Below are positions 1-64,000 of a stretch of DNA of 64,000 nt, in pieces. The notes beneath the pieces were generated by a model. The model made no database searches. It was given only the letters and a program-made list of their open reading frames with translations, and was not told the origin of the DNA. The stretch spans positions 62,001 through 126,000 of the forward strand of contig BGKB01000171.1 of NCBI GenBank assembly GCA_003116975.1, in the 5' to 3' direction. Origin of the DNA: Aurantiochytrium sp. KH105. Lineage: Eukaryota > Sar > Bigyra > Thraustochytrida > Thraustochytriidae. Position numbers and translations under genes: made by a program. The number at the start of each line of letters is the position of its first letter. Within the stretch, counting starts at the first letter, position 1.

Positions 1-722
1 CGCCCCGGAACGAGCAGAGCGGCCAAGCCGCCAATGACAATGCTCACCGTCGAGAGCGACGGTCGCACCCACCATGGGTCGGATCCCTGCGACTTGACAC
101 CCGGTCCGACCGGGCTGATTTCTCCGTCTGAGACTAATGACAGCGACGAAGACGCGGAGCGCGGACCACAGGTCGACGATGAAGACGACGCCGTCGAAGA
201 CGAGGCGCAAGAGCGCGCGTTCGAAGGGCTCTCGTCGTCCTCGGACTCCTCGGCAATCGGCGTGTCCACCGAGGTCGATGCTGACGTAGTGGTCATCACG
301 TCAGCCGTGCAGGACATTGCTGTGACGGAAGTCGCCGTACTGGCCCAGCTGACGGCCGTGCAGAGGGGGTTTCCGTCCTCGTCTTCGTCCACCGCGCCGG
401 CCGCGGCGAGTCCGAGGTCGTCTTGGAACTCTTCGAGCGCCGTGTAAAAGTCCCAGTCGCTCGCGGACTTCTTGACGCCCTTTGGCGTTCCTGCGGCCGC
501 GACCGCCACTACCTTTGCCTGGTGGTGCACTTTCTGCGGCGCCGGGAGCATGAGCATGAGAGACTGCACCTTGCGCATGCGCTCGCTGTCCGCTCCGCGT
601 CTCCGCTGCCTCCTCCGCTGCGGATCGCGCCTGCGTCTCGCCTGCTGCTGCTGCTGCGGCTGCTGCTGTCGCTGTCGAGGTGTCGCCGCGAGAACGCGCT
701 GGGTCGTGGTGGAGGCTGTCAT
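1..722 (-). CDS. Unknown protein, N-terminal part, runs off left edge
   Basis: An open frame without stops runs leftward from an ATG whose first base is at 722 to the window edge, giving 240 codons. The ATG sits in a strong context (gccgccATGa). The protein starts with a Gln- and Arg-rich stretch (about residues 15-50), has a more ordered acidic/aromatic patch near residues 86-103 (SDWDFYTALEEFQDDL), then a long Ser/Thr/Asp-rich disordered region. At the edge a hydrophobic segment begins (about residues 223-240), preceded by a Trp pair, so the missing part may start with a membrane span. I do not recognise a family. It is divergent from the STK16-like gene, with about 1.27 kb between the start codons. 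An overlapping plus-strand frame (34-447) is of the kind expected by chance in this GC-rich sequence. The open frame and start context are seen; the membrane anchor is inferred. Confidence 0.6.
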   Translation of the reverse strand, partial: MTASTTTQRVLAATPRQRQQQPQQQQQARRRRDPQRRRQRRRGADSERMRKVQSLMLMLPAPQKVHHQAKVVAVAAAGTPKGVKKSASDWDFYTALEEFQDDLGLAAAGAVDEDEDGNPLCTAVSWASTATSVTAMSCTADVMTTTSASTSVDTPIAEESEDDESPSNARSCASSSTASSSSSTCGPRSASSSLSLVSDGEISPVGPGVKSQGSDPWWVRPSLSTVSIVIGGLAALLVPG

Positions 723-1994
723 GGCGGCCTTTTCCTTTGTTCTCGTCGAGGCCGCGACCGTTTCTGCCGCGTCCAGGTCCAGGGGCGCAGCCGTCGCCAC
801 CGCCATTCGCGGCCGCCCGCCCGCCCGCGCGCGCGCGCGTCGCCCGGCCTCTCGCCGGCGCGCCGCGGGCTCTGCCGCGCCAGCCGTTCGTTCGCCTCGC
901 TCGGGTCCCGCGCGGCGGAATTCGACTTTTGCAATGAACCAGCCAGGCAGGAAAACTATTACCACCAGAGGAGTGCAGAGGAGGAACCGGGGGTCGCCTG
1001 TGAACGCCACTTTCGTTTGTTTTGTTTCACTTGCGCCCCCGCCGATCCCCACTTGCGCGCCTCGCCTTCGCGCTGTTTGCGCATCCCTTTACGCGGCCCG
1101 CGGGAGGTATGCCAGCGCTGGCGGCGGGGCGGGGGCGCTCAGGGAGTCTTACGCCGCACGCCGGCCGGTCCCCCCCGCGCCCAAGGAGCGGCGTCCCGCG
1201 CTTACCGGCGTGCAGAGTCGCAGCATGCCCCCCTGAAAGCCATTTCACCGCCCACGGCTTGCTCCCTGTGGGGCGACCCGGAACAGTATGGGAGGGCTCG
1301 TGCAACGCCTCTCGAGCTTCACAGCCCGGGAGTCGGGGAGGCCAGGGCCTCGCGGCGCTCGCTCGAGAAGCCGAGGCGCCGGGCCTGGCCTGCCTGCCTG
1401 CCTGCCTCTCTGCATACATGCATGCATGCCAGGGGCAGCGGCGGAGCGCCCGCTTCGAGATCGTCGTCTCGCAGAGAGATCGCTGCTGCTCTGCTGTTGC
1501 CGCGAGCAATCTCTTTTCTGTCAACAGCAGCTTGGTGGTTAGTTCTGGAACCAAAACGAGGCAACGATGACGTAGAGCGATGACATCAGCCAGCAGACGC
1601 AGCCAACAGCGAGGCTCCGTTTTTTTTTTTTGAGGCTTGTGGCCTTGTTGCTATTGTGTTGCTTGCCTGACTCACGCGAGGCGGACAAAGCAGCAGCAGC
1701 TGCGGCTGTTGCTTGCTGTTGCTGATGGTCGTGGTCGATGTTGGCGCCAGCCACTCTGTCATCAGTGCAGAGACCGGCTGCGGCCTGGCTCGCTAGGCGC
1801 AGCGGTGCCAGCGGCAGCGGCAGCGGGCCGGACAGGACTCGGAAGGAAGAAGATAGCCTATACTTGCTTTTCATGATTGCGCGCTCGGCCTCGAGGCAAG
1901 TCGCACTGTCGCTCTTGCTCGCGGCGGCCACGTGAACGGATTCCAGCCGAACCGACCCAACGGGAATATCTGGAATAGGCCTCTTTAGAGAAAA
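723..1994. other. Intergenic region, GC-rich, divergent promoters
   Basis: This 1.27-kb stretch separates two divergent start codons. It is very GC-rich in its left two thirds and open in several frames on both strands, none with protein-like composition. It holds a CTGC/ATGC microsatellite near 1388-1430 and a run of 12 T at 1621-1632. No TATA box or RNA gene was recognised. Confidence 0.6.
1388..1430. repeat. TGCC then CATG short tandem repeats
   Basis: Several TGCC units are followed by a CATG/ATGC run. This is typical of the tetranucleotide microsatellites scattered through the non-coding parts of the window. Confidence 0.7.
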
Positions 1995-3167
1995 ATGGAA
2001 TTCCAACTTGTCAGTCAAGGGAGAAGAGAAAACAGCAAGAGCGAGAAAGCTCGAACGGGAGAGATGCAAGAAGCGCACCGGGCGTGGACGCTGGCAGTTC
2101 TGTGGCTCGCGTGGACCTGGAACCTGATGCGGGAGCTCTTCCGAGGCCTCCTCTGCGGCCTGGGCGCGGAGCGCATCACCGTGCGCGGTGAAAAATACAA
2201 GGTCGTCAGACCCATCGCTGACGGCGGCTTCAGCCAGGTCCTCGCCGTTCGCAACCCGCACGGTAACGACTTGCTCGCGGTGAAACGCATCATTCTGCAA
2301 AGCGACGAACAAGTGCGCCAAGCGCAGTGGGAAATTCGAGTGCACGAGCTCGTCGGCAACGACAACCCAAACTGCGTCGCGCTCCTCGCGCGCGAAATCA
2401 CTTCTCTGCGCAGAGGCCGTCGTCAGGCCCTCCTCGTCTTCCCCATCTTTGAACGAGGAAGCCTCGTCGACCATCTTCTCGTCCTCGCGCAGTCTGGACG
2501 CCAAATGTCCGAAATTGATGCTCTTGCCAACCTCTCGCAAATTTGCAACGGTCTCGCCGCCTTTCACAACCAGCAGCCTGCTCTTGCGCACCGGGACATC
2601 AAGCCGCACAATGTCCTCATTGCCAAGGATGGTACGCCCGTCCTCATGGACTTTGGCAGCGCAGCCGAGGCAAACGTCGATACCTCCTCGCGTCAGGCTC
2701 GTCTCGCTCTTCAGGACCATGCGTCGCGCTACTGCTCCATGGCATACCGAGCTCCCGAGCTCTGGGAGCCTACTGACGATCCGACTTGCATTGTCGACGA
2801 GCGCACAGACGTCTGGAGTCTTGGGTGTCTCCTTTTTGCCATGCTCTTTGGTCAAGGCTTCTCCCCCTTTGAGTGCAAGTTTCTTCACAACCAAAACGCC
2901 ACAAATGCCAATCCTGGGCCCTTTGCGCGCCCTGACCAGCAGGGTCAACAGAGTACAGGACCTGCCAAAGCAGTGCCCAGAGAATGCACCTATCTCTCCG
3001 TCATTGGCAGTATCCCACTTCCACCAACTCACTCGCGCTCGCCTGCCGTACTCGAGCTCATGCGCTGGATGCTTACACCAACGCCTTCGCAACGTCCCAC
3101 GCTCCATCAGGTTATCCAAAGGCTTCCTTCTGTCCAACAAACCCATCATCATCTGAACATCGCATAG
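1995..3167 (+). CDS. STK16: STK16/MPSK1-like Ser/Thr protein kinase (NAK family)
   Basis: The 390-residue product is a complete kinase. It has a Gly-rich loop (ADGGFSQV), the ATP-anchoring Lys in AVKRI (K97), the catalytic loop HRDIKPHNVL (D201), the DFG Asp (D219) and an APE-like YRAPEL. The segment SRQARLALQD followed by the DERTDVWSLGC block is the STK16 signature, separating it from other NAK kinases such as AAK1 and GAK. STK16 relatives are lipid-anchored kinases of the Golgi and secretory pathway. Here the N-terminus is longer than usual and carries a Trp/Leu-rich hydrophobic stretch (about residues 30-45) that could act as a membrane anchor instead of the usual acylation. The chosen ATG has A at -3 and G at +4. 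Later in-frame ATGs at 2064 and 2127 would give a more typical length. The 3' flank is a long T/C-rich tract. Confidence 0.9.
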   Translation: MEFQLVSQGRRENSKSEKARTGEMQEAHRAWTLAVLWLAWTWNLMRELFRGLLCGLGAERITVRGEKYKVVRPIADGGFSQVLAVRNPHGNDLLAVKRIILQSDEQVRQAQWEIRVHELVGNDNPNCVALLAREITSLRRGRRQALLVFPIFERGSLVDHLLVLAQSGRQMSEIDALANLSQICNGLAAFHNQQPALAHRDIKPHNVLIAKDGTPVLMDFGSAAEANVDTSSRQARLALQDHASRYCSMAYRAPELWEPTDDPTCIVDERTDVWSLGCLLFAMLFGQGFSPFECKFLHNQNATNANPGPFARPDQQGQQSTGPAKAVPRECTYLSVIGSIPLPPTHSRSPAVLELMRWMLTPTPSQRPTLHQVIQRLPSVQQTHHHLNIA

Positions 3168-3532
3168 GCTTCTTCTCCCTCTTCTTTTTCTTTTCTTTTT
3201 TCTTTTCCACAATTCAAGAAAAGAAAAGAAGCGGACATGCAGTGGGACGCCGCGGCCGAATAACTAAGTCTTTAAGACATCACGATGCAAGCGAACAGAA
3301 CGAGATCCTTCAAAGTTTGCTTGACAAAAACGAGCCTCTCGTCTTCTCTGCTTCGTGTCGGCGAACTAAGCGAATTGGACAATGTTGCTCGTGAAATAAC
3401 GATCGAGCAAACCAAGGCGATAATGTTTTCTGCCATCGACCGAAAGTGTCTTCTTCTTCCTTCTCTTCAAATTTTTTTAGAGGAGAACAAGGTGGTCTCG
3501 TCAACACAAATTTGGGGCTTACGCGCGATTCA
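3168..3532. other. Intergenic, convergent 3' flanks
   Basis: This is the shared 3' flank of the STK16-like gene and the coiled-coil gene. It begins with a pyrimidine-rich stretch (about 3168-3205). No gene or RNA was recognised; small overlapping ORFs here look random. Confidence 0.6.
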
Positions 3533-4261
3533 TTATTGAGTGAGAACGAATGCAGAAGTCGGACCAAAGGCACGCAAAGCCAACTGAAGTACTTCTGCTG
3601 TTTGCACTTCGTTGTCCTCGTCGTCGTCGTCATCACGGCCATTTTCTTGGTCGCAGCTCGGCACAATCGCATGGACACGAGCCTGCGTTTGGCGAGATTC
3701 CTTCATCAAGGCATTCATGCTGTCAGTGATCGCCTGCACGCGTTTGTTAAGGCCTTGAACCTTGAGGAGGGCCGCCTCAACTTCGTCAAGGTCAGCGTCG
3801 TCGGGTTCTGGGTTCTTACCACTGCTTTGTGCACGAGTGGACGATTCGTCATTTTTTCCATGCTTTTCCTCAAAGTCACGCAATTTTGTCTGCGCGGCGG
3901 CAGCACGGCGCTGCACGGTTGTTTTCGAGGCACGGATTTGTGCCTTGGCTCGGGTCGTCTGCTTTCGCTTCTTCTCCTGCAAGAATTGGTTCATGAGGTC
4001 CTCCATTTCGGAACCGCTCTCTGCGTCGTCATCATCGTCCTCCTCGGCATCAAGTTTGTTGTCGTCGTTGATGATCTTGTCGTTGTTGCTCCTGGTGTTG
4101 CTAGTGCTCTTGGTTGCTCTCGTCGCTTGCACCTCGCTCTCCTCGCCTGACAGTTCATCTTGGTCGCGAGACGCTGATGATCGCCGATCTGGCCAAGAAA
4201 GAACCCTCAGCGCTTTGGCTCGACCTGCGCTGCTGCTTCCCTTTCGCTTGCGAGAGGGCAT
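3533..4261 (-). CDS. Small acidic coiled-coil protein, possible SYCP3/ASY4-type axis partner
   Basis: I start this 242-residue protein at the ATG at 4261 (A at -3), which opens a basic nuclear-type N-terminus (MPSRKRKG). The frame stays open further upstream, but that extension does not look like protein. Residues about 35-88 are disordered and very acidic (a DDDDD run near 75-79). Residues about 85-135 are a charged helix rich in Lys, Arg, Ala and Gln. A second helical segment lies at about 158-195, and a further acidic run precedes a short hydrophobic C-terminus. No family is recognised with certainty. Length, basic/acidic N-terminus and central helices are like SYCP3 (about 236 residues) and plant ASY4. 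The head-to-head neighbour looks like SYCP2, the known partner of SYCP3. That link is inference from layout; a generic nuclear coiled-coil protein is the alternative. Confidence 0.65.
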   Translation of the reverse strand: MPSRKRKGSSSAGRAKALRVLSWPDRRSSASRDQDELSGEESEVQATRATKSTSNTRSNNDKIINDDNKLDAEEDDDDDAESGSEMEDLMNQFLQEKKRKQTTRAKAQIRASKTTVQRRAAAAQTKLRDFEEKHGKNDESSTRAQSSGKNPEPDDADLDEVEAALLKVQGLNKRVQAITDSMNALMKESRQTQARVHAIVPSCDQENGRDDDDDEDNEVQTAEVLQLALRAFGPTSAFVLTQ

Positions 4262-4760
4262 TGTCCGTTTGGCCAGGCCAAGAGGAACTTTTCTTTCGCA
4301 ACCCCCCACGTATCGATGAGAATGCTGGCGTGAAGGAGTGAGGGAAGGAGGGCTCGCTCTCGCTGCCAAAGAAAGCGTAGATCTTGCCGTCAAAAGGCAA
4401 ATGTAAAGGCGATTTGGAATGAAATTCGCACAAAGAACTTGGTGTCGCGCGTGCGCTCTCTTTCTCCCCTTCTCTGAAAAGGTGGTTGCAAGGGTCAAGA
4501 GGGTCTCAATGAAATCAAGAAAGTCACTCTCGCCGATCCTCCGAATCAAGTAACGCAATACACGCTGCTGCCCGCGATGCTGCTCTGCCCTCGAGGCCTC
4601 TTGACGTGGAAGTCAGCGTGCGATCGTTTTCAAAATCTAGATTTTCAAATTTTCAAATTTATTTCCAAATCCTCAAATTCTCAAATCCCGAATTCGCTCA
4701 ATTGGCTCGGTAGTCTTTACACTCCTTGCTGACTGACGCCATCGCCAAAGGAACGGCACA
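4262..4760. promoter_or_regulatory. Shared divergent intergenic region (axis-protein pair)
   Basis: About 500 bp separate the ATGs of two divergently transcribed genes. The right part (about 4630-4690) is locally AT-rich, with repeated TTCAAAT/CTCAAAT units, in a GC-rich neighbourhood. This is a plausible bidirectional promoter core, but no known element was matched. Confidence 0.4.
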
Positions 4761-6004
4761 ATGCCATCGCTTGCTGACACGCTGCCTCCGGAATGGAAAG
4801 AGCGCCTCACGCCACTCCGTAAGGCTACGCGCGTCAACCCAAAGGTGCAAGATGGTTTAGCCGCAGTTTGCGAGGCGCGCGACGACATTCAAAAGCTCAA
4901 ATTTATGATCAAGAACTCCATCCCGGGAGCGCTACTCAGACTCATCGAGTCAAAATCAGCAACAAATCGCTCGCACCTTGGCGAGCTTTTCGATGCCGCG
5001 GATGCCATCGCCTCTGGTGTCCTCGAGACGGCTCCCAGTCTTCTGAAATCAGACATTTGCAAGCAGCAGACTCTTGTTCGCACCCTCGTAGCCTGCTTTG
5101 TTGGCCTCGTTTGCGAACTGTACGACGAGTCTCAGCTCGCCAGCTATGTCAGTCTTGACCTGCTCCGATCGACATGCTATCCAATGAATGATCTTTTGAA
5201 CCAGGCAAACAAGCTCAGAGCCAATGTTGGACCGAGCCGGGCGAAACACTTCGACGTCTCGGGATGGGAACCCGTCTCGAAGATGGTGCATCTACTTCGC
5301 GTTGTCGCTGATGTACCGACACAAATTCAGCTGCTCGAGTTTGTCTACCGCGTGTGCGCTCTCGATCATGCCTTTGAACAGACAGAGCTGCCTCGTCTTC
5401 TCCACTCACGTGGCATTGATCCCGCGCTTCTCAATGGCGTGCACATGTCCAGGTCCCAGCACGAGTACATGACCCGACTTCACGCAGCTCTCCGCGCGCT
5501 TCATGCGCGCTTCGTCAAGTCAGCGGCAATTTTACCGTGTTCAAACGTCGCTCTGGTCGGCGACTCGCGAAAGTCGGGTGAGCGACGTCACTTGGACATT
5601 ATCTCCGCGCGCGCAAGCGCCAATCGTCTCTCGTTGTACATTAACGCCACCAGTCTAACGATTGGTTATGCCTCTGGCGAACCCGTTACTGTGCTCTACG
5701 CAGACGTCTGCCGCGTGAGTTTCAGCCCCCATGTGCACGATGGCACGAGCCGTCTTCAGATCAAGCTGCAATCGGCGGCAAATCTTTCGCGCTCTTTGCA
5801 CGCATGGGACGAAAAACCCGTTGGTCTGAACACGATCCTTGCAGACCTTGAGGCCCCTGTCCTTCACGTTTTTGCTGCCACATTCCACGTCGAACAGGCT
5901 TTCCGCATGCTGCAACATAAGCTCAAGGCCAATGACATTGATATGGACGCTGGCATTGTGCGATCCGCGACGAAAATCTCAGTCTGCTCCATTCCTATTG
6001 CCAG

Positions 6005-6036
<32 letters not shown>

Positions 6037-8150
6037 AAGCACAAGCACAAGCACAAACAGTCAGCAAAGCGCAGGCCTCGCTTAGGGCCAAAGCCGCCGA
6101 GCCAAACGAAACCAGGCCTGCCACGGAGGCCGAGATTGACCCTGCGCGCGCTTCTGAACCCTATCAGAAGCGTCACAACGCCCAAAGCAAGTCGAAGAAT
6201 GCAGCCCCGGCGATGCTAGTATCGCCAAAGTCCAAGTTGGGGTCGCCAAAGTCAAAAGTCAAGAAAACGCCCACCCTTGCTTCATGTACTGAACATATTG
6301 TGCAGTCGAGCGAAGATGAAAATTCGAGTGTGGGTGAAAGCGACAGAAATGTAAAAAGTGTTGCCAACGAAGTTGTGGACTTGGTGCAGCAAATGGAGAC
6401 AGAAGAGAAAATGAGCACGCAAAGCATCGCAAGGCCGACTACCCCGACGTGCGACCTCCGAAGCGTAGTAAGCCGTCACTCTTCACCATCGCAGCTCCTC
6501 ACGAAAGCGTCGCTTATGCGAAAGACATTGGCGAATCTCGAAAAATTCGCACTCACTCACGCGCCGAGTGTGCATGCCCGCTTCTTTGACCGCAACAACT
6601 CGACCATGTGGCATCGTTCGGGCAAGAAGCGTCGCTGGCAAAAAGACGACCTTGTCCGCGCGCTCCTCCAGGAAGATGGTTGCGAGCAAGTTTGTGTTCA
6701 ATCTGGCGACGCAGAAGCCAGCCAGGACATGGAAGTCAAGCTGCCGGCGCCAACACCAGCCTGTACGCCACATCGCGAGACCAACGCAAAGTCGTCACCC
6801 GCGACAACCAAGAGCGATTCGCAACGCGAGACCGCACCGATGCAGCCGCGATCCGCAAGTTCGTCACATCGAAAGTCCAGCACACTTCAAGCACGGCCGG
6901 CGAATATTGCACAACGTGAAGTCGGCTCAAAGCATTTGACGTCAGCGAGCATCCCGCAACGCGAGAGCACCTCAGTTCAAGCACGATCAGCGAGCACAAA
7001 GACATCAGAGGTCACGCCTTCGACATTGCAAACGACTCCACTCAAGGGCGCTGACCAGCCTGAAAAGCAGCACAGCTGTGAGCCAGCACAGACGCCCGCA
7101 ACCAAAACGCTAGCGCAGAGGGGAGCATTACAAGTACATGAAAGTGCAGGTGCCTCGACCAAGGTCATGAGTCTGCTCAAAGAGCACCTCAAAACGCAGG
7201 AGGCCTTCATGAACAAATGCCAGGAGCAGTTCAAGTCGAATGACTCGCGACTCCAAGAGCTTGCTGCTGCAGTCAAGGCGAGTAAGACACAGTCGGAGCA
7301 GGCGCTCGAGCAGCAGGATTCCCTCAAAAATGCTCTTGCCAAAGAGATGTCGACGCAGATTGCACAAGCAATGGCAAATGCAAAACATTCAGTTGCTCCT
7401 CCTGCCCCCCCTCATCCATCGTCCTCTTTGTCTGCACCTTCGTCATCAACACCACACAGAACCGGCATTCAGGTCTGCCAGGAGGACCAAGAAGGCGAAG
7501 ACGATCCTCCCGCCAATGCCATGCCAGTGAACACGTTAATGAACACGTCCAAAAAAACGCAACAAGTTTGCGAGCAGGATGCCTCGCAAAGAGAAGAAGC
7601 TCGAGCTGCATTGCAAAAGCTGGATCCGACCGCATGTGACCTCTTGGAGCTCGCGCGGACCTCATTGTCTGATGCCGCGGAGCAAGCACGCGCGGATCTC
7701 CAGCGCGCTCAGCACCGTTTTGAGCGTGAACGGATGCGCATCGCGCAGCGCACAGCGGTCAAGGCTTCGCGACGCCGCGCCTCGAAGCAGCGAGGGGCCT
7801 TACAAAAACTCCGTGTCGATGCAAGCAAGCTGGACAAGCTTCGCACTTGTCTCGTGGCCAAGGCTGTCGAGCTCGAGGCCTGTCTGCGCGAGCGCGAGCT
7901 CGCTGCGCACGACCTTCGTGCTCGCCTCGATGCGTGCCGCGCTGCCACGCCTTCCCTACGAACACAGGAGAGCACCCCTGCAGCGGAGACCGACGCGACA
8001 ACTGCCGCGGCGACCGCCCTTGGCGCTTCGCTGGTGGCCAGTCTCAAGACCTTGGGCGACGAGCACGTTCGCCTCGCGCGCAAACGCAAGGCTCAAGTAG
8101 CAAGCCAGGTCGCCAAGTTGCAGCGCCTTGTTCAGACCTTCGAGCTCTAA
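4761..8150 (+). CDS. Large SYCP2/ASY3-like protein (ARM-like + SLD-like + C-terminal coiled coil)
   Basis: The product has 1129 residues. Residues about 1-240 are helical with an ARM/HEAT-like spacing. Residues about 265-390 are beta-rich (LDIISARAS, RLSLYIN, TVLYADVCRVSF, SRLQIKLQ) and read like the Spt16M/PH-like domain that follows the ARM repeats in SYCP2. Then comes a poly-Ala/Gln-Ala tract (about 414-433, from a GCT repeat), a long Ser/Thr/Lys-rich linker with repeated short QRE-type units (about 670-760), and a charged coiled coil (about 945-1129). ARM, SLD, disordered linker and C-terminal coiled coil is the order of mammalian SYCP2, whose linker carries HORMA-binding motifs and whose coiled coil pairs with SYCP3. 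Sequence identity is too low to settle this by eye. The ATG (acaATGc) is the first in frame and nothing suggests introns. A cytoskeletal ARM protein is the alternative. Confidence 0.75.
6001..6058 (+). repeat. In-frame GCT then CAAGCA tandem repeat
   Basis: A GCT repeat passes into CAAGCA units. Both are in frame and encode an Ala run followed by Gln-Ala repeats, inside the linker of the SYCP2-like protein just after the beta-rich domain. Confidence 0.9.
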
Positions 8151-8633
8151 CTGGTAAGGCGGTCTAGGACCTCACTTTGTGTCTATTGTTGTAGGTAGTA
8201 ATGAGATGGCTGAGGCTTTTCCATAATTATTATTTGCCGGAATGATCACGCACACTCGGAGCACACGCGCGCGCCTGCAGTATCAATAGGAGCGCCCCAA
8301 GGAGTCCGCTGCGTTGACGCCGCGGTCTGCCGGCTCCGTTGCCGAGGTGAGCCAACGTACGGCTCGCAGCTGGCGGCTTCGGCCAGGTGGAGTATAAAAA
8401 GTGGGAAAACAAGCACAACAGGACTCGGGGGCAGGATGCGATTTTTTATAAATCAGGATCTTGTAATATGAAGAGGAAAAACAAGACCAAGAGAATTTTA
8501 TATGCTTATGTGATGGTACTGAATCCTCGACCCCCTGGCCTCACAAACGGACTCTTTGCTGGGTAGCCCCCGCATCCTCCCACAAGAGCAGAATTCGTGG
8601 GGAAACGCAATGGCAAGTCACATGACCGTAAGG
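8151..8633. other. Intergenic with an orphan TATA-like box
   Basis: This region follows the SYCP2-like stop codon. It contains TATAAAAA at 8393-8400 in the plus orientation, about 240 bp after the stop, but no convincing plus-strand ORF follows. The rest is unremarkable. Confidence 0.5.
8393..8400 (+). promoter_or_regulatory. TATA-like box without an evident gene
   Basis: TATAAAAA stands in GC-rich flanks. The first downstream ATG (about 8436) opens only a very short frame. It could drive a non-coding RNA or be chance. Confidence 0.25.
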
Positions 8634-9726
8634 CTATAGCTCGGTTTGGATCAGGGCCTGTTTGAGAGCGCAAAGCGGGTAGCTCGCCTTGGCTTTGTCA
8701 GCAGCCTCAGCTTCTAACAAGGGAATTATGTCAGCTTGCTCACGCTGGCACAAACGCTTGACCTCATCTTGACACCAAAAAGTGTCAATACAGTCAGAAG
8801 CTGTAGAGGCTGCGTCGTGGTCGGTCACAAGTTGAAACGAGCAACTGCCCAATTGGTGACCGTTGCACAAGCCATACTCGAGGTCTCGACAAGCTTCAAC
8901 GACGGGCAGCTCTCCAAGACTGTCTGAGGCAGCAAAGTAATTGTTTGCGCGAAACAAAATCACAAACACCGAGCACAAACTGCAATCGTGTTTTTAATTT
9001 CAATAATAATCCATTTCGAGTCTGGTGCTCATGGTTGTCTCCGAAGAGATCATTTTGGTAAAGAGGATTCGACAAAACTCGAGTAAATTCGTGCAACTTC
9101 GAAGACGACGTGTTTTTTCAATTACACCTTGTATACAAAAGACCTACCTGTGCCTTAAGCACAATGTCATGAAGAAAAACACAACAGATGCAAAAGTCCT
9201 GTTTGCGGTCGCGTACGAGGCGTGAAAAAGTAAGTCATCGAAAAGAAAGCGAATGAATTGAATTAAAAATGTCGCGTCTCTTGCTGCGAGTTTGCGAAAG
9301 AGAGAGAGAGAGAGAGGGAGATGGCGGTGATCATACGTCTTTGCTATCTCACGTACATCTCTTATTCTTTGAGGCGGCGGCGAGGGAGCTGGTAGCTTTT
9401 GTTCAGCCTCTCAAAATAGATTACCCAATCAGGTCTCTTTACCGCGACCAGCTCAAGAGTTACGATGTGACATAGACCCCTTGTAAAATATATACCAGGA
9501 AAACTAAATCTCTCGCATTCTGGACCTGTGAACTGCGGCCGCTTACCTGCTTGCTCAGGCAGACATAGTGGTGACTATGACATGAAAAGCACCATCGCCA
9601 GTTATTAACAAAAGCAACATCGCAATCAGAACAGCCTTTCTCCAAAGGACCTGAGTTACAGTCACCAACTTGAATTCTCTCTCTGCATGCTACTTCTACT
9701 TTCCGTATAGTACCCTTACAGACCAT
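8634..9726 (-). CDS. Possible spliced Cys-rich protein gene, model unresolved
   Basis: Two Cys-rich reading-frame blocks on the minus strand look like two copies of one domain. The upstream block (about 9726-9547) has a [13 protein letters not shown] core and ends at a good donor, CAG|GTAAGC, with the intron starting at 9546. The downstream block (about 8923-8634) has a comparable ACR, then CN, then GSC pattern and ends with [15 protein letters not shown] 51-nt open piece (9148-9198) is bounded by an AG acceptor and a GTAGGT donor and keeps phase 0. A pyrimidine-rich acceptor (CCTCAG) lies at 8924, but joining there does not keep the frame of the last block, so the exon structure is not solved. 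The ATG at 9726 is tentative and no signal peptide is evident. If real, it could be a small secreted or luminal disulfide protein. Chance Cys-rich frames remain possible. Confidence 0.3.
9300..9319. repeat. GA dinucleotide tract
   Basis: A short GA run. Read on the minus strand it is a CT tract ending near a CGCAG, so it could serve as a polypyrimidine tract for the doubtful spliced gene around it. Confidence 0.7.
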
Positions 9727-9989
9727 TTGCCGCCGAAGAGGCCCTCGTTTCTCTCGGCTCGGCTTCCTCAGCTTGGCTTGAGTCGCCTTCTCTGCCTTCC
9801 TTTCTTCCCTCGCTCGCACACGCTCGCTCGCAGATGCTCGCCGTTCTGGCATCGATCGACCATCGGTCCTTCCTTCCTAGAAGCGTCCCAAGCGGCAGTT
9901 CACGGCAAGAATTGTATCCACCCTCCTTCACTCTCAGCTCGAAAGTTATCGCGCCGAGCAAATCGCCAACGCGCGCGCCGCCAAAGACT

Positions 9990-11288
9990 ATGCAGCCCCT
10001 GGCAGCAAGCATCTCGCTCGGCAGCCGCACCTCGCTCCTCGCCCAGGTCGTCCGCGGAAGCCGCACCATGGCGTCGTCGTCGCGCGCCGCGTTGCAGACG
10101 CTCGAAGCGCGCCTCAACGAGGAAATGGACGGCATGCGCGAGGCCGGCACCTACAAGACGGAGCGCGTGATCACCAGCCCGCAAGACAGCAAGGTAAGCG
10201 TAAGCGGGCGCGAGGACAAGGTGCTCAACTTTTGCGCCAACAACTATCTGGGCCTCTCGGACCATCCTGAAGTCGTCAAGGCAGCGCACGAAGCGCTAGA
10301 CTCGCATGGGTTCGGTATGAGCTCCGTTCGCTTCATCTGCGGCACTCAAGATATTCACAAGGAGCTCGAGACCAAGATTGCCAAATTCCACGACATGGAT
10401 GACTGCATTCTCTTTCCCTCGTGCTTTGATGCCAATGCTGGTCTCTTCGAGGCCATTCTTGGGCCCGAAGACGCACTCATCAGTGACAGTCTTAATCATG
10501 CGTCCATCATTGATGGCGTCCGGCTTTGCAAGGCGCAGCGCCATCGCTACAAGCATATGGACATGGTCGATCTCGAGGAAAAGCTTGTTGCAGCCAAAGA
10601 TGCGCGCGTGCGTCTCATTGTCACGGATGGTGTTTTCAGCATGGACGGCGATGTGGCACCGCTTCGAGACATTTGCGATCTTGCGGAAAAGCATGACGCT
10701 CTTGTTTTCATCGATGAGTGCCACGCCACGGGATTTTTTGGCGAGACAGGCCGCGGCACCATCGAGCATTGCGACGTGCATGGTCGTGTCGCCATCATCA
10801 ACTCCACGCTTGGCAAGGCGCTTGGTGGCGCCACTGGCGGCTACACCGCAGCGATTCAGCCTGTCGTAGACATTTTGCGTCAAAAGGCGCGCCCCTACCT
10901 CTTCTCAAATGCTGTGGCCCCGGCCGTCGTCGGTGCCTCACTCAAGGTCTTTGACATGCTCTCGCAGCCGGACAATCCTTTCGTGGCCAAGGTCCGCAAG
11001 AACACGCACCTTTTTCGCGACCGCCTCACCGAGGCGGGCTTTCGTCTCAGCGGCGATTATGATCACCCGATTGTCCCCGTCATGCTTGGCGATGCCCGTC
11101 TCGCATCCGAGATGGCTGACGACATGCTGCAACGGGGTGTCTACGTCATTGGCTTTTCCTTTCCCGTTGTGCCTCGCGGCGAGGCACGCATCCGCACGCA
11201 AATCTCCGCGGCGCATTCTGAGGACGATGTAAACTTTGCTGCCGACGCCTTCATTGAGATTGGCAAGAAGCACGGAGTCATCAACTGA
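9990..11288 (+). CDS. GCAT: Glycine C-acetyltransferase (2-amino-3-ketobutyrate CoA ligase), mitochondrial
   Basis: The 432-residue product is a PLP-dependent alpha-oxoamine synthase of the Kbl/GCAT type. It joins 2-amino-3-oxobutyrate (from threonine dehydrogenase) with CoA to give glycine and acetyl-CoA. Signatures include [30 protein letters not shown] (typical of Kbl rather than 8-amino-7-oxononanoate or 5-aminolevulinate synthases), [10 protein letters not shown] in the cofactor site, and the Schiff-base Lys in STLGKALGG (K276). The first 35 residues are rich in Arg, Ser and Leu with no acidic residue, as in a mitochondrial targeting peptide, so I chose the ATG at 9990. An in-frame ATG at 9834 would add 52 residues that look like leader DNA. 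The ATG at 10069 (accATGg) could give a shorter, cytosolic form. The gene has a CGTAT microsatellite just after its stop. Confidence 0.95.
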
Positions 11289-11815
11289 ATAGGCTCCAGC
11301 ACGTACGTATCGTATCGTATCGTATCGTGTCGTGTCGTATTTCGTATCGCAGCAGTCCAAAAAAGCTTCGAAAAGAATAAATTAAGCTCGGTTTTGGTGA
11401 TTGCTTGATTTAGGTGATTTTATGCTCCTGGTGGTGACCAGAAAGTGATGTTGCGCCCGCAAAAGCAGAGACGATCGAATGCTTGGCTGACAAAGAGTAA
11501 CGAAAGGTGAGACGTCAGCGTTTCGGCAAGGTTCTCGAGGCTTATTGTCCTCTTTGGATCCTTTTTTCTCTTGCGCGCTGTTTGGTCCAGAATATCTTTG
11601 CTCAAGAAGGGACACCAGACCCTGGTGAATGAATACACACGAATCAAATCATAAAGGATCTATCAAGCTTCTTTTCGAGGGGAGGCCATACAATTTCGTG
11701 TCATATCCATGTCATGGCGCGCACACCAGGACCCGCGCCAAGCAGGCCCTCTGGAGCAGAAAAACACAATAAATGCAGCGCGACTGTCCGATGAACGAAC
11801 AGGCGACACCTCAAA
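11289..11815. other. Intergenic, convergent 3' flanks
   Basis: This stretch lies between the 3' ends of the GCAT gene and the fucosyltransferase-like gene. It holds the pentanucleotide repeat listed separately. The remaining sequence shows only short random frames. Confidence 0.6.
11303..11348. repeat. CGTAT pentanucleotide repeat
   Basis: About eight to nine units of CGTAT with a few CGTGT variants start about 15 bp after the GCAT stop codon, so they lie in the transcribed 3' flank. Confidence 0.9.
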
Positions 11816-13657
11816 CTAACAGGGGACGAGGGAGACTACCTCGCGGGAACAACTGACTTCCCGCGTCAAGAGAGCGAGCTCATGGTCTGCGGCCAGGTTC
11901 CTTGCCTTTACTTTTTGCAAAGCACGCGCGATGTCCGCAGTCTGCGAATTCTGAAGAAACTCCACGTCTTCCTGATAGCGCATCGGCAGCAAAGACATGT
12001 CGTAAAAGAGGACGGGGTTGATCCGCTTAATGCGGATGTAACGGGAAAATGTAGAGAACCCAGTCCCCAAATAGAGAGACGAACGGGCACAGATGAGCTG
12101 TTCCAAAATGCCCAGCAGACTCATTTGAATGTCATTTTGAGGGAATTGCGAGAGGAATCGGCCCACGGCAGGAACTTCGGCCAGAGCGCGACTAAAATAC
12201 AATTCGAAGCCAGCCTTTCGAAAGTGCTCAAAGTACGTCGAGTCCGCGCGCGATGGCTGCGTGGCAATGTAGAGGCGCGGGGAGACCTCTGTTGCGTTGT
12301 ACTTTAGTAGTCGCTTCACAAAGCTGGAAGCAGGACCGAGCTTGTCCGTGAGCAACGCCGAGTCGCGGTCTTGGAAACGCACATGTACAGAGTTAAAAGG
12401 TTGCGTGCCAAAGAGGCCCTCTGTGGCGAGGCGGGCCACCATTCGAAAGTCGGGAGCCAGCTGTACGTGACTCTGCGCGTATTCAGCCTCATCGTCCGTG
12501 AAATTAAAACGCTTCCACATGGAGTACTTGGCAAAGAACAGGACCTCGCTCGGGTCATCGCCGTATAGTCGTTGCAGGTCCTGGGTCGTGTACGGTGCAT
12601 CGCGTTCAGAATTCTTGTACGGAAGCTCTACGCGGTGCCACTTGGGGAATTCTCGCTTCTCGTTAAATTCGACGAAACGCCGCAAGATAATGTGCCGCAG
12701 CCCCAAGGTTCGCACGGCCTTATTCATGCGCACTTCATCAAAGACGTGAAAAGCTTGCACAGTGCGCTCCCAGGTCACTTTATTGTAGTTCCAAAACATG
12801 CTCGTGTGCGGGCAAACAGGCGGAACCACAAGAGTGCGCCCAAGCGCTTTGGCCACCAAAAGAGCCTGCTCGAGAATAATACGTTGGTTGCTCATTCCGC
12901 CCGATGGCTGGTACACAAAGTATTTTTCTCCTGGTTTGTACCAGGATGCGTGCGTGAAATGACGCTCTATGGCGAGATTCTTGACTGGTTTGGCGGCGGG
13001 TTCACTCTTGGACGACCACATGGTCACGAAATCATTGTGATTCTTCACCTTTGCCTTGGCGAGCGCCTCTCGCTCTCCCAGGCGCTCAATTGAATTTTTC
13101 GTCACTAGCACAGACAGTTTCTGTTGCGCGGGAAGGAGAAAGTCCTCTGTGAGGTCCGGCGATGCCCCCGTTTCGAGATCTTCCTCGTCTTCTTCCTCCC
13201 TTTCTTCTTCCAATCCTGGTTCATCGTCGTCCTCTTCTCTCAAGTCATCTTCTCCATCATCACCTCTATGATGTCCCATGGTCAGCTTATGGGTATTATC
13301 GACAGGATAACGAAGACTGCTGCTCCTCAGGCCTCCTGTGTTGGCAGGATCATAAGCGCTCTCGAGGCCTGGCAACTCGTTGTCCTTGTTGAGTGCGTCT
13401 GAGAGCGCGCCACCCAAAAGCCACGCACGCCACGTCATTGTCAGGCAAAAGGCGCAGATGCCGAGGAGCAGACCTTTGCGACTCATTTTGGCCAAGACCG
13501 CTCGCCAGCCTGTTATGAGATCCGATGTCGCGGAAGCCGCTGCTGAGCCTGACGCTCCGGGTCCTCGCTTCGGGGTCTTCACTTTCGCCGTCCCAGACGA
13601 GTTCGCCGCCGCAGAGGCGCCGTCCGGCGCGGCCGGTCCGCGCACAGGTCTCAGCAT
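11816..13657 (-). CDS. O-fucosyltransferase-like glycosyltransferase, type II membrane protein
   Basis: From the ATG at 13657 the product has 613 residues. It has a short cytosolic tail, one hydrophobic span starting near MSRKGLLLGICAFCLTMTW, an acidic stalk (EEDDDEPGLEEEREEEDEED), then a catalytic region. There YQPSGGMSNQRIILEQALLV followed by GRTLVVPPV matches the GDP-fucose-binding start of the O-fucosyltransferase superfamily. FNSVHVRFQDRD corresponds to the conserved nucleotide-sugar His/Arg motif, and YIATQ and GFSTFSRYIR to later motifs. Such enzymes act in the Golgi or ER lumen on proteins or glycans; the acceptor cannot be told. Upstream sequence to 14239 is open but looks like GC-rich leader with an AGAGC repeat. 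The ATG at 13486 (A at -3) would place the membrane span at the very N-terminus and is an equally good start. Confidence 0.8.
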   Translation of the reverse strand: MLRPVRGPAAPDGASAAANSSGTAKVKTPKRGPGASGSAAASATSDLITGWRAVLAKMSRKGLLLGICAFCLTMTWRAWLLGGALSDALNKDNELPGLESAYDPANTGGLRSSSLRYPVDNTHKLTMGHHRGDDGEDDLREEDDDEPGLEEEREEEDEEDLETGASPDLTEDFLLPAQQKLSVLVTKNSIERLGEREALAKAKVKNHNDFVTMWSSKSEPAAKPVKNLAIERHFTHASWYKPGEKYFVYQPSGGMSNQRIILEQALLVAKALGRTLVVPPVCPHTSMFWNYNKVTWERTVQAFHVFDEVRMNKAVRTLGLRHIILRRFVEFNEKREFPKWHRVELPYKNSERDAPYTTQDLQRLYGDDPSEVLFFAKYSMWKRFNFTDDEAEYAQSHVQLAPDFRMVARLATEGLFGTQPFNSVHVRFQDRDSALLTDKLGPASSFVKRLLKYNATEVSPRLYIATQPSRADSTYFEHFRKAGFELYFSRALAEVPAVGRFLSQFPQNDIQMSLLGILEQLICARSSLYLGTGFSTFSRYIRIKRINPVLFYDMSLLPMRYQEDVEFLQNSQTADIARALQKVKARNLAADHELALLTREVSCSREVVSLVPC

Positions 13658-14696
13658 CCACGCCCGCGCGCGTGGCGAGGCGAGGCGCTCTTCGTCGCCG
13701 CGCCCCGTCGGGCGTCCACGGGCCTCGCCGGCGGGTCCCGCCACGCGCAGAGCCTTGCCGGGCAGACCCGCCTCGCGGCGGCCTTTCCCTCGCTGCCGCC
13801 GGCCGCGCGCCGCGCGAGCGCCGCCAGCCTCGCGAGCGATGCGGACTGCCTGCCGTCTGCGCCGCGCTTTCGGTCTGCGCGCCGAGCTTCGGGTCCTCCG
13901 CGTTCGCTTTCGCCTCCGTGCCGGGTTCCAGAGGTTCTGCTTTTGACCGGTAGAGCGCGGCGCCGCGCCGCTGGAGCCGAGTGGGACTCGCCCGCCCTCG
14001 CGCGCGTCCGGCGTGCTCGTGGGAGGGAGGGAGGGAGGGCGACCACGCGCCGACGCGGAGGAGCCCAGCGCGGGAGAGCAGAGCAGAGCAGAGCAGAGCA
14101 GAGCAGAGCAGAGCAGAGCAGGCGAGGCGAGGACGAGAGTGGGGACGGGGGGAGGGTGAAAGCGAGCTTGCGTGCTCGTAACAAATTCCCGCTGCCGCCA
14201 CCACCGCCGCCGCCACCGCTGCGGTCGAAGGGTGTTCATGTCACGACATGAGAGCCTGACTCACTGTCGGTGGTGAGAAAGGAACGAAAGGACACTCACT
14301 CCCTTGGGGGCCAGCCAACCCATCCGACCACCGCCAAAGGCTGACTCTCCACGGCGGCCGGCTTGCTGTCGTGGTGGGCCGGCTCCACAAACTCGACATC
14401 AAGTACTTTGCCAGCGAGAGTAAAGGCTCAAGGTGGAATCATCGCAGTAGGCTGTCAGTGCAGCGACGAAGATCAAATTTAACCCACCATCCATCTCCAA
14501 TGCAGCTGTCTCGTCCCGCTGCCGCTGCTCGTGGCAGTGGTGGAGAATCTCAGCAACGTGCTGGCCTTCCCCCCCCCCTCCCCCCAACAAGCGTATGGGC
14601 CTATTTAATTATGACAGCTGTTCTAGTAGTTCTAGTGCAAAACGCAAAATGAAACGCGAGACAAGACCAGACAGAAACGGATGCGAAGCGAGCACG
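13658..14696. other. Intergenic / 5' leader region between divergent genes
   Basis: This GC-rich divergent region lies between the fucosyltransferase-like gene and the HAUS1-like gene. The left half stays open in all minus frames because of composition. It contains the AGAGC repeat, a CCG/CCA run near 14191-14220 and an AT-richer patch around 14600-14612. Confidence 0.5.
14074..14121. repeat. AGAGC pentanucleotide repeat
   Basis: About nine perfect tandem AGAGC units. They make repetitive Ser/Ala/Leu/Cys reading frames on both strands that should not be read as protein. Confidence 0.9.
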
Positions 14697-15410
14697 ATGG
14701 GCCGCAGCAAGCAGCTGCAGCAGCAGCAGCAGCAACAGCAGCAGGAGGAGCTCGATGCGTGGCCTGGAAATGGAGCGCACGGAGGGCCGCAAGAGCTTGT
14801 CTCTACTGGAGATGAACGCGAGGGCAAAGAAGAGACTCAGGACGATGTCGCGGTCAGACTTGCGAGTTGCCTCGCAAAACTAGGCCTCGCGGCAACCGAT
14901 GCCGGGAGCGACGCGGCCATCGCGAGTGCGTGGGCAGCGGCGTCTGCGCGTGACCAAGATGCGCGAGCGCAGCTTGATGCGGCGCGCGCAAAGCATACCG
15001 ACATTCAGGAAAAGGTGGCGCGCGTTGGCGTCTGGCGAAGGCAGCTTCAAACGCAGCTCGCGGACCTCGAGGCCGAAACGGCTGCGCGGAACGAAAACGT
15101 GGCGACCCTGAATCAAGAGGTCGAGAGCTTTCGCGTTAAACGATCAGAGTACGCGCAGCAAAGAAGAGAGGCTCTTGCTGCCCTGCAAAATGTGGACTTG
15201 GAGCGTATCAGTCACCAGGCCATTCTTGAAAAGCGAGCACGCCTTGATCGGGCGCTGCAACGTCAGAAAGAACTCCGTGACTTGCACCGACCGTATCATG
15301 ATCTTTCTACAGACGCTCGAGCAGCGACGCAACAGGTTGCTCAAGCGCGCCAAACCCTGTCAAACCTTGACGCTCAGTTCCAGCGCCTTGTCGCCGGGCT
15401 CAGTCTCTAG
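14697..15410 (+). CDS. Coiled-coil protein, HAUS1-like augmin subunit candidate
   Basis: The product has 237 residues from the ATG at 14697 (acgATGg). After a Gln run (residues about 7-15, from CAG repeats) and an acidic linker, it is helical almost to the end, with heptad-like spacing and two long coiled coils. The C-terminal block ISHQAILEKRARLD, then YHDLSTDARAATQQVAQAR and a final LVAGLSL parallels the end of HAUS1 (an ISHQ-like start, a Y-x-DL turn, an A-rich helix and a short tail). HAUS1 is a coiled-coil subunit of augmin, which recruits gamma-tubulin to spindle microtubules. Length is close to HAUS1 (about 278 in human). The resemblance is by eye and short, so a different coiled-coil protein is possible. 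An in-frame ATG at 14595 would add 34 low-complexity residues. Confidence 0.7.
   Translation: MGRSKQLQQQQQQQQQEELDAWPGNGAHGGPQELVSTGDEREGKEETQDDVAVRLASCLAKLGLAATDAGSDAAIASAWAAASARDQDARAQLDAARAKHTDIQEKVARVGVWRRQLQTQLADLEAETAARNENVATLNQEVESFRVKRSEYAQQRREALAALQNVDLERISHQAILEKRARLDRALQRQKELRDLHRPYHDLSTDARAATQQVAQARQTLSNLDAQFQRLVAGLSL
14717..14745 (+). repeat. CAG repeat encoding poly-Gln
   Basis: A CAG/CAA run inside the N-terminus of the coiled-coil gene encodes a Gln tract. Confidence 0.9.
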
Positions 15411-15632
15411 AAAGTGGCCGGCGCAAGAGCAAGCCAACAGACTGACTGACTGACCGACCTGCCGGTCAGCGGGTCAGTTGGCAGAGAAAGAAGAACCTCT
15501 TTTGTTCTTTTGTTTTCTAGAATGAGAGCGGGCCTCGAAGCTAATCTCTACATGTGTTTTGTATAATTCAAGCAACTGGATTCACCTATTTCTTCAAAAC
15601 AACTTCTCCTTTGCTGCTACTGTTGCAGCTGC

Positions 15633-16163
15633 TCATTTGCGTGTGCTTCGCGTGAAGTGTTGCTGTTGCATTGACGTTTCTTGATGACTAGAAATGACGC
15701 GCTTTGCACAGTGGTTCATTGCATTTTGCGCAACACGTTTTTCAATCTCCTCAATCTCTGATGCTGCCGTATTCACCGACAAGATGAGCCAAGTCATTGG
15801 ACCAAGGCTCAAAGTCCTGGGATTGAATTCAGGTTGCCCGAGATTCTCCAGCTCCTTGGGCAACTTCATTCCCACGAAGGAGGCCATCAAGCGGTGCCGT
15901 AGTACCTCAGGATAGAGCCGTGCATACTGAACAGCCGCATCTCGTTCCGTGTTCCACAAGATGTATGTGGACAGCCCGAATCCAACGCAAGAGCCCAAGA
16001 GATACGGGCCCAGAGGCCCGACCGTGGCCGAGAAAAGGTTCGCGCCGATCCAACCGGAAGTCAATCCAAAGCTGAGACTCAGAAAGATGCTTTGGCCAAG
16101 GTGCTTTGTGACGATGCGCGCTCTGGACGGCACGAGCGCGACGAGATCATGCGCAAACTCCAT
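15633..16163 (-). CDS. Unknown small membrane protein with two TM segments
   Basis: The 176-residue product starts at an ATG with A at -3 and G at +4 (aaaATGg). Two hydrophobic helices rich in Gly, Leu and Ser lie at about residues 27-46 and 52-70, separated by a short Gly/Pro turn (VGPLGPYLLG), as in a helical hairpin. A third moderately hydrophobic stretch (LGPMTWLILSVN) lies near residue 125 and may lie flat on a membrane. The tail is polar with a Gln run. No family is recognised. Its start codon is only about 120 bp from that of the divergent ERG28 homologue. The two may share a promoter, but this does not prove a common function. Confidence 0.7.
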   Translation of the reverse strand: MEFAHDLVALVPSRARIVTKHLGQSIFLSLSFGLTSGWIGANLFSATVGPLGPYLLGSCVGFGLSTYILWNTERDAAVQYARLYPEVLRHRLMASFVGMKLPKELENLGQPEFNPRTLSLGPMTWLILSVNTAASEIEEIEKRVAQNAMNHCAKRVISSHQETSMQQQHFTRSTRK

Positions 16164-16283
16164 TTTCTGCTCTCTCTCTCTCTCTCTTTGCGAAATAGAC
16201 CAAGACTCTTGCTCGGGCCCAGGAAAGGACTGCTGCTGCTACTGCTGCCACGACGCCGCGCCGCTGCCCCGAGCTACGCCACA
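16164..16283. promoter_or_regulatory. Compact bidirectional promoter region
   Basis: Only 120 bp separate two divergent start codons. The region holds a CT dinucleotide tract (about 16172-16189) and a CTG/CTGCTA run (about 16231-16245). No TATA box is present. Confidence 0.45.
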
Positions 16284-16775
16284 ATGCCTGGCGCGCACTT
16301 TGACCGTGCGCTTACCCTCGGCGCCGCCTTCGAAGTTTTGCAGGCCGCGTAAGTTTTCGGATCGAACTTGACTCACACATGTCGATCGAGGTGGTCCTCA
16401 AGACTGACAACGATGGAGACTTGCACGGCGACACCATACAGACGCCTGGTGGGCGGCAACACCAAGAACACGGAGCTGCAGCCCATGCTCTCCCCGAACC
16501 TTGCGCATGATCTCTCGTACCGCCGCCTTTGGACGCTCTTTACACTCATTTTGGCGTACTCGAGGTGGTCCTGCGTGGGACCCAAGGCCGACCGCCAAGT
16601 CAAGAAACTTACGCTTGCCATCCACCTGATGGAAATTGGCTTTTTTGCGCGTGAATTGAGCGTTGCGGTGAATCCCTCGCCGAAAATGTATGGCCTGCTC
16701 GCAATCTGCACCATCATGCCCTCATTTCTCATCTCCGACCTCTTCATGACACGAAACCAAGACGACAAGAAGTAA
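16284..16775 (+). CDS. ERG28: ERG28-like sterol C4-demethylation scaffold protein, two exons
   Basis: Two exons, 16284-16348 and 16442-16775, flank a 93-nt intron (16349-16441). The donor GTAAGT is perfect, the acceptor is ATACAG, and a CTGAC branch-site-like motif lies about 35 nt before the acceptor. Without splicing the first exon meets TAA at once; with splicing the frame continues exactly, giving 132 residues. The join reads LQAARLVGGN. The order of motifs (a PNL, a short gap, then RRLWTLFTLILAYSRW, then a later helix with ARELSV) follows ERG28/C14orf1 proteins, which have PNL, R, WTL and a SEL-type motif in small four-helix ER proteins of about 140 residues. ERG28 tethers the C4-demethylase complex in sterol synthesis. 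The start (acaATGc) is the only ATG of exon 1. It converges on TOP3A, 55 bp away. Confidence 0.7.
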
Positions 16776-16830
16776 CTTTTAAAAAAGAGTACGACCGAGT
16801 ACGACTGGTAAAAATTGACAAACACTATCA

Positions 16831-19800
16831 TTAGTTGGGATTACAATTCCTGCAGATTCGCTTACGCGGCTCAAGAGGGAGGCCGCAATCCGGGCAGACG
16901 CGAGCTTTGCTGCGCTTCCAACCCTTCGGTCCCGTTTGACGCGACTTTTTGGACCCACCGCCGCTACTACTGCTACCGCGGCCACGCTTGCCCCTTCCTG
17001 TCGACCTGCTCGATCTACTGTTGCTGCTACCGCCACCGCCACCACCAAAATTATTACCCATAGCGCCGCCGTTGCCACCTTTTTGAGGACAGTTGTTTGA
17101 GAAGTGGCCCTCTTGCCCACATGAAAAGCAAGTTAATCCTCCTCCTCCGCCGCCGCCGCCGCCGCCGCCGCCGATGGTACCGCCGCTGCCATGCCCAAAA
17201 TTGTTCTGTGCATGACTGCTCGTCGATCCTCTTTGTGGGCAGCTACTCGAAAAGTGTCCCACTTGTCCACACGAATAACATGTTGCGCTGGCACTTGGAC
17301 CTCCGCCACCGCCAAAACTATTCGTTCCGCTATCCATCTGAAGTCCTCCACGAAAGTTATTTGCGCCGCTAGTGCTCTTTTGAGGGCAACTGCTTGAGAA
17401 ATGACCTGGCTGGCCACACGAGTAACATGTTGCACCGGCAGCCGGGCCACCACCACCGCCACCGCCACCAAAGCCGCCGCCGCCACCAAAGCCACCACCG
17501 CCACCACCACCGGAGGGCGCTCCAGCGTCGTCGGACCACTGAAAGAATTCGCATTCCTCGCCACGTTGTCCACACTTGAAAAACTTGCGTCCCTTATTCG
17601 GCCCCTCCTTGCGAACCGTCAGCTCCACGGCCGGAAGTTGGTGCCCTGGACACACCACATTCTGCTCGTCACCTCCAGTACCAAATTGTGGTGCTTCCAC
17701 ACGGGGCGGCGCCGTTGCAACAGGAATAACACGATTCATCGGTGCAATAGGACGAGCGTAGGGTTCGCGCTGCTCGGCTCCACCGCCCTGAAAGCTGGAA
17801 ACCTGAGGATTGGCTTGTTGCAGAGGAGGCGCAGCCTGAACTCTCCGCGGTCCCTTGTTAGAGAACGCAGACGGCCCGCCGCTACTCTTGAACGAATCCA
17901 TAATGCAATCAAGTTCGGTCGAACGGTCGCTGCAACTTGGAGATACACACAGGTACAGAGGATTGTCCCAGCCTGGGGGTAGCGCGCTTGATTTAAAAAG
18001 AAGTTTTACCTTGCAGCCATTGCATGCTCGGCATTTTGCGCTTCCCTTTTTTGGAACCGACGCCTCGCGGACGGAGCGAGGAAAGTACAGGCGTTGTTTG
18101 CACGTCTTATTTTTACATCGCAGCGAAAAGCTTGCAGGTTCACCAATGGCGCCCGGAAACTTGACAAGCCGTAGCCCACCAGAATCGCCTCCTCCTCCCC
18201 CTGCACATTGGCGACACGGCAAAACGTCCACGTCATCGCCTTCGACGCCTCCGGAAAGTGCGCAACGCGCTTCGCGGCAATCCCGGCATGTCATGGTCCG
18301 TCGGATCAACATGTCTTCGATATCTCCTGACTTTGGGGGACAATGATAACATCGTGGACACACATTGAAACTCCACTCCCCGGGCTTAGCGCTCAAGACT
18401 TGAGTCTTGCATAGGTAGCATTCGTGCTCAACAGTCGAAATGGCACCACGAGGCAATTCGAAGGCCTCTGTACAGGATGAACATATTACTGCATTCAAAA
18501 TCGCTGTCGTTTTGCCGCCGCGCGGACCCGGCTTGCCCTCAACCGTGCGCGTGTAGTGGTCCATGGATTGATTTCCGCATTTTCCGCAACTCGAGATACC
18601 GCGCTTTTTAAGTCGATATTCCTTCTTGATTTGCTCGAGCTTGCGCGCATTTCCGCGCTGGACTCTTGTCGGAAGAAGATTGCCGCCTCTGCCATGGCCT
18701 CCACCACCACCATTACCTCCTCCTCCTCCTCCTCCTCCTCCTCCGCCGCCGCCGCCGCCGCCGCCGCCGTCACCGCCCCCACCACCACCACCGTCTCCGT
18801 TGTCAGGGTCTGCGGGATTGTCCATGTTGGCAGCGAAATTTTCATAGCCTTGCAGGTACTCTTCGACGGCTTGGTGCAAAAGGTTAACTCGTGCGAGCGT
18901 GGCTTGGAAAACGCCACGAAAACGTTCAATCATTGCCTGGATAACAGCCGGTTTCGTCGCCCGTCCCTGACAAATATCCTTGAGTTGCTGCTCCATATGA
19001 GCCCGGAGCGAAGGACCAGAAATCTCTTGCTCGTGACCAATGCGCTTGTATGCTTGGACAAGGGCATAACCAAGTGGACTTGGCCGGAAGCGCTTGACAC
19101 CCTGTCCCACTTTTGTCGCATACTCGCGGTCTTGAACTGTCTTGATGTGGTCTTGAATGGTTGCATCGGTTCCAATGCCATGTCGATCCATCAACCGAAT
19201 CAGCTCCGGCTCGGAGAGTAGCTCGGGCGGCACTGTTCGGCCGTGATGCATTTCCAGCACGCTTGGCACAAAGGTCTGGCCCTCTTCGAAACGAGGCAGG
19301 CTACGCTGCGCCCAGCGCTCGTAAACATAGATGTCCAAATAATTCCGCTCGAGTACCTCGAGGCCGGATGTCTCGAATGTCTCAGCGCCCATGCTGACCA
19401 CGACTGTGCTCTTGCTGCCCCGCGCGTCCCGACTACAGCAGGCTAGAAAGTGCCGCACAACAAACTCGTACACCGCTTTTTCTGGGCCCTGCAGCTGTTC
19501 AAGAGGCACGCACGCCGTCGGATGAATGGGGGGGTGTGCCTGATCGTTATTGCGACCCTGTCTGGGCATTTGGAACCCCCCAGCATCCAGCAACATCGCC
19601 GCGTAGCCGCCCCAGGTCGCATGTGCACGTTGAACGTCGACAAGGGCCTGAAGATCAAAACTTGCATCGAAGCTGTCCGTCTCCGTACGTGGGTAGCTGA
19701 TGAGACCCCGCTGGTAAAGTGACTCGGCGGCATGCATGGTGGCTTCCGAGGCCAGGCCCCGCGATCGTGAGAGCCGAATCTGCATTTCCACCGTCGAGAG

Positions 19801-20700
19801 GGGCACAGGCCGCCACTTGGTCGTCAAGCGCTGGTTCACACGCTCCACGCGCGCTTCCTGTGCCTCGACGCACATTTCAAAGAGCACAAGTGTCGTGAGA
19901 TGGTCATAAAGTTGGCCACGGCTCCAATGAAAATCACAAGCGGCTTCGGCGCTTGCTTGGTACGACATGCGAATCGTCCAGAAATCCTCGGCCACAAAAA
20001 GTCGAATTTCCTCAGCGCGCTCCACAATAAAGCCCAAGGTGGGGAATTGGCACGGCCCAAAGCTAATAAGGCGCTGCTGCAGGCCCATGTTTTCCCGCAG
20101 GTCAAGCGTTTGAAAGCGTGTAAAAGCCGAGCCAATACGGAGATCAATCTCGCTTCGTGTCTCGACGGCATCGACTTCATTCTGATTGAGGTCTCGCAGC
20201 GTGCGAAGCGCCTGCCACAGATTGGCCTCGTTGGCGACCGAGAATTGCGCGCGCTTCACAATAATGTTGGGTGCTTTTTCACGACAGGCCTCTGCAATCT
20301 CTTGACCAATTGCCTCGCCTTCACGGTCACAATCAGTCCAGATAATGAGCACGCGCGCGACTCGTGCCTCGCGCTGCAGAGTTTTGGCAATGGCTTCGCT
20401 TTGCGAACTCACCTTACGGATAACTGGCGCTTCGAAGAGTGTGCTTGGATTGCACGCATTCCAGCTTCGAAATTGGTCCGCAAAGTCGAGCTCCATGAGA
20501 TGACCCGAGACAGAGGTGACCACCATGGAAAACTCTTGCTCTTGCGCAAACATGGGTGGAATGGCGAACCTGCATCGAAAGTCGAAGCACCGGTTGTACT
20601 TGGAGAAGCCGTCGCGCGACCGGAACCCGTTCTGCGAGAGCACCTCTGCTACGCGTTTGGCAATCGACGGCTTCTCCGCCACGTTCAAGACTACCACCAT
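16831..20700 (-). CDS. TOP3A: DNA topoisomerase III alpha (type IA)
   Basis: The 1289-residue product starts MVVVLNVAEKPSIAKRVAEV, the TOPRIM beginning of eukaryotic topoisomerase III, with a clean A at -3 and G at +4. TOPRIM metal residues appear as DCDREGEAIG (near residue 118). The active-site Tyr is in LISYPRTETDS (Y336). The C-terminal half has several CxxC zinc pairs, a GRF-type zinc finger (about 1012-1057, with KFFKCGQRG), three CCHC knuckles of the type CYSCGQPGHFSSSC (about 1090, 1138 and 1188), and a last CxxC pair (PDCGLP, RNCNPN). Long Gly tracts join them. TOP3A with RMI1 and a RecQ helicase dissolves double Holliday junctions and works in mitochondria in animals. GRF and CCHC fingers are known on TOP3A; three knuckles plus a terminal ribbon is an extended version. 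No intron is evident. Confidence 0.95.
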   Translation of the reverse strand: MVVVLNVAEKPSIAKRVAEVLSQNGFRSRDGFSKYNRCFDFRCRFAIPPMFAQEQEFSMVVTSVSGHLMELDFADQFRSWNACNPSTLFEAPVIRKVSSQSEAIAKTLQREARVARVLIIWTDCDREGEAIGQEIAEACREKAPNIIVKRAQFSVANEANLWQALRTLRDLNQNEVDAVETRSEIDLRIGSAFTRFQTLDLRENMGLQQRLISFGPCQFPTLGFIVERAEEIRLFVAEDFWTIRMSYQASAEAACDFHWSRGQLYDHLTTLVLFEMCVEAQEARVERVNQRLTTKWRPVPLSTVEMQIRLSRSRGLASEATMHAAESLYQRGLISYPRTETDSFDASFDLQALVDVQRAHATWGGYAAMLLDAGGFQMPRQGRNNDQAHPPIHPTACVPLEQLQGPEKAVYEFVVRHFLACCSRDARGSKSTVVVSMGAETFETSGLEVLERNYLDIYVYERWAQRSLPRFEEGQTFVPSVLEMHHGRTVPPELLSEPELIRLMDRHGIGTDATIQDHIKTVQDREYATKVGQGVKRFRPSPLGYALVQAYKRIGHEQEISGPSLRAHMEQQLKDICQGRATKPAVIQAMIERFRGVFQATLARVNLLHQAVEEYLQGYENFAANMDNPADPDNGDGGGGGGGDGGGGGGGGGGGGGGGGGGNGGGGGHGRGGNLLPTRVQRGNARKLEQIKKEYRLKKRGISSCGKCGNQSMDHYTRTVEGKPGPRGGKTTAILNAVICSSCTEAFELPRGAISTVEHECYLCKTQVLSAKPGEWSFNVCPRCYHCPPKSGDIEDMLIRRTMTCRDCREARCALSGGVEGDDVDVLPCRQCAGGGGGDSGGLRLVKFPGAIGEPASFSLRCKNKTCKQRLYFPRSVREASVPKKGSAKCRACNGCKVKLLFKSSALPPGWDNPLYLCVSPSCSDRSTELDCIMDSFKSSGGPSAFSNKGPRRVQAAPPLQQANPQVSSFQGGGAEQREPYARPIAPMNRVIPVATAPPRVEAPQFGTGGDEQNVVCPGHQLPAVELTVRKEGPNKGRKFFKCGQRGEECEFFQWSDDAGAPSGGGGGGGFGGGGGFGGGGGGGGPAAGATCYSCGQPGHFSSSCPQKSTSGANNFRGGLQMDSGTNSFGGGGGPSASATCYSCGQVGHFSSSCPQRGSTSSHAQNNFGHGSGGTIGGGGGGGGGGGGLTCFSCGQEGHFSNNCPQKGGNGGAMGNNFGGGGGGSSNSRSSRSTGRGKRGRGSSSSGGGSKKSRQTGPKGWKRSKARVCPDCGLPLEPRKRICRNCNPN
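18700..18800 (-). repeat. Trinucleotide repeat encoding poly-Gly in TOP3A
   Basis: GGA, GGC and GGT repeats (seen as CCT, CCG and CCA on the plus strand) encode a Gly run of about 25-30 residues. It links the catalytic core to the zinc region. Slippage is likely between strains. Confidence 0.85.
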
Positions 20701-21677
20701 GCTGCCTTCCAGGGTAGCGCGCGCCCACCTCGTGCGCCTTGCGACCCTCGCGCGCCTGCTAGGTTTCTTGGCGGCCTCGGCGTTAGGCTTTTGCGCGCGT
20801 TCTCACTCGCGCTCTCGACCTCGTTCAAACCGTGGTTCGTTCCGCCGATGGATGGAGTGGAGTAATGGTTGGGCTCTCTCCTTCAACCCGCCCTCGCGGC
20901 CCACGCCGGCCAAAGCTGTGCCCTGCGCCGCCCAGACTCGCCCGTCCGTGCACCGCCCGAGCGCGGCGCCTCCGTCCGCGCCCGGCGGCTGCACCTTGGC
21001 GCTCCAATTGAGCTCTGTTCTCTCAGCGGTGGTTAACTAGAGGCCAATGACAACACGACGCTCGCGATTCGTGCTTAAGAGGCCAAACGAAGTACTACAT
21101 CCACGACCATTTACCGACGCAATCCAATCATTCTTGATCTGCACTCTGCAGCTGCTGTTCAGAGTTTGCCGTGCTCTTGCTAGCCCCAGATGCTTTTTTA
21201 AAAGACCGTCTCCACGTAAGACCAGGAGACGATTTCCCATATTGGTGTACGGAGATTTGGCACTCGCGATATTCCGCACTTCAGCCAATCGCCTCGCCGG
21301 CGCGCAGGCTCGCTCCGCCGCCGCCTGGCTGCCCAGAACACCCGGCGGCACGGCCGTGCAAGCCTTCGTTGTAAAGTTGTGTCACCCCCCTTTTTTCACC
21401 TCATGCGTCTAATCATCGACGATGGACCAGCGCAGAACTGCGCGAAAGGGCGACTTTGCGCGGGCTTTGCGACCGTGTTTGCGGAGGAGACTGCCGCGCA
21501 GCTGGGCTAGATGCCAGGCAGAGGCAAGGAAACGCGTGGAGAAGACAAACTTGCTGTTAAATATCGTTGTTGGTCGGTTTTGCTTGCATTTTGCGAAATT
21601 TGGTCTTCACGTTGACAATCTTTGCCTTGATCTGGGTCTCTGTAGGGAAGCTAGCTGGCTTGGGCTCAACGTGTTGA
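20701..21677. other. Intergenic upstream of TOP3A
   Basis: This stretch holds the TOP3A promoter side and the 3' flank of the seven-TM gene. Several short frames are open on both strands because of base composition, with no protein-like features. No TATA box, tRNA or repeat of note was found. Confidence 0.5.
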
Positions 21678-23172
21678 TCAAGAAAAGTCTGCATGATTTG
21701 CTTGGGGGTCTTGCTTGGGTGTCTTGCTTGGGTTCGTGACCGTAAGAAGTTGAATCTCGCTGGCAGATTTGGCTTCCATGCCTTTTCGCCCTGNAAAAGA
21801 CGGTCTTTTAATTAATATTCGAGGAGGTGGCGAGCAATTTGCGACGCGTCGCGTTCTGGGATTGGAATCGAAGATGAGGCGCCAATAGAGACTCACAATG
21901 ACGCAAGCATTGCAAAGTACGTCAAGCGTGCCACCATACGTTGTATACAGCCGAAGATGCTGAACGCTGGCGCTGTCGTTTCCGGCAAGCCGCGGAGTCG
22001 TTATGCCAATTCCAAGCAAGTATGCATTCGACGAAAAAATTGAGATGCTCGAGAGGACCAGATTTCGCCATGCCGCCTTGACAAGTGTTGTCTTCACCGT
22101 TGAATCACTTCCTAAGGCGACCCGATTGCTCTCGTGGAAGACTGGAATTACAAACAATACCAATAGCGAACCCGTCAAGCCAATGTCCATGAAAGCTCCA
22201 ACCACGGGAAGCAACCCCTCCATTTGCTGCGTATAAATCTGCTCTTCAAAGGTCGTTTTTCCAGATGTAAAAAGCACCGCAGTAACTATTATTGGCCCCA
22301 GGCCGCCATGTGCTCCAATTCTTACTAAAAGCAAGAGCACATGCGACCAATCGGGCATTACCTTTTCCACACTTTTCACTCGCAACAAAAGGACTCGATA
22401 GCAAAAGAAGCGGGACAAGCCGTACATGCATAACGGCACAGTTCCCAGGATGGAGCACGCCCGCCAAGATAGCGCAAGCCCGTGTAAGCAGAGCGACACA
22501 ACAGGAAAAAGTAGAGAGAAGAGAAGGAAAAGCAGAATCTCGCGTAGCGTTGTTACGCGAATGGACAGCTGACTAGTTTTCCCTTCAATTCTTCTCCTTT
22601 TCCATTCCCTTCTCAGCGCCCATGTCACGACAGCGATGCATATCGCAATCACGGCGCTCGCGATGCTAGCACTCATGATCGAAAATTGTACTGCAGTGAC
22701 GAATGACGCCGGTGCCAGAGTTTCCGCAAAGAGCACGGTCGACGCTTCATTTCGAGATGCTCTTCCACCCATCTTCGTGGGCGACGCGCATCTATCGACA
22801 CAGGCTAGCCAAGTCGTGTCTTTGTGTTTCGTCTCTGTCTCAACTTTTGTCGATGAACACCAATCCACGTATAGCCTGAGGAGGGGAGGACTTTAGGCGC
22901 TAGACTCACCGGTAATGAAAGATTGATGTTCCGTTGAGTAAATCAAAACAATTTATTTTTTTTGAAGCGTCACAATTTTCGACTGTGACGTCGACCGACT
23001 CGATGGACCGAATTATTTGAAGTAGACGAATGCCCGCATCCGGAAACAGCCACAGTGCTGTCTTGTTTTGCGATTCATCGGGGGTGGAACAAGCACAAAC
23101 TTGCTCTGGACACCTAGGAAAAACAAAGCCGCTACTGAATACTTGCATGACTACTTGGGGTCTCGGCTCCAT
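21678..23172 (-). CDS. Seven-TM protein with Cys-rich N-terminal domain, two exons
   Basis: Two exons, 23172-22910 and 22875-21678, flank an intron of only 34 nt (22876-22909), with donor GTGAGT and acceptor CTCCTCAG. Both flanking frames are closed by stops inside the intron. Removing it joins them exactly in phase (CG|G = Arg), giving 486 residues. The N-terminal domain (about 1-140) has several Cys and NKT/NGT glycosylation sites, so it is probably extracellular. Seven hydrophobic segments follow between about residues 145 and 430, then a polar tail. This is the shape of a heptahelical receptor, but no class motif is recognised. No signal peptide is seen at the ATG at 23172 (gccATGg), so either the first TM acts as signal anchor or a 5' exon is missing. 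One ambiguous base (n, 21794) lies in the tail; the frame continues past it. Confidence 0.65.
21794..21794. other. Ambiguous base (n) inside a coding region
   Basis: A single n lies in a codon of the C-terminal tail of the seven-TM gene. The reading frame is kept on both sides, so it is probably an uncalled base. Confidence 0.95.
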
Positions 23173-23451
23173 GGCACCTCGAGAGCACCAGACCACGGAG
23201 TGAACAAAAGACTAAGCATGCGCACGCACTTGTCAATGAGCTGATCATCTATGTCCTTTTACCCCGAGCATTGACGTCTTTTAGGCTCAAAGGGCAACGT
23301 CGCTACGACATTGCGTTGACGCTCGTTATCTCGGTCTTGACGGCGCAAAAGTTAATATGGTGAACAATAGACATCACTCGACCTTGGGGAGTCAAATATT
23401 TGTTTTTTAAGCGCATGGCAAAGGCTAAATGTCGATACTTAGTTCTCAGAG

Positions 23452-23793
23452 TCAGTTGAGAATTATTTTGCGCCCCTCGGGACTTTTCCAGACTTCGCGT
23501 TGGTCAACGGGGCAGCACACAATGCATGGGCACCCAATGAGACAGATCACAACGCTCAGAATGCCACAGTAGCGCTCGTTATCATACGTGCCTCCTGTCT
23601 GACGTTCGGGAGGCACGCCGCGCATTGTCAATCGTGGGTCTGCCATCGTTTGAACCTGGGGCGCCTGCTGCTGGCGCGGCGCGGAAGGAGTCCTGCAGCC
23701 TGGCTGAGCGACACGTGGAGCCTCATGAGGAAGTGCAGTCGCATATTCTGCCTTGGGAACTTGCTGTTGCTGCTGCGTTTCTTGCAAGGACAT
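23452..23793 (-). CDS. Small Cys-rich C-terminally anchored protein
   Basis: From the ATG at 23793 the product has 113 residues. It has a Gln/Pro-rich disordered part (a Gln run near residues 7-11) and then a compact hydrophobic Cys-rich block near the C-terminus, CGILSVVICLIGCPCIVCC, followed by PVDQREV. Small proteins of this shape are often membrane-associated and palmitoylated. I do not know its function. The frame is open upstream to 23907 but only from a TTG. The first ATG of that region (23987) is in another frame. A 59-nt intron (GT at about 23937 to AG at about 23879) would join the two frames and lengthen the N-terminus, but its splice sites are weak. Confidence 0.6.
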   Translation of the reverse strand: MSLQETQQQQQVPKAEYATALPHEAPRVAQPGCRTPSAPRQQQAPQVQTMADPRLTMRGVPPERQTGGTYDNERYCGILSVVICLIGCPCIVCCPVDQREVWKSPEGRKIILN

Positions 23794-24621
23794 CGTTTCA
23801 AGAGCTGGCTTCACGTTTGTTCTCTCTCCTGGTTCTTGAATGCTCTTGTTCTTTGTTATTCCGGCTTGAACTTTCTCTCTTGGTTGCGGATTTGCTTGCA
23901 GTCCCAAGCGTCTCCAGCGACGGCAGGGTTCGCTGACTTGCCGCGCGTCGAGGGCTTATGCGTCCCAACTTCTTCTGGGACCGGCATGTTCCGGTTCAGG
24001 CACAACTGGTCCCGCTCTTTTCGACGTTCAATCGTATTGAAGAGAGGGGGTATAAAAGAATAATATACAATGTAATTTTTTTATCCGAAAGCTGTTATCA
24101 AGAAATTTGGGTGGAAAACTCTCGATATACTCGTATTGTACCCCCTTTGATTAATAAAAATTAAATGAAATTGGGCCAGAGTTCAGCGCATCTGGCAGGC
24201 TGCCAGGTTTTCTTCTTGCCATCGTGGCGCATTGGCCTTGAGCCGACTCGGCAGTGGACCATGTACCGAACCGGTGTCGTCATTCAGAGCAAAATGTCCC
24301 GGCAAAGTCTTGGCGTAAAGCCAGCTCGATGGAAAAGATTGACGAGACTATTACTGAATCGACTGATCTCCGTTGGGCATAGGCGGCAGGACAGTATTTG
24401 ACAAAAACTGACTCGTGGCAACCATTGAATGCTGTCAAGTATCCTGAGAAACATGCGTATACTTACGACTTCTGCCTGATACTGCGATGCAATGATCTAA
24501 GAAGAGAGAAATCAATAAAGATTTCGAATACGAAGATGCTCAAACAAAAACAAACAATTATTTTTTCAACAAACGGAACGAAGTTCCTGCACAAATTAAT
24601 ACACCCGTGCCCTGCAGAACA
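23794..24621. other. Intergenic with TATA-like box
   Basis: This stretch lies between the small Cys-rich gene and the 3' end of the oxidase fusion. It is AT-richer than the rest. TATAAAAG at 24051-24058 lies in plus orientation, about 110 bp before a 78-residue plus frame (24165-24401) with no recognisable features. The frame is not called as a gene. Confidence 0.45.
24051..24058 (+). promoter_or_regulatory. TATA-like box
   Basis: A good TATAAAAG match after a G-run, in plus orientation. Only a short unknown frame (24165-24401) follows, so its function is uncertain. Confidence 0.25.
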
Positions 24622-27600
24622 TTAGACAAAATCAAGATCGTCGTGGCGAAAGTCTGGGTCGTCCTCGTCTTCGTCGTTATCAAAGACGGAACGGGCATCT
24701 TTTCGCTTGAAAAGCATGGAGGAAAGGGTCGAGCCTCGGCGCCGGCGTGGCGTACGCGTAGTGTTAAACGTTGTGTGCGAATCGCTTGGAGCAGAAGACT
24801 TGGCACCGAAGAATGACTTACTTTGGTGCAATGTCGTGTCTGTTCCCGTAGTCTCGTAGCCATCGTCAACCTCGTCTTCATCTTCGTCTTCATCATAATA
24901 CTCGGTGCCCTCCTCGTCGGTGTTCACAGTATTCGTCATGAACTTGCTCAGGATACCCGTGAAACCAGTTGCAGCTGACAATGTCGATCCTCGTCGGCGC
25001 GAGGACAACTTGCTTTGTGGGCGAGGCTGTTCGCGCTGTTGGCGGCGTCGCTGTTGCTGCTGTCCCTGCTGCTGCCCTTGTTTTTGCTGCATGCCAAAGG
25101 CCTCGCCGGCCTTATTGTCCAAATCACTTGCCACAGAAAAGTGCAGCGAGGATGCTGAGGGATCTTGATGTCGCGCCCAATCCCCACGCCGCCCCTGAAT
25201 GCCTCCGCCCAGGCTTCGTTGACTATTCTGTCTGAATGAAGGCTCGCGGCCGCTGATGGGTTCCATCTCAAGCGACCTCGTCGAGATTCGACTATCCCAT
25301 GAAAAATGTGACCCGCGGTTCCGAGAAATGAGCGGAATCTTCTCGCGCGTGTGGCGGGGAAAGAGAGCAAAGGCGACAAAGAATAGCACCAAGGGTTCAA
25401 CGATGACAACGCCCACACCAAAGGCAATGACAGCGTGAAGAGCCCAAGATCTTGGAGTGGAAATATCCTTGGTTCCAATCGCCACCAAGTACGTGCATGC
25501 AGCAAATAGCCCAAGCATCAACAGCGCACAGAGAATTCTTGGTAAATTGCATCGCCTCGGACGCACATGATATGCCTTCTCGAGCCTGGCAAGGCCTCGC
25601 TCATGGCGTGCTAGTGCTACAGAGATATGCACTTTACCGCCATAGATGCGACGGAGGCCATCGTTGAATAAACGGAAAAACCACACGCTTGATGCAATGT
25701 TCTTGGCCAGACGGTAGTACTTGGAACGCATAATGTGGTCGTGCATTGCCTTCATGAAGATGAGCTGGCCACGCTTAATGAAAACCTGCATTTGACGCTT
25801 GCGCAGCTGCTCGAGCTCCGGATTGGCCGTGCGAGAAATGTTTCGCTCCAAGTCCACAAGCTCTGTGTCTTCAATCCTGTGCTGATTCGGGTTTCTCCAA
25901 GCCTTGTCGGCGGACCGGTTCTTGGGCCGCTTCTTGCGCTTGCGTACTTGCCCACTATTGTGCCAAGGCGAATCAACGATCGCAATAGCTTGCGCCTTAA
26001 GGTGCGCCACACGGCCCAGGACGCGTCGCTCGCTCTGTGCCAGCTTGTAAAGCGCATATCGATACACAAGAATGACAGTTGCAACCACAAGCGCGCCCAC
26101 GATGAAGCCCACCAACGTGAGCGACTGTTCTTCGAATTGATCACCGAGCTTATTCACCATGTACACGCTGGCAAAGGCGGCCAGCATGGCCAACGGGACC
26201 ACCACACTCCGCGCAATGCGACTTCGCTGCGGGTCGAAAACCAAAAGACCCGCTACAGAGTGGGCATTTGCCACATCGCCAAGGAGGTCAGAGAACGACT
26301 TGGTAGGATTCATCGGTGGCTGTGCGTGCGCACGAAGCTTTTGAAATGCATCGCGCTTCATGAACTCAAGGCTCCGAACGTTCTTACCAAAGTGGCGCTG
26401 CGCCAAAAACGCCAGCACCGCGCCACGCTGCACGCGATTAGCGTCACGGACATCCTGCGTATGCAACCACATGGAAAGAAACAGCCACGCGCCGATGGTT
26501 GCACCCAAGATGATCCCCAGCAAAGCCGGGTCAAAAGGCAAACCGGAGTCGACGACTTCGGACAACTGAATTCCCGCAAATTGGCTCCGCGAGGTGATCG
26601 GGCCGCACTCACAGGTAATGATATCCGACGTGCGATTGATGACGGCACAGGCATCAGAGTCCCAAACCTCTCCGGTCGAGTCCCACATGCTACACGAGAT
26701 TGCGCTTGTCGATGAGGCATCAGCATAAAGAATGTCCAAACTGAGATTGACGCGTCTCGACGAAGAGGCAAAAATCACAGACGAGTGCTGAAGCTCGAGA
26801 GACAAAACGTCTGTCACAACATTCTGTTGATATGCGGTGGTCTGTTGCGCGCGCTCCGTTGACGCAAGGTTCCGGCCTAACTCGGAAGCCTTGATATCAA
26901 TGTTGGCGAGCTTGGTCACAATAGCGTTGACGGTGTTCCCATTGACGCAAATCTCTTCCGGAGGAGAGCGCAATACCGAGACAATGACCTCATCGTAAAC
27001 GGCAGAGGGCCCAGGATCAAAGAGTTCGGAAGAGATTTCCACAAACGTGTAATTTTTTCCCGCATCCGTACTGGAACTCGCTGGTTGGTAGCGACCCGAG
27101 ACGCCATTGGAGAACTCCTTGTACGATAACGAGTCCATTCCAGAGAAGCTGACCACGAAGCTGCCTTGGCCTGAAAGCCGCGGGGCAAGGACTGTCTCGA
27201 TAATGTCGCTGTGCAAATCCGTGAGGGAAAAGTTGTATTGGCAGATCCCTGAGAGTGAGGCGAGCTCGGCGAGAACCTCCGACGCGATGCCCATGGCCCC
27301 CTCGGGAACGGAAAAGGCAAGGTTGGGCTCCACATTAGCTGCCGAGGCAACCTCCACAACTCGGGTGATCTCATTCCGCCAGAGACTCAGTGTAGTCTGG
27401 AACATCTCCGCGACGCGCTCGGCAAGGGCAATGTCATCGTCATCGAGACTGAGAGCGATCTCGAGTAGCACGAGCATGATAAGTTCGCCGAGCTGCGAAG
27501 AAAAGGTGCGTTCGTGCAGCAAGGTCAGGGCCCCCTCGAGCTGCGTGGTAATCTGAGACTTCAAGGTGTCCACGCCCTCATCCGAAAGGCTTTCGAGAGC

Positions 27601-30312
27601 ACGTGTAAGCACGGACGAATACGCGAGCTGGTCTCGTAAACTTTCGTCTGGATCCTCATCATCAACCTTGCTGGCAACGGTCACCTCATCAATCGATGAA
27701 GGCACGCTGAGTCGGATAAAGACCGGGTCTGATGCTGGGGACTCTGCACCGTAGCCGTCACGCACAAAGGCCACCACAGACGTGTACGATACGGTCTCGG
27801 TCTTTTGAGTAAAGGGCAGAACAACGTTCGACAACGTTGGGGAAGAGCTCCACTCCGAAATGGAAACGGGCTCCGCGCCCAGCGTGTTGCGCTCCAGCGC
27901 AAATTTATACTCGAAGACGTCTGTGTTTTCCGCATCATCGGCAGGAATAGCCGTCAGCGTGAAGCGCGTGACACCAGCTGTTCCTTGGGAGCTCGAAACC
28001 ACGACAGAAGGGGCCGCGGGGAAGCCGTACACTCGGAAACCAATTTCATTGGTATAACTCGACGCATTCGCCTGCTTCGCGACGAGTTCATATCGAAAGC
28101 TTACTTTTCCGGTGCTCACGGCAGGAACGGCGTAGGGCTTGATGGCGAGGTTTGGAGAGAGAGGGGATGTCGCATAGACCTCGTTGACCTTTTCAATCTC
28201 TGCAGCAGACAGTTCGCAGCTGGACCGTTCCACCAATTCCCCAATTTCGGCCTCAACGTCATCCGTGAACTGCCCTTCGCGACGGGTCCAGCAGTACTCG
28301 ACAGGGGTATCAGCGCGTGCCTGGACCACGCGCGTCGAGAGAACAATGCCTGCATGGGAGTACGTGACGTCCGCAACGTTGTTGATGGTCACTTTGATGG
28401 AGGTTTCAACCGGAGAGGCAGTAGGACTCGGCGTTGGTGTCGTGCCTGACGAAGTTGGTGTCTCGAGGGCGACCTCAGAGCCACAGATATCCGCCCATGG
28501 GCGCGTCAGAGAAGGTACCCGGCTATCTGAAAGGTTCGGGTTCTCAATAATGTATGCCTGCGCCTTGGCTCCTTCGTCCGAGTGTTCCATATTGTGACAA
28601 TGAAGAGCAACGCGGCCAAGAAAGGTGTCTGGCTGAAAGCGAAAAGAGACTGCTGCGCCCGTACGTGGGCGAACGGTGTCGAGCCAATCGCCTCGCTTGT
28701 GGAAACCGGTCTCGTCTTCGATATCGTGCAAAAGCTGGTAGTGATTGACGTGAATGTGAAGCGGGTGATTGTGGCTACTCTCGGTGAGCTCCCACTCTTG
28801 GACCTCGCCAAGTCTCATGACGGAGACATTGCGCTGCTCGGGCAACGCCTCGTCGGCCGTAATCCAATCCTTGGCAAATTCAACGTTATTGACGGAAAAG
28901 GGATTCACGAGAATGACCCACTGCAGAAAGTCAGGGGACTTCCAGCGCTCCTCAAAGTCAGGTCTCGCAATCGTCGCCGAGGCTTCCTGGACTTCGGCGA
29001 GCGTGAAGCCCGAGTAAGGACTTGGCTCACGGTCCAGAAGGTCGGCGAGATAAAAGGGAAGGCAAGCTTGCCATGAAAACGCAGTGTCCGGAAGTGCAGA
29101 CGTTTGCGTCGCACTAATGACCGAAATTGTAAAGAGAAACTCCCGTTGATACACGGGATCCTGCCGCGAGTCGTCAACAAGACCTTCCTCGTCAAACGCG
29201 TCAAAGTTGTCATACACCAAGGCTTGCGTACCTGGCTCACCGGAACAGCGAACAAGGACGTCGGCGCGATTGGCCGGATGAAGGTGAATCGAATGATTCG
29301 CAGCAAAGTTCAGGTCACGAGGGCCATCCCTAAGGTACACGCCATCGCGCGCAATCACTCGAACCTCGCAATTCGACGGAGTGGCAGCAGAGGCGTTGTA
29401 GATGGCCATTTTCAAGTCGCGCACCGCAGCAACGTGCGCAATGCGCCATCGATACCAGATGCCCTGTTCCACTTCTAGACGCGGTTTGTAAAGACCGTTG
29501 ATGAGGAAGATACCATCCGACTTGAAATTTGCAAAGGCATCTGTAGCAGAGTCAAAGCCGAGCCCGCTTACGTTGACTGCAAAGGTTGTGTCTTTGACCC
29601 CAATTCGATGTGAGAACGGATCATCCTCGACGCCGTCGGAAAGATCGAGAAGTCGGGGCGGATCAACGTGCTGCACAAAAATCACCTGCTCCGGCGTGTC
29701 CAAGAGCTCTGTGGGAATTTCGGTCCCATCGTCCGCATCGTCAATAATGAGCATGCCTGCTGCGCCGGCGCCAGTAAAAGCGACTGCCAAAGGATGCATG
29801 TGTGGATGGTACCAGTGCGAGCCACCGGCGTGGTCCGTCGGGAGCGTGTACACGTAGTCATGGCCCTCTCCCGGTGGAATCTTGAGTGCGACGTCATCTT
29901 CGTCTCCAGACACGTGGAGGCCATGCGTGTGGATATTCGAAGTATGATTTCCGGGCGATGGAGGATCGAGATCGTTTGTGTAACGAACAGTGACCTTGGC
30001 GCCCTTGGCCATGCGGATGATGGGGCCAGGCGCTGTTCTGGCGGCGCCATTGGCGCCATAGCCCTTTCCGTGCATCGTAAAGGATCCCTCGTGCGAGATA
30101 GTACGCGTCGTGCCGTCCGTGCTTTCCACGAGAAAGGGTAATTCCAAGACGGATGTGCCAAAGGAGAGGTCCATGGAGTCTCCATCGCCCAGAACGACCT
30201 CGCTCAGCGGGCAGTCGCTCAATAGAATTCCCTCCTCGTTCGAGTTGCAGTTCGCGGTTGTCTGCGCGCGTACAGCCTGCACCAGGAAGGCCACGAGAAC
30301 TACGCTGAGCAT
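24622..30312 (-). CDS. Multicopper oxidase fused to REJ-like/GPS stalk and multi-TM region
   Basis: I start this 1896-residue protein at the ATG at 30312, which opens a clear signal peptide (MLSVVLVAFLVQAVRA, cleavage before QTT). The frame is open to 30813, but that part is low complexity. Residues about 30-600 are a multicopper oxidase with cupredoxin copper motifs: NIHTHGLHVSG (about 126), HWYHPHMHP (about 165), HNHPLHIHVNHY (about 512) and LHCHNMEHSDEG (about 570). A Thr/Pro linker leads to beta-rich REJ/PKD-like sequence (about 630-870), a helical GAIN-like part, and a GPS-like motif with SCSMWDSTGEVWDSDAC and CECG (about 1204-1249). Then follow about five TM segments (near 1257-1280, 1362-1388, 1396-1424, 1584-1611 and 1620-1650) and an Arg-, Gln- and Ser-rich cytosolic tail. 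The enzyme domain should face outward. The second half is like polycystin-1 family proteins, but no PLAT domain or ion-channel pore was seen. Confidence 0.85.
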   Translation of the reverse strand: MLSVVLVAFLVQAVRAQTTANCNSNEEGILLSDCPLSEVVLGDGDSMDLSFGTSVLELPFLVESTDGTTRTISHEGSFTMHGKGYGANGAARTAPGPIIRMAKGAKVTVRYTNDLDPPSPGNHTSNIHTHGLHVSGDEDDVALKIPPGEGHDYVYTLPTDHAGGSHWYHPHMHPLAVAFTGAGAAGMLIIDDADDGTEIPTELLDTPEQVIFVQHVDPPRLLDLSDGVEDDPFSHRIGVKDTTFAVNVSGLGFDSATDAFANFKSDGIFLINGLYKPRLEVEQGIWYRWRIAHVAAVRDLKMAIYNASAATPSNCEVRVIARDGVYLRDGPRDLNFAANHSIHLHPANRADVLVRCSGEPGTQALVYDNFDAFDEEGLVDDSRQDPVYQREFLFTISVISATQTSALPDTAFSWQACLPFYLADLLDREPSPYSGFTLAEVQEASATIARPDFEERWKSPDFLQWVILVNPFSVNNVEFAKDWITADEALPEQRNVSVMRLGEVQEWELTESSHNHPLHIHVNHYQLLHDIEDETGFHKRGDWLDTVRPRTGAAVSFRFQPDTFLGRVALHCHNMEHSDEGAKAQAYIIENPNLSDSRVPSLTRPWADICGSEVALETPTSSGTTPTPSPTASPVETSIKVTINNVADVTYSHAGIVLSTRVVQARADTPVEYCWTRREGQFTDDVEAEIGELVERSSCELSAAEIEKVNEVYATSPLSPNLAIKPYAVPAVSTGKVSFRYELVAKQANASSYTNEIGFRVYGFPAAPSVVVSSSQGTAGVTRFTLTAIPADDAENTDVFEYKFALERNTLGAEPVSISEWSSSPTLSNVVLPFTQKTETVSYTSVVAFVRDGYGAESPASDPVFIRLSVPSSIDEVTVASKVDDEDPDESLRDQLAYSSVLTRALESLSDEGVDTLKSQITTQLEGALTLLHERTFSSQLGELIMLVLLEIALSLDDDDIALAERVAEMFQTTLSLWRNEITRVVEVASAANVEPNLAFSVPEGAMGIASEVLAELASLSGICQYNFSLTDLHSDIIETVLAPRLSGQGSFVVSFSGMDSLSYKEFSNGVSGRYQPASSSTDAGKNYTFVEISSELFDPGPSAVYDEVIVSVLRSPPEEICVNGNTVNAIVTKLANIDIKASELGRNLASTERAQQTTAYQQNVVTDVLSLELQHSSVIFASSSRRVNLSLDILYADASSTSAISCSMWDSTGEVWDSDACAVINRTSDIITCECGPITSRSQFAGIQLSEVVDSGLPFDPALLGIILGATIGAWLFLSMWLHTQDVRDANRVQRGAVLAFLAQRHFGKNVRSLEFMKRDAFQKLRAHAQPPMNPTKSFSDLLGDVANAHSVAGLLVFDPQRSRIARSVVVPLAMLAAFASVYMVNKLGDQFEEQSLTLVGFIVGALVVATVILVYRYALYKLAQSERRVLGRVAHLKAQAIAIVDSPWHNSGQVRKRKKRPKNRSADKAWRNPNQHRIEDTELVDLERNISRTANPELEQLRKRQMQVFIKRGQLIFMKAMHDHIMRSKYYRLAKNIASSVWFFRLFNDGLRRIYGGKVHISVALARHERGLARLEKAYHVRPRRCNLPRILCALLMLGLFAACTYLVAIGTKDISTPRSWALHAVIAFGVGVVIVEPLVLFFVAFALFPRHTREKIPLISRNRGSHFSWDSRISTRSLEMEPISGREPSFRQNSQRSLGGGIQGRRGDWARHQDPSASSLHFSVASDLDNKAGEAFGMQQKQGQQQGQQQQRRRQQREQPRPQSKLSSRRRGSTLSAATGFTGILSKFMTNTVNTDEEGTEYYDEDEDEDEVDDGYETTGTDTTLHQSKSFFGAKSSAPSDSHTTFNTTRTPRRRRGSTLSSMLFKRKDARSVFDNDEDEDDPDFRHDDLDFV

Positions 30313-30894
30313 CGTGACGGCCCTGTTCGACGCACTTCTTCGCTTGTCTCTTGGCGCAAAAGTAGTGGTAGCAGCTGCAGTAGCAGCAGCAGTAGCAGGA
30401 GCAGCAGCAGCAGCAGAATACGAACTGGTACTCCTCGCGCAACTCCTATTCCTCGACCTGTCCTCCTCGGCCATAGAGTTTGTCGCAGCGCCGCAGCCCC
30501 TCAACCTCATTTCCGTATTGCACGTGGCGCACGCCTCTCTTGGCGGCGCGGCGTGGGCGCGTTTTCGCCCCTCGCCGCCGCTGTCGACGCCGCCGCTCCT
30601 TCTCCTCCTGCTCCTGCTCCTGCCACCGCTGCACCTGCTGCTGGCGCGCGCTTCTGTGGCCTCCTCGCTCTTCGTCGCCGCGCGCTCCATGGCCAAAAAC
30701 GTGCTAGACCCGCGCGCGAGCCGCCGACCAGACGCCGCGCTCTCCGCCGATGGGCGTATGCCTACCCGCATGCCAGCGCCAGCAAGCACGCACGCAGGCA
30801 AGCAAACAAACAAACTACAATAACCAGCACGCCAGCCAGCGCGCGCACAACTTGGACGCTGTGCTCGCCTGGTTTGCTTGCTCGCTCGCTTGAC

Positions 30895-30896
<2 letters not shown>

Positions 30897-30931
<35 letters not shown>
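30897..30931. repeat. GCTT tetranucleotide repeat
   Basis: A perfect tract of about nine GCTT units, the same motif and orientation as the much longer tract at 48741-48934. Confidence 0.95.
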
Positions 30932-31363
30932 CGTGCTAGCTAATACTACTCGCTTGCGCGCGCGCGATAAAGTGGGCCCCAGCTCCGCGCCCCACTGTGT
31001 CCCCGTGTGGCCCCCCTGAACCTGGACTCCGCTCCGCACTAGCACGGGCACGTGCCCCTTGCGGGGAGCATCTGGGGAATATAGAGGGGGACGCATGCCG
31101 CCTGTCGGCGACGCTCCAACAGTGCTGTGCGCGTCGTGTTTCCCTGCTGCTCCTTGCGCGCGCCTCCAAGTCAGAGCCTGCCACCAGAGGCGACTCGCCG
31201 GGCCAGGGCGTCCATTCCCGCTCCCCCGCCCACCACCGCTCGAGGCGAACTCGCGGCCGCGGCCTCCGCCAGCTGCAGGCTGCAGCTGCGTGCGACGCGG
31301 GCCGCCGGCTGCTGCTGCGGCCGGACAGGCTGTGACGAGGCGCGCGGATCAACTTGGTGCACA

Positions 31364-31388
31364 CCCCCCCCCCCCCCCCCCCCCCCCC
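31364..31388. repeat. Homopolymer C run (25 bases)
   Basis: Twenty-five consecutive C on the plus strand in the divergent intergenic region. It may be a sequencing length uncertainty and can form unusual structure as DNA. Confidence 0.9.
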
Positions 31389-31693
31389 GGAGGACGCCGG
31401 GGACCCCAATTGGCGAGGCACCCGATTCCAACGCGAGAGCGGGGTGACCCTTGGCGCCAGCCACCCTTGCGGCGCGGTGGCCACTGTCGAGGACGAGGTG
31501 ATTACGCAGTCATGCGCGGCGATGCGCGGCGTAATAAGGAAAAGAAAGTAGTAGAGTGGAGTCTGTTGGGGTGGGTGAGGTGGGACGGACGGCCAGGCTC
31601 GTGTTGCCACTTCACGAGTTCTACCATGCAGGCCCAGCATACGAGCTGCTGACTTCCCTCGCTCGAGTCGCTGACGCGAGCGACAAATCTGTA

Positions 31694-33121
31694 ATGATAT
31701 GCGTGGCCGACGGGAGCCAGACGAGCACGATGCAACAAAAGGAAACGGCAGCAGTCGGGCACGTGGCGGGCGCACCGAGCGACGATGGTGACGCGGCGGT
31801 CCACAAGGCGTACCGGATCAGGTGGCTAGTGATGCTTATTTTTTGCATGGCAAGCGCGTCAAACGCAGTCTTATGGATCACCTTTGCGCCCATTAATTCT
31901 CTCGTGCAAGAGTTCTATGCTTGCAGCGCAGCCGCTGTGAACGCGCTTAGTCTCGTGTACCTCATTGCGTATGTCCCGTTTTCCATTGTGGCCAACCTGG
32001 TTTTCAAGAAGCAGGGCATGTATCGGGCCATCGTCCTCGCCGTGTTTCTTGACTTTCTGAGCAGCCTTTTGCGATTCCTGAGCGCAGCATCCAACGCAGA
32101 GCCGCGCGGGGGAAGCGATACCGGGTATGCCCTTCTCTTAAGCGGACAAACGCTGGGAGCAATGGCACAGCCGCTCTTAACCAATGCTCCAGCACTCATG
32201 GCGTCGAGATGGTTTCCTACAAAGGAACGTGACGTAGCCGCGGTCGTCATGTCTCTTGCAAACCCATTAGGAATCGCAATCGGCTCGGTGCTACCGACCT
32301 TTTATGTCATTGGAGATGACGCTGGTGTGCGCATGTACGACCTCCTTCTCGTTGAAATGGGCGTAATGGCCGCTATCTTCATTCTCGCGTTGATTTTCTT
32401 TGCGGAGAAGCCCGAACTCCACCCGTCGCACAGCGAGACGCTCAAAGCAACGCAGCAGGAGCTCCCACTCAGGAGCGAGCTGGGCCTGATGCTGTCAAAT
32501 CGAGATTACCGCATTCTCTTTGTCTGCTTTGGGGTTGGTCTCGGATTCTTCAACGCGCTCACCACCCTCGTCGAGCAATTTGTAAACAAGAGTGGCTACA
32601 CGTCGGATGACGCGGGTTTGTTTAGCGGTTTACTCATCGGAACCGGCATTATCTCCGCCATCATTATTGGGTTGGTGCTGGACCGTGTGCACAAGTACAA
32701 CTTTGTGCTCAAGCTTCTCTTTGTTATTGGTGGCATGTTTGTGATCATCTTTGTGCTTGTCTTGCGTCCGAACAATATGCCTGTTCTCGCGTTCACTTTT
32801 GCTGGCATGGGGTCCGCCATGTTGCCTCTCCTTCCAGTCGTCTTTCAGTGCGCAGCCGAGTGTACCTATCCTCTACGCGAAGACCTTACCACGGGTGGGA
32901 TCATGAGCGCCGGTCAGGTCACTGGCGTAGTCTTTATTGTTGTCCTCGGGGAGATGGTGGATGCGCAGCCCGTATACGATGGCTACGTGTTCGAGCCCGC
33001 GTATATTTTGATTGTTGTTTGCATTGTCAGCTGTGTTCTGGGTATTCTTCTGTACAATGGCTCATACCACCGACTCAAGGCAGATCAAGATCCGCTCAGC
33101 CCGGCAAGCACAATCGCTTGA
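31694..33121 (+). CDS. FLVCR/SLC49-like major facilitator transporter
   Basis: The 475-residue product is a 12-TM major facilitator protein. After a polar N-terminus of about 35 residues, the first span (YRIRWLVMLIFCMASASNAV, followed by LWITFAPI) and the next block (LSLVYLIAYVPFSI) match the SLC49/FLVCR layout. The segment QTLGAMAQPLLTNAPALMAS, then RWFPTKER and NPLGIAIGSVLP, resembles FLVCR transmembrane helices 4-5 strongly. FLVCR proteins export heme or take up choline and ethanolamine; the substrate here is unknown. The frame is open upstream to a GTG at 31556, but the first in-frame ATG is 31694; another at 31730 has a better context (A at -3). No introns are evident. It converges on the LNG-repeat gene, with a duplicated 31-nt element in the 3' flank. 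Confidence 0.85.
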   Translation: MICVADGSQTSTMQQKETAAVGHVAGAPSDDGDAAVHKAYRIRWLVMLIFCMASASNAVLWITFAPINSLVQEFYACSAAAVNALSLVYLIAYVPFSIVANLVFKKQGMYRAIVLAVFLDFLSSLLRFLSAASNAEPRGGSDTGYALLLSGQTLGAMAQPLLTNAPALMASRWFPTKERDVAAVVMSLANPLGIAIGSVLPTFYVIGDDAGVRMYDLLLVEMGVMAAIFILALIFFAEKPELHPSHSETLKATQQELPLRSELGLMLSNRDYRILFVCFGVGLGFFNALTTLVEQFVNKSGYTSDDAGLFSGLLIGTGIISAIIIGLVLDRVHKYNFVLKLLFVIGGMFVIIFVLVLRPNNMPVLAFTFAGMGSAMLPLLPVVFQCAAECTYPLREDLTTGGIMSAGQVTGVVFIVVLGEMVDAQPVYDGYVFEPAYILIVVCIVSCVLGILLYNGSYHRLKADQDPLSPASTIA

Positions 33122-33682
33122 CGAAGCGTCTGACCGAGTCAACAAGCTCAAACGATTCTCTGCATGTCAGACAATTGGAAAGCGAAAAGCTAAAAGAAAT
33201 GTAATGCGGCGGGCGTCAACTTGTCATTCTGGCCCTGACACCAAACTAAGTGTGCTGTTGTTGTTTTCATTGTTGTACCGCACACTCACACCAGCTTGTC
33301 ATTCCTGGCCCTGACACCAAACCAAGCGTAATGCTGTCCTTTCCTCCAATGTGATCATTTTTCTGGACCACACAAGACAGCAGAAAGTAGGAGACCTCAA
33401 TGCGATTTGGAAAAGTCAACACATCGCAACGCTCAAGATACGTAGGCCATACTTCATTTCGATTTTGGATTTTGAGACCAATTGTGTGAGACAAGCAAAG
33501 TTGTCGCTGGTAACATGAAACAAATCGCGATAAGAATACGAAAATCTTACTCGCAAAACGATCTTGTGATTGAGTCTCCTTTTTTTATAATAGATATAGA
33601 GTTCTTTGCGAAACAATGCTACACTGTATACAATGGTAGTGGTTGGTGGTGCGGCGCGCACGATTGCTATTCGCGATACTGG
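33122..33682. other. Intergenic, convergent 3' flanks, AT-rich
   Basis: This AT-richer spacer lies between the FLVCR-like and LNG-repeat genes. It contains an imperfect direct repeat (listed) and several AT runs. No gene was recognised. Confidence 0.6.
33220..33326. repeat. Imperfect direct repeat of about 31 nt, two copies
   Basis: Copy 1 (33220-33250) and copy 2 (33295-33326) both start CTTGTCATTC and share TGGCCCTGACACCAAAC. They differ by one inserted base and one substitution. They are about 44 bp apart in the 3' flank of the transporter gene. Confidence 0.85.
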
Positions 33683-34903
33683 TCAAGTGACGCTTGCCCA
33701 CGAGGGGGAGTCTACTGCAATAGGCGACACTGTGCTCGCTACAGGCGGCATGGAATCGACAAAGGGCCAAATGAGCCGGTCAGCTCTTACGGAAAGTATC
33801 CGTTCGCGATTGTTCTTTTTCGGGTCTCGTACCGAAACGGTGAATCGCAAAAGTGCAGCCGTCGGCGCGCGACCAAGCACAAAGCATCTCAAACCATTTA
33901 AATGCAACACCTCTAAATTGCGCAGACCGTAAAGAACTGCCATGGCTCCAGCTCCCCAAAGTAGAGGTGCAGCAAGATCTGTACGAGAGAGTCGGGCCGG
34001 GTCGACACTGAGTTCGCGAAGGGTTTTGGTTGAGGCTTTCGACTCACAAACTTGAACCACAATACGGCTCGCCTTTGCAGGAGCGGAGCCAACTACAACA
34101 CAGCGTCTGCCATTCAGCTCCAAGGATTTCAAGCCCTCGAGCACTGTAAACTCTCCAGGTTGCCAAAGCGCAGTGCCAGCAAAAGGGTGCATTTCTCCAG
34201 TCACAGTGTCATCGGACCCGCTCTCGGAAAGCACTTTAGCCGTGGGAATCGAAACATCAATTTCGGTGATGGCATCGTCTTGTAACGGGCCGCACGGCAT
34301 GCCACCTCGCAGGAGTACTTGATCGCGACGAGCGCGCACAAGCAACTTGCGTTTCGATTCCATACAATCCAAAAGGACGACCACTCGGCCGTCGTCACGA
34401 GGGTCCTCTGCTACAAAGCCAGTCACCCCTTCGAGACCTATGGGTCTGCTCTGCGATCCATTTACAAGAAAAGTGTAGTTACTGACAGCGCGCATCTTCA
34501 CAGGGAAGCCCCGCTCGAGGTGCTGCACAAACTCGATATTTTGCAGCTTGACCCAAACAGAGGTCCCGCCCTTGATCTCCACGCGACATTTGATGCCCGA
34601 GTCCCCTTCCATGGCCTCTTTCACAAACCCCATCTCCCCGTTGAGGTCGGCGCGCCGCTGGAGCCCGACCAGCCGCACGCGCGTGGCCTCTTCAAGTTCA
34701 TCGCGAGCCGCATCCTCGCTTTCGCTTTCTGCTCGCGACTCGGCTTTGCGCGGCAGCCCTCTGCCGATGCAGGAACGCGCGGCGCCCATTCGCCGTTGCT
34801 GCCCGTCTGCCCCGCGAAGGCGGGTCGGATGGCGGCTGCTGCGCGCGACGCTGCCGCCCCCCTCGCGTTTCGGTCTTGCTTCTCGTTCTGCTCGAAAAGC
34901 CAT
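33683..34903 (-). CDS. Protein with four tandem SH3-like 'GL..LNG' repeats
   Basis: The 406-residue product has four repeats of about 55-65 residues, at about 76-130, 150-200, 250-305 and 320-380. Each starts with a V-x-L-x-G-L pattern. Three of them have the LNG core (ADLNGEMGFV, SLELNGRRCVVVG, LHLNGLRCFVLG), then a beta-strand of hydrophobic residues and a closing basic/hydrophobic strand (for example LSVDPARL and LSVRADRL). Such LNG repeats are familiar in protist proteins as small beta-barrels, probably for protein binding; no function is assigned. The N-terminus is basic and low in complexity. An internal ATG at 34789 would start MGAARSCIGRG, which has the form of a myristoylation signal (MGxxxS) followed by Cys and basic residues, and may be the true start. 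Confidence 0.7.
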   Translation of the reverse strand: MAFRAEREARPKREGGGSVARSSRHPTRLRGADGQQRRMGAARSCIGRGLPRKAESRAESESEDAARDELEEATRVRLVGLQRRADLNGEMGFVKEAMEGDSGIKCRVEIKGGTSVWVKLQNIEFVQHLERGFPVKMRAVSNYTFLVNGSQSRPIGLEGVTGFVAEDPRDDGRVVVLLDCMESKRKLLVRARRDQVLLRGGMPCGPLQDDAITEIDVSIPTAKVLSESGSDDTVTGEMHPFAGTALWQPGEFTVLEGLKSLELNGRRCVVVGSAPAKASRIVVQVCESKASTKTLRELSVDPARLSRTDLAAPLLWGAGAMAVLYGLRNLEVLHLNGLRCFVLGRAPTAALLRFTVSVRDPKKNNRERILSVRADRLIWPFVDSMPPVASTVSPIAVDSPSWASVT

Positions 34904-35695
34904 AGGGAGAATGCGGGTGCAGAGCCAGACTTCGTCGACTCGGATGGGCTCTAAGTTCTCAAGCTGCTCTTTTCCTTGCGCGAGGCCATCTTCTCAAGCG
35001 AGCGTACTCACATCTTGGAGCTCGCCATGGGAGCTAAGAAGGCGGGCATGGTGGTCAAGGTTATCCATCCTCGAGTCTCGCCAAGGTCGATGTAAGGGCA
35101 GGCGCAGCTATAGCAGCAATCATCCCCCCTCTTGGTGCACGAGCACCGTTGAGCACCGCCGGCTGCAAGTCACACTGACCACTGCTTCGAACCCACGGTC
35201 CGGCAGACCACCATATCTTCTTCGCCCCCTGCCTTCCGGAGGCACTTCGCTTCACGCGTATCTTATCGCGACCTCGCCCTCGCGCAAGACGTTGAACCTC
35301 CGTGATGATCATCATCCCCTCCTCCGCATTCGCTTCGACCCCATCTTGAGCCCTCCGTTGGCCAAAAAGCGACGTAGAAAAGCAGAAGCTCCCCCTCCGG
35401 ACCCCCTCCACGAGCCCGCGCGGATCGCCCGCCGCCGGCCCGCGCTGCCTCGCCTCGCGTCGCGTCGCGCCGGCAGTGACGGTTCTGCGGTCTCTCGAGG
35501 CGCCGCGAAAACAGACATCCGTGTCCGCGCAGATCCCGTTGGCGGAGCGCGCGAGCTGGCGGGCGACGCGACCGCCTCCAGGCCGGCGCCGCGACCCTCG
35601 CTCCGCGCCGCGCCGCCCGCCCCGCGCCTCGCCCCGCGCCTCGCCCCGCGCCTCGCCCCGCGCGCGCGGTCCTGCCCGCGCTCGCGGCCGCGGCC
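34904..35695. other. Intergenic, divergent 5' regions
   Basis: About 790 bp separate the LNG-repeat and Furry-like start codons. The right part is extremely GC-rich with a CGCCTCGCCC tandem run (about 35618-35665). Long open frames here on both strands have Arg/Ala/Pro-rich compositions and are judged non-coding. Confidence 0.5.
35618..35665. repeat. CGCCTCGCCC tandem repeat
   Basis: About four to five near-perfect 10-bp units just upstream of the Furry-like start codon, probably in its 5' leader. Confidence 0.8.
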
Positions 35696-38600
35696 ATGGA
35701 GCGCGAGACGGCGCCGCTCGAGGGCGACAGCGTGGAAAAACGCGGCGACTCGCGCGCCGCGCGGCTGCAGGAGGAGCAGCAGCAGCAGGAGGAAACGGCC
35801 CGCGGCGGGGACGGCGACGGAGAGCTCGAAGACATTGCGCTCGATAATGACGACGACGACGAGGAGCACGTGGACGAGGTAGACGACCACGAAGAGACGG
35901 CGCCTGCCGCCGCGAACGAGCAGAGCGAACGGGAAGACGGCCACGTCGACGACAGGAAAGGAGACAGGCAAGGCAACAAGGAGGCCAGCCAAAGTCAAAG
36001 TCCACACGTGGCAGTACCGCCAGTCCCGGCAAGTGCTAACGAAGGCGACGAGCAGAAACGCCCGCCTTCGCCCACTGCCAGCTCCGTCTCCTCGACAGCG
36101 ACAACGGGCACCACATCACGCGCAGCCGTCTGCAGCGACCCGTCCCTCAATGACGCCTTACTTCAGCTTCAACTCTTACTGACAGCTCACGTGGCAAGAA
36201 TGTACGGCATTCTGTGGCCATCAGATAGTGGTTCTCGCAAACTCGTCGAGGCAGGCTTCTCACCCAAAAGGGTGGTGGCCCTCCGCAAGGTTTCCCAGCA
36301 GGATATCGAGCGTGGCCTCGAGCAGGTCCTTCAATATCTTGCCATTCTTTTGAGAGACCGCACAGGCACGGTCGTGCCCATGTGCGTGGTCTTGCTTCGC
36401 GTTCGCGAGCAAGCCATCTCCATGGATCCGCAGAAAGCGAAGAAGGCGCGTCTGCTGCCCTCGATTCAGCAGCGCGAACCCAAAGAGGCAATATCCGAGA
36501 CAAGTCTTGCCATGGAAGGGATTCTTTTTAGCACCTTGAATGAGCTCCTAGCAGGCGTCTCGGCAGCTACAGTGGTGGAGCCGCTCGACGCCCGCGGCGA
36601 AGCCGTCGTGAACAAATTCGTCGATATTGCCTACGGGCATTTTGCCAAGCATCTCAAATCTGCCGAAGCTGGATCCCTGGAGCCGTGTGTGGCGCTCATT
36701 GGGCGTCTCTCTTGGTTCTGTCTTCCACGCACATTGGAGAACTTTGCCACGAGAATGGGAAAGGTATACTTTAATGCCAGCGCACTCGAGTACGTGCCCT
36801 TTATGCAAATTCTGTCGCGACGCGTCAAGTACTCTCTTCTTCGGACTCCCCAATGTAGACCCGCATGTCTCTCGTTCACGCAAGCTTTAGCTAAGCTGCT
36901 AAAAACCACCTCGTGCGGCGAGCTTATTGACGAGACCTTTCGTTGCGTTGTCTTTATGCTCTCCCGACTGCGCCGTGAGCACACGCAGCAACAACAATCG
37001 CTGCAAAATTCACAGCGATATTTTAAACGAAGCACTTCGTCGGCCAGTTCGGTGGTTTCGGCGAGCTCGGCTGGCTCAGAGACCTCGGCCTCATCGCCAT
37101 TAGCATCGTTCGAGGCCGCCATGGGCACCGCGCTCGAGGCCATCTTTGGCTATGCCCATGGGTACGCCTCGCATGGCAAGCACCTTCCGTCGGCGCTCGA
37201 GGCGATGGAGACTCTTGTAGGCTGGCAAGCCTTGCAAAGCCCCTTGCCTGCTCTTGTGAGTTCGCAGCACGAACGCCTCTGCAAGGAGTTGCTCCGCCGC
37301 GTGTGCAATACAACGACACGAATCTCTGGCCTTGATCACATGCAGCGCTACCTCAAGAGTTTACCGCCGACGAGCTCTTTGCCTGGCCCAGAACCCCTCG
37401 ATGAGATCCCCAAGGCTCTCTTTGTCGATGAAGCCGTACCCCGGGCGCAGGAAGCAGCGCTCGTGAGTGCAGTCATGGTCGAGCTGGGACGATGTTTTCC
37501 ACGCCTTTTTGACGCAACAATGGCGCGCGGACTCACAAGCACCAAAACGACCACGGCGCAACGCGCCATTTGCCTCAATGCGCTTTCCAAAATTGCGCAG
37601 TCTGTCCCTCAAGGCGAACGTTCGCCGCTTCGAGGCTACGCAAAATTTGTCATCAATCTCTCTGGCCGTGACTCGCCAGTCGGTACGGTTGCCGAGGCGC
37701 TGGCATGCTTTCCCATGCTTGGAGAGCAAAGCCAACAGCTGCTACAGAACTGTGTAAACTGCGCGTTTGGCTTTGATCTGACACTTGTCGACGCAGGCCG
37801 CGATGCGTTGATCCGGTTTTGCCAGCTGGGTCCCATCTATGCCGAGAAAGCCATCATGGTCACGGTAGAGTCCCCATCCCTCAAGTTAGTGTGCACCATG
37901 CAGCATACCAAGGCACCGCTCGATACGGCTCAGATTTCAAGCAGCGTCACGACTCTTGAATGCATTCTTTGCGCTGCCTTGGACAAAGGTTTCGAGTCTT
38001 CCGATCTTGTCGCCGAGGCTGGAGCCTCGTTGCTTCTTGCGAGCACGTATCCCGATGAAAAAGTCCAGGCCAAGGCGCGGGATGCTCTTGAGCGTATTGG
38101 GACAATCACTGACAAACATGGCGAGAGTCAGTACCTGCAGCGTGCGCTTGACAAGCTCTTGCTCGGGCTCTTGGGCGCGAGCGGTTCGGCGGACTCTTGT
38201 GGCGGAGCTCGGGTTCAAGCTCTAAACAAGCGACTGGCGCGAAAAGCGGGCTATTGCGATTTTGTTGCGTGGTGGCGCAACCAGTGCACCCTGATTTGCG
38301 CGGCAAACCTGCCGCATAGCAACAAGCCACCCTTTGTGCGCTCTCTTGTGCACGAGTACCTGACGGCCTCGAGCAATCGGTTGCAAAATGCGGCGCTTAT
38401 TTCCCTCAGTCATTTGAAGGATTGCCATGAGGTTCTTGAGAAGCAAATGGCCATGCAGTCGTTGCAGGCGCGCAATGAGATCTTTAATGGGCTTTTTGTA
38501 AAGCTTATGGCAGCCTTGCGCGATTCGTATCGCGGTGGCGCGTTGGAACGTCGCGTGCATCAAATGGTTCGTACGTGGATCCAGTCTTCTGGAGATGAGG

Positions 38601-41600
38601 TGGCTCGTTTGCACATGGCCAAGTGGACCCCGCACGTGGTTGAGGCGGCAGCGCGACTGTTGCGCAAGTTTGTTCTTTTTGGCCAACTGAATGCGTTTCC
38701 TGATCCTGATGTGGCGCGAGACCAGGCCATTTTCCTCATTCGAGAGTGGCATCGTACACGTGACCGTGCGCCGCGTCTCGCCGCGGTTTCGGACGCTTTT
38801 GTTACCTTGCTGGACTCGGGCCATCTCAAGACGGTTGACGCGCAGTCGTTTGCACTCGAAATGCTCTCGGGCAGCGCCGGGTCGAAGCGGTATCAGCAGT
38901 TTGGTCTGCGCGCACTTTTACGTCAAAACCTCGATGCCATGCTCAAGCATTATTACGAGGCGGTCTTACGCTCCTTTGATCCAGATCGTTGGGCCAAGGA
39001 GCCCGCAGGGATCATCCCAATCGGGAGCCCCGCATCTGCTCGTGCAAATGATCCTGCTGCCAAGGGTCTCGCGAACAAGAGCACTGAACGAAGCCCCTTT
39101 ATGGTCCACATTGCTTCGGCTGTACTTTACGCCCTCGATGCGTCGGTGACGAGCGATCACACGCTTGCGGAAGGTCTGCGACCGCAAATGGCCCTTTTGG
39201 TGTCGCTGCTCTTTGTGCACCCACTTCGAGAGATGCGCGAGCTGGTCGCAGGATGGGTACCGCACGGCACATTTCTGGGTCTGCCTCACCGGGACTTTTC
39301 TCCTGCGCTTGTGTCCAACAAGCTCTCCGGCCTCGAACGCTCTGTTCTTGTCTCTAGATTCCTCGCCACGCACTGGGAAGCGTCGTCGATCGACGAAATG
39401 GTCCAGGGCGCTGCCAAGGTGTCGCCGTACTTGAGCGACGAGCACATTAGCTGTCTTTTGCAGGTGCTTGAACCGTGGCTTGTTCAATGCTACCCTCGCG
39501 CTACGCGACAGCCTGGACGTTTGATCACCCGACTTTTGCGACTATGTGCGCGACTTCGATCCGGCGACAATGATCCCGCATGGGGCATTTGGCGCAGCGT
39601 GAGTCTCGAGGAGGGCCTCGAAGAAACGGTGCGCACGATGGTGAATTTTGTGGTGGCCATGGAGCAAGACAACGCGCAACAGCGTTCCGCGATGGACGCC
39701 ATGAGTTCTCTTTTTTCGAAATCGTCTCAACTTGGCGATGCGCCTGTTGACACGCTTCATGCGCTGGTTGCCGCCTTTCCGGAGCCCTCGTGGAAAGTGC
39801 CAGACAAGGACTCCTTTATTCGCGAGGCTGAAGAGGCAAGTGCCGCGGACGCAGAGGCGATTCCAGGTTTGACTGCGACAGAGCGAGCGCGAGCCGAGGA
39901 GGATACTCGAACTTCTCGTGCAGTCTTGCGCCTCGTAAATCATGCCCCATTTTTGACGCGCAATTTCTCTGGCGCGGACCTCGCACGTGTGCTCTACTTT
40001 ACATTTGTAGAGGAAGGCGTGGACAGCGCGCTGAGTCAGCGCACGCTTCGCGCAGTGAATGAAGAGTTCGCGGCAGGCATGCCGGCGCTCTTGCTGCACT
40101 TTGAAGCTGATGGCGCTCGCGAAGACCATGACGACGGCGTCGCTCAGCAGGTTGGCAGTGCTGCTGGTATGGCCAGTGCAAACGGACATGGCAACCTTGC
40201 GCGTAGTAGCAGCAAGAACTTGGGTGATCTTGATATTGGCGAGGTGACCAGCGTCGGGAGCGGAGGAGACTGGCTCTCTGTCATTGCAGAGCATAGCACG
40301 GAAACCGTGCGTAAACTTGCGGAAACGGCGCTTCATTGTGTCATTTACTGCCTCGAGCCTGGGAAGCGGACTCGCGCGATCATGCTGCTGCAGAATATCT
40401 CGACGACAGCCCTGGAGGACAGCTTTGTGCGCGAGCTTGCGAAGCGGATTGAGTCACGCTGCATGTATCTTTTGAAGCTGCTCGAGCTGGGAAATGGAAA
40501 CGCGGCGACCGCGCCGCGTCTGGAAGCTCTCGAGCACCTTTTCATTCTCGGCGAGTGGCTAGCTTCGGCACCGTCTCTGGAGCGGCGTTTGCGCGAGGAT
40601 CTCGCGATCCTTGGCACGTGCGCGTTGTCGATTCCGGTAGTCATGCGTCCGAACCCGTTCTCGCGCATTCGCGTCTCGGCACTCAAGCTGTTGCAGTCGA
40701 TTGGACCCTCCGACGATGGGGAGGCTGCAGACCCAGTTTTGCAGGATCATTTGGTGGGCTGTCTGGTGCACCAAGAGGTAGCCCCTCGGGCGGCAGAGAT
40801 TATTCTCTCGCAGGGGGCAGCGCACGGCCTACCGGAGCCTGCGAACTTCGTCTTGCTTGCAGCAGCGATTTGCCTCGTGCAAGCGTCAGCGTCTGGGTCA
40901 CGCGTCCAGGCCGAGACGCAACGCGGTCTTGCGCGTTATCTCGTCAACCAAGTGGAGGCCGTAGCGGACACCCGTCCCCAGGTGAGCGGGCTATTGGACC
41001 AGCTGAGTGCACGGCTTTTGGCCCTCTCGGAGCCGAGCAAGTCAATGTTGATGGCCTCGGCCTCGCCGTCGTCTGCAGTGCGGCGCTCGAGCGACGCGAG
41101 CGAGGATCGCGAATCCGTGGTGGCGCTTTCGTCGTCGGTTTCGACGCCATCCGACTTTGTGCAGAATTTTGTTGCGACTCTTCTTCGCGGATCTGGGACG
41201 GCTGCTGTTGCTATTGATGGTAGTGGTGATGCTGACAAAAATGGGAACGGTGGCATCGATGTTAGCACAGAGAGCTTCCAGGCGGTGCTGCAATTTTTGG
41301 TGCAGACGATAGAAGTTGGCAGCGAACCTTGGGCCTTTGGCGCGCTGGAGCTCTTGCGCGAGTGCATCAAGCATCGCGAAGTGGCGAGCTTGCTACTGGA
41401 GCCAGAAAATAGATTGCTGGAGACCGTCATGGACGGTCTGGTAGTAGCTTTGGAATCTTGGCCACGGGCGCGGCGCGCGGACATCTTTAATGTAATGGCG
41501 ACGCTGCGGCTCAAGCCCGCGAGCTCGTTTGACTTTATTCACGCTGAGACGACTGCGCTAGCGGCGAAGCAGCGATGTCTCGTGAGCGGGCTTGCACACT

Positions 41601-41632
41601 GTAGAGCACAGCTCGACGCCAATTTGCACTAA
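35696..41632 (+). CDS. Furry/Mor2/Tao3-like cell morphogenesis scaffold
   Basis: The product has 1978 residues. The ATG is in an ideal context (gccATGg). Residues about 1-140 are acidic and disordered. From about 145 to the end the protein is almost all helical, with HEAT/ARM-like repeats. Segments such as NKFVDIAYGHFAKHLKS, ALEYVPFMQILSRRV and LVSLLFVHPLREMRELVAGW lie in the order expected for the N-terminal Furry domain and following repeats. Furry proteins are scaffolds for NDR/LATS-type kinases with MOB, controlling polarity and morphogenesis. Family members are usually 2200-3000 residues, so this one is short, perhaps lacking the C-terminal part. Identification is by fold order and scattered motifs, not strong identity; another large HEAT protein is possible. 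The single uninterrupted frame leaves no doubt that the gene is real. Confidence 0.75.
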   Translation: MERETAPLEGDSVEKRGDSRAARLQEEQQQQEETARGGDGDGELEDIALDNDDDDEEHVDEVDDHEETAPAAANEQSEREDGHVDDRKGDRQGNKEASQSQSPHVAVPPVPASANEGDEQKRPPSPTASSVSSTATTGTTSRAAVCSDPSLNDALLQLQLLLTAHVARMYGILWPSDSGSRKLVEAGFSPKRVVALRKVSQQDIERGLEQVLQYLAILLRDRTGTVVPMCVVLLRVREQAISMDPQKAKKARLLPSIQQREPKEAISETSLAMEGILFSTLNELLAGVSAATVVEPLDARGEAVVNKFVDIAYGHFAKHLKSAEAGSLEPCVALIGRLSWFCLPRTLENFATRMGKVYFNASALEYVPFMQILSRRVKYSLLRTPQCRPACLSFTQALAKLLKTTSCGELIDETFRCVVFMLSRLRREHTQQQQSLQNSQRYFKRSTSSASSVVSASSAGSETSASSPLASFEAAMGTALEAIFGYAHGYASHGKHLPSALEAMETLVGWQALQSPLPALVSSQHERLCKELLRRVCNTTTRISGLDHMQRYLKSLPPTSSLPGPEPLDEIPKALFVDEAVPRAQEAALVSAVMVELGRCFPRLFDATMARGLTSTKTTTAQRAICLNALSKIAQSVPQGERSPLRGYAKFVINLSGRDSPVGTVAEALACFPMLGEQSQQLLQNCVNCAFGFDLTLVDAGRDALIRFCQLGPIYAEKAIMVTVESPSLKLVCTMQHTKAPLDTAQISSSVTTLECILCAALDKGFESSDLVAEAGASLLLASTYPDEKVQAKARDALERIGTITDKHGESQYLQRALDKLLLGLLGASGSADSCGGARVQALNKRLARKAGYCDFVAWWRNQCTLICAANLPHSNKPPFVRSLVHEYLTASSNRLQNAALISLSHLKDCHEVLEKQMAMQSLQARNEIFNGLFVKLMAALRDSYRGGALERRVHQMVRTWIQSSGDEVARLHMAKWTPHVVEAAARLLRKFVLFGQLNAFPDPDVARDQAIFLIREWHRTRDRAPRLAAVSDAFVTLLDSGHLKTVDAQSFALEMLSGSAGSKRYQQFGLRALLRQNLDAMLKHYYEAVLRSFDPDRWAKEPAGIIPIGSPASARANDPAAKGLANKSTERSPFMVHIASAVLYALDASVTSDHTLAEGLRPQMALLVSLLFVHPLREMRELVAGWVPHGTFLGLPHRDFSPALVSNKLSGLERSVLVSRFLATHWEASSIDEMVQGAAKVSPYLSDEHISCLLQVLEPWLVQCYPRATRQPGRLITRLLRLCARLRSGDNDPAWGIWRSVSLEEGLEETVRTMVNFVVAMEQDNAQQRSAMDAMSSLFSKSSQLGDAPVDTLHALVAAFPEPSWKVPDKDSFIREAEEASAADAEAIPGLTATERARAEEDTRTSRAVLRLVNHAPFLTRNFSGADLARVLYFTFVEEGVDSALSQRTLRAVNEEFAAGMPALLLHFEADGAREDHDDGVAQQVGSAAGMASANGHGNLARSSSKNLGDLDIGEVTSVGSGGDWLSVIAEHSTETVRKLAETALHCVIYCLEPGKRTRAIMLLQNISTTALEDSFVRELAKRIESRCMYLLKLLELGNGNAATAPRLEALEHLFILGEWLASAPSLERRLREDLAILGTCALSIPVVMRPNPFSRIRVSALKLLQSIGPSDDGEAADPVLQDHLVGCLVHQEVAPRAAEIILSQGAAHGLPEPANFVLLAAAICLVQASASGSRVQAETQRGLARYLVNQVEAVADTRPQVSGLLDQLSARLLALSEPSKSMLMASASPSSAVRRSSDASEDRESVVALSSSVSTPSDFVQNFVATLLRGSGTAAVAIDGSGDADKNGNGGIDVSTESFQAVLQFLVQTIEVGSEPWAFGALELLRECIKHREVASLLLEPENRLLETVMDGLVVALESWPRARRADIFNVMATLRLKPASSFDFIHAETTALAAKQRCLVSGLAHCRAQLDANLH

Positions 41633-41926
41633 AATCGTGACGATAGCGATGGTGGTTTGTAGCTGACGATTGAAAATTCAAGTTTTGGTCAAGTGCGAGA
41701 AATGAAGAAGCTGGGTGAATCTGACGAGAAAAAAACAAAACTGGAAATGAGAAAGAACTGACTTCAGGCCTTACTCAGCTTTGGTGCCTGCAAGCTGCTT
41801 GCAAGGTCGAAAACAAATGCGGATGGAAAAGCTACTGAATGGATGAGTAATTTTACGTTTTCGATAAATTGAGCGTACCCACACTGAGGCACGTATAAGA
41901 AATAGAGTACAGAAAAACTGGGTTTT
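41633..41926. other. Short convergent intergenic region
   Basis: Nearly 300 bp of AT-richer sequence between the 3' ends of the Furry-like and Gln-rich genes. Nothing further was recognised. Confidence 0.6.
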
Positions 41927-43003
41927 CTATGACGCAGAGGGTTGGCTTCCTGGTTGGACTTGATGCTGCATGTTCTGCAGCCATGGAAAAACGAGCGGAG
42001 AATTGACAACATGGACGGGAAGCGCATTTTGAAGAAAAGAAGGAAGAGGCATGTGATTTCCAAAATTGCCCACGGGGGCTTGTGCGCTTTGCCTTGCAAC
42101 TTGCTGCAATTGTTGCAATTGCTGCAAGTTGAGGGCGGTGGTATCGACCCTGAGCTTGGGTTCCGCCTCCTTGAGGTGGTGGTGGAGTGTTGCAGGCGCT
42201 CCCAGAAAGGGAGGGATGGAGCTTGCGCTCGCCGCAGTGCAGGTGCTCTTGCTGGTGCTGCTGCTACGGCTCTGGGCGTCCATGGCTTGAGGCGTTGGCG
42301 AGTCGGAGCCGCCATGCGAGGCGCCGGGAAGCCTCGCGCCGTCGGCATCTGACTCTGTGGCGTCCGATGCCGCGGTTTCGTCACTCGTGTTGCGCGCATC
42401 AGTGCGCATGCGCTTCTTGGGGCGAGCGTCCTTGGCGCGTTTTAGGTTCTTGAATCTCGCATCGAGGATATCCACAACGGCAGGGCCGTCAGGGCGCACG
42501 AGGCCGATCTCACGCAGCAGACAGTCCACGGATTGCACGAGTTCGCGGACCTTTCGGACGGCGTACATCTTGCCATCCTTGCCGTACGGGCCGCGGAGCG
42601 CGATGAGGGCGATGAGGTCGCGGTCGGGTTTGGCATGAAAGTCAGTAATGTCGAGCTGCACGCAGGCGCGCTCGAGGTCTGGGCGCGCCATTTCGGAGAG
42701 CTCGCAGACGGTGGCTGGGAGTTGATATTCATGTTCATGAGAAGAGGAAGGCGGCGCTAATCCGCCGAGAGCGGGATCCGGTCGTGCGGTCTCGACGGCG
42801 TGGATGCCCTTTAGCAAGGCCTCGATCTTGCCGCGAGCGTCCATGAGGTCAAAGGGCACTTCGCCCTGCGCTTGGCTGGGCGCTACGGCGGCCTTTCGGA
42901 CGACGCCTTTGTTCCGCGAATTGGTCACCTTCTTTCTCTTGTGCTGGTTCTGCTGGTGGCCCGCTTGGGCGTTGCTTTTCGCGGCCGTCTCGATTTTGCT
43001 CAT
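41927..43003 (-). CDS. Unknown Gln-rich, probably nuclear protein
   Basis: From the ATG at 43003 (gagATGa) the product has 358 residues. The N-terminus is basic (HKRKKV, NKGVVRK). A helical domain at about residues 100-185 contains ELSEMARPDLERACVQLDIT and YAVRKVRELVQSVDCLLREI, which has the feel of a small DNA- or protein-binding helix bundle. A nuclear-signal-like KRAKDARPKKRMR follows, then a Ser/Thr/Asp-rich linker, a Gln/Leu run (LQQLQQLQQ, from repeated TTGCAA units) and a hydrophobic, Pro-rich tail. I recognise no family; a transcriptional or chromatin role is inference only. The frame is open upstream to 43105 but not protein-like. Its 5' end borders the repeat-rich block. Confidence 0.65.
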   Translation of the reverse strand: MSKIETAAKSNAQAGHQQNQHKRKKVTNSRNKGVVRKAAVAPSQAQGEVPFDLMDARGKIEALLKGIHAVETARPDPALGGLAPPSSSHEHEYQLPATVCELSEMARPDLERACVQLDITDFHAKPDRDLIALIALRGPYGKDGKMYAVRKVRELVQSVDCLLREIGLVRPDGPAVVDILDARFKNLKRAKDARPKKRMRTDARNTSDETAASDATESDADGARLPGASHGGSDSPTPQAMDAQSRSSSTSKSTCTAASASSIPPFLGAPATLHHHLKEAEPKLRVDTTALNLQQLQQLQQVARQSAQAPVGNFGNHMPLPSFLQNALPVHVVNSPLVFPWLQNMQHQVQPGSQPSAS

Positions 43004-43203
43004 CTCTCGCTTGCGCGCAATGTGCAGAAATGCAGAAGGGCCGTGCGTGCGTGCCCGATACCTGCCTGCCTGCCTGCCCTCCTTTTCTTCGAAGCGGGCG
43101 CGCAATCAACCGCTCGCTCGCTTGGACGATCGAATGTACAAAGCTACGTACTTCTGTATGTACGGATGAGTGAGTACCCGCCGCTGCCGTGCCGCCACTT
43201 GCA

Positions 43204-43231
43204 ATCGATCGATCGATCGATCGATTGATCA
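43204..43231. repeat. ATCG/GATC palindromic tetranucleotide repeat
   Basis: About six to seven ATCG units, self-complementary. A similar GATC-type run lies at about 44518-44564. Confidence 0.9.
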
Positions 43232-43310
43232 CTCGATGCAGATCAAATTAGGTTTGGTCCGTGCCAGCGAGGGGGCTCCGCACTCCTGTTGCGTTCGGGA
43301 CCTAACTCGA

Positions 43311-43352
43311 CTTGGCTTGGCTTGGCTTGGCTTGGCTTGGCTTGGCTTGGCT
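43311..43352. repeat. CTTGG pentanucleotide repeat
   Basis: Eight CTTGG units followed by the CTTCG variant. Confidence 0.9.
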
Positions 43353-44201
43353 TCGCTTCGCGGGTCTCTTCCGCCCCGCCCGCGTCTTGGATCGATTATG
43401 ATTCGTTTTTCGCTTTCTCCGCTTCTCCGCAGCCGCTTCTTCGCACGCTCGCTCGCACGCTCGTCGAAGCGGGCTAGCTCGCTCGCTCGCTCGCTCGCTA
43501 GCTAGCGAACTAGCTGCCCTCTGGTTGGTTGCGGTTCTGCTCGCGCTCGTTGTGCTGCTGCTCGTCCGCGGGAGCACAGCTTCCCGGCGTTTCACGGCGG
43601 CGACGCAGCCTCTGGAGGAAGCGCCCACCGCGAGCGCACGCAGCAAGCTGTAGCTTGCCCGCCTTCCTGCCGGCCGCCACGGCAGGCGGTCGCTCGCTCG
43701 CTCGACCAAGGTCAAGGTCCTCTCGAGGTTGGGAGTTTGCGAGCTCGAGCTCGAGCTCGAGCCGGCCAGAAGATCCCGCCCCTCGAGGCTTATTTATTCC
43801 CGCGCAGACGACGAGCCCGCAAACGCCGCCGCCGCCGTCGCCGTCGCCGTCCTCGCTCGACGTCCTCGCTCCTGGGCAGGCAGCCTGAGCCCTCGCTGGC
43901 ACGTACGCGCGCTCGGCAGGCAGGGCAGGGCAGCTCGGGTTTTGCTCGCGGCTTTCTCGCGCTCCTGCGCTCGCGGTCTGCCTGCGGCACGCCGGCGGGC
44001 GAGCAAGCACCTGCGGAGAGCGGTGTCGCCCCGTCTCGAGTGGGGTCGGCGGACTCGCGCCGCGCCGAGTCGTCTTGTGCCGCGTCGGCCGGTCGCCCCG
44101 CGGCCCCGCCTCGCCGCTTCTTGGTCCGGCGCGGGCCGTTCGCGGGCACTTTCGCCTGGCCCCGCACCCGCGTTCCGCTTTTTGTATTCGCGGAGCTAAC
44201 C

Positions 44202-44221
44202 AGCTAGCTAGCTAGCTAGCT
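44202..44221. repeat. AGCT palindromic repeat
   Basis: A short self-complementary AGCT run. Other AGCT/CTAG clusters lie at about 43495-43510 and 48306-48330. Confidence 0.85.
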
Positions 44222-44517
44222 GTAGCTCGCCAGCTGCAGGGGGAGCTGCCGCCTCCGCGCACTTCCTCCCTGCTGCGGGAGGAGAAGAGGGGGGGTGGCT
44301 GCGGAGCGCGGGCGGCCAGCTGCCTGAGCTGCCAGCTCTGCCTAGCTCCCCCCCCGCTCTCTCTGAGTCCGCCAGCGCCCCGCCCGCACGGCGCGTCTTC
44401 CTCCCGCACTGGCCCATCTTCCTGCGATTATCATGCCCCGCAGAATAGATAGCTGTGGAGGGATGCGGGGGAAGAAAAGAGGCCGTCTGCGGGCGGGTGA
44501 GCGATCGGCCGATTCGT

Positions 44518-44564
44518 CAATCGATTGGTCGATCGAGCGATCGATTGATCGATCGATCGATTGA
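44518..44564. repeat. Degenerate GATC/GATT repeat
   Basis: A run of GATC, GATT and GAGC variants, largely self-complementary. Confidence 0.8.
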
Positions 44565-44760
44565 TCCGCGCCGGCGAGCCTATAGTGCAGCCGCTGGGAC
44601 TCGGCCAGGCGAGATGTCTTGCCGTTTGCCTTTGATCGTTCGATCGATCAATCAATTGATCTCTTGTTTGGGCCGAGGCTACTAGTCGAGTCGCCCGCGA
44701 GCTCTTCCTTCCCGAGGCCGAGCAAGAACCACGCGAGCAACGTCAAAACCGCGGCGTCAG

Positions 44761-44842
44761 AACAAAGAAACAAACAAAGAAACAAAGAAACAGACAAACA
44801 GACAAACAGACAAACAGACAAACAGACAAACAAGAAAACAAA
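44761..44842. repeat. AAAC/AGAC purine-rich tandem repeat
   Basis: About 80 bp of interleaved ACAAAG and CAGACAAA units, with almost no T on the plus strand. Confidence 0.9.
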
Positions 44843-45410
44843 CTGCTCCTCCCAAGAACCGTTCATCGATCCGCCAGCGAACTCGGAGTCTTCCGCCCGC
44901 CTTCGAAAAGGCGCGAATCAGCATCTGCAGCTACATACATGCACATGCATCCACAATGCATCTACATGCATCTGCTCCATCTGCGCGCATGCCGCACCAG
45001 CAGCAGCGAAACGTACGCGACAGCGACGTGCGGCCACGTTCACTCGTTCGACGATCATGGCGGATGAACGGCACCCGGCACCTTGCCTCCTCCCGCGCCG
45101 GCTGCGGCCAGCTTTGATTAACGCGCTCTAGTTCGCTCTAGCTCGCCCCAGCTTGCTCCAGCCTGCTCAGGCTAGCTTCGCTAGCTTCTACTTTCTTGCG
45201 TTGGGGGACATTCCGCGTGCATGCGCAGCCCAGCTGCGCTGCGCGGCTGCGGCTGCGGCTGCGGCTCGTCTCGTCTCGTCTCCAACGCTCCGGCTGCTGG
45301 CCGCGGAGGAAACAGCACGAGCCGTGTGTCGTGTCGGGTTGCGTCGCGTCGCGTCGCGTCGTGTCGTGTCGACGCAGCCCGCGGCACAAACCGGGGCGGA
45401 GGCCGCTTCT

Positions 45411-45452
45411 GCGCTGCTTTGCGCTGCTTTGCGCTGCTTTGCGCTGCTTTCG
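45411..45452. repeat. GCGCTGCTTT decanucleotide repeat
   Basis: Four near-perfect tandem 10-bp units. Confidence 0.9.
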
Positions 45453-45544
45453 TGCGTGCATTCATCTTCTCCACTTCCACGTTATTTTCGTCTCCAACAC
45501 TCTCTCCCTTCCATCTTTCCTTCCTTCCTTCCTTCACTCATTTC

Positions 45545-45626
45545 ATACATTCATTCATTCATTCATTCTTTCTTTCATTCATTCCATTCATTCATTCATT
45601 CTTTCTTTCTTTCTATCTTTTCTTTC
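45545..45626. repeat. ATTC/TTTC tandem repeat
   Basis: About 80 bp of CATT, ATTC and TTTC units, pyrimidine-rich on the plus strand. Confidence 0.9.
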
Positions 45627-47564
45627 ACTTCTGGCCGGGGCAAAAGGCGCGCACGGTGTCGACCTCGAATTGTCCCAACGCCACCGCCCGGACCGCCGCC
45701 GTCGATCCGGGGAACACCTCCCCGCCTCGCAGGCGCTCGAGCTCGAGCTCGCTCCCTCGCTCCCTCGGCCTCCCCGCCTCCGCGCGTCCCGCCCCCGCTG
45801 CCGCGCCTCGCTCTCTTGCCCGCGCCTGCGCGCACGCGCGTGCACTGCATCACCATCACCACCGCCAGACCACCGCCCCCTCCCTGCTCACCGTGAGCTC
45901 CACCTCGCCTCGGCCTTCGCGCGCGTTTCACTGGCGCGTCTGACGACCTCGCGGCCTCCGCGCCTCCGCGCCTCCGCTCGCCGCGCCTGCGCTTCCCGCG
46001 CTCGCCCGGGCCTCGCCATGCTCCAGCGCCGACCTCCAGCGCCGTTCGCCATCGCCATTCTCCATCTCCATCAGCGCCCTGCGCCAAGCGCAAGCGAGCG
46101 AGCGAGCAGGCGAGCCTCCAGGGGCGGGTGCTGGCCGCGCCGGCGCGCCATGATGCCAGCCAGCCAGCCAGCCTGCCGCAGCCAGCTGCGTGGGCGCCGG
46201 CTCGTCCGTCGCTCGGCAGGTCAGCCGGGAGGTCGGCGGCAGGAGTTTGCCGCCACCGCTCGAGCCGTCATGCGGCCAGGCTTCGAGTCGCTGCCGCGAG
46301 TGCGGACCTCGGCCCGGACGCGCTCGTACAGCGTGATGTCGAGGCGTGGTGAACTTCCCCGTGAGATGGATGCTGCAGCCCGTGGCGCATTGCCCATCAT
46401 TACGAGAATCGCAAGAGTCACAAGCTCGAGCTCGAGCTCCCCGTCATGAATCACAGTCGCGCTCACAGGCGGCGCTCTAGTGCAGCAGCCACACCGCGCA
46501 CCTGACCGCGACATTATAGTCCACACCGCATTACGTACTTACATTACTAATTAACCCCGCCCCGCATCGCAGGACCCGGTCCTCGGCAGAGGCAAGGCCG
46601 GCCACGTGGAAAACTTGGCAGGAATGGCCGGAAGTCGCGCGGCAGCCCTGTGACCGCCGCCTCCCGAGCTCGTGCGCTTCCTCCGCGGAGGCGCCAGGAC
46701 CAGGCTCGGGAGGCCTGGACCAGGCTTCGAGCACGGCCTGCCTTCCTGCCTTCGCTCCTTCCTGCGCTCGCTGCGCGGCCGCGGCCTGCCGTAGCTTGCC
46801 GAGCCGAGCCGAGCCGAGCCAAGCCAAGCGCGGAAAGTCCGCGCGTCTTGTCATGCCAATGCGCGGCGCGGGACCCGTTCTACACAGCCGGACCATCGTC
46901 TTTCACAAGATACACAAAGCCGAAGCCTTGGCAAGAGAAAGAGCGCTGATAAGAATGTAAGATTTGATTTTCTTCCCCGCGGACCCATCCCTTTCCCCAA
47001 TTCTAAAAATCATCGGCCGCGTGCCCCTCCATCGCGCACCGCGACCAGCCAGCCAGCCAGCCATCCAGCCATCTGCGCCTGCACCTGCTGCGACGTCGTG
47101 GCTCCGCGAGCCCGAGTCCAAGGTCCCTCCCTCCCTTTTTCCACGCGTCGCAAGATCGCTCCGCTCGCCCCGCGTGCCCCTTCTCCTCGCTCGCTCGCTC
47201 GCTCGCTCGCCAGTCACGGGCGTTCTCGGGCGCCGCGTCTGTCCTGGCAGCGCCGCCGCCGCCGCGTGCCCGCCCGCCCGCCCGCCTCGCCCGCGCGGCG
47301 CCTTGCGCACGGACCTGGCCTGCCTCGCTCGCGGGAGCCCCGCCCTCGCGCCGGGACGAGCGTCGTGGCGCCCCAAGTACCAGGCCAGGCCTCCGGGTCG
47401 GCTGCCCCTCCTCGCGCCAGCCGCCGCCGCGCTTCCAGCAGCCTGGCCCCGCCTCCCGAGCCGCCGCCCGCCTCCCCGCGGGGCCTGCGAGGCCGCGCGG
47501 GCGGTCGCGAGGCCTCGCTCGCGTCGCGGCGCGTGCCGTGTCTTGCCACGCCGCGGCGTGCCGG

Positions 47565-47601
47565 GCATGCCATGCCATGCCATGCCATGCCATGCCATGC
47601 C
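47565..47601. repeat. ATGCC pentanucleotide repeat
   Basis: About seven ATGCC units inside a very GC-rich part. Confidence 0.9.
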
Positions 47602-48550
47602 GTGCCGCCGTGCGCCAGGCCGAGCCTTGGAGCCGCGGCCGCGACCCCCGGCCGGACCGCCTGGCGCGCCGGCGACCGTGACTGTCCGCGGCCGCGGCGG
47701 GCTCTCTCGTACCTGCGGCCGGGCCAGCCGCCGCCATCGACCGCGGGCGGCGCCAGGCCGCCGAGGCGGGTCGAGGGAAAAGCAGCCGCAGCCGCGATAG
47801 AAACAATGTGGGAAGAAAGGTGGTGAGCCCTGAGGGATGGCGGATCGGGCGAGGCGAGGGCTCCGGGCCCGGTCGGCGAAAAGTCTCCGGGCAGATGCAT
47901 TCGCCGCCGCGCAAAGGTGGTGGCGAGCGAGAAACTGTACTGCGCGGCGAGGCAGTACTGCACGGCTTTGCACTGACCGCACACAGACGATTACGCATCC
48001 GTTTCGGCTGGTTGGAGTTGCAGCCTGGCGTGCTCGCTCTGCTCGGCTCTTCTTTTTTTCTATCTTTCGCATTGCCTTCGCATTGCTTTATGTGAAAAGC
48101 GAAAGTACGAGCTCTTCCGCAAACCTGACGCACCCAGTCCACTGGCAGAGCGAGGCTGCCTCAATCGTCGCTGCCGCTCGCCATCGCTCGATCGATCACG
48201 GCCGCGGCCATCCCTGTTCAGCCTGCAGTGCAGGAAAGCATCATGTCCAAGACAAGCAGCAAGAAGTAAAGCCCGTGCTGCGTGCTGCTCTTCCTGGCCG
48301 CAGCAGCTAGCTAGCTAGCTAGCGCTAGCTGCAGCGATCCACGGCCAGTCGCGCCCGCGTCTCGAACTTGCGTACGTACCAGGGGGCGGTACCGCGCGTG
48401 CCGCTGCGGCGGGGCCGAAGTGCGGCCTGCGCTGCGACGCCAGGCGGCGGCGTCGGCGGGGCGCGGTAGATAGCTTGGCGGGGCTCGGGCTTGGGGGCCT
48501 AGCTGGCAGCGGAGCAGCGGCGAAGCAAGCAGGCGAGGAAGAAGAACTTG

Positions 48551-48597
48551 AGCCAGAACTTGAGCTTGAGCTTGAGCTTGAGCTTGAACTTGGACGA
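48551..48597. repeat. GAGCTT hexanucleotide repeat
   Basis: About seven GAGCTT/GAACTT units, 140 bp before the long GCTT tract. Confidence 0.9.
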
Positions 48598-48740
48598 ACT
48601 TGATGTGAGTTCGCGGCCGGGGTGCGAGTCCTGGCCCGCGCGGAAGGCTGCAGCCGGCACGGCGGCGGCCGCGTCAGTCAGCCAGGCAGGCAGCCGGCCA
48701 GCCATGCGTGCAGCCAGCTGGAACGAACTGCGGAGTGCTC

Positions 48741-48934
<194 letters not shown>

Positions 48935-49356
48935 ATGGACAAGGGGGGAAGGGAAGGAGAAAAAGAAGAAGGAGAAGAAGACTGGCAACATAAGTAAGTA
49001 TGCTACTTATCTCCCAGGACCGCCCGCCGGGTCCAAATGTCGGCCCCACAAGAGGCCCCAAAGTTCCTCCACACCTAAACCCACAGAATCAAGGAAACTG
49101 CTCCGGCGCGGCCCGCTGTGGGGGGACGGGCGCGTAGGGCCGCCGGACCAAATCTGCGCGAGGAGGAAGGCAGACTCGCGAGGCGATCAAGAGCGCGACA
49201 CGGCGCCACTCGCGGTCAGCAGCGGCGGCGGGCGCGGGAGGGCACGACGTCGCATGGCGCGACGCGGCGTCGCGATCATCACCGACGGGCGTCTCGGGTC
49301 TCTCGGTCGGTTGGCTAGTCAGCTGATTGCAGGACCAGCTGCAGCACGCGTGCGGA

Positions 49357-49405
49357 CATGCATGCATGCATGCATGCATGCGTGCATGCATGTATCGTGC
49401 ATGCT
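49357..49405. repeat. ATGC palindromic tetranucleotide repeat
   Basis: About ten CATG/ATGC units, self-complementary, with a few substitutions. Confidence 0.9.
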
Positions 49406-50426
49406 TGCGTGAACTTGACTGTGAATGCGAATGCATGATGCGGATGCGGATGCGGACGCAGAAGCAGGAGCAACGATAAAGAGCTTGTCATGCGTGGACC
49501 AGACAGCGAGACCCACGAGATGGCACGGAGCTCGTGGATATCGCTGCGGAGGAACTGCCTTGCCTGAATCCGTTGGCGCCGCCGCTCTGAGCTCAGACTG
49601 CACCAGATTGGCAACGAACTTGAAGACCGCGAGGAAACTGCTCCCTGCGCCACAGTGCAGAACGCCGCAGATGCACGGAACGGCGCGCTCGCTCGCTCAC
49701 TCGAGGCAGCTTCGCTGAGCCTGCTGAGCGCGCCGCGCCGGAGAACCGTTGCGGGCCATTCACACTGCACTGGCAGGGCGAGGCGACCAAAGCTGGCATG
49801 TACGAAACACCAAGTTCGACGCTCAGCTGCCGTGTAGGCCTGCGTCTCTGTGCGGCGCAAGTATTTTCCAGCACCGCGGATGCAAGCCCGGCCGTCAAAA
49901 ACATCCAAATTTGTCGCCACAACGAACAATTGTGCCCAGGCTTACTTGGAGTGTTCGTTGGGTTGATGCAAAATGCACTGCGTTCCGCGTCCAATGACTT
50001 GGCCAGACACTGGGAATCCACGCTGTGTCCACGCAAGAGATTGGACAATGCCACGAGAACGGCGGCAGTAACGTATGGGTTGGTTTATCCTGGAGCTTCT
50101 TTTGTTTTTGGCGACCATTCCTTCGACAAGAGACAGCAATCAAGCAAGTCGAATGAAGAGGGTGGAAGCCGAGGGGAACAGGGAAGGAAGAATTTGGTGA
50201 CGCGGCCGCCCATGAGCGTTTCTCTGGCCATCCTCCTCGGCGGCCGAACCGCTATGCTTCGCAATGCAAATCGCGACCGGCAAGTTGAAATGGCGTTGAA
50301 GGCACAAAGGAGTCGTCTGCTTTCTACCTTCCCCGAACACTGCGTCGCCCACTTGCCATGGCAACACGTTACATACACATAGGATGGGTATACAAGTCGT
50401 TCATCCAAAAGGTATTTTGATAATTT

Positions 50427-50482
<56 letters not shown>
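50427..50482. repeat. TTTC tetranucleotide repeat
   Basis: About fourteen TTTC units, close to the 3' end of the giant gene. Read on the minus strand they give spurious KKER repeats. Confidence 0.95.
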
Positions 50483-50577
50483 GGCTCCAAATGGGAGAAT
50501 TTGCATGCCTACCCCCCCCCGCCCCCGCTTTCACCCTTACTCCATCCCCTTAAAGAGTAGACTGTGAGCGACGCGGA

Positions 50578-53500
50578 CTAGGCCTTCTTGGAGCTAGCAA
50601 GGCTATCTAACACGAACTTCAGCTCCTTCTGCAGGGCCCTGAGATTGGTTAGATGGGCTGATGGACCAAACTCCTCGGCCTCAGCAACCCAGCCTTGTAC
50701 AGTTGTCTGTATATGATTGCGCTTGAGCCGAAAATGCTCGCGTACAAGATCCTCAAAGAATCGCGGAGGATCCAGAATCTGCGCAATGATGGCATGTCGT
50801 ATAGTGCTCTCGCGAAGCTTCTCATACCCGCCATTTGTGTGAAGGCGTCGCGCGCGGCGTCCTCTGGCAGTGCCCCACTCTACCTCAGCCCCTGGCTCAT
50901 TAAAGTAAGGGTATTCGGCTCCAAGAATCGCACTTTGGATCGACACGAGCACTTGGATCAAGGTCGATTTCTTCGTCCACATCTCATTTGTCGTCGCGCC
51001 ACCTCGCCACGTCCCGAGTAGAGAAAGGCAGACCTTGCCATTAGCATACAAATTAGGGTTGAAGCGCACCAACCCATTCCCCGTTGTCATGCTCTGCACC
51101 TTTGGTGGCTTGCTCGGATAATCTGGCGGAACATATATGTCGAACAAAAAGCAACCAGAATCGTAAGGCGTCCCTCCCGGAGCAAGAATGATCGCTTGCA
51201 TAAAAAATGGCTGCTGTTCATCGATTCGAACCGCAATTGACGAACCCCAGTGCACAGGCAATGACTTACGCAGAGATCGCACCTCTCTATTTAAGCGCAT
51301 GGCCCGCATCCGTGCCGTCCTGCCTCCACTTTCAGAGCCTTTCTTATCAGCAAAGTAATGTGCGGCCCGTAAACTGTGAACTGTTGACACAGATGCTTTT
51401 ACGGTTTTGCTCTTGCTCGTACCTTCTGAGCCAATAATTTGACTTTCCTTGAGGGCGTCGCTTCCTTCTTCACCGCTCGCTTGCGCCTTGGACATCAGTG
51501 CAAATGAACCTGCTTTACTCTCATGAGTATGGGACGTTGACGATAAAGTTGCCCCCGTGCAACCTTCTTCACTTGGCGTCGCGACGCTTTCCTCACCTTG
51601 AGTGACGGCCTGACCAGTAGCGTCCGACGAAAGACTATTTTCTTCCTCGCTGATTTTTGATTTGACACTTGCAGTTGCACCGCTTGCTTTTGCTGGAGCA
51701 TCTTCAGCAGACGGAGCAGCATTTGCAAGAGACTCTGAAAATGATTCGGTCTTTGTACCTTGGCTTTGAACCTCCTTGCTGCCTTCGCTAGTAGAATCGC
51801 GGCTATAATGCGCAGACCCAAATATCAGAGCTCCAAGCGTCTTCTCATACTCACTCGCCAGAGTCAATGTTGACGGCTTCGAAACTTCATCTGGCCGATA
51901 ATTGCCAGCATCCTTGTTTGATGAGCAAGTCTCCGCAGAGCAAGCTTCCGCGGCAGCACATGCCGTAAGAGCCATGCGGCTTTCCTTCAGCACCTTAACT
52001 AAAGATTCCAACAGCGCAATATCTGGTACCTCACATCCGGTCGATTCGGCTGCAAGAGAGAGAAGCCCCCCATCTTCGTCACACTCCGTGCATATGGCGT
52101 CTTCGAGCTCTTCAAGCAGATCATCGGCCAGAGACTGCACGAGCTTTGCCACGGACCATCGGCCCTTGACCTCAAAGTGCCGCAAGGACTCAAATTCGGC
52201 TCGTGTCAAGATGTTCTTGCAAATGCGCAACAAAATCAACACGAGCTCAGCGTTGTCCATGAGGGACTTGAGCGTGTTTCCGAACAAATTCTCATGCGCA
52301 ACCAATGGAAAGAATGAATTGCGGACTTCCGCGGCGAAGAGAACGCCGTCATGACCGTGGGCGCTCTCCATCAACTCTTGGACTATGCAAAGTACTTGCG
52401 CTTGAGCAGCTCGGCGATTCTGCAGGGCCTCTTCGTGCGCGTGACTGTCGAGATCTGTATCACGGTTAAATCCACTGCCATAGCCAGGTTTCCAGAGCGA
52501 GACCTTTTCACCTGCAGTCGAGCTGCTCCTACAGCTCCTGCTCCTCGTGCTTCTTTTGACCTCGGTAGTGTCAATGACCTTCTCTGTGCGTAATGTTGCA
52601 GACCCATCGCGTTCATCTGAACCCTCACCAGCGGGCAAGAGATCGCGGATCATGTCCAACGGGGCCTCGTAGTCAAAGATGCCATTCCCATAGTTCAAAA
52701 TGAGACTCCCATTCTGGCACGGACGACACACAATCGCGAGACGCCAGCTGTCTGATTGTGGATTTAAGCTTTTAGATTCCACGAGATCGCCAAAGAAAAA
52801 GTTCGTCGGCTTCGCCAAGGTTGCTGCTGCACCTTCACTGCCAGCATTGCCCAAAGTCGCTTCTGAATTTTGGCCGCTTCCTGCTACAGTAGTAGCGAAA
52901 ATGCCTCGAATAGCAAGATAACGACGATCATACTGTGCTTGGCGCGCTTCAAGGGCGCTTGGGAAACCCGCGGGTTCGCCGCTCAGGTCTCCGTTGCGAA
53001 GCAACACAAGGTCCACCATGCCGTGCTCAATGAGGTCCGCAATGTCGAACTTGGTGAGTTGAAGCAGGATCTCAACAAAGAATTTGCAGGGATCTTGGCG
53101 ACAGAGGGCAACGGCCCAAAAACCTGGGTCGCTCTTCGCAAATCGACTCCACAACAACGAGGAGAAGATCTCGAGCACGGTTTCATGGCCCATAAGCTCC
53201 GGGAAAATAGCTTTCGAGGCAACGCGAAAGAACATCAACCACCGCATCCAGTCATCTCCGTCACGAAAGAGATGACCTCTTTCGTAAAATGGATCACGAG
53301 TCTCAAGAGGGGTACCCTCCATACATACCCTTCGCCTCTTCCTCGGTTTGCTAAAGGTTCCGTTCGCGTCTGAGCTAGAACCCGAAATGAAGAAGCCATT
53401 AATAGTAGAGACAGCATCGTTTTCAGAAAAGGAATCGGAGGTGTCTTGGGGTTTAAGACGCCTCAGTGCATGTTCCCATAGGCTGGAACTGAAATCGCTC

Positions 53501-56500
53501 AAGAGCTTGTTCTCGAGAGCGCGGACCAGGAGGCCCAACAGCGCAGAGTCACGGCTAAGAACATACTTGAAGGTGCCTGCGACGGATGAAAGTGTCGAGC
53601 AAAGAAGAGCGACATCTTCTTTGACAACATCATTCGCAGCTGGCTGCCAAGAAACGCTAATGTCCTGCATTGATCCGCAGTTCGCGCTAGCTGTCGCAGT
53701 CAACGCATAGGAACTATCATGCAGACATTTGCACAGGGAGGTTTCAATGTTGCAATCGCAGTAAAAACCGAATTGAGAAGTTATCTCCTCCAAAGTGTGA
53801 CCTTCATGACAAACTGCCGCGCAGGCCACGCAGCAGCCCAAACCATCGGACAGCTTGCAGGTCAGGCAGGCGTACCGGGTCTGCGTTATATATCTCTTTC
53901 CAGTATGAGCAATAGAGCACGGCTGAAAGCGCAGCTCCCTGCGAGAAAAGTCAGGTTTCTCGGTCTCGCTCGTGGCTGAGAACTTCTTCAGTCTTGCGAG
54001 CATGATTTGCCAGCGGGAAATTTGCGTCATCGGCGCAGTCAGACTTGCACAGTCACCAAGAGCCAAAGCAAGGCTTGCGCGGACAAGCGTCGGTCCCGCA
54101 TTGTTTCGCAATGAGATGACGGGAAAAGGACGCAGCGCCCAGGCATAGTCGTTAGCATCCCCACTCCACGGAGAATGACTCCGCCAAATGTTGTCATGGG
54201 GCGAGACGGGGAAGTTGAGCGTCTGACGCCCGTTTTGCATCGTGTGGCCCAACTGAAGGCTCTCAACAAATGTCCGAGGAGGCTCACTGACGAGCGAGCG
54301 AGCTCCATCCTTTAACTCCTGTATCTTCTTTCGGACGGCACCCACTCGATAATTCGCCAAGGCCGTCCTTTCTTTATCATTTTGTCGGTCGCACATCCAC
54401 CCATTTTCAGAATCATCGCGTGACGTCTGCTGCGCTGCAGGACAACCTTCTTCTTCTTCTCCTTCGTCGTCGTCGCCGCCGACGTCGCCGTTGTCGTGCG
54501 TCTTGCTCGCGAGTTCCAGCGCCTCCAGTCGGCTTACGTGCCACTCCCAGAGCATGAGGATTCTTAACGGCAAGCGTTCAACTGCTTGATACTTGATCAT
54601 TCGCTGCCCTGGATGAAAGCCTTGAAGCTCGCCTCGAAGGCCCTTCTTGCTCCGTAGGGGTTCCAGGCCGACCGTCGCAATGTACTTACGGTCACACGGA
54701 ATGTTTTCAAAGACGTGTGCATTTCCCCAGTCGCCGTCAGCCGCGATCAAAAGACACCCCTTTGCAAGGTCCAGACGAAAGGAGACTCTCTTTTCGAAGG
54801 AGAATCTTTCTTTGGTGATATCAGCGCCGTGCCAGAGATACGTCCCACGGACCCCCCACCAAAAAATACTCGTGCCGGTCCACGCGATCGGTTCCTCCAT
54901 ATCAGCGATTCCAACACACACCTCTCTTTTATCGTCCTCATCAATTTCAGGCGCCACATCGAATTCGTATACGTTATTTCCTTGCATTGGCTCAACCTCT
55001 GAACTTGTGTTCCACTTGCCGTGCAGATTGCGGGGGACAAGCTCCCCGCACGGGCCTTCTTCCGAGATAGGCGAAGCAGACTCTCGTCGCGTCCAGCAAA
55101 ACGTTTGCAATATTCGCGACGGTGGCTCTGCGAGATCTTTCGCCGTTGCCCATCGGCTGTCCTTCAGCCTTGCGACTTGGATAAGTTCCGTGGATCCAAC
55201 TGCGTGTCCAGGCCATGCGCAGATCGGTGCGTGTTTCGTCCACTGCACAGTCTTTAGCAGCAAGGAAATCACGCGCGCACGCGTGTCATCATCCTTCTCT
55301 GCAAGCGAATCATCCCCTTGACAGTGTGTAGTCTCACAGTTTTCGAGTTTCTGCTTCATCCATGAAGAAAATGTGCTCAAGAAGGGGTTAGACTCCGGAT
55401 CTCTCCGCAAAACGGAACCCAAAGTGCGGGCCGTCAGCTCGGTTGCGTCTTCATCGAGTTTCCCCAAAGAAGCAATTTCTGCCAAGTCAACGACTCTCTC
55501 GCCAATCCATGTGCGCACTGCAAGTGGGCCGTTTTCGCTCAGCAAAGAAAGTATTTGTAGTCCACGTCTCCTGTCTGATGCGCCTGTGGTGACAGCGTCA
55601 AATGCATTGTGAGCAAACTCCAAGCATTGCGGCTCGCTCACCCGGCCAGCCGCACAATGCAAAACAACGCAGAGCTCCAGGCTCGGTCGTGTCGATGGGG
55701 CGACAATCGCGTTTTGCGTCTCATTTGCGAGATGCTGCGCATGAACAGAGGGCCACATCGTCCCCTTTGACATAAAGTCGCCAGTGTCAGCGCGCGAAAG
55801 AGCCAAGATTTTCTCGCCGACCGCGCCAACGATTTGAGGAAAGGCCCCTGCAAGCTGTGTCAGTGTCTGCACAATCGCGATGCCAATGCGCCGTGCAAAG
55901 GACGATAGTATCAAGGAGCCATAGACGCGACTCTCGTCAAAACACCCACCTGGCAACGGATTGTTTGACATCAGATCCTGACTGGCAACAAAGTCAGGAT
56001 GCAACCAAATTCGCTGAAGATTCTCAGCGAGACAGAAAGCAAGCCGAATGGCCCGATTCTCTTCACAAACGCTAGATGGACGTGACTCTCGCTTCGTGCA
56101 AAGGAAGAGTGATTCCGCGGCAACCTCCAGAATCTCGACTCCCGCGAGAGCACTTCTCGTGCCTGTCTCCTCGCCAAAGAGACAGATGTCTTCGAGTGCA
56201 AGATCCACAACGTCAAAGACTTGACCCATTGTTGCAGACCGTAAAAGAGCCCGCAATCCCCAGGCGCAAGCAGACATACGTCTCGCACCTTCTGATACGT
56301 TTGGGAGCGCATTCAACCTTTGCGGAAGAGCATCCCGTACTCTGACCGGGAGCTCTACGTCGGAGGATATTCTGCCGTCCAAGAGCCCAAGCTGCAGAAC
56401 GATTTGCGAAATCAGCTCACGGACATGCTCCACATTGCCTCGTACCTCTGCCGCTGGGAATTTGACCAAGCCTGCGAGTTTTGCAAAGGAGCTCGGCAGA

Positions 56501-59500
56501 CTGAGAATGCAAGTCCATCGTAATAAATCCTGACGAATCTGTGCCCCTTGCAAAGGCGAGAGAAAGGAAGAGCTGCAGGCATTCACCTCGATCAAAGCCT
56601 CCGCGACGAGTCTCGCCTCTGAGCTGGATAGTCTAACCCTTTTGCTCGTTTGGCTGGAGCCCTCGGCGAGAACTTCACTGTGACGCTTTCCAACGAAGCG
56701 CAGCATTTTGATGAGGTAATTGCGAAGTTCATTCGGACAAGAAGGCGTGTTCACGCCATTCGGTTCTGGCCACACAAGACGCACGTATCGACCGACTGCG
56801 GGCGACTGTTTAGAGAATCGAAACCGAAATGAGCGCGCACCACAGATCGGAGTCGCGCGCTGTGCTGCCACTTCCTGTGAAGGAGTTTCTGTGGCGCCAA
56901 CGTACACCCGAACTTCTGATGGCGGAGAAATCGTAGATGAGTCGATAAAGTCGAGTTGGATCTCCGAAAGATGACACGTCGTTCCTAGGTCAACAACGAA
57001 TTGAAAGTTTCTGAACCCAGTCAAACCTTCCGGAAAGTGAACCTTTACGCCCCGTTCCAATTTGTCCTCCTTTGGGTCAGTCTGTAGGTGTCTGTTCATG
57101 GAAGTGACAAAATTCCGATAGTCGGACCACGACAGAGTTTGAGGCCTTGTATAGGGCGCTACCAGAGTCCCTTTGAGCCAGGCTGGGGCGATTGGATCAG
57201 GAACAGAGTGACATTTCCAAATGTCTTGCGCTTCGAGTCCGGACACACGCAAACCCAGGCGAGTTTGGAGAGTCTCTGCCACGAATTCCTCCACCTCTTT
57301 GTGGGCAGTAGTGGTTCGCTCAGTTCCAGTTTGCGCGCAGGATGCCGCATCTGTTGCTGCTGGCGAGACTGATCTTTTCACTGACATATGGCCGGAGGCA
57401 ACGAGATGCGAAAGAATGTTCACGGCGCGCGAGCAAGAAAGGTGCGCGCATGCCTCAGGAAAGCTTTTGACAATGTACAAGAGGGCGTCGGCCACATATT
57501 CCTTCTGGTATACGCCTTGCGTCGAAAGTGCCTCCACGCACGTCTGCGCTACTGTGGCTGGATCACACTCCCCAAGACGCATGAGGAAGGCTCGGAGGCT
57601 GGCACTCGAGGCGTGTCTGGCATTCGCTACGAGTACTGCCTCGTGTTTTCGCGTTTCATCCCCGACCATGCACTCATCGATATTTAAAGAAGCTGCCAGC
57701 TCATTGAAATATAACCACTCTTGATCCTTTTTGGCGGGATTGTCCAAGCTCAGACACTCACACAGAATACGCACGACATTGTCAGTACGAATCAAGTCTC
57801 GCACATCGCGCATCTGGCTGATTGTGGAAAGGATAGAAACAAGATCCTCCTCAACGACAGCCGGAACATTGTGCTCGGCGAGACGATTCTCTGTCCGTCT
57901 GCAATCACTACTTGATTCATCCTCAAAGAGGCTGAAAGTCGACTCGTGCCCAAATTCGGAGCTTGCCTCGGTATCTTTGCTTTTCTTGCCAGAACTAGCA
58001 GCAAGCCCTGGAATAATGTTTGAACCCCCGGGGGGAGTCAAAAAGCTCGGTGACACAGCCGCTCCTTCCCCAAAGGCTTCTTTACCCCCAGAGATTTGAG
58101 ATTGTGGCGTCGCCAAGACATCGGGAAGGTTCGCTGCTTTTGGACCCTTTGAGCTGCTAGCAACGGAGTCTTTCATAGCCTTGGTATCGACCAAAATGCG
58201 AGCCTTCGCCTGTCGCAAGTCATTACACCCCCGGGTCTTCTTCGCGGCCAGCATTGCTGCCTCAGCTTTGCGTTCAGCTTCGCGGCGGGCGTCTTTCCGT
58301 GTTGAGAGGATACGCCAGAGACTATGATTGAAAAAGGATACGAGTCCCAACCGCAAAGGGGAGCTCACCTCCATTTTTGCGAAAGAGATCCGCTGAAAGT
58401 GGATCTGCAGTTGCGTCACAAAGAAGAACAGAAGCTCTGGTGGTGCCCGCTCCCCAGCTTGGAGAACGTCCAGCAGGATGTCATCACAATGAGCAGACAT
58501 TGACAACAAGTCTTGATCCTGAGCTGCATCTCGAGCGTTATCAGCGGTCTCGCCTCTTTTGGTCTCAACTGTTACAGTCTCACCATGTTTTTCAGCTTGG
58601 ACCACATCAGCAGAGGATTCATGCTTGCAAGGATCATTGCCGTCAGCGGCAAAAGGAGGATTTCCAGAGGCGCCCACCTTGCCACTCAGTTCAAGCCAGT
58701 ACTCGCGCAGCCTGAAGGCTAATTTAAGCGTGTCTTCTACGGTATCCGACACCAAAAGGTGCTGGCGAATCGCCAGTCGAAGATCCAATGAAAAAATTTC
58801 CGCCACTGCTGAGGTCTTCAGTCGACGAAGAATAGAGAGGGTCAAGGTCCAGCACACGGCATCATCGACGGATGTAGAGGCATAGCGAACGATCGCGCGA
58901 AGCGTTTCGGCGGAAATGGGAAATCTAGCGTGTCTGGGAGAAGCGATTGCTTCTATAACGCGACGCGAGACTGGGGCCTGGTATGCCATTTTGGTCAGAG
59001 TCTCTGGCACATAGCCGTCTTCAGCAACCATCATGTTGAGAAGAGACTCCGAGACGTCTTCATCGGCAATCAGTGAGCAATATGGCAAGCCGCTGAGTGC
59101 AGTTCCAAACAGCATGTCACTTAAAATGAAGAAGTCGTTCTGCTCGAATGTGGCACGGAACGGGAATTCGGCTTTCCCGAATAAGATAATCGTTTTCAGC
59201 AGACGAGTTATCTCTTCTCTGCACGACCAAAGCGAGCTGTCCCAAGAGGGGGCCTGTGACGAGTGAATTCTGGCAAATAAGCGTAGCGTTATCTGGGTGA
59301 TCTTGCGGAAATTGCTGTGGTGTACCCCCTCAGACTTTGTGGGCGATTTGACACGGGTGACTCTACTTCGCAGAAACAAGCCAATGTTACTTTCAAGAAT
59401 GTCTCGCAGGACCGAAGTTACTGCATGTAATGGTAGAGCGCGCTTGAGAAAGAGCTCCACTGCAAGCAGGACGCTGATGAGAGCAGCAAATTTCGTTTCT

Positions 59501-62500
59501 GTCCACCCGTCACCGGGGATGACGTTGAAGAGGGCCGATGCACTGCTGAACTTGATCCAATTTCCATCGCCAACAGGATGCTGCTCCGCCTCGGATGAGA
59601 GAATGTCACCAATCAGGTGAGGCTGCATTTCCAGACGGTTGCTCAGAAGTTTGGCACAGTCCCGGCTCAGGTTTTGAGATGATCCGAAGAACACGAAAGA
59701 CCGAAGAAGAGACATGATTTGCTCGTTTTCAAGATGCCTCGTTCCAATCGCTTTCATTGTAAACTTGAAAACTTCCCCCGCACAAAGGCGAAGACGTGCT
59801 ATCGCAAGCGCGCTAACAGAGCTAGGATCGTCTTCGTCATTGTCGATATTGCCATCATTGGCGCGCCAGATGACTCTCATCTCTGCAAGCGGATCGTTGC
59901 TACCAAAGGCCGCAGCATTTTCTACGTGAGCCCGAAGGTTCCTTGATGCAGCTGTGTAGAGATTTTGCAAGCAGCGCAAGGAACTCGCAGCTTCGCTAAA
60001 TGTGCGAATGTCGCCCTTCGAGGGCGTTCCCACGAGCTCCCAGCGCCTCGCGTTTGATTCCAGAAATGACTTCAACGATCTTTTGCGCTCCTGGAACAGT
60101 CGTCCAACCTTTTCACGTAGCTCCCGTGCACGTTGAAATGTAGCTGTCGTGGGTGCGGATCGCGCCTCGGATACGAGCGAGGTACCTTTGAGATGCACGT
60201 CCATGACTTGGCAAGGACCACGTACGTGAATGACCAAAAGCAAAAACCGGGTTCGTATCGGGGTTTCGCAATGAAAGTTCAAAAAATTCGCCTGACCTCC
60301 GCCCTCCATGTTGTGTTTTTCGCACAATAGACGCCCGAAAGTCGTGAGACCTGGGGCAGTATCGACATTAGATTTGCAGGCTTTTGGGGCGAGCTCCGCA
60401 GACGAAAAGCAATACAGTGATGCGCGAGATTCACATATCGCCGATTTACGGAATCTTCTCGGATCAGGAGCCTCGAAGAATTTAAAAGAACATGTCAGTG
60501 CGATGATCAGTGGGGGTTCCTCCATGGTGCCATTCGTGGCCTCAAAGGCAAATTGTAAAGTTTGGCTTCGAGCCGAACCCTTGGGCTTGAGCGGAAGGTT
60601 GCAATGGAGCTTAATCTGAGCGCCCCGATCGGGAGATAGCTCTTTTGAGCACGGATTGCGAAAGACAAGACTCGCCGCGGCAGTTGTCAAAGACTCTTTT
60701 TCGCATGGTTCCGCGTTATTATCGCACCGTGGGACAGGCAGCAAGCCCTGACCTTCCAAGCCTAAAGCTCGGCGGAGCGAGTCCCACACTTGATTAGCCT
60801 CTGCGTTCATGATGCTATGCAAGTTCATCGTATCATCATTGCCAAGGGTATTGGCAAGGGAATAGCTGATTTCAACAGCATACTCGGCCGGTTCCGAGAA
60901 GATGTGGCGCCAGCTTACGTTCTGACTGCTCAAAACCCTTCGTTGCGCCGTAAAGGGGTCAACAGCTGTTTTCTTCGGCCAGAGTAGGGGTAGTGGCGTC
61001 CATCCAGGAAAATCGTCCGCTAGCTCATACACTCGCCTGGAGAACAACTCGTGAGATCCGCTGTCCTTGCTGAAAAAGTGGGAGCAAAGCATCTTGTGGT
61101 AGGCGTTGGGATCTTCGTTCCGAACTTTGACGAGTTCTTCCCCAAGGTTGCACAAGACACCAACGTAAAGATGCCAGTCAGACTCAGGCACATACCTCTC
61201 CGAACGATGAACGAAGTGATCGAAAAACATGTGAAGCGAATGAGCGGAAACATCATTCACCTGATGGATCTTTTCGAGTGCCGCAAGCACGCTCTCTGAC
61301 CTGAGCTTTGGAGGAGGAAAAGGAACACCCATTTCCGAAGATTGTCTCTTCCAAAGCTCGCCTGCCAGAATCGACCCCACGCAGGACGACACAAGGATCT
61401 TGCGTGGGAGCAAGTTCACTCGTTCCGCATTATCCGCTCGATCTTTGATGAGAAAAAGGTCCTCCTGTGGAAATAATGGCTGGCAAAATTCGGCCTCGGT
61501 GTCGTCCAACGCACGCTGAGGATCGATCCAGTCGATCATATCCACGCCAGGACGCGTGTCGTAATACTGCGCTTCGTGCTCTGCGGTACGCGGCCAGCCG
61601 TTCGGCGTGACACGGACGAGGGTACATATGCCACTCACATCGCACAGGTCTCCTTTGCCAGCGGACTCGATGTAGATGTCGACAGTTCGAACCTCATTAT
61701 TCCAAACCTTTGCACACCACGAGCCGTTGTAGGGGCTCTCTGTGTCTTCAGCAGTCGCGGGCTCACCCTCTTCCTTGGCCATCTCAGTACTCTCGCTCAC
61801 AAGTTGTTTCGTAGGGGGACCATGAAGTTGTTCTTTTGACCAAAGTTGCGTCTGCGCGCGACGGTGAAAATGAGGAGCGACGAGGGTATCCTCACCCGGT
61901 TTGGCAGCGACGCAGACCTCCTTCACGCATGTTTGCACAAGTTGGCCTTGTTCGTTTCGCAGCTTGAGTGTGATACGGTATGTGACGCTGCGCAGGCGAT
62001 GTGAAGCGTAAAATGTGGCAAGTCGTGCCGGCAGAGAGGCGTGGAGCTCCACGTAGATTTCCCGGAGACAAACAACTCCAGTGAATTCAAGCGATAGAGC
62101 GCTCGATGGAGTCTTTGTTTGGTCCATCGTGAAGAATCCGGACACAAAGTTGTCGCATGCCACCTCCGTACTGATCATCGATGGTGGCGCTTCGAGGCGG
62201 AAGGAAAAGCCTCTCGATTGACCAAACGAGCGAGGGTCGAAGGGAAGGTCGGGCAGAACAGAGACTTTGAGCGGCGTTGTGCGTGCAGGTAGTGGCTCCA
62301 GGGTATAACGGGTGTCCGAGCGAACGATGAAAGACAAAGGATGCTCGCGAGCCAGAGGGACTATCGTCAAAGAAGCTTTCTCAGGACTCCGTGAAGGTGA
62401 TGTCCCTGGATGGCCGTGGACGTCATGTGCCTGCTGGCAGAATCGCTCCAGATGCTGCAAAGATTCGCGAAAGAAAGCCCAGCTTGTGCCGCTGTCATCC

Positions 62501-63993
62501 AGAACGACGATAAGGGAATCTGAAGTCACAATACGCATGTTGGCCCCTTCAACGTGAGGCCTTGGAACAATTACGCTCTTGCGCGGTGCACAATTGGCTG
62601 CGCACAAATCATAGCGGTACAGCGCCATGCCGTTCGCTTTAGGCGCATGAACCAAGACCCAGAGTGCGTGCAGAGTCACATCGTGCGAAGACACGTCACA
62701 ATGCACGGCAAGTACATTGTCTGGCGTCGAGAGGATTCGTTTTCTCCACAAAGGTTTCATTGCACGTACGGGTTGAGATTGGGCTTGGCCATTCTCTGAT
62801 GTTCCCTTCGCTTTGGTGAGTACAACTGCATACTCTGTACTACTTTCCCACTGAAAAGTATACGCGGAAAGTATGCACGCTCTCTTGGTAAGGCTGACGG
62901 CATAGACAATCGTACTCGAGACAATCTCCGCGATCATGCCGCACTCTCCAGCGATGGCACTTTTGATCCTGAAAGCGTCACTCACGAGTGTGGAGTCCAA
63001 GAATCGCTCATGGGCTGGCCGTAACTTTTCACAAGTAACGTCCTGATCCATTTGCTGCCACGGTAAAGGCAAAAGAGAAGCACGAACGCCTGGTGCCGCA
63101 TTCATATCATACGAACGAATGCGCCGAAAGAACCGAAACTCCGCTCTTTGAGTGCTTGTTAGTGTGGTAAAGCCAATGTCGACGACCTCTCCGGGATCAT
63201 CAAGTAAGCCATCAGCAACGCACGCGAGGCCAATAATGTTCGCCCTGAGCTCGTAGCGACCGTTGGTGTCCACGTGAAGATAAGCGGACCCAAATGATTG
63301 GCTTGATGGAGCATAGGTGCGCAAAAATGCACAAGGAGCCCTTGGCTGAGGTCGTTGTTGCGACTCTTCAGACCATTCACAATACACGGAGGCAGCGCAC
63401 GCGGCATTTCGAGCCAAACAAGATGGAACAACAGATTTAATGCAGCTGAAGAGAGACCTTTTCGGCGGCGGCTTTGTGCTTTGAGCACATGAATCATGCT
63501 GCGGGAGCAAGCTCGACCCAAACATTGCTGAGGAAAAGCATTCATTCATGTTGCGAATGACCTGCGTTCGTTCATCTTTGCTGGAACGTGAATTCCCTTT
63601 TCTTGTTGATCGATAATTCCCGCCAGTGACACACGGCCCTCCAGGCGTCTTCTGCGTTCTAGTTTCGAGAAAGGTACCGTGTCGTGCAGCATTTCGAGGA
63701 CCAATGGAGTGTAGCAGTTTTGTTGTACGGTCCGCACTTTCCCATAGACTTACTTCCCGAAAAATTTCATTTCGAAGCAAGATGTCTTTATCGTTGGGCA
63801 GGATGATGCCCATATTAGGCGCCGGCGCAGGTAGCGGTTCCGCGTTGTTGCACTTCTCTGCACCTGGATGGCAAAGGGCCGCGCGAACACGAACGTATTC
63901 CGCAATGATAGCGACAGACACCAATGCCGGCGCGTTCAGAAGATCCGTTGCCGCGAAGCAGGCAGCTAGCTCGACCTTGCCTCCGTGAGACAT
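50578..63993 (-). CDS. Giant BIRC6-like E2 with UBR box, SPRY-like and discoidin-like domains
   Basis: One open frame of 13.4 kb encodes 4471 residues. The C-terminal part (about 4250-4400) is a ubiquitin-conjugating domain with the catalytic Cys in NGKVCLSLLGTW (C4322). Its flanking sequence, LVSIQSAILGAEYPYFNEPG and the later EHFRLKRNHI, is specific for the BIRC6/BRUCE type rather than ordinary E2s. A UBR-type zinc box lies at about 3350-3426 (CLTCKLSDGLGCCVACAAVC, then GFYCDCN). A SPRY-like region lies at about 2990-3118 and a discoidin/F5-8-like beta region at about 2336-2408 (VGRYVRLVWPEP). The rest is mainly helical repeats with Ser-rich linkers. No BIR domain was found. BIRC6 is an E2/E3 that tags apoptotic and autophagic proteins; a UBR box would add degron recognition. 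The ATG at 63993 is close to the edge, so a 5' extension cannot be excluded. Confidence 0.9.
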   Translation of the reverse strand: MSHGGKVELAACFAATDLLNAPALVSVAIIAEYVRVRAALCHPGAEKCNNAEPLPAPAPNMGIILPNDKDILLRNEIFREVSLWESADRTTKLLHSIGPRNAARHGTFLETRTQKTPGGPCVTGGNYRSTRKGNSRSSKDERTQVIRNMNECFSSAMFGSSLLPQHDSCAQSTKPPPKRSLFSCIKSVVPSCLARNAACAASVYCEWSEESQQRPQPRAPCAFLRTYAPSSQSFGSAYLHVDTNGRYELRANIIGLACVADGLLDDPGEVVDIGFTTLTSTQRAEFRFFRRIRSYDMNAAPGVRASLLPLPWQQMDQDVTCEKLRPAHERFLDSTLVSDAFRIKSAIAGECGMIAEIVSSTIVYAVSLTKRACILSAYTFQWESSTEYAVVLTKAKGTSENGQAQSQPVRAMKPLWRKRILSTPDNVLAVHCDVSSHDVTLHALWVLVHAPKANGMALYRYDLCAANCAPRKSVIVPRPHVEGANMRIVTSDSLIVVLDDSGTSWAFFRESLQHLERFCQQAHDVHGHPGTSPSRSPEKASLTIVPLAREHPLSFIVRSDTRYTLEPLPARTTPLKVSVLPDLPFDPRSFGQSRGFSFRLEAPPSMISTEVACDNFVSGFFTMDQTKTPSSALSLEFTGVVCLREIYVELHASLPARLATFYASHRLRSVTYRITLKLRNEQGQLVQTCVKEVCVAAKPGEDTLVAPHFHRRAQTQLWSKEQLHGPPTKQLVSESTEMAKEEGEPATAEDTESPYNGSWCAKVWNNEVRTVDIYIESAGKGDLCDVSGICTLVRVTPNGWPRTAEHEAQYYDTRPGVDMIDWIDPQRALDDTEAEFCQPLFPQEDLFLIKDRADNAERVNLLPRKILVSSCVGSILAGELWKRQSSEMGVPFPPPKLRSESVLAALEKIHQVNDVSAHSLHMFFDHFVHRSERYVPESDWHLYVGVLCNLGEELVKVRNEDPNAYHKMLCSHFFSKDSGSHELFSRRVYELADDFPGWTPLPLLWPKKTAVDPFTAQRRVLSSQNVSWRHIFSEPAEYAVEISYSLANTLGNDDTMNLHSIMNAEANQVWDSLRRALGLEGQGLLPVPRCDNNAEPCEKESLTTAAASLVFRNPCSKELSPDRGAQIKLHCNLPLKPKGSARSQTLQFAFEATNGTMEEPPLIIALTCSFKFFEAPDPRRFRKSAICESRASLYCFSSAELAPKACKSNVDTAPGLTTFGRLLCEKHNMEGGGQANFLNFHCETPIRTRFLLLVIHVRGPCQVMDVHLKGTSLVSEARSAPTTATFQRARELREKVGRLFQERKRSLKSFLESNARRWELVGTPSKGDIRTFSEAASSLRCLQNLYTAASRNLRAHVENAAAFGSNDPLAEMRVIWRANDGNIDNDEDDPSSVSALAIARLRLCAGEVFKFTMKAIGTRHLENEQIMSLLRSFVFFGSSQNLSRDCAKLLSNRLEMQPHLIGDILSSEAEQHPVGDGNWIKFSSASALFNVIPGDGWTETKFAALISVLLAVELFLKRALPLHAVTSVLRDILESNIGLFLRSRVTRVKSPTKSEGVHHSNFRKITQITLRLFARIHSSQAPSWDSSLWSCREEITRLLKTIILFGKAEFPFRATFEQNDFFILSDMLFGTALSGLPYCSLIADEDVSESLLNMMVAEDGYVPETLTKMAYQAPVSRRVIEAIASPRHARFPISAETLRAIVRYASTSVDDAVCWTLTLSILRRLKTSAVAEIFSLDLRLAIRQHLLVSDTVEDTLKLAFRLREYWLELSGKVGASGNPPFAADGNDPCKHESSADVVQAEKHGETVTVETKRGETADNARDAAQDQDLLSMSAHCDDILLDVLQAGERAPPELLFFFVTQLQIHFQRISFAKMEVSSPLRLGLVSFFNHSLWRILSTRKDARREAERKAEAAMLAAKKTRGCNDLRQAKARILVDTKAMKDSVASSSKGPKAANLPDVLATPQSQISGGKEAFGEGAAVSPSFLTPPGGSNIIPGLAASSGKKSKDTEASSEFGHESTFSLFEDESSSDCRRTENRLAEHNVPAVVEEDLVSILSTISQMRDVRDLIRTDNVVRILCECLSLDNPAKKDQEWLYFNELAASLNIDECMVGDETRKHEAVLVANARHASSASLRAFLMRLGECDPATVAQTCVEALSTQGVYQKEYVADALLYIVKSFPEACAHLSCSRAVNILSHLVASGHMSVKRSVSPAATDAASCAQTGTERTTTAHKEVEEFVAETLQTRLGLRVSGLEAQDIWKCHSVPDPIAPAWLKGTLVAPYTRPQTLSWSDYRNFVTSMNRHLQTDPKEDKLERGVKVHFPEGLTGFRNFQFVVDLGTTCHLSEIQLDFIDSSTISPPSEVRVYVGATETPSQEVAAQRATPICGARSFRFRFSKQSPAVGRYVRLVWPEPNGVNTPSCPNELRNYLIKMLRFVGKRHSEVLAEGSSQTSKRVRLSSSEARLVAEALIEVNACSSSFLSPLQGAQIRQDLLRWTCILSLPSSFAKLAGLVKFPAAEVRGNVEHVRELISQIVLQLGLLDGRISSDVELPVRVRDALPQRLNALPNVSEGARRMSACAWGLRALLRSATMGQVFDVVDLALEDICLFGEETGTRSALAGVEILEVAAESLFLCTKRESRPSSVCEENRAIRLAFCLAENLQRIWLHPDFVASQDLMSNNPLPGGCFDESRVYGSLILSSFARRIGIAIVQTLTQLAGAFPQIVGAVGEKILALSRADTGDFMSKGTMWPSVHAQHLANETQNAIVAPSTRPSLELCVVLHCAAGRVSEPQCLEFAHNAFDAVTTGASDRRRGLQILSLLSENGPLAVRTWIGERVVDLAEIASLGKLDEDATELTARTLGSVLRRDPESNPFLSTFSSWMKQKLENCETTHCQGDDSLAEKDDDTRARVISLLLKTVQWTKHAPICAWPGHAVGSTELIQVARLKDSRWATAKDLAEPPSRILQTFCWTRRESASPISEEGPCGELVPRNLHGKWNTSSEVEPMQGNNVYEFDVAPEIDEDDKREVCVGIADMEEPIAWTGTSIFWWGVRGTYLWHGADITKERFSFEKRVSFRLDLAKGCLLIAADGDWGNAHVFENIPCDRKYIATVGLEPLRSKKGLRGELQGFHPGQRMIKYQAVERLPLRILMLWEWHVSRLEALELASKTHDNGDVGGDDDEGEEEEGCPAAQQTSRDDSENGWMCDRQNDKERTALANYRVGAVRKKIQELKDGARSLVSEPPRTFVESLQLGHTMQNGRQTLNFPVSPHDNIWRSHSPWSGDANDYAWALRPFPVISLRNNAGPTLVRASLALALGDCASLTAPMTQISRWQIMLARLKKFSATSETEKPDFSRRELRFQPCSIAHTGKRYITQTRYACLTCKLSDGLGCCVACAAVCHEGHTLEEITSQFGFYCDCNIETSLCKCLHDSSYALTATASANCGSMQDISVSWQPAANDVVKEDVALLCSTLSSVAGTFKYVLSRDSALLGLLVRALENKLLSDFSSSLWEHALRRLKPQDTSDSFSENDAVSTINGFFISGSSSDANGTFSKPRKRRRVCMEGTPLETRDPFYERGHLFRDGDDWMRWLMFFRVASKAIFPELMGHETVLEIFSSLLWSRFAKSDPGFWAVALCRQDPCKFFVEILLQLTKFDIADLIEHGMVDLVLLRNGDLSGEPAGFPSALEARQAQYDRRYLAIRGIFATTVAGSGQNSEATLGNAGSEGAAATLAKPTNFFFGDLVESKSLNPQSDSWRLAIVCRPCQNGSLILNYGNGIFDYEAPLDMIRDLLPAGEGSDERDGSATLRTEKVIDTTEVKRSTRSRSCRSSSTAGEKVSLWKPGYGSGFNRDTDLDSHAHEEALQNRRAAQAQVLCIVQELMESAHGHDGVLFAAEVRNSFFPLVAHENLFGNTLKSLMDNAELVLILLRICKNILTRAEFESLRHFEVKGRWSVAKLVQSLADDLLEELEDAICTECDEDGGLLSLAAESTGCEVPDIALLESLVKVLKESRMALTACAAAEACSAETCSSNKDAGNYRPDEVSKPSTLTLASEYEKTLGALIFGSAHYSRDSTSEGSKEVQSQGTKTESFSESLANAAPSAEDAPAKASGATASVKSKISEEENSLSSDATGQAVTQGEESVATPSEEGCTGATLSSTSHTHESKAGSFALMSKAQASGEEGSDALKESQIIGSEGTSKSKTVKASVSTVHSLRAAHYFADKKGSESGGRTARMRAMRLNREVRSLRKSLPVHWGSSIAVRIDEQQPFFMQAIILAPGGTPYDSGCFLFDIYVPPDYPSKPPKVQSMTTGNGLVRFNPNLYANGKVCLSLLGTWRGGATTNEMWTKKSTLIQVLVSIQSAILGAEYPYFNEPGAEVEWGTARGRRARRLHTNGGYEKLRESTIRHAIIAQILDPPRFFEDLVREHFRLKRNHIQTTVQGWVAEAEEFGPSAHLTNLRALQKELKFVLDSLASSKKA

Positions 63994-64000
63994 GAGTCCA

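Follow-up and report, generated by a model that had tools for sequence, protein, structure and literature searches.

A multicopper oxidase joined to a REJ-like/GPS stem and a predicted five-pass membrane unit in a single reading frame of Aurantiochytrium sp. KH105

A single gene in the 64,000-nucleotide stretch of DNA analyzed here (the window) encodes, judging from domain profiles, motifs, and hydropathy, a multicopper oxidase (MCO) fused to a REJ-like/GPS stem and a membrane part with five predicted transmembrane (TM) segments. This architecture had been proposed in a preliminary description of the same DNA, and the sequence comparisons reported below confirm it: the single reading frame said to hold both oxidase and stem is intact over its full length and is repeated on a second haplotype. 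The reading that we favor, with a probability of roughly 60%, is that the product would be an extracellular oxidase, permanently tethered to the cell by the stem and a five-pass anchor and accompanied by a secreted paralogue.

Gene structure and the oxidase head

On the minus strand of the window, 1,896 codons run uninterrupted from an ATG at 30312 to a stop codon at positions 24622 to 24624. From the N to the C terminus, they encode a leader, the MCO, a Pro/Thr-rich linker, a REJ-like repeat, the GPS, the five TM segments, and a 245-residue tail (Table 1). Since the frame remains open upstream to position 30813 and contains four more in-frame ATGs in both haplotypes (which differ in this upstream start region by 19 mismatches and by gaps of 35, 1, and 6 bases), the ATG at 30312 is the likely, rather than a firm, start codon. 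The hydrophobic stretch that follows it is likely a signal peptide.

Table 1. Features of the fused gene (positions in the window; residue numbers of the 1,896-residue protein in parentheses)
Feature	Position	Strand	Basis
Whole ORF, 1,896 aa plus stop	24622..30312	-	Same frame in allele on C223
Hydrophobic leader, likely signal peptide (1-17)	30262..30312	-	By eye
Three-domain multicopper oxidase (about 50-592)	28537..30165	-	
Copper motif 1, HTHGLH (128-133)	29914..29931	-	
Copper motif 2, WYHPHMH (167-173)	29794..29814	-	
Copper motif 3, HPLHIH (516-521)	28750..28767	-	
Copper motif 4, HCHNMEH (571-577)	28582..28602	-	
Type-1 copper axial position (Cys+10, 582), Ala for Met/Leu	28567..28569	-	
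Pro/Thr-rich linker, oxidase to stem (617-639)	28396..28464	-	Translation; allele dN/dS
Last repeat, REJ-like (residues about 765-875, bounds set by eye)	27688..28020	-	hhalign, shuffles
GPS motif retaining four Cys and two Trp (1206-1241)	26590..26697	-	Pfam, profile searches
Position of cleavage tripeptide, Pro-Ile-Thr (1238-1240)	26593..26601	-	Alignment
TM1 (1263-1281)	26470..26526	-	Hydropathy
TM2 (1369-1387)	26152..26208	-	Hydropathy
TM3 (1398-1416)	26065..26121	-	Hydropathy
TM4 (1593-1611)	25480..25536	-	Hydropathy
TM5 (1633-1651)	25360..25416	-	Hydropathy
Tail of 245 residues, predicted to be cytosolic, with stretches that are Gln-rich or acidic	24625..25359	-	

The oxidase head has the three-domain cupredoxin fold of an MCO. 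In a Pfam scan of the protein, its outer domains scored above their cutoffs (PF07732, Cu-oxidase_3, residues 92 to 193, E = 2.5e-14, 53.8 bits against a cutoff of 21; PF07731, Cu-oxidase_2, residues 478 to 586, E = 4e-12, 46.5 bits against 20.4), and the middle domain, PF00394, gave no match at E ≤ 1. The complete set of four His-rich cupredoxin motifs noticed at the outset was recovered, with all 11 of the residues (10 His and 1 Cys) expected to bind copper. The axial position of the type-1 (T1) copper stands out: it is occupied by Ala in the window MCO and by Ser in a fused paralogue (C86/C46; see below), whereas the three-domain bacterial MCOs Thermus thermophilus laccase and Escherichia coli CueO carry Met; among the 80 bacterial MCO loci kept for comparison, the 74 with the motifs had Met (68) or Leu (6). 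Met, Leu, or Phe at this position is typical of MCOs but not obligatory. According to one report, a laccase engineered from axial Met to Ala was still active, its T1 potential being 409 mV instead of 357 mV, and contained less T1 copper (PMC6487685). Because of that copper loss, it is conceivable that Ala or Ser at this position could make for a weakened copper site. Compared with the bacterial sequences, the window MCO is 24 to 30% identical, and in a tree with 74 of them, the fused MCOs formed a clade of their own on a long branch (1.83), the deeper placement of which we disregarded in view of a warning that long branches were meeting.

Could the fusion be an artifact, i.e., two genes joined by the assembly or by reading through a true gene boundary? 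The assembly (76 Mb in 367 contigs) looks diploid, with the examined loci present in near-identical pairs, and the second copy of the gene (C223:27289-32973) encodes a 99% identical protein in the same frame, the two stretches of DNA being colinear and 95.4% identical over 8,087 bp. Between these alleles, dN/dS was 0.08 overall (103 synonymous and 27 nonsynonymous changes), with values of 0.07 for the MCO, 0.06 for the stem, 0.10 for the TM part, and 0.18 for the tail; across the junction itself (residues 600 to 680), it was 0.09 (8 synonymous and 2 nonsynonymous changes). The lack of a Pfam REJ match in the window protein would suit an accidental join, but since the frame is intact on two contigs and dN/dS is low across the junction, and with a paralogue showing the same domain order, an assembly chimera was rejected, and we regard an artifact of either kind as extremely improbable.

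Stem, membrane half, and relatives in the same genome

A lack of GPS and REJ matches in profile searches had been named in the preliminary description as grounds for refuting it, and the outcome was split: the GPS was recovered by profile, while Pfam REJ gave no match in the window protein at E ≤ 1. Nevertheless, when hhalign was used to compare the region after the linker with genes of this genome that carry REJ, they matched with a probability of 92.9 (E = 3.7e-7), and in pairwise comparison with one of these genes (C140/C30), none of 300 shuffles reached the score. By these measures it is homologous to the REJ end of those genes, and its designation as REJ-like is based solely on that homology. 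The GPS itself scored 19.5 bits (E = 0.0015, residues 1206 to 1241) in the protein scan, below the Pfam cutoff of 22.5, and 25.9 bits, above the same cutoff, in a six-frame search of the genome. Searches of the PDB with GPS profiles built from the window protein plus either the C140 gene or the MCO paralogue led to adhesion GPCR F1 (E = 2.4e-6 and 0.0011, respectively), and in GPS-versus-GPS comparisons, 0 of 300 shuffles (MCO paralogue) and 1 of 300 (C140) reached the score. GAIN/GPS-like regions had also been suggested. Between the GPS and the REJ-like repeat, the pairwise signal for a GAIN helical subdomain was near chance and not clear against any of three relatives, the score of residues 906 to 1200 being reached by 14 of 300 shuffles (MCO paralogue), 99 of 300 (C140), and 295 of 300 (C15/C6); for two unrelated sequences compared as a control, the figure was 203 of 300. 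A single-sequence structure model of the stem (pLDDT 36.6) was too poor for use.

The GPS lies before TM1, as in proteins of the polycystin-1/REJ kind. The TM segments were called from a hydropathy scan, and sidedness was read from hydropathy together with loop charge. With five segments, short outer loops, and basic inner loops (14 and 41 K+R versus 7 and 14 D+E), the protein fits a topology with the N terminus outside and the C terminus inside, although the tail itself, with 37 K+R against 40 D+E, is not basic; the outward-facing oxidase of the preliminary description agrees with this predicted orientation. From the GPS to TM5, the protein resembles the C140 gene (pairwise E = 2.45e-13), and its TM part was matched in score by none of 300 shuffles against that gene. 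Homology with the C15 gene, by contrast, is weak in each segment, 2, 6, 17, and 295 of 300 shuffles reaching the score for the REJ-like part, the TM part, the GPS, and residues 906 to 1200, respectively. A GPS-5TM profile gave no direct match to solved polycystin-1 at E ≤ 10, a result that excludes nothing. In the window protein, Pfam found no PLAT domain at E ≤ 1, no PKD_channel domain (i.e., there are five TM segments without the channel half of a polycystin), and no signaling domain.

Profile searches of the genome, the counts of which are lower bounds, recovered at least three MCO genes, at least two GPS genes, and at least two Pfam-REJ genes, each on two contigs. Of these MCO genes, two bear a stem of this kind. 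The second of the two (C86/C46; 1,307 aa from the first in-frame ATG) has an MCO 45% identical to that of the window protein over 636 aa, a linker consisting of a long Pro/Thr repeat (Pfam PT, just below cutoff), and a stem related to that of the window protein (pairwise E = 4.4e-8). Its GPS-like motif (pairwise E = 0.001) was missed by Pfam GPS. It is less constrained than the window gene, with dN/dS values of 0.16 for the MCO, 0.62 for the linker, 0.29 for the stem, and 0.25 overall. In both haplotypes, its frame ends 23 residues past the last GPS Cys, and the protein is predicted to be a soluble counterpart of the window protein that lacks the membrane half. We considered whether TM exons had been missed downstream, as one haplotype does have an in-frame hydrophobic stretch after the stop codon. 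This was rejected, because in the other haplotype a stop and a frameshift interrupt the stretch and because a tblastn search of both loci with the TM halves of three relatives gave a best E value of 0.24, where the GPS used as a control was found at E = 7e-4 and 1.6e-4. Three weaker hydrophobic stretches within the paralogue's stem (at 866, 926, and 1053; scores of 1.63 to 1.92) are read as not membrane spanning. Since two diverged paralogues share the order MCO-stem-GPS, the fusion appears to predate the duplication that gave rise to them.

The third MCO gene (C54/C117) encodes 684 aa with hydrophobic segments at residues 7 to 25 and 120 to 138 and without a stem. The C140/C30 gene, a frame of 2,907 codons, combines LNR (Notch), REJ, GPS, and five TM segments; its GPS reads His-Ala-Ser, and cleavage there may or may not occur. 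The C15/C6 gene (C15:306500-316400; 2,441 aa) combines fibronectin type II, REJ, and, by our reading of its hydropathy, five TM segments, with a degenerate GPS region that contains an extra hydrophobic stretch and has no Pfam GPS match. No relative of either half was confirmed in viral contigs.

Known systems differ from the window protein in several respects. Membrane-anchored MCO ferroxidases at the outer cell surface are familiar from hephaestin and yeast Fet3, and hephaestin and ceruloplasmin form a pair of tethered and soluble MCOs; hephaestin and Fet3 are, like the window protein would be, MCOs held at the outer surface, but they have one C-terminal TM segment and lack a REJ/GPS stem. 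Polycystin-1 and the sea urchin REJ (SpREJ) proteins share with the window protein a GPS before TM1, and its REJ-like repeat would correspond to their REJ region. The window protein departs from them in having five TM segments rather than 11, no PLAT match, no channel half, a REJ region invisible to Pfam, a lost cleavage His, and an enzyme as its head. The SpREJ family is itself diverse, its members ranging from no predicted TM segment up to 11, with varied domains and with PLAT in 5 of 10 (PMC1934368). Among stramenopiles, the brown alga Ectocarpus has a 1,427-aa protein, Esi0130_0068, with REJ, GPS, and six or seven predicted TM segments, for which the available part of the report gives a polycystin channel match and mentions no MCO head (PMC4700764). 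The window protein may work like a tethered MCO, and its stem is of the polycystin-1/REJ kind. The author of the preliminary description knew of no such combination, and among the matches listed in a search of the open-licence literature, judged by title and start of abstract, we likewise found no description of an MCO fused to a stem with REJ or GPS; a search of open-licence full texts returned no paper on a thraustochytrid multicopper oxidase. The same fusion may be present, unannotated or undiscussed, in other genomes.

The GPS and possible roles of the protein

The preliminary description offered two roles, both as inferences: an outward-facing oxidase that can be released by self-cleavage at the GPS, or a copper/oxygen-linked receptor. 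The first of these is not supported. In alignments, the tripeptide Pro-Ile-Thr of the window GPS pairs without gaps with the His-Ala-Ser of the C140 gene, so that the His at position -2 is replaced by Pro and Thr is kept at the nucleophile position. The paralogue has no His-Leu-Ser/Thr triplet in its GPS-like motif either; its triplet reads Leu-Asp-Asp if aligned by eye without gaps, a place where MAFFT puts a gap. In a review of adhesion GPCRs, the usual tripeptide is given as His-Leu/Ile-Ser/Thr, and mutation of the -2 His is said to abolish cleavage (PMC13197933). Because this His is lost, the window protein is expected to be an uncleaved tether to which the oxidase remains attached. A stem that self-cleaves to give a two-part protein with a sheddable oxidase half would draw on the kept Cys/Trp framework and Thr of the GPS, but given the lost catalytic His and the state of the paralogue's motif, we rejected it as the main reading and hold it to be very unlikely. 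A GPS of this kind could still be cut by another protease.

Under the tethered-oxidase reading, for which secretion, topology, catalysis, lack of cleavage, and substrate are all inferred, a secreted-type MCO would be held outside the cell by the REJ-like/GPS stem on a five-pass anchor of the polycystin-1/REJ kind, with its N terminus outside and its long tail in the cytosol. A type-1 copper whose axial position is open would accept electrons from an outside substrate [Fe(II), Cu(I), or phenolics], and O2 would be reduced to water. Without self-cutting at the GPS, the oxidase would remain on the cell, and the soluble form would come from a second gene, the paralogue that lacks the membrane half, rather than from shedding. 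In a narrower form of this reading, the protein would be a ferroxidase that works, like Fet3 with Ftr1 in yeast, in a pair with an iron permease of the FTR1 type. FTR1 matches were found on two contigs (C24/C112; Pfam E = 8.8e-31), which we read as one gene in two haplotypes, and both fused MCOs keep an acidic stretch, DIED, beside the T1 His; together these suit Fe(II) as a candidate substrate. As the FTR1 gene shares no contig with any of the MCO genes and could be served by the third MCO, however, we consider the pairing less likely than not.

Alternatively, the protein might be a receptor whose MCO head senses a metal, a phenolic ligand, or oxygen, with signaling by the five-pass part and its long tail, perhaps together with PKD-channel proteins. 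The homology of the membrane half with a REJ-GPS-5TM gene (C140), the retention in both haplotypes of a long basic loop and the 245-residue tail, and the presence of 45 matches to PKD_channel in the assembly, which looks diploid, all speak for such a role. Against it, the window protein lacks a channel half and any signaling domain that Pfam can find, its kept copper motifs fit an enzyme, and its paralogue does without the membrane half, and we consider a receptor role unlikely. A catalytic receptor, in which the redox state of the MCO or its turnover on a metal, O2, or a phenol outside the cell would be relayed through the uncleaved GPS stem and the five-pass unit to the cytosolic tail while the soluble paralogue acts in the medium, seems to us rather unlikely; if true, a redox enzyme would have taken the place of the ligand-binding head in a polycystin-like receptor.

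Should the tethered-oxidase reading be correct, the polycystin/REJ stem and membrane unit would amount to a modular display platform on which heads are swapped in protists, the heads in this one genome being a copper oxidase, LNR, and fibronectin type II, one of them an enzyme. The gene would also provide natural examples of a GPS retained without its catalytic His and of a type-1 copper site with an axial Ala.

Neighboring genes and other observations

Head to head with the MCO gene lies a gene for an MFS transporter (window positions 31733 to 33118, plus strand; PF07690, E = 5.7e-22), which by eye resembles FLVCR; the two genes possibly share a promoter region. Farther along the same strand is a 1,978-aa open frame (35696 to 41632) for which Pfam gave no hit at E ≤ 0.001. 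The PKD_channel matches (PF08016) were counted at E ≤ 0.001 over both haplotypes, and that they make up a large set for a protist is an impression. Elsewhere in the genome, a PUFA-synthase-like locus scored 930 bits against a curated cutoff of 1,010, with weaker matches in 11 of 14 control genomes; it agrees with a labyrinthulomycete source without proving it. Finally, on the minus strand of the window (16831 to 20700), a topoisomerase III-like gene combines a Topoisom_bac match (E = 5.6e-102) with GRF, a long run of poly-Gly, and zinc knuckles of the CCHC type, three in number.
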